64,000 nucleotides of DNA from Pseudomonas sp. GD03944 (GTDB lineage: Bacteria > Pseudomonadota > Gammaproteobacteria > Pseudomonadales > Pseudomonadaceae). The stretch lies in the NCBI RefSeq assembly GCF_029839275.1, contig NZ_JAOCAH010000012.1:62001-126000 (forward strand). The letters run 5' to 3'. Position numbers and translations under genes: made by a program. Below the pieces are notes generated by a model. It did no database searches and was not told where the DNA came from. It saw nothing but the letters and a program-made list of their open reading frames with translations. This document shows, piece by piece, positions 1-64,000 of the stretch. Numbering within the stretch: the first letter of the stretch is position 1; each line of letters starts with the position of its first letter.

Positions 1-413
1 CTGCCCAGGTCGCGCTCGCTGGTGATCAGGCTGACATCCACCTCCGGGTGGCGCTGGTGAAAACGCTGCAGGCGCGGCATCAGCCAATAGGCGGCGAAGG
101 CGAAGTCGGTGGCGACCTGCAGCACCTCGTGCTGTTGCCGGGCGGTAACCGCAAGCACGCCGGCATCCAGGGTCTCCAGGCCGTCCTGCACGTAACGCAG
201 CAGCAACTCGCCGGCCTCGGTCAGGGCGATGCCGCGGTACACGCGGTCGAACAGGCGCACCGCCAGGTGCTGCTCCAGGCGCTTGATCTGCTGGCTGATC
301 GCCGGCTGGCTGGTGCCCAGTTCGGTGGCGGCGGCGGTGAAGCTCAGGTGACGCGCGGCGGACTCGAACACCCGCAACACGTCGAGGGACAGCCCTTCGA
401 TGCGCTCAAACAT
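1..413 (-). CDS. LysR-family regulator, likely of choline sulfate genes (partial)
   Basis: The N-terminal 137 residues of a LysR-type regulator run off the left edge of the window. The start is the CAT at 411-413, giving MFERIEGLSLDVLRVFESAA. A classic N-terminal helix-turn-helix follows (FTAAATELGTSQPAISQQI, about residues 25-43), and the beginning of the effector-binding domain is visible. It is divergent from betC with a 112-bp gap, the usual arrangement for a LysR activator and its target. In Pseudomonas a LysR gene sits next to betC-choX-sulP, so control of choline-O-sulfate use is inferred. The ligand-binding domain is outside the window, so specificity cannot be judged. Confidence 0.85.
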   Translation of the reverse strand, partial: MFERIEGLSLDVLRVFESAARHLSFTAAATELGTSQPAISQQIKRLEQHLAVRLFDRVYRGIALTEAGELLLRYVQDGLETLDAGVLAVTARQQHEVLQVATDFAFAAYWLMPRLQRFHQRHPEVDVSLITSERDLG

Positions 414-525
414 AAGTTGTGGTTATCCGAGATATGCGCCAGCAACGGGTTTACTGGTGCCTTCAGCGACCGGATGATCGAGCCAGCACTGTCGCATAAA
501 TCTACTATATGGAATACAGGCTGCC

Positions 526-2034
526 ATGAAACGCCCGAACATCCTCTTCATCATGGCCGACCAGATGGCCGCGCCCCTCCTGCCCATCCACGACGCCGCC
601 TCGCCGATCAAGATGCCGCACCTCGCCCGCCTGGCAGAAGAAGGCGTGGTGTTCGACTCGGCGTACTGCAACAGCCCGCTCTGCGCGCCGTCGCGCTTCA
701 CCCTGGTCAGCGGCCAATTGCCGAGCAAGATCGGCGCCTACGACAACGCCGCCGACTTTCCCGCCGACGTGCCGACCTACGCCCATTACCTGCGCCGCCT
801 CGGCTACCGCACGGCGCTGTCCGGCAAGATGCACTTCTGCGGCCCGGACCAGTTGCACGGCTACGAGGAGCGCCTGACCAGCGACATCTACCCGGCGGAC
901 TATGGCTGGGCGGTGAACTGGGATGCACCCGACGAGCGCCTGAGCTGGTACCACAACATGTCCTCGGTGCTGCAGGCCGGGCCCTGCGTGCGCACCAACC
1001 AGCTGGACTTCGACGAGGAGGTGGTGTTCAAGGCCCAGCAGTACCTCTACGACCACGTGCGGGTGAATGCCGACCAGCCGTTCTGCCTCACCGTGTCGAT
1101 GACCCACCCTCACGACCCGTACACCATTCCCGAGGAATTCTGGAACCTTTACCGTGACGAAGACATCCCACTTCCGGGCCACGTCATCGACCAGGCCGAC
1201 CAGGACCCGCACTCGCAGCGGCTGATGAAGGTCATCGACCTGTGGGACAAGCCGTTGCCGGAACACAAGATCAGGGATGCACGCCGTGCCTACTTCGGCG
1301 CCTGCAGCTACATCGACGCCAACATCGGAAAACTGTTGAAGACACTCAAGGACTGCAAACTGGACCAGGACACCCTCATCGTCTTCTCCGGCGACCACGG
1401 CGACATGCTGGGCGAGCGCGGCCTCTGGTACAAAATGCACTGGTTCGAAATGGCCGCCCGGGTGCCGATGCTGGTGCACGCGCCCAAGCGCTTCGCCCCG
1501 CGCCGAGTCGGCCAGTCGGTGTCGACCATGGACCTGCTGCCGACCTTCGTCGAGCTGGCGGGTGGCGAACTCCAGCCTGGCCTCGACCTGGACGGCCGCT
1601 CCCTGGTGCCGCACCTCGACGGTCGCGGTGGCCACGACGAAGTGATCGGTGAATACATGGCCGAAGGCACCGTCAGCCCGCTGATGATGATTCGCCGCGG
1701 CGACTGGAAATTCATCTACTCCGAACAGGACCCGCTGCTGCTGTTCGACCTGCGCAACGACCCGCAAGAGCGCGAGAACCTGGCCGCCAGTCCCGATCAC
1801 CAGGCACTGCTGGCCGACTTCGTCGAAGAGGCCCGGCAGCGCTGGAACATTCCGGCCATCCACCAGGCCACGCTGGCCAGCCAGCGCCGGCGCCGCTTCG
1901 TGGCCGAGGCCCTGACCCGCGGCCAGCTGAAAAGCTGGGATCACCAGCCGATGGTCGACGCCAGCCAGCAATACATGCGCAACCACATCGACCTCGATGA
2001 CCTCGAGCGCCGCGCCCGTTATCCACAACCCTGA
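526..2034 (+). CDS. betC: Choline-sulfatase
   Basis: A 502-residue sulfatase that hydrolyses choline-O-sulfate to choline and sulfate in the cytoplasm (no signal peptide). The sulfatase signature C-A-P-S-R lies at residues 53-57, with Cys53 the residue expected to become formylglycine. The N-terminal metal-binding segment (ADQM, residues 11-14) and the second metal region (SGDHGD, Asp290-His291) are present. Length and the C-terminal choline-sulfatase extension fit BetC. It is followed by a choline-binding protein and a SulP permease, which supports choline sulfate as the substrate rather than an aryl sulfate. The genes betA and betB are not in the window. Confidence 0.93.
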   Translation: MKRPNILFIMADQMAAPLLPIHDAASPIKMPHLARLAEEGVVFDSAYCNSPLCAPSRFTLVSGQLPSKIGAYDNAADFPADVPTYAHYLRRLGYRTALSGKMHFCGPDQLHGYEERLTSDIYPADYGWAVNWDAPDERLSWYHNMSSVLQAGPCVRTNQLDFDEEVVFKAQQYLYDHVRVNADQPFCLTVSMTHPHDPYTIPEEFWNLYRDEDIPLPGHVIDQADQDPHSQRLMKVIDLWDKPLPEHKIRDARRAYFGACSYIDANIGKLLKTLKDCKLDQDTLIVFSGDHGDMLGERGLWYKMHWFEMAARVPMLVHAPKRFAPRRVGQSVSTMDLLPTFVELAGGELQPGLDLDGRSLVPHLDGRGGHDEVIGEYMAEGTVSPLMMIRRGDWKFIYSEQDPLLLFDLRNDPQERENLAASPDHQALLADFVEEARQRWNIPAIHQATLASQRRRRFVAEALTRGQLKSWDHQPMVDASQQYMRNHIDLDDLERRARYPQP

Positions 2035-2105
2035 CCGCGGAGCACACCGACGGCGGATGATCCACGCTGTATCCATAACCAAAGAAGCTGAGGGGAGAGA
2101 AAGGC

Positions 2106-3032
2106 ATGAACACACGACACGTACTGTTCGCCGGTGGCCTGCTACTGGCCACCACCGCATTCCAGGCTCACGCCGAGGACGCCAGCTGCGCCACGGTGAA
2201 ACTGGGCGACCCGGGCTGGAGCGACATCGCCGTGACCAATGGCATCGCCAGCTTCCTACTCGACGGCCTGGGCTACAAGGTGCAGAGCCAGACCCTCGGC
2301 GTACCGATCATCTTCGCCGGGCTGCAGAAGGGCCAGGTCGATGTGTTCCTCGGCAACTGGATGCCGGCGCAGCAGAGCAACTACGACAAGTTCGTCGCCA
2401 GCGGCGAGGTCGACAAGGTGGCGGAAAACCTCACGGGCACCGAATACACCCTGGCGGTGCCGACCTACGCCTATGACGCCGGTGTGAAAACCTTCGACGA
2501 CTTGCAGAAGCACGCCGACAAATTCGACAAGAAGATCTACGGCATCGCCTCGGGCGCGCCGGCCAACGAGTCGATCAAGGAAATGATCGCCGCCAACGAA
2601 TTCGGCCTGAAGGACTGGACCCTGGTGGAGTCCAGCGAGCAGGCCATGCTGGTGCAGGTGGGCCGCGCGGTGCGCCGCGACGAGTTCGTGGTGTTCCTCG
2701 GCTGGACCCCGCACCCGATGAACGTGCAGCACGACATGAAGTACCTCAAGGGCGGCGAGAAATATTTCGGCGAGAGCGGCACCGTCAACACCCTGGCCCG
2801 CAAGGGCTACGCGGCGCAGTGCCCCAACGTGGGCAAGCTGCTGGCCAACCTGACGTTCACCCAGGACATGGAGAACGCCATCATGGACCAGGTGCTGAGC
2901 AAGCAGGCCAGCAACGCCCAGGCGATCCAGGCCTGGCTCAAGGCCAACCCCCAGGTTATCGACGGCTGGCTGCAAGGCGTCACCACCCGCGACGGTGGCG
3001 ATGGCGCGGCAGCGGTGAAGGCCAAGCTGTAA
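2106..3032 (+). CDS. choX: Choline ABC transporter periplasmic substrate-binding protein
   Basis: A 308-residue periplasmic binding protein of the glycine-betaine/choline (OpuAC) family. A signal peptide is clear (MNTRHVLFAGGLLLATTAFQAHA, cleavage after residue 23). The mature protein has the ChoX-like segments VKLGDPGWSDIAVTNG and VFLGNWMPAQQSNYD, which contribute aromatic residues to a quaternary-amine pocket. A strong Shine-Dalgarno (GGGGAG) lies about 9 bases before the ATG. No ABC permease or ATPase gene is adjacent, so it presumably feeds a transporter encoded elsewhere. It follows betC by 71 bp and probably supplies or salvages choline in the same pathway. Confidence 0.88.
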   Translation: MNTRHVLFAGGLLLATTAFQAHAEDASCATVKLGDPGWSDIAVTNGIASFLLDGLGYKVQSQTLGVPIIFAGLQKGQVDVFLGNWMPAQQSNYDKFVASGEVDKVAENLTGTEYTLAVPTYAYDAGVKTFDDLQKHADKFDKKIYGIASGAPANESIKEMIAANEFGLKDWTLVESSEQAMLVQVGRAVRRDEFVVFLGWTPHPMNVQHDMKYLKGGEKYFGESGTVNTLARKGYAAQCPNVGKLLANLTFTQDMENAIMDQVLSKQASNAQAIQAWLKANPQVIDGWLQGVTTRDGGDGAAAVKAKL

Positions 3033-3053
3033 CACGCCGGCGGCTGCCAGCGC

Positions 3054-3096
3054 ACCAGACAGGGCGGGCGGGTTGTTCCTGCCTGCCGGGTCTGGT
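3054..3096 (+). other. Stem-loop between choX and sulP
   Basis: An imperfect inverted repeat with outer arms ACCAGAC (3054-3060) and GTCTGGT (3090-3096) and GC-rich inner pairing. No U-tract follows, so it could be an attenuator, an mRNA-stabilising hairpin or a weak terminator. Confidence 0.4.
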
Positions 3097-3148
3097 CGAA
3101 TGACCCTGTTCACCTGCGCCATCCGTCTACTCCACCCCGAGCGACCGC

Positions 3149-4717
3149 ATGCCGTTACCCAGCCGCTACAGCCTGTTCCCCTTCCTGCGCTGGCTGCCGG
3201 GCGTCAAACGCCGCAGCCTGGGCAACGACCTGCTGGTGGGGCTGAGCGGCGCGATCCTGGCCCTGCCGCAATCCATCGCCTATGCCCTGATCGCCGGCCT
3301 GCCGCCGGAGTACGGCCTGTACGCGGCCATCGTGCCGGTGATCATCGCCTGCCTGTGGGGTTCCTCCTGGCACCTGATCAGCGGGCCGACGGCGGCCATT
3401 TCCATCGTCCTGTTCACCAGCGTCAGCCAGCTCGCCACCCCGGGCAGCGATGAGTTCGTGGCGCGGGTGCTGCTGCTGACCTTCCTCGCCGGGCTGTTCC
3501 AGTGGCTGCTGGGGTTGTTGCGCTTCGGCGCGCTGGTCAACTTCGTCTCGCACTCGGTGGTGCTCGGCTTCACCCTCGGCGCGGCGCTGGTGATCGCCAT
3601 CGGCCAGTTGCCCAATTTTCTGGGCATCAGCGTCCCCAGCCAGGCCACGGCCCTGACCACCCTGCTCGGCATCGGCCAGCACCTGGGGGAAAGCGACTGG
3701 CGCGCGTTGCTGCTGGCGGCGTTCACCCTCGGCGTCACCCTGCTGATCCGGCGCCTCTGGCCCCGGGCGCCGGCCCTGCTGCTGGGTATCGTGCTCGGCA
3801 GCCTGCTGGTGATGGCCTGGCCAGCGCAGCTGGGCGGTATCACCCTGGTCAGCGCCTTCGAAGGCCGGCTGCCGCCGTTCGTGCCCCTGGAGTTCCAGCT
3901 GTCCACAGTCCTCCAGCTACTGCCGGCAGCGGTGGCCTGCGGCATGCTCGGGCTGGTCACCAGCCTGTCGATCGCCCGGGCCCTGGCGAGCAAGTCGCAG
4001 CAGTTCCTCGATGCCAACCAGGACGTGCGCGCCCAGGGCCTGTCGAACATGCTCGGCCCCTGGTTCTCCGGCACCCTGTCGGCCGGCTCCTTCACCCGCT
4101 CGGCGCTGAACCTGCAGGCAGGCGCCCGCTCGCCCCTGGCCGGGGTGTTTTCCGCGCTGCTGGTGGCCCTGTTCGCGTTGTTCGGCGCCGAGCTGATCGC
4201 TCATATCCCCTTGCCGTGCATGGCGGCGGGTATCCTGCTGATCTGCTGGGGGCTGGTGGACATTGCCGGCGTGCGCGCGTTGCGCCGGGTCAGCCGCTCG
4301 GAGTCGCTGGTGATGCTGCTGACCCTGCTCGCCACCTTGCTGCTGGAACTGCAGACGGCGATCTACGCCGGGGTCCTGGCCTCGCTGTTCTTCTACCTCA
4401 AGCGCACCTCGCAACCCCGGGTGAAATTCTTCAAGGATGGGGACGAGGAGGTGCTGCGGGTCGAGGGCTCGATCTTCTTCGGCGCCTGCCACTATCTGCA
4501 GCAGATCATCCAGCGCAGCAAAGGCGAGCGGGTGGTGATCGACGCCCACCACGTGAATTTCATCGACTACGCCGGCGTGGAAATGCTGCACCAGGAAGCC
4601 CGCCGCCTGCACAGCCAGCAGCGCAGCCTGACCCTGCGTCGCGCACGGCCCCATGTCATCGAGGAGATTCACAAGCTCGAGGGCAGCGAAGGCTGCCCGA
4701 TCCGCTTCGAGGATTGA
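3149..4717 (+). CDS. SulP-family inorganic anion (sulfate) permease
   Basis: A 522-residue polytopic inner-membrane protein of the SulP/SLC26 family. The N-terminal segment (ALPQSIAYALIAGLPPEYGLYA) is the SulP signature, and repeated hydrophobic segments to about residue 415 give 10-12 helices. The C-terminal hundred residues form a STAS domain (VEGSIFFGACHYL, then VVIDAHHVNFIDYAGVEML). It lies 116 bp after choX and on the same strand. In this context it may import sulfate or choline-O-sulfate, or export sulfate released by BetC. The family and fold are clear; the substrate is inferred from position only. The start has only a weak ribosome site (GAGCGA). Confidence 0.88.
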   Translation: MPLPSRYSLFPFLRWLPGVKRRSLGNDLLVGLSGAILALPQSIAYALIAGLPPEYGLYAAIVPVIIACLWGSSWHLISGPTAAISIVLFTSVSQLATPGSDEFVARVLLLTFLAGLFQWLLGLLRFGALVNFVSHSVVLGFTLGAALVIAIGQLPNFLGISVPSQATALTTLLGIGQHLGESDWRALLLAAFTLGVTLLIRRLWPRAPALLLGIVLGSLLVMAWPAQLGGITLVSAFEGRLPPFVPLEFQLSTVLQLLPAAVACGMLGLVTSLSIARALASKSQQFLDANQDVRAQGLSNMLGPWFSGTLSAGSFTRSALNLQAGARSPLAGVFSALLVALFALFGAELIAHIPLPCMAAGILLICWGLVDIAGVRALRRVSRSESLVMLLTLLATLLLELQTAIYAGVLASLFFYLKRTSQPRVKFFKDGDEEVLRVEGSIFFGACHYLQQIIQRSKGERVVIDAHHVNFIDYAGVEMLHQEARRLHSQQRSLTLRRARPHVIEEIHKLEGSEGCPIRFED

Positions 4718-4723
4718 CCGCGG

Positions 4724-5092
4724 TCAGGCTTCGGGCGACAGCGGGTCGTCCCGCAGCACGCTGAGGTTCAGCGGCCGCACGGCGCCCATCCACAGGGCGC
4801 GGTCGCGGTGGTCGAGCAGGTCGTTGCCGGTGATCGGGTGCACCAACACCACCAGCCCGTCGCGCTTGAGGGCAAGCCAGGGAATCAGCTCGCCAAACAG
4901 CTCGGGACGGAACGCCAGCTGGCAGCTCCAGTCCGGGTGCGGCCCCACCGGCCGCTCGTACACCCGGCCCATCTTCAGCGGGAAGCGTTGCGCCGCTTCC
5001 TCGCACAGCGCCCGGGCCTGGTCCAGCGTCTGAGCATCGAAGTAGACGTGGGCGTGGTAGCCCTGGATACGCGGCAGGCTGGCGTCATCCAT
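4724..5092 (-). CDS. DOPA 4,5-dioxygenase family protein
   Basis: A 122-residue single-domain protein with the hallmarks of the DOPA 4,5-dioxygenase family of small cytosolic proteins: an early His-x-His motif (GYHAHVYFD), a central HPDWSC and a later HPITGND, likely metal ligands. Fungal and plant relatives open the ring of DOPA; bacterial members are mostly uncharacterised, so the substrate here is unknown. It begins 6 bp after the aroE stop on the same strand, so the two are probably co-transcribed. It converges with sulP, whose stop is 6 bp from its own. Confidence 0.8.
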   Translation of the reverse strand: MDDASLPRIQGYHAHVYFDAQTLDQARALCEEAAQRFPLKMGRVYERPVGPHPDWSCQLAFRPELFGELIPWLALKRDGLVVLVHPITGNDLLDHRDRALWMGAVRPLNLSVLRDDPLSPEA

Positions 5093-5098
5093 GGCCGA

Positions 5099-5920
5099 TC
5101 AGGCCGCCAGTTGGCGGCGCAGCTCGGCCAGCACCGGTACGCTGTCCGGGCGCACGCCGCGCCACAGGAAGAACGCCTCGGCTGCCTGCTCGACCAGCAT
5201 GCCCAGGCCATCCAGGGTCCGCGCGGCGCCGTGTTCTTCGGCCCAGCGGTTGAAGGCGGTGAGGCCTTTGCCGTACATCATGTCGTAGCAGACCGTGTGG
5301 CCCGGCTCGATCAGGCTCGGCGCGATGGCCGGCAGCTCGCCCGCCAGGCTGGCGGAGGTGCCGTTGATGATCAGGTCGACCGGGGCGTCGATCCAGTCGA
5401 AACCGCTGGCGACCACCGGCCCCAGGCTGTCGAACACCTGGGCCAGGTGTTCGGCCTTCTCCACCGTGCGGTTGGCGATGACCAGGCTGGCCGGCTGCTG
5501 CGCCAGCAGCGGCTCGATCACGCCGCGCACGGCGCCGCCGGCGCCTACCAGCAGGATGCGCTTGCCGCGCAGGTCGATCCCGGCGTTGACCGTGAGGTCG
5601 CGGACCAGGCCGGCGCCGTCGGTGTTATCGCCCAGCAGGCGGCCGTCATCGCCCTTTTTCAGGGTGTTCACCGCGCCGGCCAGGCGAGCCCGGGCCGTCA
5701 GTTCGTCCGCCAGCTCGAAGGCCTGTTCCTTGAACGGCACCGTGACGTTGCCGCCCTTGCCGTCACGAAAGAACGCCTGGGCGAACCCGCGGAAATCATC
5801 CAGCGGCGCCAACAACGCCTCGTAGCTGAGCGGCTCGCCGGTCTGCTCGGCGAACATACGGTGGATCAGCGGCGACTTGCTGTGGCCGATGGGGTTACCA
5901 AACACACCGTAGCGGTCCAT
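5099..5920 (-). CDS. aroE: Shikimate dehydrogenase (NADP-dependent)
   Basis: A 273-residue cytoplasmic enzyme reducing 3-dehydroshikimate to shikimate in aromatic amino-acid synthesis. The substrate-binding N-terminus is intact ([16 protein letters not shown], residues 7-22; GNVTVPFKE with the catalytic Lys), as is [11 protein letters not shown]. The NADP-binding glycine loop ([12 protein letters not shown]) sits in the C-terminal Rossmann domain. Length matches the family. It is downstream of hemF on the same strand with a 161-bp gap, and upstream of the DOPA-dioxygenase-like gene. The same hemF-aroE neighbourhood is found across Pseudomonas. Confidence 0.97.
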
Positions 5921-6081
5921 GGAACATCCTTAGCGTTGAACGGTTGCAGCGTAGCTGGAGAAGTCGGGGTGTGGGGCACCCGACGCGCGCGGGAGGATCA
6001 TACAGGCCAATGCCTGCGCCGGCATGGCATCGCGATGGCGTGCAGAGCGGGGCCGTCACCCTGGACGGCCCGCCCCGTGGA

Positions 6082-7098
<1,017 letters not shown>

Positions 7099-7183
7099 TC
7101 AATCAGGACGGTTGGATAGGTGCCTTTCATCGCCCCGGGCGGGCATGCTCCGCCTTCGATCCTCATCCGTACAGGAGCCTGAA

Positions 7184-8161
7184 ATGGCCAAGCGAATTCA
7201 GTTCAGCCAGCACGGCGGCCCAGAAGTCCTCGAGTACACCGACTACCAGCCGGCAGCACCTGGCGCCGGGGAAGTTCGCGTGCAGAACCAGGCCATCGGC
7301 CTGAACTTCATCGAAACCTATTTCCGCAGCGGCCTCTATCAGCCGCCGTCCCTGCCATCGAGCCTGGGCACTGAAGGTGCCGGCATCGTCGAGGCGGTGG
7401 GCGAGGGCGTCAGCCAGTTCCAGGTCGGCGACCGCGTGGCCTATGCCACCGGCCCTTTGGGCAGCTACAGCGAGCTGCACGTGCTGCCGGCCAGCAAGCT
7501 GGTGAAACTGCCCGACGCCATCAGCTTCGAACAAGCAGCCGCGGTGATGCTCAAGGGCCTCACCGTGCAGTACCTGCTGCGCCAGACCTATGACCTGCAA
7601 GGCGGCGAGACCATCCTGTTCCACGCGGCGGCCGGCGGTGTCGGCTCGCTGGCCTGCCAATGGGCCAAGGCCCTTGGGGTCAAATTGATCGGCACGGTCA
7701 GTTCGGCGGAGAAGGCTGCACGGGCCAAGGAGCAGGGCGCCTGGGCCACCATCGACTACAGCCACGAGAACGTCGCCCAGCGCGTGCTGGAGCTGACCGA
7801 TGGCAAGAAGTGCCCGGTGGTTTATGACGGCGTGGGCAAGGACACCTGGGAAACGTCGCTGGACTGCGTGGCGCCCCGCGGCTTGCTGGTGAGCTTCGGC
7901 AACGCCTCCGGCGCGGTGAGCGGCGTCAACCTGGGGATCCTGGCGCAGAAGGGCTCGCTGTACGTCACCCGTCCCACCCTGGCCAGCTACGCCGACACCC
8001 CGGAGCGCCTGCAGGCCATGGCCGATGACCTGTTCGGCATGATCGCCAGCGGCAAGCTGCAGGTGGACATCAGCAACCGCTACGCGCTCAAGGACGCCGC
8101 TGCCGCCCAGACCGCCCTCAGCGGCCGGCAGACCACCGGTTCCACCATCCTATTGCCGTAA
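7184..8161 (+). CDS. qor: NADPH:quinone oxidoreductase (zeta-crystallin family)
   Basis: A 325-residue zinc-independent medium-chain dehydrogenase/reductase. The ATG at 7184 is preferred over one at 7112 because AGGAG sits 7 bases upstream and the family starts at MAKRIQF. The GroES-like N-terminal domain (GLNFIETYFRSGLY) is followed by the NADPH-binding Rossmann domain (HAAAGGVGSLACQWAKALG). The zinc-ligand cysteines of alcohol dehydrogenases are absent, as expected for Qor. It reduces quinones by one electron with NADPH. It is divergent from hemF, as in other pseudomonads. Confidence 0.93.
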   Translation: MAKRIQFSQHGGPEVLEYTDYQPAAPGAGEVRVQNQAIGLNFIETYFRSGLYQPPSLPSSLGTEGAGIVEAVGEGVSQFQVGDRVAYATGPLGSYSELHVLPASKLVKLPDAISFEQAAAVMLKGLTVQYLLRQTYDLQGGETILFHAAAGGVGSLACQWAKALGVKLIGTVSSAEKAARAKEQGAWATIDYSHENVAQRVLELTDGKKCPVVYDGVGKDTWETSLDCVAPRGLLVSFGNASGAVSGVNLGILAQKGSLYVTRPTLASYADTPERLQAMADDLFGMIASGKLQVDISNRYALKDAAAAQTALSGRQTTGSTILLP

Positions 8162-8177
8162 CCGGTCATCGCGGCTT

Positions 8178-8228
8178 AAGCGCCTCCCACGAGCCGGTGT
8201 GCCCCTGTGAGAGGCGCTTTAGCGGCGA
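8178..8228. repeat. REP-like hairpin downstream of qor
   Basis: Inverted repeat with arms AAGCGCCTC (8178-8186) and GAGGCGCTT (8211-8219), followed by TAGCGGCGA. It carries the same core (cctcccac ... gaggcgctttagc) as the elements at 24679, 29120-29599 and 34753. It lies between the convergent qor and tsaC genes and may also act as a terminator. Confidence 0.65.
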
Positions 8229-8252
8229 GCTTTGGCTCTGGCGTCGCGGGGC

Positions 8253-8810
8253 TCAGGAAGGCCGAATCACATCGCCGGTGCGCAGGTCGCGGATCAGGCT
8301 GGGGTTCTTGCGCCCACCCAAAGCGCCGCCCAGCACCTTGTCCAGTTGGCCAGGGAAGTACTGCTCCACCCGCAGGCGGGAGCGCGCCGAGGGGCGGCCG
8401 GCCGGATTCGCCGAGGTGGACACCAGCGGGCCGGTGAGGGCGCACAGCGCCTGCACCAGCGGGTGATCGGTGACCCGCAGCGCCACACTGTCGTGCTCGC
8501 CGGTGATCCATTCGGGCAGTCGTCCCTGGTGCGGCACCAGCCAGGTGTTCGGGCCCGGCCAGCTGCCGGCCAGGCGCTCCTGCCAGACATCAGGCAGGTC
8601 CTCCAGGAGGAAGTCGAACTGGCGGATGTCGTCGGCCACCACGATCAACCCCTTGTGCATCGGGCGGTTCTTCAGCGCCAGGAGCCGGTCCACGGCCAGT
8701 TCATCCCAGGGATCACACCCCAGTCCCCAGACCGCTTCGGTCGGGTAGGCAATCACCCCACCCTGACTCACTACCCGCGCTGCGTGTTGCACCTGCCAAC
8801 TGCTGACCAT
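8253..8810 (-). CDS. tsaC: Threonylcarbamoyl-AMP synthase (Sua5/YrdC family)
   Basis: A 185-residue YrdC-domain protein that makes threonylcarbamoyl-AMP from threonine, bicarbonate and ATP for the t6A37 modification of ANN-decoding tRNAs. Visible family segments are [18 protein letters not shown] near the N-terminus, [15 protein letters not shown] in the nucleotide pocket, and [16 protein letters not shown] followed by [10 protein letters not shown]. It is the short TsaC form without the C-terminal Sua5 domain. It lies 71 bp downstream of dprA on the same strand, the standard Pseudomonas arrangement. Confidence 0.95.
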
Positions 8811-8881
8811 GAATGACGCTCCCGATAAAGGCTGACGGCAGTGTATCCAAGCTCGATGGCGCTTGCGAAACCCTGTCGCGC

Positions 8882-9988
8882 TCAGCGCCCGACCCAGCGC
8901 CCGGCCTCACAGGCCACACGCCCCTCCAGCTCCAGCTCGGTCAGCGCCACCAACACCTCCGACAGTGACCAGCCGCTCGCCACCGCAAGGGCTTCGCTGC
9001 TGTGCGGCGCCGCGTGCAGCAGGTCGAGCAGCGGATGGGCCGGCCGCTCGGGCGGGCTGTCGGCCTCGCGCTGCAGCGGCACGGCCTGCCAGCCCCGCAG
9101 GGCTTCGAGGATGTGCTCGATGCTTTCCACCAACGTGGCGCCATCACGGATCAACTGGTGACAACCACGGGCGCCTGGGTGGTGGATCGAGCCGGGGATC
9201 GCATACACCTCGCGCCCCTGCTCGGCAGCCAGGCGCGCGGTGATCAGCGAGCCGCTGGACGGGCTGGCCTCGACCACCAGCACCCCGAGGGACAGTCCGC
9301 TGATGATGCGGTTGCGCCGCGGAAAGTTGCTGGCATGGGGCGGACTGGACAGCGGCAACTCGGAAATAAGGGCACCGCCCCCGGCGACGATGTTCGCCGC
9401 CAGTGCCTTGTGCCGCGCCGGATACAGGCAACACAAGCCGGTGCCCAGCACGGCGATGGTCTTGCCCCCGGCATCCAGGGCCCCCTGATGGGCCGCGCCG
9501 TCGATGCCCAGGGCCAGCCCGCTGGTGATGACGAAGCCTCCGGCCGCCAGACTGCGGGCGAAGCGTTGCGCCGTATCCAGGCCGGGGCGGGAGGCGCGCC
9601 GACTGCCGACCATGGCCAGCTGCGGTTGCTCCAGCAGGGCGGGGTCGCCGTCGACGAACAGCAGCGGCGGCGCATCGCTCAGTTCGGCGAGCAGACCCGG
9701 ATAGCTCGGGTCATCCCACATCAACAGTGAATGGCCGGGCTGCTCCAGCCAGGCCAAGGCGTGGCCGGCGCATTCGCGCACCTCGACACTGCGCCGGGCA
9801 TCGGCGCACGCGCTTGGCAAGCCCAGGGAACGCCAGGCGGCAGCCGGCGCACTCAATGCGGCCGAGGCGGAGTCGAAGGCAGTGAGCAGGGTACGAAAAC
9901 GCCGTGGCCCCAGTTCAGGCAGGCTGTGCAGACGCAGGCGGGCTTCGAGTTCGGCGGGGGAAATGCAATAACGCGGGGATGGCGGCAT
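8882..9988 (-). CDS. dprA: DNA-processing protein DprA (Smf)
   Basis: A 368-residue single-strand DNA-binding protein that loads RecA on incoming DNA during natural transformation. The start at 9988 ([20 protein letters not shown]) is taken because homology begins there; an ATG at 10078 would read through the upstream terminator. An N-terminal SAM-like region is followed by the extended Rossmann core ([13 protein letters not shown], then [18 protein letters not shown] and [10 protein letters not shown]) and a C-terminal winged-helix domain. It lies downstream of the LysM gene, separated by a strong terminator. Confidence 0.95.
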
Positions 9989-10055
9989 GGCGATCGTCCT
10001 TGATCGTGGTACACCCGATGACCGATCCGTGGTCGCTGGGGGGGCTGAAAAGACA

Positions 10056-10106
10056 AAGCCCCGTGGACCAGGGCGCATGCATCACGCACCCTGGTCCACG
10101 GGGCTT
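10056..10106 (-). terminator. Rho-independent terminator after the LysM gene
   Basis: Perfect 18-bp inverted repeat: arms AAGCCCCGTGGACCAGGG (10056-10073) and its complement (10089-10106) with a 15-nt loop. Read on the minus strand it is followed by a U-rich stretch (TTTGTCTTTTC). It ends the LysM transcript before dprA. Confidence 0.85.
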
Positions 10107-10113
10107 GCCGGTA

Positions 10114-11139
10114 TTACGGGTTGCGCACCTTGTCCATCAGCGCCAGCGAACGGTTGGCCCCCAGGACCAGGCCGTAGCTGAGCTTTTCATAGGTGCGGAA
10201 AACCATGACCAGGCCGGCACGCTCGTCCGGGATCTTCACCGACTCACCGGTGATGCGGTCACGGACGGTTTCACCGGTCTTGTAGATGGCCAGCACGTTG
10301 CCTTCGATCAGGCCATCGCGGGTGCCCTTGTTCAGGGTCACCACATCGAACTGACCGATCTGGGTCACGCCGCGCGGCACGTCGAGGATCAGGCCGTTGA
10401 TCTCGGTGGTCGGCTCGCTGGGCATGAAGGTCGAGTTGATCGCGCGTTCTTCGGTATGGAACAGACGGTCGCCCAAGCGAACTTCCTGGGTGGTGCGCGT
10501 CAGGTTCATGGTACCGATGTCGCCTTCCTCAGCGATGATCTCGCCACCGCCGATGTCATCGGCGTTGATGCCCAGGAATTCCTGGGTATCCGGGTCGATG
10601 TAGGTCTTGCCCTGGCGGAAGATGCCGTACACCGGTGCGTTCTCGTCGAAACTGCCACGGGCATACACACGGTCACCGGCACCACTGATCACGCCTTCGT
10701 TGTTACCGGCGACGATGTACGGGGCGGCCTGGAACTCTTCCGGCGAATTGGCGATGCGGTTGCTCAGCAGGAAGCTGTTGATGGCGTCCAGCGGAATGGT
10801 CGGAATCGCTTCGGCCATCGGCGTGCTGCGCACTTTCGGCGACAGCTTGATGGTGCCGCGGGACTCACCACGGTTGAGCATCAAGCGCGGCTGGCCGTCG
10901 ACATAGACCAGGCTCAGTTGGTCGCCTGGGTAGATCAGGTGCGGGTTTTCAACCTGAGGGTTGGCGTGCCAGATTTCCGGCCACTTCCATGGCTGGCTGA
11001 GAAATTTTCCGGAAATGTCCCAGAGAGTGTCGCCCTTGACTACCGTATAACGGTCGGGGTGACCTTCCTTGAGCTGCACTTCGGCCTGGGCCAAGCCGCT
11101 TGCGGCGAGCAGCAGCAGGGCGAGTAGTGATTTCCTCAT
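10114..11139 (-). CDS. LysM-domain cell-envelope protein
   Basis: A 341-residue exported protein. The start at 11139 gives a good signal peptide (MRKSLLALLLLAASGLAQA, cleavage after residue 19); an ATG at 11244 lacks it. Directly after it comes one LysM domain (RYTVVKGDTLWDISGKFL to PGDQLSLV, about residues 29-77), which binds peptidoglycan. The remaining 260 residues have no motif I can name. It corresponds to the LysM gene always found between def and dprA in pseudomonads. It is divergent from def by 153 bp. Role in envelope maintenance is inferred from the domain only. Confidence 0.88.
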   Translation of the reverse strand: MRKSLLALLLLAASGLAQAEVQLKEGHPDRYTVVKGDTLWDISGKFLSQPWKWPEIWHANPQVENPHLIYPGDQLSLVYVDGQPRLMLNRGESRGTIKLSPKVRSTPMAEAIPTIPLDAINSFLLSNRIANSPEEFQAAPYIVAGNNEGVISGAGDRVYARGSFDENAPVYGIFRQGKTYIDPDTQEFLGINADDIGGGEIIAEEGDIGTMNLTRTTQEVRLGDRLFHTEERAINSTFMPSEPTTEINGLILDVPRGVTQIGQFDVVTLNKGTRDGLIEGNVLAIYKTGETVRDRITGESVKIPDERAGLVMVFRTYEKLSYGLVLGANRSLALMDKVRNP

Positions 11140-11292
11140 GCGGTGAATCCCTTTATTATGTGTCTTCACGTGGAGCGCCCTAGCGCCGCGACTAAAACCC
11201 AGTAGGGCCGCGGCGTGAAGCCGTTTTTCAATGCTGCTCATCATCTTAGCAGCGGATTTTGACTTTATTCCACAAGTGCATCACAAACCCTT

Positions 11293-11799
11293 ATGGCGAT
11301 CTTAAACATCCTCGAATTTCCCGATCCACGGCTGCGCACCATCGCCAAACCGGTGGATGTGGTCGACGACGAATTGCGTCAGTTGATCGATGACATGTTC
11401 GAAACCATGTATGACGCGCCCGGGATCGGCCTGGCAGCGACCCAGGTCAACGTGCACAAGCGCGTGGTGGTCATGGACCTGTCCGAGGACAAGTCCGAGC
11501 CGCGGGTCTTCATCAACCCCGAGTTCGAGTCGCTGACCGACGAGATGGACCAATACCAGGAAGGCTGCCTGTCCGTGCCGGGGTTCTACGAGAATGTGGA
11601 CCGCCCGCAGAAAGTCAGGATCAAGGCCCTGGATCGGGACGGCAAGCCCTACGAACTGATCGCCGAAGGCCTGCTGGCCGTGTGCATCCAGCACGAGTGC
11701 GATCACCTCAACGGCAAGCTGTTCGTCGATTACCTGTCTAACCTGAAGCGTGATCGCATCAAGAAAAAGCTGGAAAAGCAGCACCGCCAGCGAGCTTGA
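11293..11799 (+). CDS. def: Peptide deformylase
   Basis: A 168-residue iron/zinc hydrolase that removes the formyl group from nascent N-terminal methionine. All three motifs are intact: GIGLAATQV (residues 44-52), EGCLSVPG with metal ligand Cys92, and HECDH with ligands His134 and His138 and catalytic Glu135. There is no recognisable purine-rich ribosome site in the 25 bases before the ATG. It is upstream of fmt, which adds the formyl group, and a long palindromic element separates the two genes. Confidence 0.97.
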
Positions 11800-11815
11800 G
11801 CCACAACATCTATAT

Positions 11816-11980
11816 AAAGGCTTGCTCCAGGCTAAGTGAGAACGTCGCGAGCGAAGGTTAGGCAAGGAAAAAACAGGCGAAGAAGCGGAGTGTACGAGTT
11901 GTACATGAGCATTCTGAGCCTGTTTTTGACGCGGCATAACCGAGCGCAGCAGTTCTCACTTAGCCTGAAGGCAAGCCTTT
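11816..11980. repeat. Long nested palindromic element between def and fmt
   Basis: The 198-bp def-fmt gap is almost filled by one imperfect palindrome. The outer arms are 11816-11843 (AAAGGCTTGC then CAGGCTAAGTGAGAAC) and 11952-11980 (the complement, with 2-3 mismatched bases). Inside are GGTTA (11856-11860)/TAACC (11937-11941), AAAAACAGGC (11869-11878)/GCCTGTTTTT (11918-11927) and a central TGTAC-gagtt-GTACA (11891-11905). Transcribed, it could fold into a rod-like hairpin of about 165 nt. It resembles an intergenic repeat I recall as recurrent in Pseudomonas genomes; no protein is encoded. It could be a non-autonomous mobile palindrome or a structured RNA. Confidence 0.75.
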
Positions 11981-11997
11981 TTCTTTAGCGAGTCCCC

Positions 11998-12942
11998 ATG
12001 ACCGAAGCACTGCGCATCGTCTTCGCCGGCACCCCCGAGTTCGCCGCCGAGCACCTCAAGGCCCTGCTCGACACGCCCCACCAGATCATCGCCGTGTACA
12101 GCCAGCCGGATCGCCCGGCCGGTCGTGGACAGAAGCTCACGCCCAGCCCGGTGAAGCAGCTCGCCCTGGAGCACGGCATCGCCGTGTACCAGCCGCAGAC
12201 CCTGCGCGACCCGGAGGCCCAGGCCGAGCTGGCGGCGCTCGCACCGGACCTCATGGTGGTGGTGGCCTACGGCCTGATCCTGCCGCAGGTGGTGCTCGAC
12301 ACCCCGCGCCTGGGCTGCATCAACAGTCATGCTTCGCTGCTGCCGCGCTGGCGCGGTGCGGCGCCGATCCAGCGCGCGGTGGAAGCCGGCGATGCCGAGA
12401 GCGGCGTGACCGTGATGCAGATGGAAGCCGGCCTGGACACCGGGCCGATGCTGCTCAAGGTCAGCACCCCGATCAGCGCGGACGACACCGGCGGCAGCCT
12501 GCACGATCGCCTGGCCGGTCTCGGCCCCCAAGCGGTGATCGAGGCGATCGCCGGCCTGGCCGCCGGGACCCTGGTGGGCGAGGTGCAGGACGATGCCCTC
12601 GCCACCTACGCGCACAAGCTGAACAAGGACGAAGCCCGTCTCGACTGGACTCGCCCGGCCGCGGAGCTGGAGCGCCTGGTTCGCGCCTTCCACCCCTGGC
12701 CGATCTGCCACAGCACCCTGAGCGGCGAAGCCCTCAAGGTGCATGCCGCCACGCTGGGCGAAGGCCGGGGCACGCCGGGCACCGTGCTCGCCGCCGACAA
12801 GACCGGCCTTACCGTGGCCTGCGGCGAAGGTGCATTGCGCCTGACCCGCCTGCAGCTGCCCGGCGGCAAGGCCCTGAACTTCAGCGACCTGTACAACAGC
12901 CGCCGCGAGCAGTTCGCCACCGGCCTGGTGCTGGGCCAGTGA
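11998..12942 (+). CDS. fmt: Methionyl-tRNA formyltransferase
   Basis: A 314-residue cytosolic enzyme that formylates initiator Met-tRNA with 10-formyl-tetrahydrofolate. The N-terminal formyltransferase domain has the conserved [20 protein letters not shown] segment, containing the Asn-x-His and SLLP active-site loop, and the later Asp region ([11 protein letters not shown]). A C-terminal beta-barrel binds tRNA. Its stop overlaps the rsmB start by 4 bases, implying translational coupling. Def, Fmt and RsmB form the common bacterial def-fmt-rsmB group. Confidence 0.97.
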
Positions 12943-14243
12943 ACCCGCGTCTCGCCGCCGCCAAGGCGCTGGCCGCCGTGCTCGCCGGCAAGGCGTCGCT
13001 GGGCAGCAGCCTGCCGCCGCTGCTGGACAAGGTCGATGCCCGCGATCGCGCCCTGGCCCAGGACCTGGCGTTCGGTACCGCGCGCTGGCAACCACGCCTG
13101 GCCCTGCTGGCCGACAAACTGCTGCAGAAGCCCCTGACCGACCGCGACATCGAAGCACTGCTGCTGATCGGCCTGTACCAGCTGTTCTACACCCGTATTC
13201 CGGCACACGCGGCGATTGGCGAGACCGTCGGCTGCGCCGACAAGCTGAAGAAGTCGTCGGCCAAGGGCCTGCTCAACGCCGTGCTGCGCAACGCCCAGCG
13301 CGACGGCGAGACGATCATCGCCAGCCTCGACCGCGACCCGGTGCTGCACACCGCCCACCCGCGCTGGTTGCAGAAGGCGCTGAAGGCGCATTGGCCGGAG
13401 CACTGGCAGGCCATCTGCACGGCCAACAACGCGCACCCGCCGCTGATCCTGCGGGTCAATCGTCGCCATGGCAGCCGCGATGCCTACCTGGACGAACTGC
13501 GCCGCGTCGGTTTCGACGCCGAAGCCTGCCCATTCAGCCGCGACGGCATTCGCCTGCTCGAAGCCTGCGACGTCACCACCCTGCCGGGCTTCGCCGAAGG
13601 GCGCGTCAGCGTGCAGGACGAAGCCGCGCAGCTGGCCGCCGACCTGCTCGAGCTGGCTCCCGGGCAGCGCGTGCTGGACGCCTGCTGCGCCCCCGGCGGC
13701 AAGACCTGCCACCTGCTCGAAGCCGAGCCTGCCCTGGCCCATGTGGTCGCCGTGGACCTGGAAGAAAAACGCCTGCTGCGCGTCCGCGACAACCTGCAGC
13801 GCCTGAACATGGACGCCGAGCTGATCGCCGCCGACGCCCGGGCCGTGGACGAGTGGTGGGACGGCCAGGCTTTCCAGCGCATCCTGCTCGATGCGCCGTG
13901 CTCGGCCACCGGGGTGATCCGCCGTCATCCGGATATCAAGCTGACCCGCCAGCCCGAGGACATTACCGCCCTGGCCCAGCTGCAGGGCGAGATGCTCGAC
14001 GCGCTGTGGCCGACCCTGGCCGTGGGCGGCATGCTGGTGTACGCCACCTGTTCGACGCTGCCCACCGAGAACACCGAAGTGATCGAGGCCTTCCTGGCCC
14101 GCACGCCGGGCGCCCGGGAGCTGGCGATCGCCGGCCCCTTCGGCCTGCCCCAGCCCCATGGCCGCCAGTTGCTCGCGCAGGTGGACGGCCACGATGGCTT
14201 TTACTATGCCAAGCTGATCAAAATCGCCGCCACCCGTGGCTGA
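12939..14243 (+). CDS. rsmB: 16S rRNA m5C967 methyltransferase
   Basis: A 434-residue SAM-dependent methyltransferase that makes m5C967 in 16S rRNA. An N-terminal NusB-like RNA-binding domain (about residues 1-140) precedes the Rossmann methyltransferase. The SAM motif is [16 protein letters not shown], and both catalytic cysteines are present: Cys321 in DAPCSATG and Cys371 in YATCSTL. GTG is the start codon and it overlaps the end of fmt. It lies 12 bp upstream of trkA on the same strand, as in other pseudomonads. Confidence 0.96.
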
Positions 14244-14255
14244 GGAACGGACTGC

Positions 14256-15629
14256 ATGAAGATCATCATTCTCGGTGCCGGCCAGGTCGGCGGCACGTTG
14301 GCCGAACACCTGGCCAGCGAGGCCAACGACATCACGGTGGTCGACACCGACGGTGACCGCCTGCGCGAGCTGAGTGATCGCCTGGACATCCGTACCGTGC
14401 AGGGCAAGGGCTCGTTCCCCACGGTGTTGCGCCAGGCCGGTGCCGATGACGCCGACATGCTGGTGGCGGTGACCAACAGCGACGAAGTGAACATGGTTGC
14501 CTGCCAGGTGGCCTACACCCTGTTCCACACCCCGACGCGCATCGCCCGGGTGCGCGAGGCGGCCTACCTGACCCGCGAAGCGCTGTTCGACAACGAAGCC
14601 ATTCCGGTCGACGTGCTGATCAGCCCCGAGCAGGTGGTCACCAACTACATCCGCCGCCTGATCGAATACCCCGGCGCCCTGCAGGTCATCGACTTCGCCG
14701 AGGGCAAGGCCCAGCTGGTCGCGGTCAAGGCCTACTACGGCGGCCCTCTGGTGGGCCAGCAACTGCGCCAGCTGCGCGCCCACATGCCCAACGTCGACAC
14801 CCGGGTCGCCGCGATCTTCCGCCGCGACCGGGCGATCATGCCCCAGGGCGATACCGTGATCGAAGCCGACGACGAGGTGTTCTTCATTGCCGCCAAGGGC
14901 GACATCCGGGCGGTGATGAGCGAAATGCGCCGCCTCGAAGACAGCTACAAGCGCGTGGTCATCGCCGGCGGTGGCCACATTGGCGAACGCCTGGCCGAGG
15001 CCATCGAGAGCCGCTACCAGGTGAAGATCATCGAGATGAACCCGGCCCGCTGCCGCTACCTCTCGGAGAACCTGGAAAGCACCATCGTGCTGCAGGGCAG
15101 TTCCTCCGACCGCGACCTGCTGGTGGAGGAGAACATCAAGGACGCCGACATCTTCCTCGCCCTGACCAACGACGACGAGGCCAACATCATGTCCTCGCTG
15201 CTGGCCAAGCGCCTGGGCGCGCGCAAGGTGATGACCCTGATCAACAACCCGGCCTACGTCGACCTGATCCAGGGCGGCGAGATCGACATCGCCATCAGCC
15301 CGCAGCTGGCCACCATCGGCAGCCTGCTGACCCACGTGCGCCGGGGCGACATCGAAAGCGTGCACTCCCTGCGCCGCGGCGCCGCCGAAGCCATCGAGGC
15401 CATCGCCCATGGCGATTCCCGTTCGAGCAAGGTGGTGGGCAAGGCGATCAAGGATGTCTCGCTGCCGCCGGGCACCACCATCGGCGCGATCATCCGCGAC
15501 GAGGAAGTGCTGATCGCCCACGACGCTACGGTGATCGAATCCGGCGACCACGTGATCCTGTTCCTGGTCGACAAGAAGCACATCCGCGATGTCGAGCGCC
15601 TGTTCCAGGTCGGCCTGACCTTCTTCTGA
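14256..15629 (+). CDS. trkA: Trk potassium uptake regulatory NAD-binding protein TrkA
   Basis: A 457-residue peripheral membrane protein that gates the TrkH/TrkG potassium channel. It consists of two tandem RCK units. The first NAD-binding loop is [18 protein letters not shown] at the N-terminus and the second is [18 protein letters not shown] near residue 235; each is followed by an RCK-C domain. Length and duplicated architecture are typical. It is the last core gene of the def-fmt-rsmB-trkA run before the accessory stretch; trkH is not in the window. Confidence 0.97.
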
Positions 15630-15672
15630 CCCCTGGCTGCAGGCCTGACGCCGCCCACAACGGAGACGCCGG

Positions 15673-15993
15673 ATGAGCACCGAAGCCCTGGAGAAGATGC
15701 TGGCCAAAGGCATGGACAACGCGCTGCTGCGCTTCGGCCTGGGCAAGGGATACCTGGACGCGGGCGACGCTGCCCGCGCCGCCGACCACCTGCAACACTG
15801 CGTCACCTTCGACCCGGCCTACTCCGCCGCCTGGAAGCTGCTCGGCAAGGCCCTGCAGGCCGCCGGCGACACCAAAGGCGCCCGCCACGCCTGGCAGAGC
15901 GGCCTGACCGCCGCCCAGGCCAAGGGCGATAAACAGGCGGAAAAGGAAATGACCGTGTTCCTGCGCAAGCTGGACAAGAACGCCAGCGCCTGA
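15673..15993 (+). CDS. Small tetratricopeptide-repeat protein
   Basis: A 106-residue soluble protein made of TPR-like helix pairs (ALEKMLAKGMDNALLRFGLGKGYLDAGDAARAADHLQHCVTF, then the next repeat from PAYSAAWKLLGKALQAAGDTKGARHAW; shown here only to define the two units). TPR proteins mediate protein contacts; no partner is evident. It follows trkA by 43 bp. The last eight codons and the bases after them are duplicated about 173 bp downstream (see the repeat at 15970-16323), so the 3' end marks a duplication endpoint. Confidence 0.75.
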   Translation: MSTEALEKMLAKGMDNALLRFGLGKGYLDAGDAARAADHLQHCVTFDPAYSAAWKLLGKALQAAGDTKGARHAWQSGLTAAQAKGDKQAEKEMTVFLRKLDKNASA

Positions 15994-16323
15994 GCCCGAA
16001 CACAGCACCTGCCCGTAGCTCTTTTCATCCACCAGGGGCCGCGCCAAAGCCATCATCCTCTCCCCTCCGTAGCCTGGGTTGAGCCTGGCGATACCCGGGA
16101 CAACCCTTCCCGGGTATCGCTTCGCTCGACCCAGGCTACATGCTGGACAACAACACAAGCGCCTGAGCCCGAACACACCACCACGCCGTAGGGTGGATGA
16201 CGCTCTTTTCATCCACCCGGGGCCGCGCTAAAGCCTACATCCTCTCCCCTCCGTAGCCTGGGTTGAGCCCGGCGATACCCGGGACAACCCTTCCCGGGTG
16301 TCGCTTCGCTCGACCCAGGCTAC
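15970..16323. repeat. Tandem 173-bp duplication carrying a palindromic element
   Basis: The gap between the TPR gene and the LysR gene holds two diverged direct copies with a period of 173 bp. Copy one starts at 15970 inside the TPR gene and copy two at 16143, both beginning CTGGACAA and sharing GCGCCTGAGCCCGAACAC. Each copy ends in a near-perfect 71-bp palindrome (16069-16139 and 16253-16323) with arms GTAGCCTGGGTTGAGC and GCTCGACCCAGGCTAC and an inner GGCGATACCCGGGA/TCCCGGGTATCGC stem. Only copy two has the fuller GTAGGGTGGATGACGC / CATCCACCC element (16188-16219). I see no gene here. Confidence 0.85.
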
Positions 16324-16326
16324 GTG

Positions 16327-17226
16327 CTACTTCATCGCCTGCACTTCCCGGGTCAGCAGGTCGATGAAGGCCTGGGCCAGGGGCGAACGTTCCTGGCGGC
16401 GTTTGACCAGCCACACCGCGGTGGTGGCGTCGGCGTCGAGCAGGGTGCGGAACACCACGCCATCGATGCGCACCCGCCGGAACGACGACGGCAGCACCGA
16501 CACCCCGAGGCCCGCCGCCACCAGGCCGATGATGGTCAGCGCCTCGTGCGCCTCCTGGGTCACCCGTGGGCTGAAGCCCGCCTGGCGCGCCAGGCCGAGC
16601 AACTGCCCGTACAGGCCGGTGCCGTAGCTGCGCGGGAAGAACACGAACGGCTCGTCCGCCAGCTCCGCCAGCGCCAGGCCGCGGTCCTCGTCGCCGGCCA
16701 GCGGGTGGTCGGCGTGCAGCAGCGCCATCAGCGGCTCGCGCAGCAACTCCACCGCATCCAGCTCGGCCGGCAATTCCAGGGGGCGGATCATGCCGATCTG
16801 CAGCTTGCGCTCCATCAGCGCCTGGCTGACCTCGCTGCTGGTCATTTCCTGCAGGTTGAGGTGCACCGCCGGGAAGGCCTGGCGGAAGGCGAACACCGCC
16901 CGGGGAATGATCGAGACGAAGGGCGCCGAGGCGGTGAAACCGATCTGCAATTCGCCGATCTCGCCCTGCTCGGCACGCCGTACCACATCCACCGAGTGGC
17001 TGACCTGGGCCAGGGTCTGCCGGGTCTCCTCAAGAAACAGGCGGCCGGCATCGGTGAGCGCGACATGCCGGTTGCTGCGCTCGAACAGGCGAACCCCCAG
17101 CTCCTGCTCCAGGGCCTGGATCTGCTGGCTCAAGGGCGGCTGGGAAATACCCAGCAGCTCGGCCGCGCGGCCGAAGTGCAGCTCTTCGGCAACCGCCACG
17201 AAATACCGCAGATGACGCAGTTCCAT
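16327..17226 (-). CDS. LysR-family transcriptional regulator
   Basis: A 299-residue LysR-type regulator. The N-terminal helix-turn-helix is MELRHLRYFVAVAEELHFGR followed by ISQPPLSQQIQALEQELG; the rest is a periplasmic-binding-like effector domain. The sequence is close to the CatR/CbnR/BenM branch, whose members respond to aromatic-acid intermediates, but this cannot be settled here. It is divergent from an MFS transporter with a 175-bp AT-rich gap, which makes that transporter the likely target. Confidence 0.88.
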   Translation of the reverse strand: MELRHLRYFVAVAEELHFGRAAELLGISQPPLSQQIQALEQELGVRLFERSNRHVALTDAGRLFLEETRQTLAQVSHSVDVVRRAEQGEIGELQIGFTASAPFVSIIPRAVFAFRQAFPAVHLNLQEMTSSEVSQALMERKLQIGMIRPLELPAELDAVELLREPLMALLHADHPLAGDEDRGLALAELADEPFVFFPRSYGTGLYGQLLGLARQAGFSPRVTQEAHEALTIIGLVAAGLGVSVLPSSFRRVRIDGVVFRTLLDADATTAVWLVKRRQERSPLAQAFIDLLTREVQAMK

Positions 17227-17401
17227 GCCTTCTCCATGAGTCGTTAAACCTATCGTTCAGGTCGAATATTATATTGGATGAAACTTACCGTCCTATTTAT
17301 CCTTGTGACCATTCCAATCACAACAACGCGCCCCACGTGCCAGCTCGCCTGTGCATGACGGCCGTTTGTTGCCTGAAGAAATGCACGTTCACGAGGTCAC
17401 C

Positions 17402-18691
17402 ATGAGCCAGCCCATCCCCCACGCGCCCAACGAGTGCGTGCCCGCCGACGAGGAGCCTGCCCCCAACAGCGCCGTGGCAGAACCGGTCTATATCCAGAAA
17501 GGCACCCGCGCCTTCCTGCGCACGATTCTCGCCATGTGCTCCGGCGGCTTCGCCACCTTTGCCCTGCTCTACTGCGTGCAACCGATGATGCCGATGCTCT
17601 CGCTGCAGTTCGACCTGAGCGCCGCAGAAAGCAGCCTGATCCTGTCCATTTCCACCATCACGATGGCGTTCGGCCTGCTGATCACCGGCCCGCTGTCCGA
17701 CGCACTCGGGCGCAAGCCTGTGATGGTGGTCTCGCTGATCGCCGCCGCGCTGTTCACCGTGGGCAGCGCGCTGATGCCGACCTGGGAAGGGGTGCTGGTG
17801 ATGCGTGCCCTGGTTGGCCTGGCCCTGAGCGGCCTGGCGGCAGTGGCCATGAGTTACCTGAGCGAGGAAATCGACCCGTTGCACCTCGGCCTGGCCATGG
17901 GCGTGTACATCGGCGGCAACGCCATTGGCGGCATGAGCGGCCGCCTGCTCAGCGGCGTACTGGTCGACTACATGTCCTGGCACGCGGTGCTCGGCACCCT
18001 GGGGGGCCTGGGCGTGCTGGCCGGGCTGCTGTTCTGGCGCCTGCTGCCCGAGTCGCGCAATTTCCGCTCGCGCTCGCTGCGCCCGCGCAGCCTGCTGCAA
18101 GGCTATACCCTGCAGTTCCGCGATGCCGGCCTGCCGTGGCTGTTCCTGCTGGGCTTCCTGCTGATGGGCAGCTTCGTGACCCTGTTCAACTACATCGGCT
18201 ACCGCCTGATCGAATCGCCGTTCCGCCTCGACCAGACCAGTATCGGCCTGCTGTCGGTGGTGTATCTGTCGGGCATCTACAGTTCGGCGCAGATCGGCGC
18301 CCTGGCCGACAAACTCGGAAGGCGCAAAGTGTTGTGGGCGGTGATCGGCCTGATGCTCGGCGGCCTGGCCCTGACGGTGCCGGACAACCTGCCGGTGGTG
18401 CTGGTCGGCATGCTGCTGTTCACCTTCGGCTTCTTCGGCGCCCACTCGGTGGCCAGCAGTTGGATCGGCCGGCGTGCGACTCAGGCGAAGGGCCAGGCCT
18501 CGTCGCTGTACCTGTTCTGCTACTACGTGGGTTCCAGCGTCGCCGGCACCCTGGGCGGGGTGTTCTGGCAATCGGCGGGCTGGGACGGCATCGGCCTGTT
18601 CATCGGCTCCCTGCTGCTGGTCGCCCTGGCCGTGGCGCTGCACCTGTCACGCCTGCAGGCGTTGCCGGTGGTGGCCGTCCAGCCGCGCTGA
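17402..18691 (+). CDS. MFS transporter (YnfM-like)
   Basis: A 429-residue major-facilitator protein with 12 predicted membrane helices after a polar N-terminal tail of about 40 residues. The family loop motif between helices 2 and 3 is present (GPLSDALGRKPVMV), with a second copy at the domain midpoint (IGALADKLGRRKVLW). Sequence style resembles YnfM/drug-efflux exporters. The ATG at 17402 is chosen over 17351; the family consensus begins well downstream of either. The substrate is unknown; the divergent LysR gene is the probable regulator. Confidence 0.85.
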   Translation: MSQPIPHAPNECVPADEEPAPNSAVAEPVYIQKGTRAFLRTILAMCSGGFATFALLYCVQPMMPMLSLQFDLSAAESSLILSISTITMAFGLLITGPLSDALGRKPVMVVSLIAAALFTVGSALMPTWEGVLVMRALVGLALSGLAAVAMSYLSEEIDPLHLGLAMGVYIGGNAIGGMSGRLLSGVLVDYMSWHAVLGTLGGLGVLAGLLFWRLLPESRNFRSRSLRPRSLLQGYTLQFRDAGLPWLFLLGFLLMGSFVTLFNYIGYRLIESPFRLDQTSIGLLSVVYLSGIYSSAQIGALADKLGRRKVLWAVIGLMLGGLALTVPDNLPVVLVGMLLFTFGFFGAHSVASSWIGRRATQAKGQASSLYLFCYYVGSSVAGTLGGVFWQSAGWDGIGLFIGSLLLVALAVALHLSRLQALPVVAVQPR

Positions 18692-18696
18692 ACACG

Positions 18697-18719
18697 AAGC
18701 CGGCCATGAAGGCCGGCTC
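18697..18719. terminator. GC-rich hairpin after the MFS gene
   Basis: Arms AAGCCGGCC (18697-18705) and GGCCGGCTC (18711-18719) around ATGAA, just 6 bp past the MFS stop. No U-run follows, so termination would be weak. Confidence 0.45.
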
Positions 18720-18727
18720 CGAACGTC

Positions 18728-18814
18728 GCCTGGGTTGAGCGAAGCGATACCCGGGGGCTTATCCCGCTATCGCCACGCCCCTTGTGGTGGATGAAAAGAG
18801 CGTCATCCACCCTA
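18728..18814. repeat. Mosaic palindromic repeat between convergent genes
   Basis: It begins with GCCTGGGTTGAGCGAAGCGATACCCGGG-like sequence (half of the 71-bp palindrome at 16069 and 16253) and ends with GGTGGATGAAAAGAGCGTC then CATCCACCCTAC, the element also seen at 16188. It looks like two intergenic repeat types joined together. It sits between the convergent MFS and aminotransferase genes. Confidence 0.65.
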
Positions 18815-18827
18815 CGGGATAAGTGCT

Positions 18828-20204
18828 TCAAAGCACCTGACTGGCCACCGCATCCACCGCCGCCTTGGCGATCCCGACGATTTCGTCGGCCTCGGCGCGG
18901 GTCAGCACCAGCGGCGGAGCGAAGCCGAGGATGTCGCCGTGGGGCATGGCCCGGGCGATCATGCCGCGCTCCAGGCAGGCTGCCGACACCTTGGGGCCCA
19001 CCTTCAGGGCCGGGTCGAAGGGCGTACGTGCCTCCTTGTCGGCCATGAACTCCAGTGCCGCGAGCATGCCGTCGCCGCGCACCTCGCCCACCAGCGGATG
19101 GCCCTCGAAGGTCTGACGCAGCTGCTGGTTGAGGTAGGCACCGACATCCGCCGCGTTGGCGGTAAGGTTTTCCTGCTCCAGGATGTCAAGGTTGGCCAGG
19201 GCCGCCGCCGCGCAAATGGGGTGACCGGAGTAGGTCCAGCCATGGCCCATGGCACCGTCGCGGCTGGAAGCCGTTTCGATCACGTTCCATACCTTTTCCC
19301 CTACGATCACCGCAGACAGCGGCGCGTAGGCGCTGGTCAGGCCCTTGGCGGTGGTGATCAGGTCCGGCTTCATGCCGTAGCGCTGGCTGCCCATCTTGTC
19401 GCCCAGGCGGCCGAACGCGCATACCACCTCGTCGGCGATCAGCAGGATGTCGTACTTGTCGAGCACCGCCTGGATCGCCTGCCAGTAGCCCTTCGGCGGC
19501 ACGATGATGCCGCCGGTGCCCATCACCGGCTCACCGATGAACGCCGCCACGGTGTCCGGCCCTTCCGCGAGAATCAGCTTTTCCAGGTCCTCGGCGCAGT
19601 AACGCACGAAGGCCGCCTCGTCGAGACCCGCCGGCGCCTTGTACAGGTGCGGGCAGGTTGCGTGCTTGATGTCCGGGGCCGGCAGGTCGAAGTGCTGGTG
19701 GAAGCTGGCCAGGCCGGTGAGGCTGCCGGTCATGATCCCCGAGCCGTGGTAACCGCGCTGGCGCGAGATGATCTTTTTCTTCAGCGGCCGGCCGAGCACG
19801 TTGTTGTAGTAGCGCACCAGCTTGATCTGGGTCTCGTTGGCGTCCGAGCCGGACAGGCCGTAATAGACCTTTTTCATGCCGGCCGGCGCCCAGTCGATGA
19901 TGCGGCTGGACAGCTCGATGATCGCCTCGGTCGAGTGCCCGACGTAGGTGTGGTAGTACGCCAGTTCCTTGGCCTGCTTGTAGATCGCCTCGGCCACCTC
20001 GGTGCGGCCATAGCCGATGTTCACGCAATACAGCCCGGCGAACGCATCCAGGTACTCACGGCCCTGGTGGTCGCGAATGCGCACCCCGGACGCCCCGGTG
20101 ATGATCTTGCCGGGCAGCGCGCCGCTGGCGTGATCATGGGCGTGGGTGGACGGGTGCATGAAGTGCGCGCGGTCCTGTTCGAACAGGCTTTGGTAATCGG
20201 TCAT
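18828..20204 (-). CDS. doeD: Class-III aminotransferase, probable diaminobutyrate transaminase
   Basis: A 458-residue PLP-dependent omega-aminotransferase. The start at 20204 (MTDYQSLFEQD) is favoured over 20216. Family features are YYGLSGSDANETQIKLVRYY, the PLP-aspartate region (ILLIADEVVCAFGRLG) and the Schiff-base lysine in LITTAKGLTSAYAPLSAV. It lies 66 bp after an aldehyde dehydrogenase on the same strand. That pair matches the doeD/doeC (atf/ssd) step of ectoine breakdown, converting 2,4-diaminobutyrate to aspartate semialdehyde, and the rest of that pathway is 4-15 kb away. Members of this family also act on GABA, putrescine and beta-alanine, so the substrate is inferred. The family call is secure; the gene symbol is tentative. 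Confidence 0.72.
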   Translation of the reverse strand: MTDYQSLFEQDRAHFMHPSTHAHDHASGALPGKIITGASGVRIRDHQGREYLDAFAGLYCVNIGYGRTEVAEAIYKQAKELAYYHTYVGHSTEAIIELSSRIIDWAPAGMKKVYYGLSGSDANETQIKLVRYYNNVLGRPLKKKIISRQRGYHGSGIMTGSLTGLASFHQHFDLPAPDIKHATCPHLYKAPAGLDEAAFVRYCAEDLEKLILAEGPDTVAAFIGEPVMGTGGIIVPPKGYWQAIQAVLDKYDILLIADEVVCAFGRLGDKMGSQRYGMKPDLITTAKGLTSAYAPLSAVIVGEKVWNVIETASSRDGAMGHGWTYSGHPICAAAALANLDILEQENLTANAADVGAYLNQQLRQTFEGHPLVGEVRGDGMLAALEFMADKEARTPFDPALKVGPKVSAACLERGMIARAMPHGDILGFAPPLVLTRAEADEIVGIAKAAVDAVASQVL

Positions 20205-20270
20205 GGCAAGCTCCATCGGGTCAGGGTGTTGGGCAGGACGGGCCGTGAAAGCCCGTGCCGCCGGTAAGGG

Positions 20271-21734
20271 TCAGTAACGCTGGCCCTGCGCATGCAGGCA
20301 GACGTACTGGGTCTCGACGAAGGGGTCGAAGCCTTCGCTGCCACCTTCGCGGCCGAGGCCGGAGGCTTTCATCCCGCCGAACGGGATCGGGTGGCCGGTG
20401 AACTTGGTGCCGTTGACCGCCACCATGGCGTGGGCCAGGCGACGGGTCAGCGGATGGACGATATCCAGGCGGTTGCTGCAAATGTAGGCGGCCAGGCCGT
20501 ACTCGGTGTCGTTGGCCATGGCCACGGCTTCGTCCAGGGTGTCGAAGGGCAGCACCCCGGCGATGGGCGCGAAGTTCTCTTCCTGGTAGATGCGCATCTG
20601 CGGCGTGACATCCGCCAGCAGCGTCGGCTGCCAGAACCAGCCGCCCAGCGCGTGAGGCTCACCACCCGCCAGCAAGCGCGCGCCCTTGGCCATGGCATCG
20701 TTCACCCGAGCAGCCGTGACATCGAACGCCGCCTGGTGCATCAACGGGCCGATGGCGTGGCGATCCTCCAGGCCGGGGCCGACGCTGAGCCCGCGCACCG
20801 CCTTGGCGAAACGCTGCAGGAACGCCTCGTAGACCGGGCGCTGCACCAAGATGCGGTTGGCCGCGCAACAGTCCTGGCCAGAGGTCTGGAACTTGGCGTC
20901 CAGCGCCAACTGCACCGCATGGTCGAGGTTGGCGTCTTCACAGACGATCAGCGGCGCGTTGCCGCCCAGCTCCAGGGCCACCTTCTTCACATCGCGGGCG
21001 GCGGCCTGCAGCACCAGCTTGCCGACCCGGGTCGAGCCGGTGAAGCTGACCGCGCGCACCCGGGCGTCGCCCACCAGGGTTTCCATGGCCATCTGCGGTT
21101 CACCGAGCACCACATTGAACACGCCTGCCGGAAAGCCCGCTTCTTCGGCCAGCTGCGCCAGGGCAAAGGCGGAATAGGGCGTTTCGTGGGCCGGCTTGAT
21201 CACCACGCTGCAGCCGGCGGCCAGGGCTGCAGCGGCCTTGCGGGTGATCATTGCCGAGGGGAAGTTCCAGGGGGTGAGCAGGGCGCAGACACCGACCGGC
21301 GTCTTGAAGGTCGCCAGCTGGGCGCCGGGAATGTGGCTGGGAATGGTCTGGCCATACAGGCGCCGGGCTTCCTCGGCGAACCAGGGAATGAAGCTCGCCG
21401 CATAGCGGATCTCGCCCCGGGCCTCGGCCAGTGGCTTGCCCTGCTCCTCACTGAGAATGCGCGCCAGGTCTTCCTGGTGCAGCAGGATCAGCTCGGCCCA
21501 GCGCCGCAGCAGGCCGGCGCGGGTCTCCAGGCTTTCATCGCGCCAGGTGGTGAAGGCGCGCTGGGCAGCGTCTACCGCGGCGACGATCTGCGCCTGACCG
21601 AGCATCGGCACATGGCCGATCACCTTCTGGTTGGCAGGGTTCTGCACGGCCACGCTGGCGCCGTCGTCACTGTGCACCCAGTGGCCGTCGACGTAGCAGA
21701 GCGACTTGAACAGCAGGGGATGGTCGAGGGGCAT
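20271..21734 (-). CDS. doeC: NAD(P)-dependent aldehyde dehydrogenase, probable aspartate-semialdehyde type
   Basis: A 487-residue aldehyde dehydrogenase of the succinate-semialdehyde branch. The start at 21734 (MPLDHPLLFKSLCYVDGHW) is chosen because upstream codons to 21800 are unrelated. Key motifs are PWNFPSAMITRKAAAALAAG for cofactor and oxyanion contacts, LELGGNAPLIV with the general-base Glu, and TSGQDCCAANR with the nucleophilic Cys. It is first in a two-gene operon with the aminotransferase. With the ectoine genes nearby, oxidation of aspartate semialdehyde to aspartate is the favoured role; GABA-derived succinate semialdehyde is the main alternative. Confidence 0.75.
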   Translation of the reverse strand: MPLDHPLLFKSLCYVDGHWVHSDDGASVAVQNPANQKVIGHVPMLGQAQIVAAVDAAQRAFTTWRDESLETRAGLLRRWAELILLHQEDLARILSEEQGKPLAEARGEIRYAASFIPWFAEEARRLYGQTIPSHIPGAQLATFKTPVGVCALLTPWNFPSAMITRKAAAALAAGCSVVIKPAHETPYSAFALAQLAEEAGFPAGVFNVVLGEPQMAMETLVGDARVRAVSFTGSTRVGKLVLQAAARDVKKVALELGGNAPLIVCEDANLDHAVQLALDAKFQTSGQDCCAANRILVQRPVYEAFLQRFAKAVRGLSVGPGLEDRHAIGPLMHQAAFDVTAARVNDAMAKGARLLAGGEPHALGGWFWQPTLLADVTPQMRIYQEENFAPIAGVLPFDTLDEAVAMANDTEYGLAAYICSNRLDIVHPLTRRLAHAMVAVNGTKFTGHPIPFGGMKASGLGREGGSEGFDPFVETQYVCLHAQGQRY

Positions 21735-21876
21735 GGCACTGTCTCCGGGCCGGTGGGCATGGAGATAGGCTAGGGGCATACGGCTTGGCGTTTTTTCCAA
21801 GCGGCCCCGGCGTCACCTCAGTTTTTTCTGAAGGCGCCGGGCGGGCAGGGGATTTTTCGTGCGCGGTGCCCGGGCC

Positions 21877-21904
21877 CCTGGGTTACGCCGTTGGTTAACC
21901 CAGG
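21877..21904 (-). terminator. Stem-loop downstream of yhhQ
   Basis: Inverted repeat CCTGGGTTA (21877-21885) / TAACCCAGG (21896-21904) with a 10-nt loop, 10 bp past the yhhQ stop. No U-run follows on the minus strand, so terminator function is uncertain. Confidence 0.4.
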
Positions 21905-21914
21905 CTACCGGTGT

Positions 21915-22568
21915 TTACACCGCGTTGGCGGGGCGCTGCGGCAGGCGCCGCACGATGGCGCTGAGCAGCATGCCGTACAGCGGCACGAACAGCATCAGGC
22001 TAACCGCCAGCTTGATCACGTAGTCGACCACGGCGATTTCCACCCAGTTGGCCGCCATGAACGGGTCGCTGCTCTGCCAGAAGGCGATGGAGAAGAACGC
22101 CAGGGTGTCCATGGCCTGGCCGAACACGCTGGACGCCACCGGCGCGATCCACCACTGGCGCAGCTGGCGCAGGCGATCGAACACCTGGATATCCAGCAAC
22201 TGGCCCAGCACATAGGCCAGGAAGCTGGCCAGGGCGATGCGGAACACGAAGAGGTTGAACTCGCCCAGCGCTGCCAGGCCGTCAAACACGCCTTCGTGGA
22301 ACAGCACCGACACCACATAGGAGGCCACCAGGGCCGGCAGCATCACGCGGGCAATCACCACCCGCGCCGCGTGCTTGCCGATCAGGCGCACGGTGAGGTC
22401 GGTGGCGAGGAAGATGAACGGAAAGCTGAACGCCCCCCAGGTGGTGTGCCAGCCGAAGATCGTCATCGGCAACTGCACCAGGTAGTTGCTGGCGATGATG
22501 ATCAGGATGTGAAACGCGATCAGTCCAGCCAGCACCAGGCGGCTGACCGACGGGGGAATCAGGGTCAT
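21915..22568 (-). CDS. yhhQ: Queuosine precursor transporter (YhhQ/VUT family)
   Basis: A 217-residue inner-membrane protein with about six helices, of the YhhQ (vitamin uptake-like) family that imports queuosine precursors such as preQ0 and preQ1. Family segments include LIIIASNYLVQLP, WGAFSFPFIFLATDLTVRLIG, and LASFLAYVLGQLLDIQVFDRLR. A preQ1 class-I riboswitch immediately upstream (22576-22609), whose second pairing would cover the ribosome site, supports the substrate independently. It appears monocistronic. Confidence 0.92.
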   Translation of the reverse strand: MTLIPPSVSRLVLAGLIAFHILIIIASNYLVQLPMTIFGWHTTWGAFSFPFIFLATDLTVRLIGKHAARVVIARVMLPALVASYVVSVLFHEGVFDGLAALGEFNLFVFRIALASFLAYVLGQLLDIQVFDRLRQLRQWWIAPVASSVFGQAMDTLAFFSIAFWQSSDPFMAANWVEIAVVDYVIKLAVSLMLFVPLYGMLLSAIVRRLPQRPANAV

Positions 22569-22575
22569 GTCTGCG

Positions 22576-22609
22576 TCCTTTTTCGTGAAATGGGGTGAGG
22601 GAACCCATT
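22576..22609 (-). promoter_or_regulatory. preQ1-I riboswitch aptamer controlling yhhQ
   Basis: On the minus strand the leader reads stem AUGGG (22608-22604), loop UUCCCUCAC, stem CCCAU (22594-22590), then an A-rich tail UUCACGAAAAAGGA ending at 22576. This is the layout of a class-I preQ1 aptamer: a 5-bp stem, a loop that pairs with the end of the A-rich tail, and the Shine-Dalgarno GGA (22578-22576) inside that pseudoknot. GGA is 7 bases before the yhhQ ATG, so ligand binding should block translation. Assignment is by eye, without a covariance search. Confidence 0.75.
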
Positions 22610-22736
22610 GCCGCGACCGACATGGCCACGAGCGGCGCGCAGTCTAGCGTATTGTTGACTCAGGAGATAGGTTTTCCGGACGACGTGATCGGAGTCCGAA
22701 AACGCCATCGAATCAGATGCCGGCCAACAGAGGGCA

Positions 22737-23027
22737 TCAGATGCTTGGCGTGCGATCTTCGTAGTGGTGCCACAGTCGAAGTATCACGACTGTCTCGGGA
22801 TGAACCGAGTAGCGAATGATGTACTTCCCGACGACAGTGTCGCGGATGGAGGCCGGATCGGGTGCTGATTGAACGGGACGCCCCATGTCTGGGAACAGGC
22901 AAAGGTGCTCGAGCCGCGCGATCAGATCCGTGGCGACGCGTGAGGCTGCCCGCGGATCGTTTCGCGCGATGAAAGCGCGCAGGCGGGCAAGGTCCGCCAC
23001 GGCTTCTGCCGAATAGATCAGTCTCAT
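22737..23027 (-). CDS. ParE/RelE-superfamily toxin
   Basis: A 96-residue basic protein of the ParE/RelE toxin fold: MRLIYSAEAVADLARLRAFI at the N-terminus, a central DMGRPVQSAP segment and the C-terminal strand KYIIRYSVHPETVVILRLWH. ParE-type members poison DNA gyrase, RelE-type cleave mRNA; the long N-terminal helix and the RLRAFI pattern favour ParE, but this is an inference. Its start overlaps the antitoxin stop by 4 bases, so expression is coupled. Confidence 0.85.
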   Translation of the reverse strand: MRLIYSAEAVADLARLRAFIARNDPRAASRVATDLIARLEHLCLFPDMGRPVQSAPDPASIRDTVVGKYIIRYSVHPETVVILRLWHHYEDRTPSI

Positions 23028-23296
23028 TCGCCAGACTTGGGTGGCGGCAATTCCTCGGAAGAGCCCCAGCTTTTCAGCCAGGCATTTACGGCTTCACCCG
23101 ACACCACATTGCCCTGTGCCACCGACTCCATGGCCTGCAGGGTTTCCTTCCAGCGATTCTGCTCCAGTTCCTGACGTTCGAAAAATTCTTTGAGCGCCTG
23201 GTTGATAACCCAGCTTTTACTTCTGTGAAGCTTCTCGGCCGTCGTGCCAAGGTGCTCTTCGAGCTCCGGCTGCAACCGAACCGTGGTAACACTCAT
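23024..23296 (-). CDS. Ribbon-helix-helix antitoxin
   Basis: A 90-residue protein with an N-terminal ribbon-helix-helix DNA-binding region (TTVRLQPELEEHL, then SKSWVINQALKEFFERQE) and an acidic, probably disordered C-terminal tail that would wrap the toxin. It precedes the ParE-like toxin with a 4-base overlap, the standard antitoxin-first order. A perfect 11-bp inverted repeat 22 bp upstream of its start is the likely autoregulatory operator. Confidence 0.88.
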   Translation of the reverse strand: MSVTTVRLQPELEEHLGTTAEKLHRSKSWVINQALKEFFERQELEQNRWKETLQAMESVAQGNVVSGEAVNAWLKSWGSSEELPPPKSGE

Positions 23297-23318
23297 GGAT
23301 ATGCCCTCCAGCGGTGTG

Positions 23319-23341
23319 ACTACCTTGTATTACAAGGTAGT
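23319..23341. promoter_or_regulatory. Operator palindrome of the toxin-antitoxin operon
   Basis: Perfect inverted repeat ACTACCTTGTA (23319-23329), one central base, then TACAAGGTAGT (23331-23341), located upstream of the antitoxin start. Size, symmetry and position fit a binding site for two ribbon-helix-helix dimers. Confidence 0.75.
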
Positions 23342-23418
23342 TTTCACCGACACCGAAGACACTGTCAACGACAACGGGCAAATTGCCTTCTGTGAACACC
23401 GAAGTCGCGATGGGCACT

Positions 23419-23925
23419 CTAGGCCGTGGGCACCACCCGCTTGGCCGATTGGAAATGGCGCTTCCAGTATCTGTTGGTCAGGTGATCGATGCGCACGTTG
23501 GCGCCGCGGCGCGGGGCGTGGATGAAGCGGTCGTCACCCAGGTAGATGGCCACGTGGTCCACCGAGCGGCTACGGATCTTGAAGAACAGCAGGTCGCCGG
23601 GCTCCAGGTCGGCGCGGCGCACCGACGGCGCTTCGACCCGGGACAACGCGCGGGAGGTGCGCGGCAGGTCGAGGTCTTCCAACGGCTTGAAGGCGTACTG
23701 CACCAGCCCGCTGCAATCGAAGCCGTGCTTGAGGCTGGCACCGCCCCAGCGGTAGGGCGTGCCCAGGGCCGCCAGCGCCCGGTCGAGCACCTCGCGGGTG
23801 GTGGGCTGCTCTGCAGCGCGCGTGGCCGCCGGGAGCGTCTGAATACGGAAGGTGGCGGAGGCTTCGGCAACGATACCGAGTAAAAGAGCGCCTCCCATGC
23901 AAAGAGAAACAACGAACTTGTTCAA
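23419..23925 (-). CDS. NlpC/P60-family cell-wall endopeptidase
   Basis: A 168-residue exported cysteine peptidase expected to cut peptide cross-links of peptidoglycan. The signal peptide is MNKFVVSLCMGGALLLGIVAEASA (24 residues). The NlpC/P60 domain has the catalytic Cys71 in FDCSGLVQYAF, His123 in VDHVAIYLG and His135 in RFIHAPRRG, plus LEPGDLLFF. No LysM or SH3 targeting domain is present. It stands alone between the toxin-antitoxin pair and the ectoine genes, and its link to either is not evident. Confidence 0.9.
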   Translation of the reverse strand: MNKFVVSLCMGGALLLGIVAEASATFRIQTLPAATRAAEQPTTREVLDRALAALGTPYRWGGASLKHGFDCSGLVQYAFKPLEDLDLPRTSRALSRVEAPSVRRADLEPGDLLFFKIRSRSVDHVAIYLGDDRFIHAPRRGANVRIDHLTNRYWKRHFQSAKRVVPTA

Positions 23926-24136
23926 ATCCAGTGACCCTGGTTTACGACGTGCCCATCGTGAATCCTTTTCGAATCAACGCCTTGTACATGAGGACGCGCT
24001 TTCCGCTCGTCCGCAGGGACGGACCGTCGAAAAACCGCCCGGGTTCATTTATGCAGGTAGATAGGCGACGAACGGTTTGACCTCGAACGGTCTGCCGCTG
24101 CCGACGAAGGTCGGCTGAAACATGCGTGGTAGAGGG

Positions 24137-24619
24137 TCAGGAAGGGTCTTCGAGCTCGGCAGGCGGACCACCCACATCAGCTTTTACCGTTTTGGTGACG
24201 ATGTAGGTGAAGTAGCGCTCGATACCCAGGTCTTCCAGCAGCAACTGGTCGATGAAGCGCTGGTAATGGTCGATGTCTCGGGCACGGATCATCACCATGT
24301 AATCCACCCCGCCACCGGTGGCATAACAGAAGGCAACTTCCGCCGCCTGCTGCAGGCGCTCCTCGAAGCGTCGCATGTCCTGGGCGGTATGCCGGGCCAG
24401 GGTGATCTCGACCATGACCTGCTGGGTCTTGAACAGCGCGCCCCAGTCGATCTGCGCCCGGTAGCCCTTGACCAGCCCTGCCGCCTCCAGCTTGCGCACG
24501 CGCTCCCAGGCCGGCGTCACCGAGAGGTTGATCGCCTCGGCGAGGGCCGACTTGGTGATCCGGCCATCCTCGGACAGGATGCGCAGGATCTTCAGGTCAT
24601 AGCGGTCGAGCTTGTGCAT
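24137..24619 (-). CDS. doeX: Lrp/AsnC-family regulator of ectoine catabolism
   Basis: A 160-residue Lrp/AsnC protein. The start at 24619 (MHKLDRYDLKILRILSEDG) matches the family better than an ATG 21 bases upstream. The N-terminal helix-turn-helix (RITKSALAEAINLSVTPAWERVRKLEAAG) is described here by its ends; the C-terminal RAM ligand-sensing domain follows (VMVEITLARHTAQDM ... VMIRARDIDHYQRFIDQLL). It lies downstream of doeB, the position of DoeX/AsnC in known ectoine clusters, where it regulates doeA-type promoters. The target site is not identified here. Confidence 0.85.
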   Translation of the reverse strand: MHKLDRYDLKILRILSEDGRITKSALAEAINLSVTPAWERVRKLEAAGLVKGYRAQIDWGALFKTQQVMVEITLARHTAQDMRRFEERLQQAAEVAFCYATGGGVDYMVMIRARDIDHYQRFIDQLLLEDLGIERYFTYIVTKTVKADVGGPPAELEDPS

Positions 24620-24678
24620 CGGCAGTCTCGTTGTATTCATTCGGGACGATGGTCGCGGCTAACGTGGCGCCGTCCAGT

Positions 24679-24725
24679 CCCTCCTACAGTCAGTGCACCC
24701 TGTGGGAGGGGCTTTAGCCGCGACT
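24679..24725. repeat. Single REP-like element
   Basis: CCCTCCTACAG (24679-24689) faces CTGTGGGAGGGG (24700-24711), followed by CTTTAGCCGCGAC. It shares the core of the triple repeat at 29120-29599. It lies in the 110-bp gap between doeB and doeX. Confidence 0.65.
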
Positions 24726-24729
24726 GTTT

Positions 24730-25731
24730 TCAGTCCACCACCACGGCCACCACCGCGAGGGTATCACCGCATTTCACCAGCCCGGGAAAATGCCGGGCAG
24801 CCAGGATGCCGTCGCGCTTGGCGCGGTACTCGCTGGGCGCCGCACCGGTGCGCTGTGCGCTGTGTACCCGGGCGATCACCTCACCCTTTTCAACCCGCTC
24901 GCCCAAGTCGCGGCACATCTCCAGCAGGCCGTCTTCCTCGCTGGCGACGAAGCAGTCGCCGTCGGGCATGTCGAGCATCACCGACTCGCCGGCGTCGATC
25001 TCACCGCTCAGCAGGCCAAAGTGGATCAGCAGGTTGCGCACGCCTCGCTCGGCGATCGCCAGGCTTTTCGCCGTGCTGCTGCCGCCGCCGCCCAGTTCGG
25101 TGGTGACGAACACCTTGCCCTGTTCCTCGGCGGCGGTGTCGTACATGCCCACCGCGTCCAGCTCCAGCATGCGCATGCAGTAGGGCGCGGCAAAGGCCCG
25201 CATGCCCGCCTCGCACTGGGTATCCTGGTGCTTGTCGTCCAGCACGTGGCAGGCGGCGAAGGGCAGGAAGTCCAGGGTCTTGCCGCCGGAATGGATGTCC
25301 AGCACCACGTCGGCCATGGGCAACAGGGTGCGCTGGAAGTAGTCGGCGATCTTCTGCGTCACCGTGCCGTCCGGCTTGCCGGGGAAGCTGCGGTTGAGGT
25401 TGCCCTTGTCGATGGGCGAGGTGCGGCTGCCGGCATGCACCGCCGGGGTGTTCATGAAGGGGATGATGATCACCCGCCCCTGTACGTCGCTCGCCGTCAG
25501 GCGTTGGGCCAGTTTGCTCAGGGCCAGCGGGCCTTCATATTCGTCGCCGTGGTTGCCGCCGGTGAGCAGCGCGGTGGGGCCGCTGCCGTTCTTCACCACG
25601 GTGACCGGAATCATCACCGCGCCCCACGCCGAGTCGTCGCGGGAGTAGGGCAGCTTGAGGAAGCCGTGTTGCACGCCGTCACGGTCGAAGTCGACGGTGG
25701 GGCTGATGGGGTTGTCGCGCAGAGTGGTCAT
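24730..25731 (-). CDS. doeB: N2-acetyl-L-2,4-diaminobutyrate deacetylase
   Basis: A 333-residue zinc hydrolase of the succinylglutamate desuccinylase/aspartoacylase (M14-like) family. It removes acetate from N-alpha-acetyl-diaminobutyrate, the product of ectoine ring opening, to give diaminobutyrate. The zinc ligands are visible: His61 and Glu64 in GGNHGDEYEG and His147 in LDIHSGGK. SPIDKGNLNRSFPG is a further family segment. It follows doeA on the minus strand with a 117-bp gap that holds a palindromic repeat. Assignment rests on the family plus the adjacent doeA. Confidence 0.9.
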   Translation of the reverse strand: MTTLRDNPISPTVDFDRDGVQHGFLKLPYSRDDSAWGAVMIPVTVVKNGSGPTALLTGGNHGDEYEGPLALSKLAQRLTASDVQGRVIIIPFMNTPAVHAGSRTSPIDKGNLNRSFPGKPDGTVTQKIADYFQRTLLPMADVVLDIHSGGKTLDFLPFAACHVLDDKHQDTQCEAGMRAFAAPYCMRMLELDAVGMYDTAAEEQGKVFVTTELGGGGSSTAKSLAIAERGVRNLLIHFGLLSGEIDAGESVMLDMPDGDCFVASEEDGLLEMCRDLGERVEKGEVIARVHSAQRTGAAPSEYRAKRDGILAARHFPGLVKCGDTLAVVAVVVD

Positions 25732-25744
25732 TACAGAATTCCAC

Positions 25745-25834
25745 GTAGGGTGGACCGGAGCGCATAACCAACGCTCCTTGTCCGCCGTCGAGGTCAGAGA
25801 CTGGTGGAAAACGCTTCGCGGTTTTCCACCCTAC
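25745..25834. repeat. Palindromic element with GTAGGGTGGA ends
   Basis: Terminal inverted repeats GTAGGGTGGA (25745-25754) and TCCACCCTAC (25825-25834), with an inner hairpin GGTGGAAAACGCTTCGC / GCGGTTTTCCACC. It fills most of the doeA-doeB gap. The same ends occur at 16188, 18814, 29130, 29290 and 34753. Confidence 0.7.
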
Positions 25835-25848
25835 GGATTACGACGGGA

Positions 25849-27039
25849 TCAATCCTTCACGAATAGCTGGCGCGGCACGTCGCAGAAGGTCTCCACGCCG
25901 CTGTCGGTGATCAGGATGCTCTCGGTGATTTCCAGGCCCCAGTCGTCCAGCCACAGGCCGGGCATGAAGTGGAAGGTCATGCCCGGTTGCAGCACGCTGT
26001 CGTCGCTCGGGCGCAGGCTCATGGTGCGCTCGCCCCAATCCGGCGGATAACTGATACCGATGGGGTAGCCGCAGCGACTGTCCTTGTGGATGCCGAACTT
26101 CTCCAGGACCTTGAAGAACGCCCGGGCGATGTCGCCGGTGGTGTTGCCCGGCTTGGCCGCCTCCAGGCCGGCAGCGATGCCTTCGACCACGGCCCGCTCG
26201 CCGTCGAGGAAGTGCTGCGGCGGCTTGCCCAGGTAGATGGTGCGCGACAGCGGGCAGTGGTAGCGCTTGTAGCAGCCGGCGATCTCGAAGAAGGTGCCGG
26301 CGCCGCGTTCGAACGGCGTGTCGTCCCAGGTCAGGTGCGGCGCGCTGGCGTCGGCGCCGGTCGGCAGCAGTGGCACGATGGCCGGGTAGTCGCCGCCATG
26401 GCCGTCGGCCCCGAGGATGCCGCTGCGGTAGATCTCGGCCACCAGCTCGTTCTTGCGCAGGCCCGGCTCGATGCGCTCGAGGATCGCGCTGTGCATCTGC
26501 TCGACGATGCGCGCCGCCACGCGCATGTACTGGATCTCGGTCGGCGATTTCACCGCGCGCTGCCAGTTGACCAGCGCGGTGGCGTCAACGAAGCGCGCCG
26601 CCGGCAGGTGCTGCTGCAGCGAGCGGAAGGCCGCGGCGCTGAAGTAGTAGTTGTCCATCTCCACGCCGACGCTCAGCCGGTCCCAGCCGCGGGCGGCGAT
26701 CACCGCGCTGGACAGGTAGTCCATGGGGTGGCGCTCGCGGGACTGCACGTAGTGGTCCGGGTAACCGATGATGTTGTCCGGTTCCATGAACACCGTGCGC
26801 TTGGCGCCGTTGGCATCCTGGCCCCGGCCGAACCACACCGGCTCGCCGTCCAGCGCCAGCAGCACGCACTGGTGCACGTAGAACGACCAGCCGTCATAGC
26901 CGGTGAGCCAGGCCATGTTGGACGGGTCGGTGACGATCAGCAGCTCGATGCCCTGGGCCTGCATGGCCACGCGGGTCTTGGCGATGCGCTGGGCATATTC
27001 CTCCCGGGTGAAAGGGAGGTTGACGACGATGTCGGACAT
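25849..27039 (-). CDS. doeA: Ectoine hydrolase (M24-peptidase fold)
   Basis: A 396-residue cytosolic protein with the creatinase/prolidase-type two-domain layout: an N-terminal creatinase-N domain (about 1-155) and a C-terminal pita-bread domain. DoeA opens the ectoine ring to N-alpha- and N-gamma-acetyl-diaminobutyrate. Recognisable stretches are LIVTDPSNMAWLTGYDGWSF near the start, RAVKSPTEIQYMRVAARI at the domain junction, and GTFFEIAGCYKRYHCPLSRT. In this gene context (EutB, EutC, DoeB, Ehu, EnuR) the ectoine-specific assignment is much more likely than a dipeptidase. It starts 27 bp after the eutC stop. Confidence 0.9.
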   Translation of the reverse strand: MSDIVVNLPFTREEYAQRIAKTRVAMQAQGIELLIVTDPSNMAWLTGYDGWSFYVHQCVLLALDGEPVWFGRGQDANGAKRTVFMEPDNIIGYPDHYVQSRERHPMDYLSSAVIAARGWDRLSVGVEMDNYYFSAAAFRSLQQHLPAARFVDATALVNWQRAVKSPTEIQYMRVAARIVEQMHSAILERIEPGLRKNELVAEIYRSGILGADGHGGDYPAIVPLLPTGADASAPHLTWDDTPFERGAGTFFEIAGCYKRYHCPLSRTIYLGKPPQHFLDGERAVVEGIAAGLEAAKPGNTTGDIARAFFKVLEKFGIHKDSRCGYPIGISYPPDWGERTMSLRPSDDSVLQPGMTFHFMPGLWLDDWGLEITESILITDSGVETFCDVPRQLFVKD

Positions 27040-27066
27040 TGCAGTTGCCCTCGTGATGGAACGGAT

Positions 27067-28044
27067 TCAGGAGTCGAAGCTGAGGCCTTTGCCCGTCGCG
27101 ACGGCACGCTGGTAGGCGAGGCTGGCGATGGCGGTGTCCTGGGCGCCGGTGCCGGTCAGGTCGCACAGGGTGATCTGCTCGTCCGTGGTGCGACCGGGCC
27201 GCTGGCCGGCGATCACCTGGCCGAGTTCGGCGAACTCGGCGGTGGTATCGACCAGGCCGGCGGCGATGGCGTGGTGCAGCTCGCCCAGCACCCGGGTCTG
27301 GCTCAGGCGGTCGGCGACGTAGGCATCGACCTGCGCCAGCACGGCCGGGGCGATCTCGTTCTTGTGCTCGGCGTCCGAGCCCATGGCGGTGATGTGCAGG
27401 CCGGGGCGCAGGTGCTGCGGCTGGATCAGCGGCTCGCGGCTCGGTGTGGTGGTGATGGCGATGTCGACGCCGTCCAGGGCAGCGTCGATGCTGTCCACGG
27501 CGCGGGCATCATCCAGCTCGGCGGCCATGGCCCGGGCCTTGCCCGCTTCGCGTGCCCAGATGCGCACCTCGCGCACCTCACGCACCAGGCGCAGGGCCTG
27601 CAGCTGCAACCGTGCCTGCTCGCCGGCACCGAGAATGGCGACCACACCAGCATCCTTGCGCGCCAGCCACTTGGCGGCCACGGCACCCGCGGCGGCGGTG
27701 CGCACGGCGGTGAGGTAGCCGTTGTCCAGCAGCAGCGCATCGGCCAGGCCGGTGCGCGCCGAGAACAGCATCATCAGGCCATTGAGGCTGGGCAGGCCGA
27801 GCCTGGGGTTGTCGAAGAAACCGGGGCTGACCTTGATGGCGAAGTGGTCCACCCCCGGCAGGTAGGCAGTCTTCACGTCCACCTCGCCGTTGTGCTCGGG
27901 CACATCCAGACGCAGGATCGGCGGCATGGCCACCGCCGCGGTGGCCAGCAGGCGAAAGGCGTTTTCCACGGTCTCGAGGCTGTCGGTGTCGAGGCCGACG
28001 CAATCGCGCAGGTCGGCCTGGTTGAGAATCAGGGTCTTGGTCAC
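27067..28044 (-). CDS. eutC: Ornithine cyclodeaminase-like protein of hydroxyectoine use
   Basis: A 325-residue member of the ornithine cyclodeaminase/mu-crystallin family with an NAD-binding Rossmann core (GVVAILGAGEQARLQLQAL) and the substrate segment AIKVSPGFFDNPRLGLPSLNG. In ectoine clusters the EutB-EutC pair is proposed to convert hydroxyectoine into ectoine, but the exact reaction of EutC is not firmly established. It follows eutB by 9 bp and precedes doeA, an operon order matching that role. Outside this context the protein would be called alanine or ornithine dehydrogenase-like. Confidence 0.85.
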   Translation of the reverse strand: MTKTLILNQADLRDCVGLDTDSLETVENAFRLLATAAVAMPPILRLDVPEHNGEVDVKTAYLPGVDHFAIKVSPGFFDNPRLGLPSLNGLMMLFSARTGLADALLLDNGYLTAVRTAAAGAVAAKWLARKDAGVVAILGAGEQARLQLQALRLVREVREVRIWAREAGKARAMAAELDDARAVDSIDAALDGVDIAITTTPSREPLIQPQHLRPGLHITAMGSDAEHKNEIAPAVLAQVDAYVADRLSQTRVLGELHHAIAAGLVDTTAEFAELGQVIAGQRPGRTTDEQITLCDLTGTGAQDTAIASLAYQRAVATGKGLSFDS

Positions 28045-28053
28045 GGGCTTTCC

Positions 28054-29025
28054 TCAGGCGTCTGCGCCGTTGAGCACCCGCAGGTGCTGGTCGATGTCCA
28101 CGTTGCGGCCGCTGATCACCACCACCACAGGGCCGCGGGGTTCGATCAGGCCGTCGAGCAGGGCGGCGATGCCGACGGCCGCCGCGCCTTCCACCACCAG
28201 CCGCTCCTCGCGGTAGGCGTGGCGCATGCCGGCGGCGATGGCCGGTTCGTCGAGCAGGTGCACCTGGTCGCAGCATTCACGGGTGATCGCCAGGGTGTAG
28301 CGGTTGTCCAGGCCAATGCCGCCGCCGAGGGAGTCCGCCAGGGTGGCCAGCTCTTCCACCTCCACCGGCTCACCGGCCTCGAGGCTGGCGTGCATGGCCG
28401 CACCACGGCGCATGCTGATGCCGTGGGTGCGGATCGCCGGGCTGGCCGCCTTGATCGCCAGCGCCACGCCGGCGAACAGGCCACCACCGGACAACGGCAC
28501 CAGCACCTCGCAGACATCCGGGCACTGTTCGAGAATCTCCAGGCCCAGGCTGCCCTGGCCGGCGATGATGTGCGGGTGGTCGAAGGCAGGCAGGAAGGTC
28601 GCGCCCTGCTCCCGGGCAATCCGCTCGGCCTCGACCTGGGCGTCGTCCTGGCTGCGCCCGACAATGCGCACCTCGGCACCCAGCTCGCGGATCGCCAGCA
28701 CCTTGTTCTGGGGCACCAGCTCGGACAGGCAAACGATCGCCTTCACCCCCTGCTGCGCGGCCGCATGGGCCAGCGCGCGGCCGTGGTTGCCGGTGGACGC
28801 GGTGACCACGCCCAGGCGCTTCTGCTCTGCACTCAACTGGGCGATGGCATTGCTCGCACCGCGCAGCTTGAAGCTACCGGTGGTCTGCTGCGATTCCAGC
28901 TTGAGCCACACCGGCACACCGAGCCGACGGCTCAGGCTGGGCGAATGCTCCAGCGGCGTCTGGCGCACCAGGCCGGCAATACGCTGGCGAGCCTGGAGCA
29001 GGTCATCGAACGGGATGGAGGGCAT
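28054..29025 (-). CDS. eutB: Threonine-dehydratase-like PLP enzyme of hydroxyectoine use
   Basis: A 323-residue fold-type II PLP enzyme. The start at 29025 (MPSIPFDDLLQARQRIAG) is preferred to an ATG at 29034 because a GGA lies about 12 bases upstream of it and none is properly placed for the other. The PLP lysine is in TTGSFKLRGASNAI, and the phosphate-binding glycine loop is VPLSGGGLFAGVALAI. Serine/threonine dehydratases share this fold, but in ectoine clusters the homologue is EutB, thought to eliminate water from hydroxyectoine. It is the first gene of the run eutB-eutC-doeA-doeB-doeX. Confidence 0.85.
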   Translation of the reverse strand: MPSIPFDDLLQARQRIAGLVRQTPLEHSPSLSRRLGVPVWLKLESQQTTGSFKLRGASNAIAQLSAEQKRLGVVTASTGNHGRALAHAAAQQGVKAIVCLSELVPQNKVLAIRELGAEVRIVGRSQDDAQVEAERIAREQGATFLPAFDHPHIIAGQGSLGLEILEQCPDVCEVLVPLSGGGLFAGVALAIKAASPAIRTHGISMRRGAAMHASLEAGEPVEVEELATLADSLGGGIGLDNRYTLAITRECCDQVHLLDEPAIAAGMRHAYREERLVVEGAAAVGIAALLDGLIEPRGPVVVVISGRNVDIDQHLRVLNGADA

Positions 29026-29119
29026 GGCGCACATTCCGTGAAGAGGTGCGACCGAGTGTATGAGCGGGAAATTGAGCGGCTGAATGTACTAGGACGATTT
29101 TTTGTTCGGCTTGCTGCAA

Positions 29120-29599
29120 GCGCGTGCCCGTAGGGTGGATCACGCTTCACCGATCCACCGCAGCGGTGGACGTGAAGAGCGACGTCCACCCTACAGCGCG
29201 TCCCGAATCTGTACTCGCCCGTGGGAGGGGCTTTAGCCGCGAAAGCCTTGAAAGCATCGCCACTGAAGCGCCTCCCACAAGCGCGTGCCGTAGGGTGGAT
29301 CACGCTTCACCGATCCACTGCAGCGGTGGACGTGAAGAGCGACGTCCACCCTACAGCGCGTCCCGAATCTGTCCTCACCTGTGGGAGGGGCTTTAGCCGC
29401 GACTGCCTTGAAAGCATCGCCGCTGAAGCGCCTCCCACAAGCGGGTGCCTTTAGGTGATCACGCTTACCGATCCACTAAAAAAGTGGTGGACGTGAAGAG
29501 CGACGTCCACCCTAAAGCGCGTCCCGAATCTGTCCTCACCCGTGGGAGGAGTTTTAGCCGCGACTGCCTTGAAAGCATCGCCGCTGAAGCGCCTCCCAC
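29120..29599. repeat. Three tandem copies of a 160-bp intergenic repeat
   Basis: The 589-bp gap between enuR and eutB consists largely of three head-to-tail copies: 29120-29280, 29281-29440 and 29441-29599. Each unit contains a GTAGGGTGGATCACGC ... GACGTCCACCCTAC palindrome, the phrase GCGTCCCGAATCTGT, and a GTGGGAGGGGCTTTAGCCGC ... GAAGCGCCTCCCAC REP-like palindrome. Copies one and two are nearly identical; copy three has lost bases in its first palindrome (TTTAGGTGATCACGC) and gained AAAAAA. No gene is present. The hairpins could insulate enuR from the eutB operon or stabilise RNA ends. Confidence 0.9.
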
Positions 29600-29614
29600 G
29601 GGGCAGCCGGCAGG

Positions 29615-31012
29615 CTAGAAGTCGTGAACCTTGGGGTATTGGCCGAACACGTCGCGCACCACCTGCACACCCTGGCGCATTTTCGCTTCACTGCACTCGG
29701 CGCCCACGCACAGGCGCACGGCGCGGGGCCGGGGCATGCCCGGCGGGATGAAGGGATCGGGCAGGGTCAGCGCCACGTTGCGGCGGCGCAGTTCGCGCAG
29801 CAGGCCGTCGATCTCCCAGCCGTCGGGCACCCGCAACCAGCTGTTGAGCGAGTAGGGGTGGCTGCCGATCAAGTGTTCGCCCAGCGCCTGCTCCACCAGC
29901 GCCTGACGGTTGGCCAGGAGCTGGCGCTGCAGTTGCACCAGGTCCTCGGCTTCGCCGGAGTCGATCCAGCGCGCCGCCACTTCGCCCATCAGCGAGGTGG
30001 CCATCCAGCTGTTCACCCGCAGGATGCTTTCGGTGCGCAACGCCAGGCGCTTGGGCATCACCAGGTAGCCGATGCGCAGGCCGGTAAGCACCGACTTGGT
30101 CATGCTGGTGCAGTAGAACGACAGCTCCGGCGCATAGTGGCTCAGCGGCCGCGTGGCCTGCTGGCCGGCGAGCAGCGGGCCGTAGACGTCATCCTCGATG
30201 ATGTACACGCCATAGCGCCGGGCAATCTCGGCGATCTCCCGGCGGCGCTCGTCGGGCATCAGTGCGCTGGTGGGATTATTCAGGTTGGGTGTGCAGACCA
30301 GCGCGGTGATCCGCTCGTTGCCGCACATGTCCTCGAAGTGCTCGGGGTTGAGGCCGTAGCGGTCCATCTCCAGGCCCTTGAGGGTGAAGCCGAGTACCTG
30401 CGAGCTGCCAATGGCGCCGTGGTCGGTCAGGCCTTCGCAGAGCACCACGTCATCCGGCCCGGCCAGCGTGGCCAGGGCGAGGAAGATCGCATGGGCGGCG
30501 CCGTTGGTCAGCAGCACGTCCTCGATGCCGACATCCATGCCCAGGCGCGCCAGCCAGCGCACCGCCGCGTCGCGCTGGTGTTCCAGGCCGGCAATCGGGC
30601 GAAAAGCGTGAATCCACGGCTGGTCCGGCTCCTGCGCCAGCTCCAGGCAGGTCTGTCGCCACAGCCGGTCATGCTCGGCGGTGTGCAGGATGCGCGCATT
30701 GGAGAAATCCATCAGCGCTTGCTCGTCGCGGTCGAGCATCGAGGTGGCGACCCGCTCGCTGGTGCGCCGCGACACGAAACTGCCACGCCCCACCTCGCAA
30801 CGCACCCGGCCCTGGCGCTCCAGCTCCTTGTAGGCGTTGGTCACGGTCTGCACGCTGATGCCGAGCGCATCGGACACCTGGCGCTGCGGGGGCAGCCGCT
30901 GGCCGTCGCTCAGGGTACCCTGTTCGATGTCGGTGGTGATCGCCTGGACCAGGAGCTTGTACTTCGATTCACCCTGACGCGCATTGCCCAGGGCGTTCTT
31001 CCAGTTCTGCAT
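29615..31012 (-). CDS. enuR: MocR/GntR-type regulator of ectoine genes
   Basis: A 465-residue chimera of an N-terminal GntR winged helix (RQVSDALGISVQTVTNAYKELE) and a C-terminal class-I aminotransferase domain (about 110-465). The PLP-binding lysine is in CTSMTKSVLTGLRIGYL. EnuR proteins carry PLP and sense acetyl-diaminobutyrate to relieve repression of ectoine uptake and degradation genes. The position, divergent from ehuB by 253 bp and upstream of eutB, supports that role over PdxR- or GabR-type members. The gap to eutB holds three repeats, so the two may be transcribed separately. Confidence 0.87.
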   Translation of the reverse strand: MQNWKNALGNARQGESKYKLLVQAITTDIEQGTLSDGQRLPPQRQVSDALGISVQTVTNAYKELERQGRVRCEVGRGSFVSRRTSERVATSMLDRDEQALMDFSNARILHTAEHDRLWRQTCLELAQEPDQPWIHAFRPIAGLEHQRDAAVRWLARLGMDVGIEDVLLTNGAAHAIFLALATLAGPDDVVLCEGLTDHGAIGSSQVLGFTLKGLEMDRYGLNPEHFEDMCGNERITALVCTPNLNNPTSALMPDERRREIAEIARRYGVYIIEDDVYGPLLAGQQATRPLSHYAPELSFYCTSMTKSVLTGLRIGYLVMPKRLALRTESILRVNSWMATSLMGEVAARWIDSGEAEDLVQLQRQLLANRQALVEQALGEHLIGSHPYSLNSWLRVPDGWEIDGLLRELRRRNVALTLPDPFIPPGMPRPRAVRLCVGAECSEAKMRQGVQVVRDVFGQYPKVHDF

Positions 31013-31265
31013 CGACGGTATCCATCTGGCGGCTGGCAGCGCACAGCATCCCGCGCGAGGCGCGGCGATTCAATTGTCCTAGTGCAATGCCGCAGCCAAA
31101 AAAGCCTTTGTATGCTCGAACCCAGGGTGGAAAAAAAGGTGCCCACTCGGCACCCCACAACAACTACCCACCCGGCGCCACGCGGCGCCCAACGCGCTTG
31201 ATTCACCTGCCTCCTAACACATCACGCCGCCAACGGCGGACTACAAGAAACAGGAGAACACCAAG

Positions 31266-32108
31266 ATGAGTAGCGTTACCCCACCTCGTTTTCGCCACCT
31301 CGCGCTGGCCTGCGGTCTGCTCGCCGCCAGCACCCTGGCCCAGGCCTCGACCCTGGACAAGATCAAGGACAGCGGTAGCGTACGCATCGGCTACGCCAAC
31401 GAAACACCGTTCGCCTACACCGCCCTCGACGGCAAGGTCACTGGCGAGTCCCCGGAAATCGTCACCAAGATCTTCGAGCGCATGGGCGCGCAGAAGATCA
31501 ACCCGGTGCTCACCGAATGGGGCTCGCTGATCCCTGGTCTGCGCGCCAGCCGCTTCGACCTGATCGCCGCCGGCATGTACATCACCCCCGAGCGCTGCAA
31601 ACAAGTGCTGTTCACCGACCCGCACTACCAGTTGCCCGACACCCTGCTGGTGGCCAGTGGCAATCCGAAGAACCTCGGCAGCTATGACGACATCGCCAAG
31701 AGCGGCGCCAAGGTGGCGATCATGTCCGGCACGGTGAACCTGGGCTACGCCCGCAACGCAGGGATCAAGGATTCGCAGATCCTCCAGGTGCCCGACACCA
31801 CCGCGCAGCTGCAGGCCGTGCGCAGCGGCCGCGCCGATGCCGCGGTCGGCACCCAGCTGACCATGAAGGGCCTGGCGGAGAAGGGCGGCGACAAGGTCGA
31901 AGCTATTGCCGACTTCAAGGACGACCCGGCCCACACCGGCTACGGTGCCCTGGCGTTCCGCCCGGAAGACAAGGACCTGCGCGACGCGGTCAATGCCGAG
32001 CTGAAAAAGTGGATCGGCAGCGAAGAGCACCTGGCCACGGTCAAACCCTTCGGCTTCGACCAGTCGAACATCACCGAGAAGACCGCCGCCGAGCTGTGCG
32101 GCCAGTGA
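31266..32108 (+). CDS. ehuB: Ectoine/hydroxyectoine ABC transporter substrate-binding protein
   Basis: A 280-residue periplasmic binding protein of the polar amino-acid family. The signal peptide (MSSVTPPRFRHLALACGLLA and onward) is cut after LAQA, residue 27. The mature part has GSVRIGYANETPFAYTALDG and the ligand-pocket region ASRFDLIAAGMYITPERCKQVLFTDP. It opens the ehuBCDA operon next to the ectoine-degradation genes, which fixes the likely ligand. A clear AGGAG lies 9 bases before the ATG. The 253-bp upstream gap to divergent enuR should contain both promoters; I could not identify a confident operator there. Confidence 0.92.
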   Translation: MSSVTPPRFRHLALACGLLAASTLAQASTLDKIKDSGSVRIGYANETPFAYTALDGKVTGESPEIVTKIFERMGAQKINPVLTEWGSLIPGLRASRFDLIAAGMYITPERCKQVLFTDPHYQLPDTLLVASGNPKNLGSYDDIAKSGAKVAIMSGTVNLGYARNAGIKDSQILQVPDTTAQLQAVRSGRADAAVGTQLTMKGLAEKGGDKVEAIADFKDDPAHTGYGALAFRPEDKDLRDAVNAELKKWIGSEEHLATVKPFGFDQSNITEKTAAELCGQ

Positions 32109-32187
32109 ATCGCTGAGCAGTCCCGCACGCGGTGGGTTACGCGTGCGGGTTCACCAGATGGCCGCGAGGCCCTGATCGGTGTGAGTT

Positions 32188-32847
32188 ATGAATGAATTGA
32201 TCCCCCTTCTCCTGCAGGGCGCCTGGGTCACCATCCAGGTGACCTTCTGGGGCTCGCTGCTGGCGATCGTATCCGCCGTGCTCGCCGCCCTCGGACGGCT
32301 GTCGCCGATCCGTCCGCTGCGCTGGCTGTCCATCGTCTACATCGAAATCTTCCGTGGCACCTCGCTGCTGGTACAGCTGTTCTGGCTGTACTTCGTGCTG
32401 CCGATGCCGCCGTTCAACATCGAGATGAGCGCCTTCATGGTGGCCGTGGTCGGCCTTGGCCTGCACATCGGCGCGTACGGTGCCGAAGTCATGCGCGGGG
32501 CGATCCGCTCGGTGCCCAAGGGCCAGTACGAGGCCGCCCTGGCGCTGAACATGACGCCCCTGGCGCGCTTTCGCCGGATCATCCTGCCGCAGGCCCTGCT
32601 GGCGGCGATCCCGCCCGGCACCAACCTGCTGATCGAGCTGCTGAAGAACACCTCGCTGGTGTCGCTGATCACCCTGTCCGACCTGGCGTTCCGCGCCCGG
32701 CAACTGGACCAGGCAACCTTCATGACCCTGGAAATCTTCGCCATGGCCCTGCTGATGTACTTCGTCATGGCCCAGGCGATCAACCTCGGCATGCGCCTGC
32801 TGGAGCGTCGCCTCGCCCGGGGCCGGATGCAGGGAGGCCTGTCATGA
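32188..32847 (+). CDS. ehuC: Ectoine/hydroxyectoine ABC transporter permease
   Basis: A 219-residue inner-membrane permease of the His/Glu/Gln/Arg family with about five helices. The cytoplasmic EAA loop that docks the ATPase is present (EAALALNMTPLARFRRIILP). It follows ehuB by 79 bp and overlaps ehuD by 4 bases. It forms the translocation pore with EhuD. Confidence 0.9.
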   Translation: MNELIPLLLQGAWVTIQVTFWGSLLAIVSAVLAALGRLSPIRPLRWLSIVYIEIFRGTSLLVQLFWLYFVLPMPPFNIEMSAFMVAVVGLGLHIGAYGAEVMRGAIRSVPKGQYEAALALNMTPLARFRRIILPQALLAAIPPGTNLLIELLKNTSLVSLITLSDLAFRARQLDQATFMTLEIFAMALLMYFVMAQAINLGMRLLERRLARGRMQGGLS

Positions 32848-33506
32848 ATTTCTTCGACTGGCAGTTCGCCTGGAGCATCCTTCCGGACCTGCTGCGCGCC
32901 TCGCTGAACACCGTGATCATCACCCTGGCCGGCTTCGCCATCGCCGTGGTGCTCGGCCTACTGCTGGCCATCGCCCGTCGCAGCCGGCATGCCTGGCTGT
33001 CCTGGCCGGTGGCCGGGCTGATCGAGTTCATCCGCAGCACGCCACTGTTGATCCAGGTGTACTTCCTGTTCTACGTGTTCCCCAACTACGGCCTGAACCT
33101 CACCGCGCTGCAGGCCGGCATCCTCGGTATCGCCCTGCATTACGCCTGCTACACCGCCGAGGTCTACCGCGCCGGCCTGGATGCCGTGCCACGCGGCCAG
33201 TGGGAAGCGGTCACGGCGCTGAACATGGCGCCGACCACCGCGTACCGCGACATCATCCTGCCCCAGGCGCTGCGGCCGATCCTCCCGGCGCTGGGCAATT
33301 ACCTGGTGGCCATGCTCAAGGACACCCCGGTGCTGTCGGCCATCACCGTGGTGGAAATCATGCAGCAGGCCAAGAACATCGGCTCCGAGAGCTTCCGCTA
33401 CCTCGAACCCATCACCCTGGTCGGCCTGTTCTTCCTGCTGCTCAGCCTGGCCCTGGCCTGGTGCGTGCGCCGCCTCGAAGACCGCATGGAGTTGAAACCG
33501 CAATGA
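32844..33506 (+). CDS. ehuD: Ectoine/hydroxyectoine ABC transporter permease
   Basis: A 220-residue permease paralogous to EhuC, with the EAA loop EAVTALNMAPTTAYRDIILP and five predicted helices. Its start overlaps the ehuC stop (ATGA) and an in-frame ATG of the next reading frame overlaps its own stop in the same way, so the operon is translationally coupled. Confidence 0.9.
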   Translation: MNFFDWQFAWSILPDLLRASLNTVIITLAGFAIAVVLGLLLAIARRSRHAWLSWPVAGLIEFIRSTPLLIQVYFLFYVFPNYGLNLTALQAGILGIALHYACYTAEVYRAGLDAVPRGQWEAVTALNMAPTTAYRDIILPQALRPILPALGNYLVAMLKDTPVLSAITVVEIMQQAKNIGSESFRYLEPITLVGLFFLLLSLALAWCVRRLEDRMELKPQ

Positions 33507-33565
33507 CCACACTCTCCAGTCCCACCTTCGACCTCACTTCGTCCGCCCACGCCGGGAGTACGCCC

Positions 33566-34345
33566 ATGTCTCAGCCCATCGTCCGCTTCGACAACGTGAC
33601 CAAGCGTTACGGCAACTTCACCTGCCTGAACAACCTCAACCTGGAGGTGAACGAGGGCGAAAAGGTCGCCATCATCGGCCCCAGCGGCTCGGGCAAATCC
33701 ACCCTGCTGCGTGCATTGATGACCCTGGAAACCATCGACGAAGGGGTAATCATGGTCGATGCCGAGCCCCTGACTCACATGCCCGGACGCAACGGCAAAC
33801 TGGTACGCGCCAGCGCCAGCCACCAGCGCCGGGTGCGCGGCAAGATCGGCATGGTGTTCCAATCCTTCAACCTGTTCCCGCACATGAGCGCGCTGCAGAA
33901 CGTCATCGAAGCGCCGATCCAGGTGCTGGGCATGAAGAAGCAGGAAGCCACGGAGCGGGCCAAGGAGCTGCTCGACCTGGTCGGCCTGGGCGAGAAGATG
34001 GGCCACTACCCCTCGCAACTCTCAGGCGGCCAGCAGCAGCGCGTGGCGATTGCCCGGGCCCTGGCCATGCGCCCCAAGGTGATGCTGTTCGACGAAGTGA
34101 CCTCGGCGCTCGACCCCGAGTTGTGCGGCGAAGTGCTCAACGTGATCCGCCGCCTGGGCAGCGAGCACAACCTGACCATGCTGATGGTCACCCACCAGAT
34201 GGGCTTCGCCAAGGAATTCGCCGACCGGGTGTGCTTCTTCCACCAGGGCCGCATCCACGAACAGGGCACGCCCGCCGAACTGTTCGGCAACCCACAGGAA
34301 GAACGGACCCAGAGCTTCCTCAGCGCGGTGAACGAGGCGCACTGA
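33566..34345 (+). CDS. ehuA: Ectoine/hydroxyectoine ABC transporter ATP-binding protein
   Basis: ATPase subunit of the Ehu importer, with Walker A (GPSGSGKST), the ABC signature (LSGGQQQRVAIARAL) and Walker B (VMLFDEVTSALDP), all intact. I chose the ATG at 33566 because GGGAG lies 7 bases upstream and family similarity starts at SQPIVRFDNVTKRYG, giving 259 residues. The alternative ATG at 33503 overlaps the ehuD stop and adds 21 residues; it cannot be excluded. It closes the ehuBCDA operon. The next gene is convergent, 8 bp away. Confidence 0.92.
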   Translation: MSQPIVRFDNVTKRYGNFTCLNNLNLEVNEGEKVAIIGPSGSGKSTLLRALMTLETIDEGVIMVDAEPLTHMPGRNGKLVRASASHQRRVRGKIGMVFQSFNLFPHMSALQNVIEAPIQVLGMKKQEATERAKELLDLVGLGEKMGHYPSQLSGGQQQRVAIARALAMRPKVMLFDEVTSALDPELCGEVLNVIRRLGSEHNLTMLMVTHQMGFAKEFADRVCFFHQGRIHEQGTPAELFGNPQEERTQSFLSAVNEAH

Positions 34346-34353
34346 GGCGCGTA

Positions 34354-34623
34354 TCAATCCTCGAGGAGAAACCGCAGGCCGGCGCCCTCGGCGTCGGCCC
34401 GCATCACTTCCATCTGCAGCACCGGCGCCTCGATCGGCAGGTCCTGCACCTGGCCAGTGACCCAGGTGCCCTGGGGCAGCGCCGCCAGATCCGGGTGTTT
34501 GACGTACACCCCGCCATCGGACAGGTCACGCGTCTGCGCCACCACCTCGCCAAAGCTCGGGTGACAGATCTTGATCCGGCATTTCATCGGCGTACGCGGG
34601 TGTTGGCGCTGATTCGAGGACAT
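34354..34623 (-). CDS. Single-domain PilZ protein
   Basis: An 89-residue PilZ protein, a probable cyclic-di-GMP receptor. The start at 34623 (MSSNQRQHPRTPMKCRI) is chosen because the RxxxR-type motif (RQHPRTP, residues 6-12) is at the N-terminus and the D-x-S-x-x-G motif follows (DLSDGGVYV). These residues contact c-di-GMP in the family. A homologue occupies the same place beside the lauroyl acyltransferase gene in P. aeruginosa. An ATG at 34770 would place the terminator at 34695 inside the coding sequence and is rejected. Confidence 0.85.
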   Translation of the reverse strand: MSSNQRQHPRTPMKCRIKICHPSFGEVVAQTRDLSDGGVYVKHPDLAALPQGTWVTGQVQDLPIEAPVLQMEVMRADAEGAGLRFLLED

Positions 34624-34694
34624 GGACAAAGCGATCCTTGGCAGGTGGTGTGCCGTTAATAGCGCAAATTTTCGCCAAGGCCCAGCCATAAGCG

Positions 34695-34721
34695 AAAAAA
34701 GCGCCGGTGCGGGCGCTTTTT
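34695..34721 (-). terminator. Rho-independent terminator
   Basis: GCGCC (34701-34705) / GGCGC (34712-34716) stem flanked by an A-run before and a T-run after, so it can act in both directions. On the minus strand it lies past the acyltransferase gene and ahead of pilZ. Confidence 0.75.
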
Positions 34722-34752
34722 CGGGATTCGCAGAAGGGGCTTGAAAAGCTCC

Positions 34753-34797
34753 GTAGGGTGGATCACGCACACACCGTGGGAGGCGCTTCAGCGGCGA
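34753..34797. repeat. Hybrid REP-like element
   Basis: GTAGGGTGGATCACGC (34753-34768) followed by GTGGGAGGCGCTTCAGCGGCGA (34776-34797). Both pieces are also found in the triple repeat at 29120-29599. It sits between the acyltransferase stop and its terminator. Confidence 0.6.
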
Positions 34798-34839
34798 TGC
34801 GTTCAGGGGACTCCTCGAACAGGGCGCGACAGCCCGCCA

Positions 34840-35727
34840 TCAGTACCAGCGCGCTTCGCCTTCGGGGCGCTTCTTGAAGCGCTTCATGCTCCACATGTAC
34901 TGGCTCGGGTAGGCGCGCACGTAGCGCTCGACCACACCGCTCATGGCCGTGGCGGAGACGGTGGCGTCTTCGCTGTACATCGCCTCGGGGGCCGCCTCGA
35001 GGATCACCTTGTAGCCGGAGCCGTCGGGCAGGCGCAGGGCGTGCAGGAACACGCCGACCGCCTTGCCGCCGGCCAGCATGCCCGGCACGAACTTGCTGGT
35101 CAGCGCGGTGGTGCCAAGGAACGGCACGAACACGCCACTCGACAGGCTCGGCTCCGGGTCGGCGGGAATGCCCACCGCGCCGCCTTTGCGCACTTCCTTG
35201 ATGACGCTGAGGATGCCTTCCTTGGTCGACGGCGCCACGCGGTTGCCCAGCTGCACCCGCTGCTGGCGCAGCAGGTCGTCCACCGCCTTGAGCTTCGGCG
35301 GGCGGTAGAAAATGATCGGTTTGCACTGCGAGCAGTAGAAGTGGTTGAGCACTTCCCAGTTGCCCAGGTGGCTGGTGATGCCGACCACGCCCTTGCCGCT
35401 GGCCAGGGCCTCCTGCAGCACATGCAGGCCTTCGACTTCGCGCACCAGGTCGATCGACTTCTGCGCCGGCCAGATCCAGGCGCAGGCGCTTTCGGTCAGG
35501 GTCTTGCCGATGTCCATGAGCGTCTGCCCCAGCAGCCGGTCATGGGCCTGGTCGTCCAGCTCCGGGAAGCACTTGCGCAGGTTGATGCTGGTGACATTGC
35601 GCGAGCCGTTCGGCAGCTTCCACATCAGCCAGCCGATGGCGGCACCCAGACCCTGTACCGCCCGCCAGGGCAGCAGGGCGAACAAGCGCAGGAAACCGAC
35701 CACCAGCGCGCCTTTGAGTTTTTCCAC
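34840..35727 (-). CDS. Lipid A biosynthesis lauroyl acyltransferase family protein
   Basis: A 295-residue LpxL/HtrB-type acyltransferase that adds a secondary acyl chain to lipid A at the inner membrane. The GTG at 35727 (VEKLKGALVVGFLRLFALLPW) is taken as start, matching the family N-terminal membrane anchor; an ATG at 35838 adds unrelated residues. The catalytic H-x4-E motif is SHLGNWE, followed by IIFYRPPKLKAVDDLL and GIPADPEPSLSSGVFVPFLG. It corresponds to the acyltransferase next to tag and glyQ in P. aeruginosa. Which secondary position it acylates is not shown. Confidence 0.9.
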   Translation of the reverse strand: MEKLKGALVVGFLRLFALLPWRAVQGLGAAIGWLMWKLPNGSRNVTSINLRKCFPELDDQAHDRLLGQTLMDIGKTLTESACAWIWPAQKSIDLVREVEGLHVLQEALASGKGVVGITSHLGNWEVLNHFYCSQCKPIIFYRPPKLKAVDDLLRQQRVQLGNRVAPSTKEGILSVIKEVRKGGAVGIPADPEPSLSSGVFVPFLGTTALTSKFVPGMLAGGKAVGVFLHALRLPDGSGYKVILEAAPEAMYSEDATVSATAMSGVVERYVRAYPSQYMWSMKRFKKRPEGEARWY

Positions 35728-35770
35728 GAACGCCTCCGAAGCGCAAAAGGCGACAGTGTACCAACTCCGC

Positions 35771-36382
35771 TCAGTAGAGACCGTTCTTGATCCGCAGTTG
35801 CAGGTCGCGCTCGTAGCTGACGGCATCGAAATCCGCATCGCTGACCGCCTTGATCATGTCGGCGGCGGACGGCAGCTGCGAACGGTCGGCCTGGTGCTCC
35901 GGGTCCCACAGGCGCGAACGAACGATGGCCTTGGAGCACTGGAAGTAGCAGCGCTCCACCGATATCCGCAGCACGCTGCGCGGCAATTTGCCCTGCACGG
36001 CGCAGGCTTCCAGCAGCTCGGGCTCCAGCGAAATGCTAGCCCGGCCATTGACCCGCAGGCTCTCGCCCACGCCAGGGATCATGAACAGCAGCGCCATCCG
36101 GGGATCGGCGACGATGTTGCGCAGGCTGTCGATGCGGTTGTTGCCCGGGCGGTCGGGCAGCAGCAGGGTGCGCTCGTCGAGCACCTGGACGAAACCCGGT
36201 GCATCCCCACGGGGCGAGCAATCCAGACCGTCCGGCCCGGCGGTGGCCAGCACCACGAAAGGCGCGGCCCTGACCAGTTCCTGGTAGGGCGCGCTGAGGT
36301 GATCGAGTTCCTTGCGCAGGGAACGCTCGTGGGGCTGGCCATACAGGGCGTCGAGCTGCTCCAGGGTATTAATGGTGGTCAT
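35771..36382 (-). CDS. Pyridoxamine 5'-phosphate oxidase-like flavin-binding protein
   Basis: A 203-residue split-barrel flavoprotein of the PNPOx-like superfamily. It has the barrel segments [19 protein letters not shown] and [20 protein letters not shown], and a C-terminal [20 protein letters not shown] stretch. It is not PdxH itself, and the substrate is unknown. Its start overlaps the tag stop by 4 bases, so they are co-translated; this pairing is conserved in pseudomonads, but the functional reason is unclear. Confidence 0.82.
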
Positions 36383-36942
36383 GCACGGCGTTCCTGTTGC
36401 AGAAGGGCATAACGGTCACAGTCCCGGGTGTGGTCCATGACCATGCCCGTGGCCTGCATGTAGGCGTAACAGATGGTCGGGCCGACGAAGGTGAAGCCGG
36501 CCTTTTTCAGGGCCTTGCTCATGGCTTCGGCCTCCGGGGTGACGGCGGGCACCTCGCTGCGCTGGGCGAAGTGGTTGACCTTCTGCCGGCCGCCGACGAA
36601 CGACCAGAGCAGGGTCACCGGGTCGTCCAGCTTCAGCCAGGCCTGGGCGTTCTGCCGGGCGGCCTTGAGTTTGAGGCGGTTGCGGATGATGCCGGGGTCC
36701 TGCATCAGCCCCTCGATCTCCTCATCGGTCAGGCGCGCCAGGCGTTCGGGGTCGAAGCCGAACAGCACCTGGCGGTAGCGCTCGCGTTTCTTCAGCACGG
36801 TGATCCACGACAGGCCGGCCTGGAAGCCTTCCAGCAGGAGCATTTCGAACAGCGCCTGGGGGTCGCGTTGCGGCACGCCCCATTCCTCGTCGTGATACGT
36901 CTGATACAGCGGGTCGTCGGTACACCAGAAACAGCGGGGCAT
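36379..36942 (-). CDS. tag: DNA-3-methyladenine glycosylase I
   Basis: A 187-residue base-excision repair enzyme that removes 3-methyladenine from DNA. The structural zinc site of Tag is complete: Cys4 and His17 at the N-terminus ([21 protein letters not shown] region) and His171 and Cys175 near the C-terminus (DHTRDCDRY). A helix-hairpin-helix core lies between. It is divergent from glyQ with an 84-bp gap and is followed by the flavoprotein gene. Confidence 0.95.
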
Positions 36943-37026
36943 AGGGCCTTCCAGGGCGGCGGAGGCCGCGCGGATTGGGGTATACTCCCGCCTTTTCCGT
37001 CGCCAGCCTCAACAGGTGAATTTTCC

Positions 37027-37974
37027 GTGAGCCAGACTACGCCTGCCGTGCGCACCTTCCAAGACTTGATCCTCGCCCTGCAGCAGTACTGGGCCGAGCA
37101 AGGTTGCGTGGTGCTGCAGCCCTACGATATGGAAGTGGGCGCCGGCACCTTCCACACCGCCACGTTCCTGCGCGCCATCGGCCCGGAGACCTGGAACGCT
37201 GCCTACGTGCAGCCGTCCCGCCGTCCCGCCGACGGCCGCTATGGCGAGAACCCCAACCGCCTGCAGCACTACTACCAGTTCCAGGTGGTGCTCAAGCCGA
37301 ACCCGGAAAACTTTCAGGAGCTGTACCTCGGCTCGCTGAAGGCCATCGGCATCGACCCGCTGGTGCACGACATCCGTTTCGTCGAGGACAACTGGGAATC
37401 GCCGACCCTCGGCGCCTGGGGCCTGGGCTGGGAAATCTGGCTGAACGGCATGGAAGTCACGCAGTTCACCTACTTCCAGCAAGTGGGTGGCATCGAGTGC
37501 TACCCGGTGACCGGTGAGATCACCTACGGCCTGGAGCGCCTGGCCATGTACCTGCAGGGCGTGGACTCGGTGTACGACCTGGTCTGGACCGACGGCCAGT
37601 TCGGCAAGGTCACCTACGGCGACGTGTTCCACCAGAACGAGGTGGAGCAGTCCACCTACAACTTCGAACACGCCAACGTCGACAAGCTGTTCGAGCTGTT
37701 CGACTTCTACGAGTCCGAAGCCAACCGCCTGATCGAACTGGAGTTGCCGCTGCCGACCTACGAAATGGTCCTCAAGGCGTCGCACACCTTCAACCTGCTC
37801 GATGCCCGCCGCGCCATCTCGGTGACCGCGCGCCAGCAGTACATCCTGCGCGTGCGCACCCTGGCTCGCGCCGTGGCGCAGAGCTACCTGCAGGCACGCC
37901 GCAAACTCGGCTTCCCGCTCGCCACCCCCGACCTGCGTGATGAAGTATTGGCCAAGCTGGAGGCAGCAGAATGA
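37027..37974 (+). CDS. glyQ: Glycyl-tRNA synthetase alpha subunit
   Basis: A 315-residue catalytic subunit of the heterotetrameric bacterial glycyl-tRNA synthetase. The GTG start at 37027 ([19 protein letters not shown] follows) has AGGTGA 9 bases upstream and gives the normal length. Segments such as [40 protein letters not shown] and the class-II motif 3 region ([13 protein letters not shown]) are intact. A TATACT (36981-36986) is a plausible -10. It overlaps glyS by 4 bases. Confidence 0.97.
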
Positions 37975-40025
37975 GTGCACGTGATTTCCTGGTAGAGCTG
38001 GGCACCGAAGAGCTGCCACCCAAGGCCCTGAAGACCCTGGGCGAGGCGTTCCTCGCCGGCATCGAGAAAGGCCTCAAGGCCGCCGGCCTGTCCTACAGCG
38101 CCACCCGCTACTACGCCGCCCCGCGCCGCCTGGCCGTGCTGGTCGAGCAGTTGGCCACCCAGCAGCCGGACCGCGCCGTGAACCTCGACGGCCCGCCGAT
38201 CCAGGCCGCCTTCGACGCCGACGGTAACCCGACCCAGGCCGCCCTGGGCTTCGCCAAGAAGTGCGGCGTGGACCTGGCCGAGATCGACCGCAGCGGTCCC
38301 AAGCTCAAGTTCAGCCAGAACATCCCGGGCCAGGCCGCTGCCGGCCTGCTGCCAGGCATCGTCGAAGCCTCGCTGAACGAACTGCCGATTCCCAAGCGCA
38401 TGCGCTGGGGCGCGCGCAAGACCGAATTCGTCCGCCCGAGCCAGTGGCTGGTGATGCTGTTCGGCGACGAGGTGATCGACTGCGAGATCCTCGCCCAGAC
38501 CGCCGGCCGGGTGTCGCGCGGCCATCGCTTCCACGCCAACCACGAGGTGCGCATCAGTGCGCCGGCCAGCTACGCCGAAGACCTGCGCAGCGCCTATGTG
38601 ATCGCCGATTTCGCCGAGCGTCGCGCGCAGATTTCCGCCCGCGTCGACCAGCTGGCCGCCGAGCAGCAGGGCAGTGCCATCGTGCCACCGGCCCTGCTCG
38701 ACGAAGTCAGCGCCCTGGTCGAATGGCCGGTGCCGCTGGTCTGCTCCTTCGAGGAACGCTTCCTCGAAGTGCCGCAGGAAGCGCTGATCACTACCATGCA
38801 GGACAACCAGAAGTACTTCTGCCTGCTGGACGCCAACGGCAAGCTGCTGCCGCGTTTCATTACCGTGGCCAACGTCGAGAGCAAGGACCCGGCGCAGATC
38901 ATCCACGGCAACGAGAAAGTCGTGCGCCCGCGCCTGACCGACGCCGAGTTCTTCTTCAAGCAGGACAAGAAGCAGAAGCTGGAAACCTTCAACCAGCGCC
39001 TGGCCAACGTGGTGTTCCAGGCCCAGCTGGGCTCGGTCTACGACAAGGCCAAACGCGTGTCCGGCCTGGCGGCATTCATCGCCGAACGTGTTGGCGGCGA
39101 CGCCCCCCGTGCGGCGCGCGCCGGCCTGCTGTGCAAATGCGACCTGGCCAGCGAGATGGTCGGCGAGTTCCCGGAGATGCAGGGCATTGCCGGCTACTAC
39201 TACGCCAAGCATGACGGCGAAGCCGACGACGTGGCCCTGGCCCTGAACGAGCAGTACATGCCCCGTGGCGCCGGCGCCGAGCTGCCAAGCACGCTCACCG
39301 GTTCCGCGGTGGCCCTGGCCGACAAGCTCGACACCCTGGTCGGCATCTTCGGCATCGGCATGCTGCCCACCGGCAGCAAGGACCCCTATGCCCTGCGCCG
39401 CGCTGCCCTCGGTGTGCTGCGTATCCTGATCGAGAAGCAGCTGGACCTGGACCTGGTCGCGACCATCGGTTTCGCCATTTCCCAGTTCGGCGACAAGGTC
39501 AAAGCCGCGGGCCTGGCTCCGCAGGTGCAGGATTTCATTTTCGACCGCCTGCGTGCGCGTTACGAAGACGAAGGCGTAGACGTGGCCGTCTACCAGGCGG
39601 TGCGTGCGGTCAACCCGGTGTCGCCACTGGACTTCGACCAGCGCGTGCAGGCCGTGCAGGTCTTCCGCAAGCTGCCGGAAGCCAACGCCCTGGCTGCCGC
39701 CAACAAGCGCGTGTCCAACCTGCTGAGCAAGGCCGACGGCAATGTCGCGCCGAGCATCGAAGCCCATTACTTCGACACGCCGGCCGAGTTCGCCCTCAAC
39801 GCCGCGATCCAGCAAGCCGACCAGGCCGTCCAGCCGATGGCCCAGGCCCGTGAGTACAGCGCGGCGCTGGCCCACCTGGCCAGCCTGCGCGAGCCGGTGG
39901 ACAGCTTCTTCGAGGCGGTGCTGGTGAATGCCGAGGACCCGTCCGTCCGGGCCAACCGCTACGCCTTGCTGGCCAAACTGCGCGGTCTGTTCCTGGGTGT
40001 CGCCGATATCTCGGTGCTGGGCTGA
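37971..40025 (+). CDS. glyS: Glycyl-tRNA synthetase beta subunit
   Basis: A 684-residue beta subunit needed for tRNA-Gly recognition. The N-terminus [19 protein letters not shown] and the internal [36 protein letters not shown] and [19 protein letters not shown] segments are diagnostic. A C-terminal anticodon-binding domain is present. Translationally coupled to glyQ. Length is normal. Confidence 0.97.
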
Positions 40026-40115
40026 TCGTCGGATAACCGGCCGTCGGGGTAACCCACGGTCGGTTAGTCCGGTAAGGGGGCCTGCCGCCAGGCGGGTGCC
40101 CGCCACGGAGTCGTT

Positions 40116-40649
40116 ATGAAGCTGCTGATTCTCGACCGCGACGGTGTCATCAACCAGGACTCCGACGCGTACATCAAATCCCTCGAGGAATGGATTCCGA
40201 TCCCCGGCTCCATCGAGGCGATCGCTCGCCTGTCCAAGGCCGGCTGGACCGTGGCCGTGGCCACCAACCAATCCGGTCTGGCCCGCGGCTATTACGGCCC
40301 TGAAGCACTCGAAGCGATGCACGCGCGGTTGCGCGAGCTGGTGGCCGAGCAGGGCGCTGAAGTGGGCCTGATCGTGCATTGCCCCCACGGCCCCAACGAC
40401 GGCTGCGACTGCCGCAAGCCCAAGCCGGGCATGCTCCGGCAGATCGCCGCGCACTACGGCGTTTCCCTCGACGGGGTATGGTTCGTCGGCGACAGCAGTG
40501 GTGACCTGGAAGCCGCGTGCACCGTCGATTGTCAGCCAGTCCTGGTAAAGACCGGGAAAGGCATGATCACCGCCGGCAAGGCATTGCCAGCAGGAACCCT
40601 GGTATTCGATGATCTGGCGGCAGTTGCCGCACACCTTCTTCATTCATAA
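40116..40649 (+). CDS. gmhB: D-glycero-beta-D-manno-heptose-1,7-bisphosphate 7-phosphatase
   Basis: A 177-residue HAD-superfamily phosphatase in ADP-heptose synthesis for the LPS core. The nucleophile motif is LDRDGVINQD, with Asp7 as nucleophile and Asp9 as acid/base. A zinc-binding loop typical of GmhB has Cys89, His91, Cys97 and Cys99 (CPHGPNDGCDC). The late motif is WFVGDSSGDLEAA. It sits between glyS and plsC as in P. aeruginosa. Confidence 0.95.
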   Translation: MKLLILDRDGVINQDSDAYIKSLEEWIPIPGSIEAIARLSKAGWTVAVATNQSGLARGYYGPEALEAMHARLRELVAEQGAEVGLIVHCPHGPNDGCDCRKPKPGMLRQIAAHYGVSLDGVWFVGDSSGDLEAACTVDCQPVLVKTGKGMITAGKALPAGTLVFDDLAAVAAHLLHS

Positions 40650-40681
40650 GGCAGGCTCCGCCTGCGACGGTAAACGTGCCC

Positions 40682-41455
40682 ATGTCGACAGTGCAGACCC
40701 TCAGAACCATCCTCTTCTATCTGCTCCTGTCCTCCAGTGCGTGCATCTGGAGCGTGATCAGCATGTTCGTTGCGCCGTTCCTGCCGTTCCGGGCGCGCTA
40801 CCGCTTCGTCAACCAGGCCTGGTGTGCCTGGGCGATCTGGCTGGCCAAGGTCCTGGTGGGCATCCGCTACGAGATCAGCGGCCTGGAAAACATCCCGCAG
40901 AAGCCCTGCGTGATCCTCGCCAAGCACCAGAGCACCTGGGAAACCTTCTTCCTCTCGGCGCTGTTCGAGCCCATGACCCAGGTGCTCAAGCGCGAGCTGC
41001 TGTACGTGCCGTTCTTCGGCTGGGCCATGGCCATGCTCAGGCCGATCGCCATCGATCGGGACAACCCCAAGGCCGCCCTCAAGCAACTCGCCAGCAAGGG
41101 CCATGAGCGCCTGGAGCAGGGCGTGTGGGTACTGATCTTCCCGGAAGGCACGCGCATTCCGCCGGGCCAGATCGGCAAGTTCTCCCGTGGTGGCGCCGCC
41201 CTGGCGGTCAACGCCAACCTGCCGGTACTGCCCATCGCTCACAACGCCGGCGAGTTCTGGCCGAAGGAAGGCTGGGCCAAGTACCCCGGCACCGTGCAGG
41301 TGGTGATCGGCCCGGCGATGTACGCCGAAGGCACCGGCCCGCGGGCCATTGCCGAACTCAACGACCGGGCATTTGCCTGGGTCAGCCAGGCACAACGGGA
41401 AATCGGTCACCTGCCGCCCGAAACCGCCCCGGTGGAGTCGGTCGAGGTCGCCTGA
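40682..41455 (+). CDS. plsC: 1-acyl-sn-glycerol-3-phosphate acyltransferase
   Basis: A 257-residue membrane-associated acyltransferase making phosphatidic acid from lysophosphatidic acid. An N-terminal membrane helix (about residues 8-32) precedes the catalytic H-x4-E motif KHQSTWE (His82, Glu87); HX4D is commoner, but E occurs in this branch. FPEGTR follows. The ATG at 40682 is preferred over the GTG at 40676. It is the core-genome acyltransferase next to gmhB, distinct from the second acyltransferase at 45879. Confidence 0.92.
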   Translation: MSTVQTLRTILFYLLLSSSACIWSVISMFVAPFLPFRARYRFVNQAWCAWAIWLAKVLVGIRYEISGLENIPQKPCVILAKHQSTWETFFLSALFEPMTQVLKRELLYVPFFGWAMAMLRPIAIDRDNPKAALKQLASKGHERLEQGVWVLIFPEGTRIPPGQIGKFSRGGAALAVNANLPVLPIAHNAGEFWPKEGWAKYPGTVQVVIGPAMYAEGTGPRAIAELNDRAFAWVSQAQREIGHLPPETAPVESVEVA

Positions 41456-41684
41456 CCGCGCTGTGGATAACCTGTTGAGGAATTTAATTTTCTTTAGAAA
41501 AAAAGCTTATAACTGTCTGATTTAACGAATTTTTATGTTGCACCCTGTTTGTCGATAAATTGGGCATAAGTTTTCTTCGCACCGTTGCATGACGCAGTTC
41601 ACGCACGGTGTAGAGCCGCCAGGAGGCGCAAACGGCTAAGCTGGCACGATCCAGTCGTTAAGCCGCGATGAAACGGAGTTCGCC
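41456..41684. other. AT-rich gap before the lipid operon
   Basis: A 229-bp gap whose first 120 bases are strikingly AT-rich against the local background (runs such as AATTTAATTTTCTTTAG and AAAAAAAGC). It begins with GTGGATAACC, close to a DnaA box in reverse (TGTGGATAA at 41462-41470). It most likely carries the promoter of the downstream six-gene operon, though no clear -35/-10 pair stands out. Confidence 0.5.
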
Positions 41685-42308
41685 ATGCTTTCGATCTACC
41701 AGCTCAAACCCCGCTTTCAGGCGCTGCTGCGCCCCCTGGTGCAGCAGCTCTACACCCACGGCGTCACCGCCAACCAGGTCACCCTCACCGCTGCCGTCGT
41801 CTCCGTGCTGCTGGGTCTGCTGCTCGCGGTGTTCGTCAGCCAGCTCTGGCTGTTCGCCCTGATTCCTTTGTGGATGCTGCTGCGCATGGCGCTCAACGCG
41901 GTGGACGGCATGCTGGCCCGGGAATTCGGCCAGCAGTCGAAACTGGGCGCCTACCTCAACGAACTCAGCGACGTGATCGCCGACGCCGCGCTCTATCTGC
42001 CCTTCGCCCTGCTGCCCGGCGTATCGCCGGTGCTGGTGGTGATCCTGGTGCTGCTGGCGGTTGTCAGCGAATACGCCGGAGTGATGGGGCCGATGATTGG
42101 TGTGTCGCGCCGCTATGACGGCCCCATGGGCAAGAGCGACCGCGCCTTCTGCTTCGGCGTGCTCGGCGCCGGCGTGGCCAGCGGCCTGCTGCCCCTGGGC
42201 TGGATCGATGCGCTGCTGCTGCTGATCACCGCACTGCTGCTCTATACGCTGTACAACCGCGTGCGCCAGGGTCTGGCCGAAGCGGTTGCCCCCTCTGTCT
42301 CGGAGTAA
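41685..42308 (+). CDS. CDP-alcohol phosphatidyltransferase family protein
   Basis: A 207-residue inner-membrane enzyme with about six helices that should transfer a phosphatidyl group from CDP-diacylglycerol to an alcohol. The CDP-AP motif D-G-x2-A-R-x8-G-x3-D-x3-D is recognisable in VDGMLAREFGQQSKLGAYL and the following NELSD, but the third aspartate, usually the catalytic-site residue, is Asn here (N-x3-D). The alcohol acceptor is unknown. It opens a six-gene operon of lipid enzymes. It is not PgsA or PssA by position or by motif. Confidence 0.85.
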   Translation: MLSIYQLKPRFQALLRPLVQQLYTHGVTANQVTLTAAVVSVLLGLLLAVFVSQLWLFALIPLWMLLRMALNAVDGMLAREFGQQSKLGAYLNELSDVIADAALYLPFALLPGVSPVLVVILVLLAVVSEYAGVMGPMIGVSRRYDGPMGKSDRAFCFGVLGAGVASGLLPLGWIDALLLLITALLLYTLYNRVRQGLAEAVAPSVSE

Positions 42309-42318
42309 GGAAAACCCG

Positions 42319-44076
42319 ATGAGCGAAGCCACCACCCAGCACTTCACCACCCACGACGGGGTCGACCTGTTCTACCGCCACTGGGCCGCCACGGATGCCC
42401 CGGCCGGCACACCCCGGCGCGCCATCGTGCTGTTCCACCGCGGCCACGAGCACGGCGGCCGGATGGCCCACCTGGTGGATGAACTGCAGCTGGGCGGTTT
42501 CGACTTCTTCGCCTGGGACGCTCGCGGCCATGGCGAATCGCCGGGCGAGCGGGGCGACAGCCCGAGTTTCGCCACCAGCGTGCGAGACGTACAGACCTTC
42601 ATCGACCATATCGCCGCCACCCACGGCCTCGCCACCGAAGACATGGTGGTCCTGGCGCAGAGCGTCGGCGCGGTGATCGTGTCCACCTGGGCCCATGACT
42701 ACGCTCCCAAGGTCCGCGCCCTGGTGCTCGCCTCGCCGGCCTTCAAGGTCAAGCTCTACGTGCCCTTCGCTCGCCCCGGCCTGAAGCTGATGCGCGCCTG
42801 GCGCGGCAACTTCTTCGTCAACAGCTACGTCAAGGCCAGGTTCCTGAGCCACGATCCGCAGCGCATCGCGTCGTTCGAGGCGGACCCGCTGATCACCCGC
42901 CCTATTTCTGTGAACATGCTGCTGGGCCTCTACGAAGCCGCCGATCGGGTGGTGGCCGATGCCCAGGCCATCCAGATCCCTACCCAGCTGCTGGTATCCG
43001 GCAGCGACTTCGTGGTGCACCGCAAACCCCAGGAGCAGTTCTTCGCGCGCCTGGGCAGCCTGCGCAAGGAGCTGCATGTGCTCCCCGGGTTCTTCCACGA
43101 CACCCTGGGCGAGCGCGATCGGGAACATGCCCTGGCGCGCATCCGCCGTTTCGTCCTGAAAACCTTCGAGGAACCGCTGCAGCGCCCCTCGTTGCTGGAT
43201 GCCGACCGACTGGGCTGGAGCTGCGCAGAAGCCGAGGAGCTGGCCGCTCCGCTGCCGAAGAACTCGCCGCGTGACCTTTACTGGCGCGCCACCCGGGCCA
43301 GCATGAAGTTCGGTAGCGGTCTTTCCGCCGGCGTGAAACTGGGTTTTGACACCGGCTTCGACTCCGGCAGCACCCTGGACTATGTGTACCGCAACACCCC
43401 CACCGGCACATCGCCGATCGGCAGGCTGATCGACCGCAACTACCTCAACTCCATCGGCTGGCGCGGCATCCGCCAGCGCAAGGTGCATGCCGAGGAATTG
43501 CTGCGTCTGGCCATGGCCAGGCTGCGGGAGCAGGGCCAGGGGGTGCGCATCGTCGATATCGCCGCCGGCCACGGCCGCTACATCCTCGAAGCGCTGGAGC
43601 AGGGCACAGAGAAGCCCGATTCGATCCTGCTGCGCGACTACAGTGATATCAACGTGCGCGACGGCGCGGCCCTGATCGCCCAGAAGGGCCTGGGCGATAT
43701 CGCCCGTTTCGTCAAAGGCGATGCCTTCGACAAGGCGGACCTGGCAACGCTTGATCCCAAGCCGACACTGGCGGTGGTATCCGGCCTGTATGAGCTGTTC
43801 GGCAGCAACCAGATGGTGGGTGACTCCCTGGCCGGTCTGGCAGCCGCCGTGGAGGAGGGTGGCTACCTGGTCTACACCGGCCAGCCGTGGCACCCGCAGC
43901 TGGAACTGATCGCCCGCGCCCTCACCAGCCACCGCGGTGGCCAGGCCTGGGTCATGCGCCGTCGCAGCCAGGCGGAAATGGACCAGCTCGTGGAAGCCGC
44001 CGGCTTCCGCAAGCTGACCCAGCGCATCGATGAGTGGGGCATCTTCAGTGTGTCCCTGGCGCAGCGGGTGTCCTGA
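42319..44076 (+). CDS. Alpha/beta-hydrolase fused to a SAM-dependent methyltransferase
   Basis: A 585-residue two-domain cytosolic protein. Residues 1-290 form a monoacylglycerol-lipase-like alpha/beta hydrolase: DARGHGESPGERGD, nucleophile Ser115 in AQSVG, the acid region in LLVSGSDFVVH and the His in LPGFFHDTLGE. After a linker, residues about 340-585 are a class-I methyltransferase with the SAM loop VDIAAGHGRYILEAL. The start at 42319 has AAGGA upstream; an ATG at 42286 is rejected. It follows the CDP-alcohol transferase by 10 bp and its stop overlaps the next start (TGATG). A lipid substrate for both activities is inferred from the operon. The domain pairing is conserved in pseudomonads, but I know no biochemical role. 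Confidence 0.85.
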   Translation: MSEATTQHFTTHDGVDLFYRHWAATDAPAGTPRRAIVLFHRGHEHGGRMAHLVDELQLGGFDFFAWDARGHGESPGERGDSPSFATSVRDVQTFIDHIAATHGLATEDMVVLAQSVGAVIVSTWAHDYAPKVRALVLASPAFKVKLYVPFARPGLKLMRAWRGNFFVNSYVKARFLSHDPQRIASFEADPLITRPISVNMLLGLYEAADRVVADAQAIQIPTQLLVSGSDFVVHRKPQEQFFARLGSLRKELHVLPGFFHDTLGERDREHALARIRRFVLKTFEEPLQRPSLLDADRLGWSCAEAEELAAPLPKNSPRDLYWRATRASMKFGSGLSAGVKLGFDTGFDSGSTLDYVYRNTPTGTSPIGRLIDRNYLNSIGWRGIRQRKVHAEELLRLAMARLREQGQGVRIVDIAAGHGRYILEALEQGTEKPDSILLRDYSDINVRDGAALIAQKGLGDIARFVKGDAFDKADLATLDPKPTLAVVSGLYELFGSNQMVGDSLAGLAAAVEEGGYLVYTGQPWHPQLELIARALTSHRGGQAWVMRRRSQAEMDQLVEAAGFRKLTQRIDEWGIFSVSLAQRVS

Positions 44077-45428
44077 TGACGCCCGCCGTGGTTCTCCGGG
44101 AAGCCGGATTATGGAAGCGCGGCGTACTCTGGCTGTTGTTGCTCGCCCCGCTGTTCTTCAGCACTTATGGCTTCGCCAACTGGTTCACCGGCCAGCGCGA
44201 TGACGTCGGCAGCCTGGTGTTCGGCTGGGAACGGCACATGCCGCTGTGGCCCTGGACGATCATTCCCTACTGGTCGATCGATCTGCTCTACGGCCTGTCG
44301 TTCCTGCTGCCGGCCAGCCGCGGCGAGATGGACCGGCATGGCCTGCGCCTGCTCACCGCCCAGGTGATCTGCATCGCCTGCTTCCTGCTCTGGCCCCTGC
44401 GCTTCACCTTCGAACGGCCGGAACTGGACGGCCTGTTCGGGCTGATGTTCGACGTACTGATGGGCTTCGACAAACCCTTCAACCAGGCGCCATCGCTGCA
44501 TATCACCCTGCTGGTGGTGCTCTGGGCCTGCTTCGCTCACTACGCCACCGGCCTGTGGCGTGTGGTGCTGCATACCTGGTTCTTCCTCATCGGGCTCTCG
44601 GTGCTGACCACCTGGCAGCACCACTTCATCGATGTGCCCACCGGCCTGCTCGCCGGCTTCCTCTGCCTGTGGCTGTGGCCGAGCGAAGGGCGCAGCCCGT
44701 TGCTGGCCTGGCGCCTGGCGCGCGATTCCGGACGGTGGCGCCTGGCCTTGCGCTACAGCCTTGGAGCGGCGCTGTGCAGCGTGCTGGCGGTGAACATCGG
44801 TGGCGCGGCGTTGTGGCTGCTGTGGCCGGCCCTGTCTCTGCTGCTGGTGGCGCTGAACTATGCGCTGTTCGATGCCCGGGGGTTTCAGAAACGTGCCGAT
44901 GGCCGCCTGAGCGCGGCCAGCAATTGGTTGTTGGCGCCCTACCTGCTCGGCGCCTGGATCAACTCCCGGGCCTGGACCCGGCGGCACCCGCAGCCTGATG
45001 AAGTCGCCGACGGCATCTGGCTCGGGCGCATCCCGGCGCCCGGGGAGGGCCATTCATTCGCGGCCATCGCCGACCTCTGCGCCGAGTTGCCCTGCAAGGC
45101 CGAAGGGCGTGTGTACCGGGAACTGGCAACCCTGGACCTGATCGCTCCCAGCCCTCAGCACTGCCTGGATGCCGCTGTGGCCATCGAAGACCTGCGTCAA
45201 CATGGGCCGGTCCTGGTGTGTTGCGCCCTGGGGTATTCGCGCAGCGCCACCGCGGTGGCAGCCTGGTTGCTGCACACAGACCGCTGCACGAGCGTCGCAG
45301 AGGCGCTCGATCGCCTGCGCCAGGCTCGCCCTCAGGTTGTCCTGGGAGAGGCTCACCAACGCGCTCTGCAGGCCTTGCTGGCGCTTCCGGCGCCTTCTGT
45401 TACCGGTGAGGTCGTCCATGGCCAGTGA
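44076..45428 (+). CDS. PAP2 phosphatase fused to a dual-specificity phosphatase
   Basis: A 450-residue membrane protein. The N-terminal half has about six helices of the PAP2 (phosphatidic acid phosphatase type 2) fold, with APSLHIT as the central motif and HHFIDVPTG as the final His-x3-Asp motif. The C-terminal cytosolic part (about 310-450) is a dual-specificity phosphatase domain with the C-x5-R loop CALGYSRS (Cys383, Arg389). Mitochondrial PTPMT1, a relative of the second domain, dephosphorylates phosphatidylglycerol phosphate, so a lipid-phosphate substrate is plausible. It overlaps the fusion gene upstream by one base and the small gene downstream by 11. Confidence 0.85.
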   Translation: MTPAVVLREAGLWKRGVLWLLLLAPLFFSTYGFANWFTGQRDDVGSLVFGWERHMPLWPWTIIPYWSIDLLYGLSFLLPASRGEMDRHGLRLLTAQVICIACFLLWPLRFTFERPELDGLFGLMFDVLMGFDKPFNQAPSLHITLLVVLWACFAHYATGLWRVVLHTWFFLIGLSVLTTWQHHFIDVPTGLLAGFLCLWLWPSEGRSPLLAWRLARDSGRWRLALRYSLGAALCSVLAVNIGGAALWLLWPALSLLLVALNYALFDARGFQKRADGRLSAASNWLLAPYLLGAWINSRAWTRRHPQPDEVADGIWLGRIPAPGEGHSFAAIADLCAELPCKAEGRVYRELATLDLIAPSPQHCLDAAVAIEDLRQHGPVLVCCALGYSRSATAVAAWLLHTDRCTSVAEALDRLRQARPQVVLGEAHQRALQALLALPAPSVTGEVVHGQ

Positions 45429-45867
45429 CCTGCAACTGCAACTCGTGGCGACCCTGTTACGCCGGGGCAAGGCCATCGACCGGCTGTCCAGCGCTGTGCT
45501 CTTGCTGGCCCTGGCCATCGGCCTGTCGCCATTGCTCGGTGTAGCAACATCACTGCTTGCCGCCGGGCTGTGCACGGCACTGGTGGTATTGGGTGGCGTA
45601 CAGAAGTTCTATGCCATCCGGGTAGCCATCGATGCCGAGCTGTTTCAGCACCTGTCCCAGGCGCCCGATCAGCTAGAGCGGCGCACCGCGGAACTCGACC
45701 AGGCGCTGCTCGGCCTTGGTCAACCTGCCGCCAATGCCGGACGCTCCTGGGCACAACGCAGCCAGGGCGCACTGGGTTTGTTGCGGCGCCAGGCCCTGTG
45801 GTGCGGCCTGCAATTGCTCGTCGCGGTGTCGGCCGTGCTGCTGATGCCCTGGCTGTCGAACGGATAA
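45418..45867 (+). CDS. Small predicted membrane protein of the lipid operon
   Basis: A 149-residue protein that I do not recognise. Two hydrophobic segments flank a charged central helix: residues about 25-58 (a hairpin-length stretch LLALAIGLSPLLGVATSLLA and on) and 125-145 (LQLLVAVSAVLLMPWL). The middle (ELFQHLSQAPDQLERRTAELDQ) is helical and polar. It overlaps the PAP2/DSP gene by 11 bases and precedes the acyltransferase by 11, so it belongs to the operon. A scaffolding or partner role is only a guess. Confidence 0.75.
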   Translation: MASDLQLQLVATLLRRGKAIDRLSSAVLLLALAIGLSPLLGVATSLLAAGLCTALVVLGGVQKFYAIRVAIDAELFQHLSQAPDQLERRTAELDQALLGLGQPAANAGRSWAQRSQGALGLLRRQALWCGLQLLVAVSAVLLMPWLSNG

Positions 45868-45878
45868 GGACCACGCTC

Positions 45879-46499
45879 ATGCTCGCTTCTTTCGTTGCAT
45901 TCCTCATCACCTCAGGCGCGCGTCTGCTCACCGGCGCCCGCGCGCTGTGGCTCGGCAGCACACCGCTGCCGGTGCAGCGCATCTATTACGCCAACCACAG
46001 CAGCCACGGCGACTTCGTGTTGCTCTGGGCTTCGCTGCCTCCCGAGCTGCGTCAGCGCACCCGCCCGGTCGCCGGCTCGGACTACTGGATGAAGGGTGGG
46101 CTGCGCAGCTTCCTGATTCAGCGCGTGTTCAACGGTGTGCTGGTGGACCGGCAACGCAGTTCCTCCGACCACAATCCACTGCAGGCCATGCTCGACGCCC
46201 TGGAGCAGGGTGATTCACTGATCGTGTTCCCGGAGGGTACGCGCAACCTGGAGGAGGGCTTGCTGCCGTTCAAGAGCGGGCTCTACCACCTGGCCAGGGC
46301 GCGCCCCGATGTCGAGGTGATCCCGGTGTGGATTGCCAACCTCAACCGCGTCATGCCCAAGGGCAGGGCTTTGCCATTGCCGCTGCTGTGCACCCTGAAC
46401 TTCGGCGCTCCGCTGGGCATGGGTGAAGAGGAGGGCAAAGAGGCGTACCTCGAACGTGCCCGCGATACGCTGCTGGCCATGGCGCCCGAGGAGGTCTGA
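45879..46499 (+). CDS. PlsC-type acyltransferase of the lipid operon
   Basis: A 206-residue glycerolipid acyltransferase. The catalytic HX4D motif is NHSSHGD (His40, Asp45) and the glycerophosphate-binding motif is FPEGTR (residues 117-122). It is shorter than the core PlsC at 40682 and has only one N-terminal hydrophobic stretch. Family members esterify lysophosphatidic acid or related lysolipids. Its presence in the same operon as a CdsA-like enzyme suggests it supplies a phosphatidic acid substrate. Confidence 0.88.
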   Translation: MLASFVAFLITSGARLLTGARALWLGSTPLPVQRIYYANHSSHGDFVLLWASLPPELRQRTRPVAGSDYWMKGGLRSFLIQRVFNGVLVDRQRSSSDHNPLQAMLDALEQGDSLIVFPEGTRNLEEGLLPFKSGLYHLARARPDVEVIPVWIANLNRVMPKGRALPLPLLCTLNFGAPLGMGEEEGKEAYLERARDTLLAMAPEEV

Positions 46500-46500
46500 G

Positions 46501-47433
46501 ATGGATCGCAATACCCTTCTGCTGTTCGCCGGTATCGGCGGCATCCTGCTCCTGGCGAGCATCATCGGGCGCGTGCTGAAATTCCGCGCAGGCAACGAAC
46601 CCCACCCGGTCATCGACAACCTCAACGCGCGCATCAACGCCTGGTGGGTGATGGTGCTGGTGATCGGCTTCGCCTTTCTGTTCGGCAACGTCGGCGTGGT
46701 GGTGCTGTTCTACTGCGTGTCGTTCTACGCCCTGCGCGAGTTCATGACCCTGACACCGACCCGGCGCAGTGACTACCCGGCGCTGGTAGCCGCCTTCTAC
46801 TTCGCGCTGCCGATGCAGTACCTGCTGGTGGGCATCGGCTGGTACGGCCTGTTCGCCATCTTCATCCCGGTCTACCTATTCCTGCTGCTACCAATCCTGT
46901 CGTCCCTGGGCGGCGACACCACGCGCTTCCTCGAGCGAACGTCCAAGGTGCAGTGGGGACTGATGATCGCGGTGTATTGCATCTCCACCGTACCGGCGCT
47001 GCTGACCCTGGAGATCCCGGGTTACGAAGGGCGGCAGTTGCTGCTGATCGCCTGGCTGGTGATCGTGGTGCAACTGTCGGACGTGTTGCAGTACGTATGC
47101 GGCAAGCTCGCCGGGAAAACCAAGATCGCGCCCAACCTGTCACCCTCCAAGACCGTCGAAGGCTTCGTCGGTGGGGTAGCGCTGGCCACGCTGATTGGCG
47201 CGTCGCTGTGCTGGATCACGCCGTTTGCCTTCTGGCAGGCCGGGCTGTTCGCCCTGCTGGTCTGCCTGCTCGGCTTTGCCGGTGGCCTGGTGATGTCGGC
47301 GATCAAACGCGACCGCGGCGTGAAGGATTGGGGGCACATGATCGAGGGCCACGGCGGCATGCTCGATCGCCTCGATTCGGTGTGTTTCGCCGCCCCGGTG
47401 TTCTTCCACATGGTGCGCTACTGGTGGGCCTGA
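46501..47433 (+). CDS. Phosphatidate cytidylyltransferase (second CdsA-type)
   Basis: A 310-residue inner-membrane enzyme with about eight helices. It carries the complete CDP-diglyceride synthase signature at residues 266-292 (SAIKRDRGVKDW, then EGHGGMLDRLDS). It makes CDP-diacylglycerol from phosphatidic acid and CTP. This is an extra copy: the housekeeping cdsA of pseudomonads lies elsewhere beside uppS and dxr. It is the last gene of the operon, one base past the acyltransferase stop, and is followed by a strong terminator. Confidence 0.92.
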   Translation: MDRNTLLLFAGIGGILLLASIIGRVLKFRAGNEPHPVIDNLNARINAWWVMVLVIGFAFLFGNVGVVVLFYCVSFYALREFMTLTPTRRSDYPALVAAFYFALPMQYLLVGIGWYGLFAIFIPVYLFLLLPILSSLGGDTTRFLERTSKVQWGLMIAVYCISTVPALLTLEIPGYEGRQLLLIAWLVIVVQLSDVLQYVCGKLAGKTKIAPNLSPSKTVEGFVGGVALATLIGASLCWITPFAFWQAGLFALLVCLLGFAGGLVMSAIKRDRGVKDWGHMIEGHGGMLDRLDSVCFAAPVFFHMVRYWWA

Positions 47434-47464
47434 AGACACGTTGCGTAACTCACTGATTAAAAAC

Positions 47465-47492
47465 AAAAAACCCGGCCTAGGCCGGGTTTTTT
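47465..47492. terminator. Bidirectional Rho-independent terminator
   Basis: Perfect palindrome CCCGGCCTAGGCCGGG (47471-47486) preceded by AAAAAA and followed by TTTTTT. It lies between the convergent CdsA-like and gyrB genes and ends both transcripts. Confidence 0.92.
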
Positions 47493-47507
47493 ATTGGAGC
47501 GAGACCG

Positions 47508-51033
<3,526 letters not shown>

Positions 51034-51041
51034 TGAAGCGG

Positions 51042-52145
51042 TTACAGGCGCATCGGCATAACGACGTACGCGGAATCGTCGTTGTCAGCTTCCTGTACCA
51101 GTGCGCTGCTGTTCGCATCGGAAAGAATCAGTCGCACCTGCTCGGTGGTCATCACACCCAGCACGTCCAGCAGGTAGCTGACGTTGAAACCGATCTCCAG
51201 CGCCGAGCCGTTGTAGTCTACGGCGATCTCTTCTTCCGCTTCTTCCTGCTCCGGGTTGTTCGCCTGGATTTTCAGCAGGCCGGCAGCCAACTGCAGACGG
51301 ATACCACGGTACTTCTCGTTGGACAGAATTGCGGTACGGCTGAACGCTTCGCGCAAGCCCTGACGATCGGCCACCACCAGCTTGTCGCCACCACGCGGCA
51401 ATACACGCTCGTAATCCGGGAACTTGCCGTCGACCAGCTTGGAGGTGAAGGTGAATTCGCCAGTGGTTGCACGGATGTGGTGCTGACCCAGCACGATGCT
51501 GACGCTGCCGTCCTGTTCGGTCAGCAGGCGGGCCAGCTCGAGAATACCTTTGCGCGGCACGATGACCTGGTGACGCTCGACCTGTTCGATGGCGGCTTCC
51601 ATCGAGCACATGGCCAGGCGGTGGCCGTCGGTGGCGACAGCGCGGAGCACACCGCTCTGCACTTCCAGCAGCATGCCGTTCAGGTAATAACGCACGTCCT
51701 GCTGCGCCATGGCGAAACTGGTGCGCTCGATCAGGCGACGCAGCTTGCTCTGCACCAGGCTGAAGGTCAGGGAGCCCGGGCCTTCTTCAACGGTCGGGAA
51801 ATCGTTGGCCGGCAGGGTGGACAGGGTGAAACGGCTGCGACCGGCTTTCACCAGCAACTTCTGGTCGTCGACGCGGATGTCGATCAGCGCGTCGCTCGGC
51901 AGGCTTTTGCAGATGTCCATGAGCTTGCGCGCCGGTACGGTGATTTCGCCCGGTTCCGCGGCATCTTCCAGGGTGACGCGTCCAACCAGTTCGACTTCGA
52001 GGTCGGTACCGGTGAGCGACAGTTGCTGGCCTTCAACTACCAGCAGCACGTTTGAGAGAACCGGCAAGGTCTGGCGGCGTTCCACGACGCCGGCGACCAG
52101 TTGCAGGGGTTTCAACAGGGCTTCGCGTTGAATGGTGAAGTGCAT
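51042..52145 (-). CDS. dnaN: DNA polymerase III beta sliding clamp
   Basis: A 367-residue ring-forming processivity clamp made of three similar domains. The N-terminus [30 protein letters not shown] and the C-terminal YVVMPMRL, part of the protein-binding pocket, are standard. It lies 31 bp after dnaA and 8 bp before recF on the minus strand. Confidence 0.98.
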
Positions 52146-52176
52146 GGTCTAGTCCCTTGCCTCGTGGAGTTGCGTA

Positions 52177-53643
52177 TTAGGTTGTCAGTGTACGCAGCAG
52201 GTTCTTGTAGTCCTCGCGGATGTCCGCGTCGGATTCCCTAAGTTCAGCAATCTTACGGCATGCATGCAATACCGTGGTGTGATCGCGGCCGCCGAAGGCA
52301 TCGCCAATTTCCGGCAGGCTGTGGTTGGTCAGTTCCTTCGACAGCGCCATGGCGACCTGCCGTGGTCGGGCGATGGAGCGCGAGCGCCGCTTGGAGAGCA
52401 GATCGGAAATCTTGATCTTGTAGTACTCGGCCACGGTGCGCTGGATGTTGTCGATACTGACCAGCTTGTCTTGCAGCGCCAACAGGTCCTTCAGGGATTC
52501 GCGAATCAACTCGATGGTGATGTCGCGGCCCATGAAGTGAGAGTGGGCGATGACTCGTTTCAATGCACCTTCCAGCTCACGCACGTTGGAACGAATGCGC
52601 TGAGCGATGAAGAAGGCGGCATCATGGGGCAGGTCGATCTTGGCCTGGTCGGCCTTCTTCATCAGGATCGCCACCCGGGTTTCCAGCTCCGGTGGCTCGA
52701 CCGCCACCGTCAGGCCCCAGCCGAAACGCGACTTGAGGCGTTCTTCCAGGCCTTCGATTTCCTTCGGATACCGATCGCTGGTGAGGATCACCTGCTGGCC
52801 GCCTTCAAGCAGTGCGTTGAAGGTGTGGAAGAATTCTTCCTGGGAGCGTTCCTTCTTGGCGAAGAACTGAATGTCATCGATCAGCAGTGCGTCCACCGAC
52901 CGGTAGAAACGCTTGAACTCGTTGATGGCATTCAGTTGCAGCGCCTTGACCATGTCGGCCACGAAACGCTCGGAATGCAGGTACACGACCTTGGCGTTCG
53001 GGTTCTTCTGCAGCAGGTGGTTGCCCACCGCGTGCATCAGGTGCGTCTTGCCGAGGCCGACGCCACCGTACAGGAACAGCGGGTTGTAACCGTGCTTGGG
53101 ATTATCGGCGACCTGCCAGGCAGCCGCGCGGGCCAACTGGTTCGACTTGCCTTCCACGAAGTTGTCGAAGGTGAAGGTACGGTTCAGGTAACTGGTGTGC
53201 TTGAGCGCACCCTCGACCTGAACCGAACGCTCGGTACGGACCGGCTGGACAGCAGGCTGAGCCATGGAATCGAAGCGCGCACGGGACGGTTCCTGCTGCG
53301 CGTACATGTCCACCTGAGTGGTGGGCATCGCGGCAAGCGGCGTTTCGACCTTGGCAGGCGCTGGCGAAGGCGTTATCGCAGCACGCGGTGCGGAACTGCG
53401 TTTGCTGCCTATTAATAAGGACAGGGCAGGCACCAGGCCGTTGGTCCGTTCGGACAGCAGCTCGAGCAGACGACTCAGGTACTTTTCATTCACCCAGTCG
53501 AGCACGAAACGGTTGGGTGCATAGACACGGAGCTCGTCGCCTTCGGCTTCGACCTGCAGTGGACGGATCCAGGTGTTGAATTGCTGGGCAGGCAGTTCGT
53601 CACGTAGAAGCTCTACGCACTGCTGCCAAAGTTCCACGGACAC
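52177..53643 (-). CDS. dnaA: Chromosomal replication initiator DnaA
   Basis: A 488-residue AAA+ initiator. Domain I is [20 protein letters not shown] onward; a variable linker rich in Ala and Pro follows (about 90-150). The ATPase has Walker A ([16 protein letters not shown]) and Walker B ([12 protein letters not shown]). Domain IV has the DnaA-box-reading helix-turn-helix ([16 protein letters not shown]). It is transcribed away from oriC and heads the dnaA-dnaN-recF-gyrB operon. Confidence 0.98.
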
Positions 53644-54166
53644 TGATATCCCCTAAATCTGGAGGCTTCGACGCCAAAAAACAGCGGTCATTGTAGCCGC
53701 CAACGCCAGAGTTATCCACACGAAAACGATTTTATGGCCAAGTAAAATCAAGATGTTATGACTTTACGGGCCATCAGAACGCCGCCCGGGAAGTCTGTGG
53801 ATAACCGCCCCTGAGCGCTCGGGACAACCCCAGGGATAACCCGGTTGAAAACCTGGCTGTGGGTAATTTCGCCTTTCATCCTCAGCTTATGCGCGGCAAA
53901 ACCACAAGCCTGGCACCGTTTTCTGACAGACTTACCCTTGCCTGGAAGCTCCGCCGTTCCTGGCTTCTGATGAGTTATGCACAGACGAAGGCTGCCCTAA
54001 GCATTACTAACACTTCTATCCTCTTTAAACATTCTCTTCTTTATATTTCATAATTCACTCGAATGACTGGTTGGAAATTGACCTGACCCTCGGCTTTCTC
54101 TACAATCGCCGGTCTCTTAAAACGGGGGCCATTCCGGCCCGTAGTCGACCACCCAGGTAACGCACC
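53644..54166. other. oriC: Replication origin oriC (dnaA-rpmH gap)
   Basis: The 523-bp gap carries DnaA boxes at 53712-53720 (TTATCCACA, plus), 53796-53804 (TGTGGATAA, i.e. minus), 53858-53866 (TTACCCACA, minus) and 53975-53983 (TTATGCACA, plus), plus a weaker one at 53831-53839. An AT-rich unwinding-type stretch lies at about 54003-54061, next to the last box. The rpmH promoter occupies the right end. This matches the experimentally defined Pseudomonas oriC position. Confidence 0.9.
54077..54105 (+). promoter_or_regulatory. Sigma-70 promoter of rpmH-rnpA
   Basis: TTGACC (54077-54082) and TACAAT (54100-54105) with a 17-bp spacer, ending 61 bp before the rpmH ATG. A near-consensus housekeeping promoter at the edge of oriC. 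Confidence 0.85.
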
Positions 54167-54301
54167 ATGAAACGCACTTTCCAACCCAGCACCATCAAGC
54201 GCGCTCGCACCCACGGTTTCCGTGCCCGTATGGCCACCAAGAACGGCCGTGCTGTCCTGTCGCGTCGTCGCGCCAAGGGCCGCAAGCGTCTGACTGTCTA
54301 A
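54167..54301 (+). CDS. rpmH: 50S ribosomal protein L34
   Basis: A 44-residue, highly basic ribosomal protein: [18 protein letters not shown] at the start and [10 protein letters not shown] at the end, invariant features of L34. It is first in the rpmH-rnpA-yidD-yidC-mnmE group and lies 12 bp before rnpA. Confidence 0.98.
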
Positions 54302-54313
54302 TCATTCAGTCTT

Positions 54314-54718
54314 GTGGTGAGTCGAGGCTTCGGCCGGGAAAAGCGTCTGCTAACTCCCCGGCAATTCAAGGCAGTCTTCGACTCCCCCAGCGGCAAAGCG
54401 CCGGGCAGAAATGTCCTGCTGCTTGCGCGTGATAACGACCTCGATCATCCCCGGCTAGGGCTGGTGATCGGAAAAAAGAGCGTCAAGCTCTCGGTCGAGC
54501 GCAATCGCCTGAAACGCCAGATCCGCGAGTCGTTCCGACTGAATCAGGAAACCCTGACCGGTTGGGACATCGTGGTGGTCGCGCGTAAGGGCCTCGGCGA
54601 TCTGGATAACCCCGAACTCGCTCAACAGTTCGGCAAACTCTGGAAACGCCTGGCACGCAGCAAGCCGACCCCGCAAGCGCCTGCCCAAAGTGGGGTGAAC
54701 GACAGTCCCCATGCGTAA
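54314..54718 (+). CDS. rnpA: Ribonuclease P protein component
   Basis: A 134-residue basic protein cofactor of RNase P for tRNA 5' maturation. The RNR motif is present ([15 protein letters not shown]), as is the N-terminal [18 protein letters not shown]. It starts at GTG 54314 (a second GTG follows immediately). Its stop overlaps the yidD start by 8 bases. Confidence 0.95.
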
Positions 54719-54956
54719 ACTGGCCCTCGCTTCAATCCAGTTCTACCGCTACGCCATCAGCCCCCTGATGGCCAGTCACTGTCGTTTCTACCCCAGCTGT
54801 TCCTGCTACGCGCATGAAGCCATCGAGCAACACGGCTTCGTGCGGGGTGGCTGGCTGACCGTTCGCAGGCTCGGCCGCTGTCATCCCTGGAATCCCGGTG
54901 GCTACGACCCGGTTCCCCCCGCGAAAAATTCCCGTTCCTCTTCGATGGCCGAATAA
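54711..54956 (+). CDS. yidD: Membrane protein insertion efficiency factor YidD
   Basis: An 81-residue protein that assists YidC-dependent membrane insertion. The family core [20 protein letters not shown] followed by the cysteine pattern [11 protein letters not shown] and the C-terminal [13 protein letters not shown] are intact. It overlaps rnpA and is 2 bp from yidC. Confidence 0.95.
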
Positions 54957-54958
54957 TC

Positions 54959-56734
54959 ATGGATATTCAACGCTCGATCCTGATCGTCGCCCTGGCAATC
55001 GTGTCCTACATGCTGGTTCTGCAGTGGAACCAGGATTATGGCCAGGCTGCCCTGCCGACTCAGAATGCCGCAGCCAGTAGTTCCGTACCAGGTTTGCCGG
55101 ATACCCCAACTGCACCCGCTGCACTGGGCAACGACATTCCTTCTGCCGTGGCAACCGAGCCAAGCGCTGCCGCCGTGGCACCGACCGCCGTCAGCGACCA
55201 GTTGATCCGGGTTAAGACCGATGTCCTCGACCTGGCCATCGATCCGCGCGGTGGCGATATCGTGCAGCTCACCCTGCCGCAGTACCCGCGCCGTCAGGAT
55301 CGTCCGGATGTTCCGTTCCAGCTGTTCGACAACGGCAACGAGCGTACCTACCTGGCGCAGAGCGGTCTGATTGGCAGCAATGCCCCGGACAAATCCAGCG
55401 GCCGTGCCCTGTGGAGCAGCGAAAAGTCGCAGTACGCGCTGGCTGAAGGCCAGGACCAGCTGGTGGTCGACCTGACCTACACCGAAGGTAACGTCAATTA
55501 CATCAAGCGTTTCACCTTCAAGCGTGGCCTGAACGCCGAGTGTTCGGCCAAGGAACAGCAGACCAAGAAACCGGGCTGCATCGATCCTTCGTCTTACCAG
55601 GTCGACATCAAGTACCTGATCGACAACCAGAGCGAACAGGCCTGGAGCGGCAACTTCTTCGCCCAGCTCAAGCGTGATGGCAGCGGTGATCCGTCTTCGA
55701 CCACGGCTACCGGTACCGCGACCTACCTGGGTGGTGCCGTCTGGACCCCGGGCGAGCCGTACAAGAAGATCTCGATCAAGGACATCGACAAGCAGGACGA
55801 GAAGCGCCGCGAAGGCAACCCGAACGCCTGGTACAAGGAAAACGTCGAAGGTGGCTGGGTCGCCTGGCTGCAACACTACTTCGTGACCGCCTGGATTCCT
55901 TCGAAGGACAGCACCAACCAGGTGCAGAGCCGCAAGGACACCCAGGGCAACTACATCGTCGGCTTTACCGGTCAGACCCTGCAGGTCGCACCGGGCAGCA
56001 AAGGCGAAGTCGGCGCAATCCTGTACGCCGGTCCGAAAATTCAGGGTCACCTGAAAACCCTGTCCCCGGGGCTCGAACTGACCGTCGACTACGGCATCCT
56101 GTGGTTCCTCGCCCAGCCGATCTTCTGGCTGCTGGAAGTCATCCACGGCATGTTGGGCAACTGGGGCTGGTCGATCATTGCCCTGACCGTCATCATCAAG
56201 CTGATCTTCTTCCCGCTGTCCGCGGCCAGCTACAAGTCGATGGCACGCATGCGCGCCGTATCGCCGAAGCTGCAGGCCCTGAAGGAACAGTTCGGTGACG
56301 ATCGCCAGAAGATGTCCCAGGCGATGATGGAGCTGTACAAGAAAGAGAAGATCAACCCGCTGGGCGGCTGCCTGCCGATCCTGGTGCAGATGCCGGTCTT
56401 CCTGGCACTCTACTGGGTGCTGCTGGAAAGCGTCGAGATGCGCCAGGCGCCCTGGCTGCTGTGGATCACCGACCTGTCGATCAAGGATCCGTTCTTCATC
56501 CTGCCGATCATCATGGGCGCCACGATGTTCATCCAGCAGCAGTTGAACCCGACGCCGCCGGATCCGATGCAGGCCCGGGTACTGAAGCTGATGCCAATCA
56601 TCTTCACCTTCTTCTTCCTGTGGTTCCCGGCTGGTCTGGTCCTGTACTGGGTCGTCAACAACGTCCTGTCGATCGCGCAGCAGTGGTACATTACCCGCAA
56701 GATCGAAGCAGCAGCGAAGGCCGCAGCCGCCTGA
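54959..56734 (+). CDS. yidC: Membrane protein insertase YidC
   Basis: A 591-residue inner-membrane insertase. One N-terminal helix (MDIQRSILIVALAIVSYMLV) leads into a large periplasmic domain (about 80-365) with an Ala/Pro/Ser-rich linker, then five helices of the YidC/Oxa1 core including GWSIIALTVIIKLIFFPLS and the final LVLYWVVNNVLSIAQQWYI. Length is usual for gammaproteobacteria. Confidence 0.98.
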   Translation: MDIQRSILIVALAIVSYMLVLQWNQDYGQAALPTQNAAASSSVPGLPDTPTAPAALGNDIPSAVATEPSAAAVAPTAVSDQLIRVKTDVLDLAIDPRGGDIVQLTLPQYPRRQDRPDVPFQLFDNGNERTYLAQSGLIGSNAPDKSSGRALWSSEKSQYALAEGQDQLVVDLTYTEGNVNYIKRFTFKRGLNAECSAKEQQTKKPGCIDPSSYQVDIKYLIDNQSEQAWSGNFFAQLKRDGSGDPSSTTATGTATYLGGAVWTPGEPYKKISIKDIDKQDEKRREGNPNAWYKENVEGGWVAWLQHYFVTAWIPSKDSTNQVQSRKDTQGNYIVGFTGQTLQVAPGSKGEVGAILYAGPKIQGHLKTLSPGLELTVDYGILWFLAQPIFWLLEVIHGMLGNWGWSIIALTVIIKLIFFPLSAASYKSMARMRAVSPKLQALKEQFGDDRQKMSQAMMELYKKEKINPLGGCLPILVQMPVFLALYWVLLESVEMRQAPWLLWITDLSIKDPFFILPIIMGATMFIQQQLNPTPPDPMQARVLKLMPIIFTFFFLWFPAGLVLYWVVNNVLSIAQQWYITRKIEAAAKAAAA

Positions 56735-56757
56735 TCGGCTAACGCTTCTACGCTATG

Positions 56758-56784
56758 AAAGACGCCCCCGCTGTGGGGCGTCTT
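56758..56784 (+). terminator. Hairpin between yidC and mnmE
   Basis: Stem GACGCCCC (56761-56768) / GGGGCGTC (56775-56782) preceded by AAA and followed by TTGCTATC, 27 bp after yidC. Short U-run, so probably a partial terminator. Confidence 0.6.
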
Positions 56785-56808
56785 GCTATCCGCCATTCGG
56801 AGTCGAGC

Positions 56809-58176
56809 ATGTCCCCAATCCGTGAAACCATTGCCGCCGTCGCCACTGCACAGGGTCGTGGTGGGGTCGGGATCGTCCGCATTTCCGGACCGCTTGCCGG
56901 TACGCTCGCCCGCTCGCTGTGCCAACGGGAGCTCAAGCCGCGCTACGCCCACTACGGCCCGTTCTTCGCCGAGAACGACCAGGTGCTCGATGAAGGCCTG
57001 GCGCTGTTCTTCCCCGGCCCGAATTCGTTCACCGGCGAAGACGTCTTGGAATTGCAGGGGCACGGTGGTCCGGTGGTTCTCGACCTGCTGCTGCGCCACT
57101 GCCTGCAGCTCGGCGCGCGCCTGGCCCGTCCTGGCGAGTTCAGCGAACGCGCCTTCCTCAATGACAAGCTCGACCTGGCCCAGGCCGAGGCGATCGCCGA
57201 CCTGATCGAGGCCAGTTCCGAACAGGCTGCCCGCAATGCGCTGCGCTCCCTGCAGGGCGAATTTTCCCGGCGTGTGCACAGCCTGACCGAGCGCCTGATC
57301 AACCTGCGTATCTATGTCGAAGCCGCCATCGACTTTCCCGAGGAGGAAATCGACTTCCTTGCCGATGGCCACGTGTTGGGCCTGTTGGAGGCGGTGCGCA
57401 ACGAACTGGCCGGTGTGCTGCGCGAAGCCGGGCAGGGCGCGCTGCTGCGCGAGGGCATGACGGTGGTCATTGCCGGTCGGCCGAATGCCGGTAAATCCAG
57501 CCTGCTCAATGCCCTGGCCGGACGTGAAGCGGCGATCGTCACGGAGATCGCCGGCACAACCCGGGACATTCTGCGCGAACATATCCACATCGACAGCATG
57601 CCGCTACACGTGGTGGACACCGCCGGTTTACGCGATACCGACGACCAGGTGGAGAAGATCGGGGTCGAGCGTGCTCTGAAGGCCATCGGTGAAGCCGACC
57701 GGATCCTGCTGGTGGTGGATGCGACTGCGCCTGAAGCTGCCGATCCCTTCGCGTTGTGGCCGGAATTCCTCGACCAGCGCCCCGACCCGTCCAGGGTCAC
57801 GCTGATTCGCAACAAGGCGGATCTATCCGCTGAACCGGTTGCCCTCGAGGTCAGCGAAGACGGCCATGTGACCATCAGCCTGTCAGCTAAATCCAGCGCC
57901 GGCCTCGACCTGCTGCGCGATCACCTGAAAGCCTGCATGGGTTACGAGCAGACCGCGGAAAGCGGCTTCAGCGCACGCCGGCGGCACCTGGAGGCCCTGC
58001 GCCAGGCCTCTGCACACCTGGATCATGGCCATGCCCAATTGACCCTCGCCGGCGCCGGTGAATTGTTGGCTGAGGACCTGCGACAGGCGCAGCATGCGCT
58101 GGGCGAAATCACCGGCGCTTTCAGTTCGGATGACCTGCTCGGTCGAATCTTCTCCAGCTTCTGCATCGGCAAGTAA
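56809..58176 (+). CDS. mnmE: tRNA modification GTPase MnmE
   Basis: A 455-residue GTPase that with MnmG makes 5-carboxymethylaminomethyl-uridine at tRNA wobble U34. The start at 56809 has GGAG upstream; an ATG at 56755 lies before the hairpin. G-domain motifs are [30 protein letters not shown] and NKADL. The C-terminal CIGK, with its catalytic Cys, ends the protein. MnmG is encoded 525 bp downstream. Confidence 0.98.
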
Positions 58177-58701
58177 AACGCCGCCTCTCCCCGATAGAAC
58201 CGTAGCCCCGACAGGGTTACAGCTATCCCTGAGCGCGCCTTGCGCGCTACAAGAAGCCTGTACCACGACCCTGTTTGATTTGCTAACAGGGTGAAATAAG
58301 CCCTGTGGAAAACCGTGCCTGAACCCAGTCCATAACCCGGTTGAAAAGCCGGGGAGAAACCACCTTGTGGATAACCACCCTTTCCATACACAGGTTACAG
58401 ACCGCTATCCAACAGTCAGTGGCCAGGAAAATCACAGGGTTTTGAAACGCTGCAGCCCTTGTAGGGTTAAGCCTGCAGCAATCTATCCACAGATAAGACG
58501 CACATAAGAAATAAACATATAAACAAGCCTTTATAAAAATTCATTCTTTTATTCTTTATTAACATCTCTTTCCCGGGTCTTCCCAGAGCTGGCTATTTTT
58601 TGTGCAAAAGGCTTCATTCACACTAGGTAAATCCCTATACTTGCCGGCTCTTCTGCTTTCGTAAGCAAATCCCTCCCTTTTGAAACAGGCACACGAGGTG
58701 C
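58177..58701. other. mnmE-mnmG gap with DnaA boxes and AT-rich stretch
   Basis: This 525-bp gap contains a perfect DnaA box on the minus strand (TGTGGATAA, 58366-58374), an 8/9 match CTATCCACA (58483-58491), and a weak TGTGGAAAA (58304-58312). They are followed by an AT-rich tract (about 58497-58562). Stem-loops include ACCCTGTT/AACAGGGT (58268-58275 and 58285-58292). TATACT (58636-58641) with TTCATT 17 bp upstream (58613-58618) may be the mnmG promoter. The region resembles a second origin-like element. Confidence 0.6.
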
Positions 58702-60596
<1,895 letters not shown>

Positions 60597-60597
<1 letters not shown>

Positions 60598-61244
60598 TGT
60601 CTGCGGTCACTACCCGTCATGCCGAGGAACTCATCGAAGGCGCCCGCGAGCTGGGCATCGAGCTCACGGCTCGGCAGCAGGAGCTGTTGCTCGGCTACCT
60701 GGCCCTGCTGATCAAGTGGAACAAGGCCTACAATCTGACGGCTGTGCGCGATCCTGATGAAATGGTTTCGCGCCATCTGCTCGACAGCCTGAGCGTGGTT
60801 TCGTACGTGGCCGAGGCTGGGGATAACTGGCTGGATGTGGGCAGCGGCGGCGGCATGCCGGGTGTGCCCCTGGCAATCATGTTCCCCGAACGCCGTTTCA
60901 CCCTGCTGGATTCCAACGGCAAGAAGACCCGCTTCCTGACCCAGGTGAAGCTCGAGCTGAAGCTGGACAACCTCAAGGTTATCCACAGCCGCGTCGAAGC
61001 GTTCACCCCTGAACAGCCATTCACTGGCATCAGTTCACGGGCCTTCAGTTCGCTTGAAGACTTTTCCAGCTGGACCCGTCACCTGGGCAACGGCGAGACC
61101 CAGTGGCTGGCCATGAAGGGCGTACACCCGGATGACGAGCTGCAGGCCCTGCCGGCGGACTTTCGTCTCACTGCCACGCATGTGCTCAAGGTTCCCGGTT
61201 GCCAAGGTCAGCGCCATCTGCTGATACTGCGACGCTCGGTCTAG
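60597..61244 (+). CDS. rsmG: 16S rRNA m7G527 methyltransferase
   Basis: A 215-residue SAM methyltransferase for G527 of 16S rRNA; its loss gives low-level streptomycin resistance. The SAM loop is [31 protein letters not shown] and [13 protein letters not shown] are further family segments. It overlaps mnmG by one base and precedes parA by 13. Confidence 0.97.
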
Positions 61245-61257
61245 GGGGAACGGCAGC

Positions 61258-62046
61258 ATGGCAAAGGTATTCGCAATCGCTAACCAGAAAGGCGGTGTGG
61301 GCAAGACCACCACCTGCATCAACCTGGCTGCGTCACTGGTGGCGACCAAGCGCCGCGTGCTGCTGATCGACCTCGATCCCCAGGGCAACGCGACCATGGG
61401 CAGCGGTGTCGACAAGCATGGCCTGGATCACTCGATCTACGACGTGCTGATCGGCGAGTGCAACCTGGTCGATGCCATGCAGTTTTCCGAGCATGGCGGC
61501 TACCAGCTGCTGCCGGCCAACCGCGACCTGACCGCCGCCGAAGTGGCACTGCTGGAAATGAAGATGAAGGAAAGCCGCCTGCGTTATGCCCTGGCGCCTA
61601 TCCGCGAGAACTACGACTACATCCTCATCGACTGCCCGCCGGCCCTGTCGATGCTGACCATCAACGCCCTGGTGGCCGCCGATGGCGTCATTATCCCCAT
61701 GCAGTGCGAGTACTACGCGCTGGAGGGGCTGAGTGACCTGGTCAACAGCATTCAGCGTATCGCCCAGCTGTTGAACCCGAGCCTGAAGATCGAAGGCCTG
61801 CTGCGCACCATGTACGATCCGCGCATCAGCCTGACCAATGATGTTTCTGCACAGCTCAAGGAACATTTCGCCGACAAGCTGTACCAAACCGTGATCCCGC
61901 GTAACGTGCGCCTGGCCGAGGCCCCGAGCTTCGGCATGCCGGCGCTGGTCTACGACAAGCAATCCCGTGGTGCCATCGCCTACCTGGCGCTGGCGGGCGA
62001 ACTGGTTCGGCGCCAACGCACCAGTGCCCACACTGCAACTGCATAA
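61258..62046 (+). CDS. parA: Chromosome-partitioning ATPase ParA (Soj)
   Basis: A 262-residue deviant-Walker ATPase: KGGVGKTTTCINLAASL at the N-terminus with the signature Lys, then IDLDPQGNATMG and IDCPPALSMLT. It forms nucleoid gradients that move ParB-parS complexes apart. It lies 11 bp before parB; the cognate parS sites are in recF. Confidence 0.97.
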   Translation: MAKVFAIANQKGGVGKTTTCINLAASLVATKRRVLLIDLDPQGNATMGSGVDKHGLDHSIYDVLIGECNLVDAMQFSEHGGYQLLPANRDLTAAEVALLEMKMKESRLRYALAPIRENYDYILIDCPPALSMLTINALVAADGVIIPMQCEYYALEGLSDLVNSIQRIAQLLNPSLKIEGLLRTMYDPRISLTNDVSAQLKEHFADKLYQTVIPRNVRLAEAPSFGMPALVYDKQSRGAIAYLALAGELVRRQRTSAHTATA

Positions 62047-62057
62047 GGAAATTTCGC

Positions 62058-62930
62058 ATGGCTGCCAAGAAACGAGGGCTGGGTCGAGGCCTGGATGCTC
62101 TCCTGGGAGGGACCAGCGCCGCTGCCTTGCAGGAAGAAGCCACCGAGGTCGATAGCCGCGAACTGCAACACCTGCCCCTGGACCTGATCCAGCGTGGCAA
62201 GTACCAGCCTCGTCGTGACATGGACCCGACCGCACTGGAAGAACTCGCCCAGTCGATCAAGGCCCAGGGCATCCTGCAGCCCATCGTCGTGCGCCCCATC
62301 GGCGGTGGCCGTTTCGAAATCATCGCCGGTGAGCGCCGTTGGCGCGCGTCCCAGCAGGCCGGTATCGAGCGTATTCCGGCCATGGTCCGCGACCTGCCCG
62401 ATGAAGCGGCCATCGCCATGGCGCTGATCGAGAACATCCAGCGCGAAGACCTCAACCCGATCGAAGAAGCGGTTGCGTTGCAGCGCCTGCAACAGGAATT
62501 CCAGCTGACCCAGCAACAGGTCGCCGAAGCCGTGGGCAAGTCCCGCGTGACCATCACCAACCTGCTGCGCCTGATCGCCCTGCCGGAGGAGATCAAGACC
62601 CTCCTTTCCCACGGTGATCTGGAAATGGGACATGCCCGTGCGCTGCTCGGTCTGCCCCTCGAACAACAGGTGGAAGGGGCGCGACACGTTGTCGCACGGG
62701 GCCTGACGGTCCGTCAGACCGAAGCCCTGGTCAGGCAGTGGTTGAACGGCAAGGACAATACGGTTGCACCGACCAAGGCTGATCCCGACATCAGTCGACT
62801 GGAACAGCGCCTGGCTGAGCGCCTGGGCTCGCCGGTGCAAATCAAGCACGGACAGAAAGGTAAAGGGCAGTTGGTTATCCGCTACAACTCCCTCGATGAA
62901 CTGCAGGGCGTTCTGGCCCACATTCGCTGA
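62058..62930 (+). CDS. parB: Chromosome-partitioning protein ParB (Spo0J)
   Basis: A 290-residue parS-binding CTP-dependent clamp. The N-terminal nuclease-like CTPase domain has the family motif AGERRWRAS, followed by NIQREDLNPIEEA. The central helix-turn-helix (TQQQVAEAVGKSRVTITNLLRL) is marked here by its ends, and the C-terminal dimerisation domain is LVIRYNSLDELQGVLAHIR. It closes the mnmG-rsmG-parA-parB group. Confidence 0.97.
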   Translation: MAAKKRGLGRGLDALLGGTSAAALQEEATEVDSRELQHLPLDLIQRGKYQPRRDMDPTALEELAQSIKAQGILQPIVVRPIGGGRFEIIAGERRWRASQQAGIERIPAMVRDLPDEAAIAMALIENIQREDLNPIEEAVALQRLQQEFQLTQQQVAEAVGKSRVTITNLLRLIALPEEIKTLLSHGDLEMGHARALLGLPLEQQVEGARHVVARGLTVRQTEALVRQWLNGKDNTVAPTKADPDISRLEQRLAERLGSPVQIKHGQKGKGQLVIRYNSLDELQGVLAHIR

Positions 62931-62974
62931 AACAATTGGCGCTGTAGCACTAGTCGGAAATCACTACCGGGCAG

Positions 62975-63003
62975 TTGAATGGGGGGGGAACCGCCCCTAT
63001 ACT
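62975..63003 (+). promoter_or_regulatory. Sigma-70 promoter of the atp operon
   Basis: TTGAAT (62975-62980) and TATACT (62998-63003) with a 17-bp spacer, 87 bp before the atpI start. Confidence 0.75.
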
Positions 63004-63089
63004 CTGCGCGCATTTCGTCGGCACAAACTATGCCAAGTTATTGATTTGGCTGGCGCCGATGCCAGAGGTCTGAATCCGGGAACAACGTG

Positions 63090-64000
<911 letters not shown>

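What the first reader, a model, noticed from the sequence alone, without database searches (positions are those of the whole stretch)
11816..11980. 165-bp nested palindrome filling the def-fmt gap
The outer arms pair over about 28 bp, with three inner complementary blocks and a central TGTAC/GTACA hairpin. The paired blocks differ by compensating or minor changes, as expected of a conserved structure. It separates the genes that add and remove the formyl group, so RNA-level control of their ratio is conceivable; a mobile palindromic element is the alternative.
Basis: partly seen in the sequence, partly recalled or inferred. Interest (0 to 1): 0.6.

Follow-up and report, generated by a model that had tools for sequence, protein, structure and literature searches.

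The report
Mobile palindrome inside def gene's terminator
A 140-base non-coding mobile element has inserted into the loop of the transcription stop signal after the def gene, and its central hairpin turns out to be shared by mobile repeats across many bacterial phyla, apparently including the classic ERIC and Correia repeats.

Summary
The palindrome is real (11816-11980; -91.8 kcal/mol, z = -9) but is two things nested. The outer 10 bp (AAAGGCTTGC/GCAAGCCTTT plus T-tract) are def's ordinary intrinsic terminator; most relatives have it bare. Its loop holds a 140-bp MITE (11828-11967, CAGGCTAAG...CTTAGCCTG). About 18 copies lie in this genome and 42-83 in some relatives. Its ends resemble those of a 1.6-kb IS1182-family insertion sequence in other Pseudomonas; 17 of 19 copies of that IS sit in terminator hairpins, and 18 of 19 carry a 3-5-bp duplication of loop bases. 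At def-fmt the MITE is patchy (5 of 30 genomes).

Unexpected: the inner ~90 bp (CAAGGC-stem-AGCGSAGTNTAC-loop-GTANATGAGCA-stem'-AACGC) recurs with strongly covarying stems in MITEs with quite different termini and target duplications, across Pseudomonadota, Bacteroidota and Bacillota (30% of 200 sampled genomes of the phylum). A model built without ERIC or Correia elements finds, in 90 kb holding both, only ERIC and Correia elements. Rfam's 'sRNA' sX9 looks like half of one copy. So well-known bacterial MITEs appear to share one core under exchangeable ends; the core's function is unproven.

The parts
11293..11799 (+). def, peptide deformylase gene upstream
   Evidence: ORF with HECDHLNG motif
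11816..11825 (+). left arm of def's intrinsic terminator stem, AAAGGCTTGC
   Evidence: same stem, uninterrupted, in most congeners; inverted repeat I4
11971..11985 (+). right arm of the terminator stem GCAAGCCTTT and T-tract
11828..11967 (.). 140-bp MITE, CAGGCTAAG...CTTAGCCTG
   Evidence: boundaries from bare sites and from the 139-140-bp size of other copies
11828..11843 (+). left terminal inverted repeat CAGGCTAAGTGAGAAC
   Evidence: 13 of 16 bases as in the IS1182-family IS end CAGGCTGTGTGAAAAC
11952..11967 (-). right terminal inverted repeat, exact reverse complement of the left one
11836..11961 (+). covarying region matched by model R1 (134 bits; the only match in the window)
11884..11911 (+). 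central hairpin AGCGGAGTGTAC-GAGTT-GTACATGAGCA, the most widely conserved motif
11863..11867 (+). left conserved landmark CAAGG
11928..11932 (+). right conserved landmark GACGC (AACGC in most copies)
11998..12942 (+). fmt, methionyl-tRNA formyltransferase gene downstream
   Evidence: orthologues in 99 of 99 congeners

Best explanation
It is a 140-bp non-autonomous transposable element (MITE) that landed in the loop of def's intrinsic terminator. Its ends resemble those of an IS1182-family insertion sequence, whose transposase most likely moved it in trans; that family is known to aim at hairpins. The relatives' IS copies show the mode directly: insertion into the 3-6-nt loop of a terminator, with duplication of 4-5 loop bases, leaving both stem arms on the outside. 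Stem, element ends and core thus add up to one nested 165-bp palindrome. SHOWN: multicopy dispersed unit; bare sites in relatives; similar ends; the IS's terminator-loop habit; conserved covarying core. INFERRED: that an IS1182 transposase moved this copy (this genome now has none); that the pairing is kept at DNA level; that any effect on def or fmt is incidental. The inner core belongs to a far wider class of bacterial MITEs with different ends, apparently including ERIC and Correia, which suggests that core and ends are exchanged between elements.
For: Copies in own genome and relatives. Bare terminator at def-fmt in most congeners, element in five, always inside the same stem; patchy on the def+fmt tree. 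Constant 139-140-bp size, CAG...CTG ends. Autonomous 1.6-kb IS with such ends and an IS1182-family transposase; 18 of 19 copies with 3-5-bp duplication and 17 of 19 in a restored terminator stem of 8-16 bp. Other MITE copies in terminator stems, e.g. L011 GACGAAGCCGGC and L053. Literature: IS1272/TnSha1 of the IS1182 family target terminator hairpins (PMC4923244, PMC5678879).
Against: The window copy has no clear target duplication (TC on the left, AAG on the right). Its ends differ from the IS ends at 3 of 16 positions. No IS1182 transposase gene is left in this genome. Not all MITE copies with such ends lie in terminators. The known IS1272 does not duplicate its target, unlike the IS here.
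Confidence: 0.92

Rival explanations
1. A conserved cis-acting RNA (attenuator, RNase III site or processed small RNA) controls the def:fmt ratio.
For: Very stable fold, strong covariation, lies between the two genes; related repeats (Correia, ERIC) affect mRNA processing and stability according to reviews; sX9 is transcribed in Xanthomonas.
Against: Absent at this site in 25 of 30 congeners; about 18 copies elsewhere in the same genome; no consistent strand bias of G.T over A.C mismatches, as selection on one RNA strand would give.
Confidence: 0.04
2. The complementarity of the arms is kept mainly by a mutational process (template switching within the hairpin during replication), not by selection on any function.
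For: Arms of orthologous def-fmt copies changed on both sides together (CAGGCTAAGTGAGAAC in G000, CAGGTCGCATGGAAAC in G012/G085); no consistent G.T bias.
Against: Unpaired bases (CAAGGC/AACGC, GGAG/TGA) are conserved across phyla although they do not pair, which correction alone would not keep.
Confidence: 0.4
3. The terminator simply grew: an over-long native terminator or REP-type palindrome that arose in place, without transposition.
For: Outer stem is the native terminator and pairing runs on into the element.
Against: Constant 140-bp unit with the same ends and core at unrelated loci; bare sites with 4-nt loops.
Confidence: 0.02

Closest known systems
IS1182-family insertion sequences (IS1272, TnSha1) and MITEs derived from them
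   Same: Ends similar to the IS1182-family IS found here; insertion in terminator hairpins without sequence preference (PMC4923244, PMC5678879)
   Different: No transposase, 140 bp; the IS1182 relatives here duplicate the 4-5-bp loop, whereas IS1272 is reported to cut bluntly or replace the hairpin without duplication
Correia/NEMIS elements of Neisseria
   Same: MITE; landmarks ACAAGGC...CGCAG..GTAC-loop-GTAC...AACGC[C/T]GTA in the same order; found by models R1 and R2
   Different: Ends TATAGTGGATTAAC, TA duplication, 106-158 bp, IHF site in the long form; different stems
ERIC (IRU) elements of enterobacteria
   Same: MITE with a long stem-loop; GAG-NTTAC-loop-GTAAN-TGA centre between AAGGC and AACGC; found by model R2
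   Different: 127 bp, 7-bp ends and TA duplication according to a review; similarity is weak outside the landmarks
Rfam sX9 (RF02228, Xanthomonas sRNA)
   Same: Its 76 nt align end to end with half of the element on the minus strand, from the centre outward
   Different: Score 26.4 bits, below the gathering score of 44; described as an sRNA, not as a repeat
MITEPsy1 of Pseudomonas syringae
   Same: Small Pseudomonas MITE with CTAG/YTAA duplication like sister subtypes here; shown to transpose in vivo; its authors noted similar sequences widely (PMC3189936)
   Different: 100 bp, ends GGAAGGTCTGAAAAAGCC; its core was not compared here

Membership tests
MITE (non-autonomous inverted-repeat element) | short (50-500 bp), terminal inverted repeats, no transposase gene | tested here: met
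   140 bp, 16-bp perfect ends; too short to hold a transposase gene
MITE (non-autonomous inverted-repeat element) | multiple dispersed copies with constant boundaries | tested here: met
   18 core copies in own genome; 139-140 bp in most CAG...CTG copies
MITE (non-autonomous inverted-repeat element) | sites without the element in relatives | tested here: met
   bare terminators at def-fmt
MITE (non-autonomous inverted-repeat element) | target-site duplication at this copy | tested here: not met
   TC / AAG flanks; present in sister copies such as CTAG, TTAA, TACC; loss by mutation is likely, and duplication is not universal in MITEs
IS1182-derived MITE | ends shared with an autonomous IS1182 element | tested here: met
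   13 of 16 bases; other copies of the same subtype match the IS end fully
IS1182-derived MITE | insertion in hairpin or terminator loops | tested here: met
   this copy and the IS copies; not all MITE copies
IS1182-derived MITE | mobilised by the IS1182 transposase | not testable with these tools
   no transposase gene left in this genome
Correia or ERIC element proper | family-specific ends and TA target duplication | tested here: not met
   ends CAGG...CCTG in a terminator loop; only the core is shared
sX9 RNA family (Rfam RF02228) | score at or above the family's gathering score | tested here: not met
   26.4 of 44 bits
REP/REPIN (RAYT-associated) | 20-60-nt hairpin with GTAG or CGTC tag at one foot | tested here: not met
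   140-bp unit beginning CAGG; direct reading

The most novel reading that the evidence does not exclude
Many bacterial MITEs that are treated as unrelated families (ERIC, Correia/NEMIS, sX9-type repeats, and several Pseudomonas, Bacteroidota and Clostridia repeats) are one superfamily: a single structured core of about 70-90 bp, with conserved unpaired bases and freely covarying stems, that has repeatedly acquired the ends of different transposase families (IS1182 type, CTAG/YTAR type, TA type) and spread across phyla. The conserved internal loops would then be the recognition site of a widely conserved host or replication factor acting on the hairpin.
Probability: 0.5. Interest if true: 0.85.

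Novelty: new variant of a known kind. Interest (0 to 1): 0.6.

Why it matters
Locally it explains a striking structure as an insertion into a terminator, not a regulator of formylation. More broadly, it shows a MITE and its probable parent IS using terminator loops as a landing site, with the loop duplicated. It also suggests that some of the oldest known bacterial repeats (ERIC, used for strain typing; Correia, which affects neisserial gene expression) share one core with an 'sRNA' in Rfam and with repeats in Bacteroidota and Clostridia. That would turn a list of separate repeat families into one testable question: what recognises the core, and how does it change ends?

Tried and rejected
Rfam at gathering thresholds: no match in the window; permissive: sX9 is the only match below E = 1. 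Phages and E. coli genomes searched with the full element: none; plasmids: 6 partial hits. Literature text search for the core sequence: none; searches for a reported link between ERIC and Correia cores found none in the held library, though subscription papers are missing. R1 alone did not find ERIC; R2, built from cross-phylum copies, did. A model from the full 99-row alignment was too slow to calibrate. G.T/A.C asymmetry as a test of RNA selection: inconsistent between the two sets, so not used as positive evidence. An exact ERIC pattern in 143 genomes of the class: none. Considered, not tested: AAGCGG in the core resembles a primosome-assembly (PriA n') site; recalled from memory only.

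Full report
OBSERVATION. The gap between def (stop 11797-11799) and fmt (ATG 11998) holds nested inverted repeats exactly where stated. The + strand folds to -91.8 kcal/mol, 9 standard deviations below shuffles; the - strand is 6.8 below. No Rfam family reaches its threshold anywhere in the window.

COPIES. The sequence recurs: 10 BLAST matches in the own genome (one is the element itself, one is it read backwards) and matches in 28 of 57 genomes searched. A covariance model (R1) built from 32 copies finds 18 in the own genome and 83, 71, 69, 55 and 42 in five congeners (lower bounds, because only 150 candidates per genome are scored). In the copies inspected the inner part is recognisable, while the outer arms differ between copies but stay largely self-complementary.

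BARE SITES. I extracted the def-fmt gap from 30 congeners. Most hold only a canonical intrinsic terminator, AAAGGCTTGC-loop-GCAAGCCTTTTTCTTTT. In the window and in G012, G075, G081 and G085 the same stem is split at its loop by the element. Occupancy is scattered over the def+fmt tree (5 changes, at least 3 forced), so insertions were repeated, lost, or transferred. The arms of G000/G075/G081 and of G012/G085 differ by paired changes.

UNIT AND PARTNER. The unit is 139-140 bp from CAG to CTG in most copies of this type; in the window it is 11828-11967. A search for the end motif found pairs of ends about 1.6 kb apart in G012, G018 and G085, and related ones in G081. They enclose a 470-485-aa transposase; the two tested belong to the IS1182 family (NF033551, 418 and 474 bits, cut-off 270). 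Of 19 IS copies examined, 18 have a 3-5-bp duplication, and removing IS plus duplication restores a terminator-like hairpin with an 8-16-bp stem in 17, for example GAAAACGGCGCC(ctcg)GGCGCCGTTTTC. The own genome has no IS1182 gene at present, so its copies are presumably relics, moved by an element since lost or acquired by transfer. IS1272, of the same family, is documented to aim at hairpins and terminators (PMC4923244, PMC5678879), though without duplication.

THE CORE. Of 33 consensus pairs, 22 show changes on both sides. The core is not confined to IS1182-type ends. Copies with ends TAGGGTCTGTACGAAAAG (CTAG duplication), GAACCTGTTCACGATCTCGCGAG, GAGGGTGTTTACAAGATAGG and CAGGCCGTTGAAAAATG (CTAG or related duplication) have the same centre. 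By my estimate from the number of fixed bases, about one chance match is expected for the whole collection. The flanks, which were not part of the pattern, show complementary stems of quite different sequence and usually CAAGGC and AACGC on either side. R1 aligns 99 matches in these loci; 92.9% of cells pair, covariation 0.451 against 0.123 for shuffles and 0.03-0.05 for slid partners (the alignment is fitted to the model, which favours pairing). In an even sample of the phylum, 60 of 200 genomes and 31 of 109 genera carry it at E below 1e-5.

LINK TO NAMED REPEATS. I recalled that Correia and ERIC repeats contain similar pieces and tested this. R1 finds the short Correia form at E 0.0012 in 90 kb. 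R2, built from 23 cross-phylum copies without Correia or ERIC sequences, gives exactly five hits at E below 10 in the same 90 kb: three in Neisseria-type Correia elements (6e-5, 0.23, 0.35) and both E. coli ERIC loci (0.009, 0.05); ERIC again scores with filters off. The landmark order AAGGC - GAGNTTAC/GTAANTGA - AACGC occurs in both ERIC loci and 0 times in 200 Mb of random sequence; that pattern was set with ERIC in view, so it is supporting, not blind. The two ERIC loci are the same place in two strains, so they count as one. Rfam's sX9 aligns end to end with half of the element, below its threshold; a review lists sX9 among the most frequent bacterial sRNAs by annotation (PMC9029176), as a repeat would be. 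Reviews that I read treat ERIC and Correia as separate families; I found no report of a shared core, but the library lacks most subscription papers.

WHAT KEEPS THE STRUCTURE. A symmetric self-alignment of 157 copies gives 316 G.T and 386 A.C mismatches, with the two sets of copies disagreeing. Selection on one RNA strand is therefore not shown. DNA-level causes (hairpin template switching, cruciform or single-strand recognition) remain open. Conserved unpaired bases argue that some factor reads the hairpin.

VERDICT. A MITE in a terminator loop: high confidence. Its mobilisation by an IS1182 transposase: well supported, not demonstrated. A role in formylation control: unsupported. A superfamily with a shared core and exchangeable ends: supported by the model hits and by wide covariation, with ERIC the weakest link; it deserves a dedicated study.

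Noticed in passing
L042, L055, L060, L065, L069 (def-fmt gaps of other congeners): The gap is occupied by different, unrelated inserts in other species, including REP-like GTAGGAGCG... palindromes in L060 and L069; the def terminator seems to be a repeated landing site.
   Followed up: no
L246, L250, L251, L279, L283, L287, L297 (inside the core): Core copies with extra palindrome-like segments inserted in one or both inner stems (gtaacagcc...ggctgg; gcgttagccgcaagcggc), i.e. further nesting within the element.
   Followed up: no
L237, L247, L253 (Bacteroidota, Clostridia and an unclassified Pseudomonadota): Head-to-tail double copies of the core about 116-170 bp apart.
   Followed up: no
G085 and G012, IS copies L080-L097: At least two IS1182 subtypes (1596 and 1607 bp) with nearly the same ends coexist in both genomes, some with interrupted reading frames.
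   Followed up: partly
L012 2483-2599 (-): An ErsA/Pseudomon-1 sRNA gene lies about 0.9 kb from a copy of the element in G018.
   Followed up: no

What the first reader, a model, noticed from the sequence alone, without database searches (positions are those of the whole stretch)
41685..47433. Self-contained six-gene lipid-enzyme operon of unknown product
Six genes in 5.7 kb have gaps of at most 11 bp or overlap. In order they encode a CDP-alcohol phosphatidyltransferase, an alpha/beta-hydrolase-methyltransferase fusion, a PAP2-dual-specificity-phosphatase fusion, a small membrane protein, a PlsC-type acyltransferase and a second CdsA. Acyltransferase, CdsA, CDP-alcohol transferase and phosphatase are the four consecutive steps of making a phospholipid such as PG via PGP. 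This suggests a dedicated route to a special membrane lipid, or a lysolipid salvage and remodelling route, with the hydrolase and methyltransferase tailoring the product. I recall a similar set in P. aeruginosa (PA2536-PA2541), there away from the origin; its product is not known to me. Here it is placed between plsC and gyrB.
Basis: partly seen in the sequence, partly recalled or inferred. Interest (0 to 1): 0.85.

Follow-up and report, generated by a model that had tools for sequence, protein, structure and literature searches.

The report
Arc1-type lipid operon with odd enzyme
This is a Pseudomonas copy of a known but chemically unsolved lipid-enzyme operon that helps a related species survive attack by neighbours' lipid-cutting toxins, and its central enzyme lacks two active-site residues long called indispensable, which makes its unknown product easier to hunt for.

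Summary
In detail: six tightly packed genes at 41685-47433, between a plsC-like gene and gyrB. By gene order and domains it is the arc1A-F operon (PA2541-PA2536), a Gac/Rsm-controlled antagonism-resistance cluster (eLife 2022); arc1A is needed for full resistance to lipase effectors (Nat Commun 2025). E. coli ynbABCD is a four-gene form. The set co-occurs in shuffled orders in gamma-, beta- and alphaproteobacteria, with smaller forms in a cyanobacterium and Fusobacterium. The product is unknown. Two published negatives speak against a spare PG route: E. coli YnbB does not replace CdsA, YnbD does not replace PGP phosphatases. New here: Arc1A/YnbA carries N-x2-DG...G-x3-N-E-x2-D in 141 of 141 homologues, so two of eight 'absolutely conserved' family residues (metal ligands D1, D3) are Asn. 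Of 55 other family members checked, 53 keep all four Asp; the only other Asn-Asn one sits in a small cluster with Arc1E- and Arc1F-like genes. Arc1A keeps the presumed base and the two arginines that hold the acceptor's phosphate in PI-phosphate synthases, whose fold it matches better than PgsA's, but the genome has no inositol-phosphate synthase. Best reading: a side pathway making phosphatidyl-X from CDP-DAG and a phosphorylated alcohol, plus lysolipid handling.

The parts
41456..41684 (+). Leader / promoter region, 229 bp, with Shine-Dalgarno-like ACGGAG at 41673-41678
   Evidence: Read. No sigma-70 consensus site found in 41300-47600. The CGCC-AGGA-GGCG stretch at about 41617-41628 is not seen in the leaders of L050-L052, the closest loci by gene B, and the leader folds no better than shuffles, so RsmA control is not shown here.
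41685..42308 (+). arc1A/ynbA: CDP-alcohol phosphotransferase-fold protein (207 aa) with Asn at two metal-ligand positions (N71, N92); D74, D96, R153 and R192 kept
42319..44076 (+). arc1B/ynbC: alpha/beta hydrolase (nearest monoglyceride lipase / lysophospholipase L2) fused to methyltransferase (Methyltransf_20), 585 aa
   Evidence: S115, D230, H260 and D413-x-A-x-G-x-G conserved in the reduced set; their catalytic and SAM-binding roles are inferred
44076..45428 (+). arc1C/ynbD: PAP2-like membrane part plus dual-specificity phosphatase domain (450 aa; CALGYSR at 383-389)
45418..45867 (+). arc1D: small protein with hydrophobic stretches (149 aa), no Pfam or NCBIfam match; L14, R68, D72, D94, R109, R114 invariant in 20 sequences
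45879..46499 (+). arc1E: PlsC/LPLAT-type acyltransferase (206 aa), HX4D and PEGTR motifs kept
46501..47433 (+). arc1F/ynbB: CdsA-type phosphatidate cytidylyltransferase (310 aa) with the conserved C-terminal signature
47465..47492 (.). Perfect inverted repeat AAAAAACCCGGCC-TA-GGCCGGGTTTTTT between convergent F and gyrB, terminator-like in both directions
   Evidence: Read directly; the consensus scan did not list it

Best explanation
The operon is the arc1 (antagonism resistance cluster 1) operon of this Pseudomonas, related to E. coli ynbABCD. It most likely runs an inducible side-branch of phospholipid metabolism. E acylates a lysolipid such as lysophosphatidate, F turns phosphatidate into CDP-diacylglycerol, A moves the phosphatidyl group to a small alcohol that itself carries a phosphate (X-P, probably not inositol phosphate), and where C is present its phosphatase part removes that phosphate to leave phosphatidyl-X. 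The hydrolase half of B removes or recycles lysolipid or acylglycerol by-products and its methyltransferase half modifies substrate or product. The outcome is a membrane that survives phospholipase toxins better. Shown here: gene set, co-occurrence, homologies, the altered motif of A. Published: the defence role of arc1 in P. aeruginosa. Inferred: every reaction step, the identity of X, and that this species uses the operon in the same way.
For: Gene order and domains fit arc1A-F as described for PA2541-36 (PMC8926400; PA2537 is listed as 'probable acyltransferase' in PMC2246019, matching gene E). arc1A loss sensitises P. aeruginosa to V. cholerae, less so without active TseL, and to A. baylyi carrying only Tle1 (PMC12663445). 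A and F go together: in the 28 genomes outside the genus, A is linked to B in 27, F is linked in 23 and present elsewhere in the other 5; one genome without a B match has a small cluster of an A relative, E and F. A Moraxella plasmid frame carries A and the front of B. F keeps the CDS signature. A keeps D2 and D4, and R153/R192 align with the two arginines (R153, R191) thought to hold the acceptor phosphate in the R. salmoninarum PI-phosphate synthase (roles from PMC4634129); both are invariant in 39 and in 33 sequences. The C phosphatase domain matches dual-specificity phosphatases, PTPMT1 among them (Z 16.9). B's hydrolase half is nearest monoglyceride lipases and lysophospholipase L2. The genome has RsmY and TssK-type T6SS genes and no match to inositol-phosphate synthase.
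Against: No product, substrate or activity has been measured. Asn at D1 and D3 could mean loss of catalysis: D3 bridges both Mg ions in one state of the M. tuberculosis enzyme. The A relative of the B-less cluster has no Arg in the R192 column, so the arginine pair is not universal. C is missing from 2 of 20 fetched unnamed Pseudomonas loci, and 5 of the 7 genomes checked that lack C at the locus have none, so the phosphatase step is not obligatory. E is absent from the E. coli chromosomal cluster. In P. aeruginosa arc1A looks auxiliary: losing arc1A and aas on top of arc3A did not add to sensitivity to V. cholerae; only one Arc1 gene passed the cut-off for Tle3 defence and no single-effector mutation relieved the Arc1 defect, so the lipase link is not clean. 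Homology to PAO1 proteins was not aligned directly. Gac/Rsm control in this species is untested and the leader gives no clear support.
Confidence: 0.5

Rival explanations
1. Spare phosphatidylglycerol route: E, F, A and C are inducible copies of PlsC, CdsA, PgsA and PGP phosphatase that refill PG (and PE through CDP-DAG) after lipase damage.
For: Domain set of the four consecutive steps; [quoted passage not shown] the C phosphatase domain matches PTPMT1 among others.
Against: E. coli YnbB does not complement a cdsA knock-out even when over-produced (reported there as data not shown), and YnbD from a plasmid does not complement the PGP-phosphatase-less strain (PMC6362211; PMC7413402; I did not see whether YnbD protein was made). 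A scores 24.4 bits against the PgsA model (cut-off 109.1) but 73.6 and 48.3 against two inositol-phosphate models, also under their cut-offs; fold Z 20.6 to PIP synthase against 11 to PgsA. Asn at D1 and D3 in 141 of 141.
Confidence: 0.17
2. Lysolipid clearance first: the operon mainly detoxifies lysophospholipids made by lipase toxins (B hydrolyses them, E re-acylates them, F pulls the phosphatidate onward), and A is a regulatory or binding subunit rather than an enzyme.
For: Lipase-effector phenotype of arc1A; monoglyceride-lipase/lysophospholipase-like B; altered active site of A; patatin-like phospholipase beside B in a Moraxella plasmid.
Against: A has 34 invariant columns in 33 diverse sequences, the presumed base and the arginine pair among them, much for a scaffold; the hydrolase half is absent from the Pseudanabaena version, which keeps A, F, E and the methyltransferase; one cluster has A, E and F relatives without any B.
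Confidence: 0.18
3. Glycolipid route: F (YnbB-like) and A make a sugar-phosphate or pyrophosphate-linked diacylglycerol related to MPIase, helping envelope protein insertion under stress.
For: Over-production of E. coli YnbB raises MPIase (PMC6362211); a phosphate-binding arginine pair in A would fit a sugar-phosphate acceptor.
Against: A ynbB deletion leaves MPIase not significantly changed; no sugar-handling domain in the operon.
Confidence: 0.08
4. A is a pseudoenzyme kept in an operon whose real output is CDP-DAG and modified lysolipid.
For: Loss of two metal ligands, one of which bridges both metals in the M. tuberculosis enzyme.
Against: The two Asn, the neighbouring Glu and the base Asp are invariant in the reduced sets that span Pseudomonas, E. 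coli, Burkholderia, Shinella, Fusobacterium and Pseudanabaena, which is not how decaying sites look.
Confidence: 0.07

Closest known systems
arc1A-F of Pseudomonas aeruginosa (PA2541-PA2536)
   Same: Six predicted proteins, five lipid-related, in an order that fits as far as the papers describe it; RsmY and TssK-type genes present in this genome.
E. coli ynbABCD
   Same: A, F, B and C homologues in one direction, with the same Asn-Asn motif in YnbA.
   Different: No D and no E at the chromosomal locus; order A-F-B-C. Three E. coli plasmids carry A-F-E-B versions with C short or missing, a Citrobacter plasmid A-F-E-B-C plus a small hypothetical gene in D's place.
Phosphatidylinositol-phosphate synthases (M. 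tuberculosis PgsA1, M. kansasii and R. salmoninarum PIPS)
   Same: Fold (Z 18.5 to 20.6), the arginine pair for the acceptor's phosphate, the presumed base.
   Different: D1 and D3 are Asn; the basic residue after D4 (R94 in M. tuberculosis, critical there) is Val97; no inositol-phosphate synthase match in the genome.
PgsA / PssA-type genes of the same genome
   Same: CDP-alcohol phosphotransferase family.
   Different: They keep D-x2-DG...D-x3-D; lower fold likeness of A to solved PgsA and PSS.
Aas/LplT lysophospholipid repair and Arc3
   Same: Both contribute to resistance against phospholipase effectors (PMC8926400, PMC12663445).
   Different: Different protein families; arc1 and arc3 losses are additive in P. 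aeruginosa against B. thailandensis, the relation of arc1 to aas is not resolved in the passages I saw.

Membership tests
arc1 operon (PA2541-PA2536) | Six genes A-F: CDP-alcohol PT, hydrolase-methyltransferase, PAP2-DSP, small membrane protein, acyltransferase, CdsA | tested here: met
   the paper text gives the set only in outline; the gene-by-gene PAO1 order is recalled, apart from PA2537
arc1 operon (PA2541-PA2536) | Direct sequence orthology to the PAO1 proteins | not tested
   No P. aeruginosa record was among the 80 loci kept
arc1 operon (PA2541-PA2536) | Gac/Rsm control | tested here: inconclusive
   RsmY RNA present, 101 bits; upstream GGA sites not consistent among leaders, leader fold not better than shuffles
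arc1 operon (PA2541-PA2536) | Protection against interbacterial lipase effectors | not testable with these tools
   Published for P. aeruginosa arc1A
E. coli ynbABCD | Homologues of all four genes, clustered | tested here: met
Class I CDP-alcohol phosphotransferases | Pfam profile and six-helix fold | tested here: met
   29.2 bits over cut-off 22; Z up to 20.6, rmsd 2.8 over 193 residues
Class I CDP-alcohol phosphotransferases | Eight-residue signature D-x2-D-G-x2-A-R...G-x3-D-x3-D | tested here: not met
   6 of 8 kept in the window protein; D1 and D3 are Asn in 141 of 141 (137, 4 more); of 55 other members 53 are D,D,D,D, one D,D,D,H by the best pattern, one N,D,N,D
PgsA (PGP synthase) | NCBIfam TIGR00560 cut-off 109.1 bits | tested here: not met
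   24.4 bits
PI-phosphate synthase | NCBIfam NF045883 cut-off 170 bits | tested here: not met
   48.3 bits
PI-phosphate synthase | Two arginines for the inositol-phosphate group | tested here: met
   R153 and R192 aligned with R. salmoninarum R153 and R191 (native numbers by counting along the printed alignment); the M. tuberculosis alignment in the same call is one residue off at the first site and ends before the second
PI-phosphate synthase | Basic residue after D4 | tested here: not met
   Val97, 90% or more in 33 sequences
PI-phosphate synthase | Inositol-phosphate supply (Ino1, PF01658) in the genome | tested here: not met
   No match
CdsA (housekeeping) | NCBIfam NF008635 cut-off 385 bits | tested here: not met
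   84.5 bits; the CTP_transf_1 domain itself is met, 235 bits
PTPMT1-like PGP phosphatase | Dual-specificity phosphatase fold with CX5R loop | tested here: met
   C383-x5-R389; Z 16.9 to PTPMT1, tied with many other DSPs
PTPMT1-like PGP phosphatase | PGP phosphatase activity | not testable with these tools
   Published negative for E. coli YnbD by complementation

The most novel reading that the evidence does not exclude
Arc1A/YnbA founds a separate, catalytically active kind of CDP-alcohol phosphotransferase whose metal centre is rebuilt with two Asn (and a neighbouring Glu), always paired with its own CDP-DAG synthase (F), so that it joins CDP-diacylglycerol to a phosphate-bearing acceptor no known member uses. 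With the hydrolase-methyltransferase (B) it makes an undescribed, switched-on-under-attack phospholipid that lipase toxins handle poorly, in bacteria from E. coli to cyanobacteria.
Probability: 0.3. Interest if true: 0.82.

Novelty: new variant of a known kind. Interest (0 to 1): 0.53.

Why it matters
What arc1/ynb makes is open in every paper I opened. The set is common: 4550 of 5426 complete E. coli genomes match the A-C stretch by DNA (the rows shown lie in the ynbC-like gene), and arc1 is one of few named defences linked to bacterial lipase toxins. Showing that the central enzyme breaks the family signature in a fixed way, that it travels with its own CDP-DAG synthase, and that published complementation speaks against a spare PG route turns 'probably PG' into a sharper question: which phosphorylated alcohol does A use? 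That can be answered with purified protein or with lipidomics of laboratory E. coli.

Tried and rejected
Inositol lipid as product: suggested by NCBIfam, PDB sequence and fold matches, set aside because the genome has no PF01658 match and the basic residue critical for inositol phosphate is Val here.

RsmA-binding hairpin in the leader: the window has CGCC-AGGA-GGCG about 60 bases before the start, but it is not seen in the leaders of L050-L052, and by the list upstream GGA sites differ from lineage to lineage and are lacking in several; the window leader folds worse than the mean of its shuffles (z 1.16). Not used as evidence.

Link to Arc3: the genome has no DUF2339 match. Phage carriage: no match to B in 50,697 phage records.

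Asn-Asn motif as exclusive to clusters with B: tested by reading all 52 CDP-OH matches in other genomes of a class sample of 19 (the window's genome and one without a match included) and the three others of the window's genome. A first script picked wrong frames; a second preferred canonical motifs and saw 29 + 3; a third, neutral to D or N, repeated those 32 (all D,D,D,D) and read the other 23: 21 D,D,D,D, one D,D,D,H by the best pattern (L264), one N,D,N,D (L265). The last is an Arc1A relative (75.7 bits) directly before E- and F-like genes (260 and 463 bits) with no B, C or D match nearby. So the motif is not tied to B; and because distribution was measured with B as tag, B-less clusters are under-counted here.

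PAP2 half of C as a PAP2 family member: under the Pfam cut-off for the window protein (22.5 of 27.2 bits); the fold searches were filled by the phosphatase domain, so the PAP2 half was barely tested.

Paper searches: YnbA/YnbB (the hit with most mentions is about B. subtilis), PA2536-41 (6), YnbB/CdsA/MPIase (13), arc1 (14), CDP-alcohol phosphotransferase with asparagine (62), YnbC/YnbD (77), ynbABCD (78, none), PA2537 (82), YnbA with CDP-alcohol (104), Arc1A (105). In these listings and in the passages opened I saw no mention of the two Asn; nothing outside this open-access library was searched. ynbC disruption and polyphosphate (PMC2435150), ynbA in a c-di-GMP screen (PMC13031359), ynbC in a persistence table (PMC13313352), inositol lipids in Bacteroidetes (PMC9246714) and PA2537 in a mouse screen (PMC2246019) were seen as passages and give no mechanism for this operon.


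Full report
WHAT IS THERE. They follow a PlsC-type acyltransferase gene at 40676-41455 (upstream lie glyS- and gmhB-like genes; from memory this is the PA0005/lptA position) and face gyrB, with a perfect inverted repeat ending in T runs at 47465-47492 between F and gyrB. Pfam assigns CDP-OH_P_transf (A), Hydrolase_4 plus Methyltransf_20 (B), DSPc with a sub-threshold PAP2 (C), Acyltransferase (E) and CTP_transf_1 (F); D has no family. The genome (5.13 Mb, 28 contigs) has a second CTP_transf_1 gene and three other CDP-OH genes.

WHAT IT IS CALLED. Ting et al. 2022 (PMC8926400; abstract, Results parts 1 and 2 of 3, Discussion and found passages read) named PA2541-36 arc1A-F: an operon under Gac/Rsm control that P. 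aeruginosa needs against the T6SS of B. thailandensis, five of six genes lipid-related and four like PG-synthesis enzymes. Arc1 defence could not be tied to one effector there, and only one Arc1 gene passed the cut-off against Tle3. A 2025 CRISPRi study (PMC12663445, passages) found arc1A needed for full resistance to lipase effectors of V. cholerae (TseL) and A. baylyi (Tle1), with arc1A called auxiliary beside arc3A. A 2025 preprint (PMC11888443, passages) lists Arc1-3 as Gac/Rsm targets. PA2537 is given as a probable acyltransferase in PMC2246019 (passages), which fits gene E. So the window operon is arc1 by order and domains. A direct alignment to PAO1 was not possible: the one scan of named genomes kept 80 other Pseudomonas loci.

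DISTRIBUTION. With Methyltransf_20 (gene B) as tag, 82 of 149 genomes of the genus match, one of them (G396) only weakly; 12 of 370 of the class and 31 of 397 of the phylum are over the cut-off, the window's genome included in each. By DNA, 4550 of 5426 complete E. coli genomes match the A-C stretch. In the plasmid collection 65 of 72,556 records match, 29 over at least 80% of the protein, some of them chromosome-sized; phages none. Around B, profiles built from the set itself give: 80 named Pseudomonas loci, A 80, C 80, D 80, E 79, F 79 (the miss is a 6-kb contig); 20 unnamed Pseudomonas, A 20, C 18, D 20, E 20, F 20; 9 class genomes, A 8, C 5, D 3, E 5, F 8; 19 further phylum genomes, A 19, C 18, D 15, E 15, F 15, and 14 of these 19 have all five; 14 annotated records, picked by hand from search listings, A 12, C 10, D 1, E 9, F 13. 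The two records counted without A are a Kosakonia plasmid and a Moraxella plasmid whose A lies in one frame with the front of B (residues 4-205 A, 234-432 B). Three weak B matches (G008, G314, G396) were fetched and left out of these counts; only B was seen in them. In Shinella, Rhizobium and Citrobacter the small gene in D's place is annotated as hypothetical and not recognised by the D profile. A few genomes occur twice under different loci. Gene orders differ: A-B-C-D-E-F, A-F-E-B-C, A-F-B-C, A-B-C-D-F-E, F and E divergent from A-B-C-D, A divergent from the rest, so linkage outlasts rearrangement. All 5 of the 28 genomes outside the genus that lack F at the locus hold an F orthologue elsewhere, 58-60% identical, besides one at 33-38%. 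C behaves otherwise: of 7 genomes checked that lack C at the locus, 5 have no C match, G132 has a copy elsewhere with one internal stop, and G265 has a PAP2-like piece and a weak phosphatase piece apart; G267, searched as well, has its linked copy. One class genome (G013), with no B match, has an A relative followed directly by E- and F-like genes. A and F are thus the steadiest pair, B nearly always with them.

THE CENTRAL ENZYME IS ATYPICAL. Class I CDP-alcohol phosphotransferases share D1-x2-D2-G-x2-A-R...G-x3-D3-x3-D4, 'eight absolutely conserved residues' (PMC4634129, passages; also PMC9385802, passages). In M. tuberculosis PgsA1 the four Asp bind two Mg ions, D3 can bridge them and D4 is the presumed base (PMC6506517, passages); D4 to Asn nearly abolished activity. 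The window protein reads N71-AV-D74-G-ML-A-R-x8-G88-AYL-N92-E93-LS-D96. All 141 A-family ORFs found have Asn, Asp, Asn, Asp at the four places: 137 by pattern and the other four by eye (there the Arg after Ala is Lys or Asn). The set holds many close Pseudomonas; in reduced sets N71, N92, E93, D74 and D96 are invariant in 39 of 39 and 33 of 33, E. coli, Citrobacter, Burkholderia, Shinella, Fusobacterium and Pseudanabaena among them. Control: all 52 CDP-OH matches in the other genomes of a 19-genome class sample plus the three others of the window's genome, 55 in all, read with a script that does not prefer D over N: 53 D,D,D,D; one D,D,D,H by the best pattern; one N,D,N,D. That one is the A relative of G013, which also has the Glu after the second Asn, and it lies beside E- and F-like genes. 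So the pair of Asn marks the Arc1A/YnbA family and its relatives with an Arc1F-type partner.

WHAT A MAY DO. Sequence and fold place A with PI-phosphate synthases: NCBIfam 73.6 bits (archaeal inositol type) and 48.3 (PIP synthase) against 24.4 for PgsA, all under their cut-offs; PDB sequence hits are PIP synthases first; the AlphaFold model (pLDDT 92.9, 26 sequences) matches PIP synthases at Z 18.5-20.6, AF2299, DIPP synthase and cholinephosphotransferases at about 13-17, PgsA and PSS at about 11. In the R. salmoninarum alignment A's R153 and R192 fall on R153 and R191, the pair thought to hold the acceptor's phosphate, conserved in PIP synthases and not in eukaryotic PI synthases; both are invariant in A, though the G013 relative lacks the second. 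The basic residue after D4, critical for inositol phosphate in M. tuberculosis, is Val97. With no inositol-phosphate synthase match in the genome, the acceptor is probably some other phosphorylated alcohol. This is inference.

THE OTHER GENES. F keeps the CdsA signature. E. coli YnbB raised MPIase when over-produced but did not complement a cdsA knock-out, the latter as data not shown (PMC6362211, passages). C has an intact CX5R phosphatase domain with PTPMT1 among many equal fold matches and a PAP2-like half with conserved PSLH and H-x3-D; E. coli YnbD complemented neither the undecaprenyl-pyrophosphate nor the PGP phosphatase strains (PMC7413402, passages). These two negatives are for E. coli relatives (C there 42% identical to the window's), and each protein might need its partners. 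B joins a monoglyceride-lipase/lysophospholipase-like hydrolase to a methyltransferase; the Pseudanabaena form has only the methyltransferase, and the Kosakonia form has a weak hydrolase match beside fatty-acid-synthesis-like genes. E keeps HX4D and PEGTR.

MECHANISM AND VERDICT. I favour an inducible phosphatidyl-X pathway with lysolipid handling, for defence against lipase attack (0.5), over a spare PG route (0.17), lysolipid clearance with A as a non-enzyme (0.18), an MPIase-like glycolipid (0.08) and a pseudoenzyme reading (0.07). The operon itself is a new member of a known kind; what lies off the known map is the enzyme family at its centre, hence 'new variant'. RsmY (101 bits) and TssK-type genes show that the published setting exists in this genome, but control of the operon here is not shown.

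Noticed in passing
   Followed up: partly
L154 7299-15242 (Moraxella osloensis plasmid pNP7-2): A and the front of B lie in one reading frame, which then breaks inside the hydrolase part; downstream are a patatin-like phospholipase and a short-chain dehydrogenase, and divergent F and PAP2 genes.
   Followed up: partly
L155 3811-9605 (Kosakonia cowanii plasmid p888-76-2): A gene-B homologue with a strong methyltransferase but weak hydrolase match sits beside acyl-carrier-protein, ketosynthase, MaoC, FabG and metal-hydrolase-like genes, without A or F nearby.
   Followed up: partly
L048 6511-10651, L196 5510-9701, L197 5510-9618 (E. coli plasmids): Plasmids carry an A-F-E-B version of the cluster in which gene C is reduced to a short piece or not recognised; in L048 gene A is annotated as frameshifted.
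   Followed up: no
L153 5817-11403 (Citrobacter sp. TSA-1 IncF plasmid): A-F-E-B-C plus a small hypothetical gene lie between a Tn3-family transposase with its recombinase and the plasmid replication genes, which suggests mobility.
   Followed up: no
L131 and L138 (two unnamed Pseudomonas, G484 and G508): Gene C is absent between B and D, and no C match was found elsewhere in either genome.
   Followed up: yes
28 of 100 Pseudomonas loci: The operon sits near gyrB/lptA-like genes in 28; in the other 72 these were not seen in the stretch held, so it has probably changed place within the genus.
   Followed up: partly
window 45418-45867: Gene D has no family; most of its few invariant residues (R68, D72, D94, R109, R114) are charged, unusual for a mere membrane anchor.
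   Followed up: no
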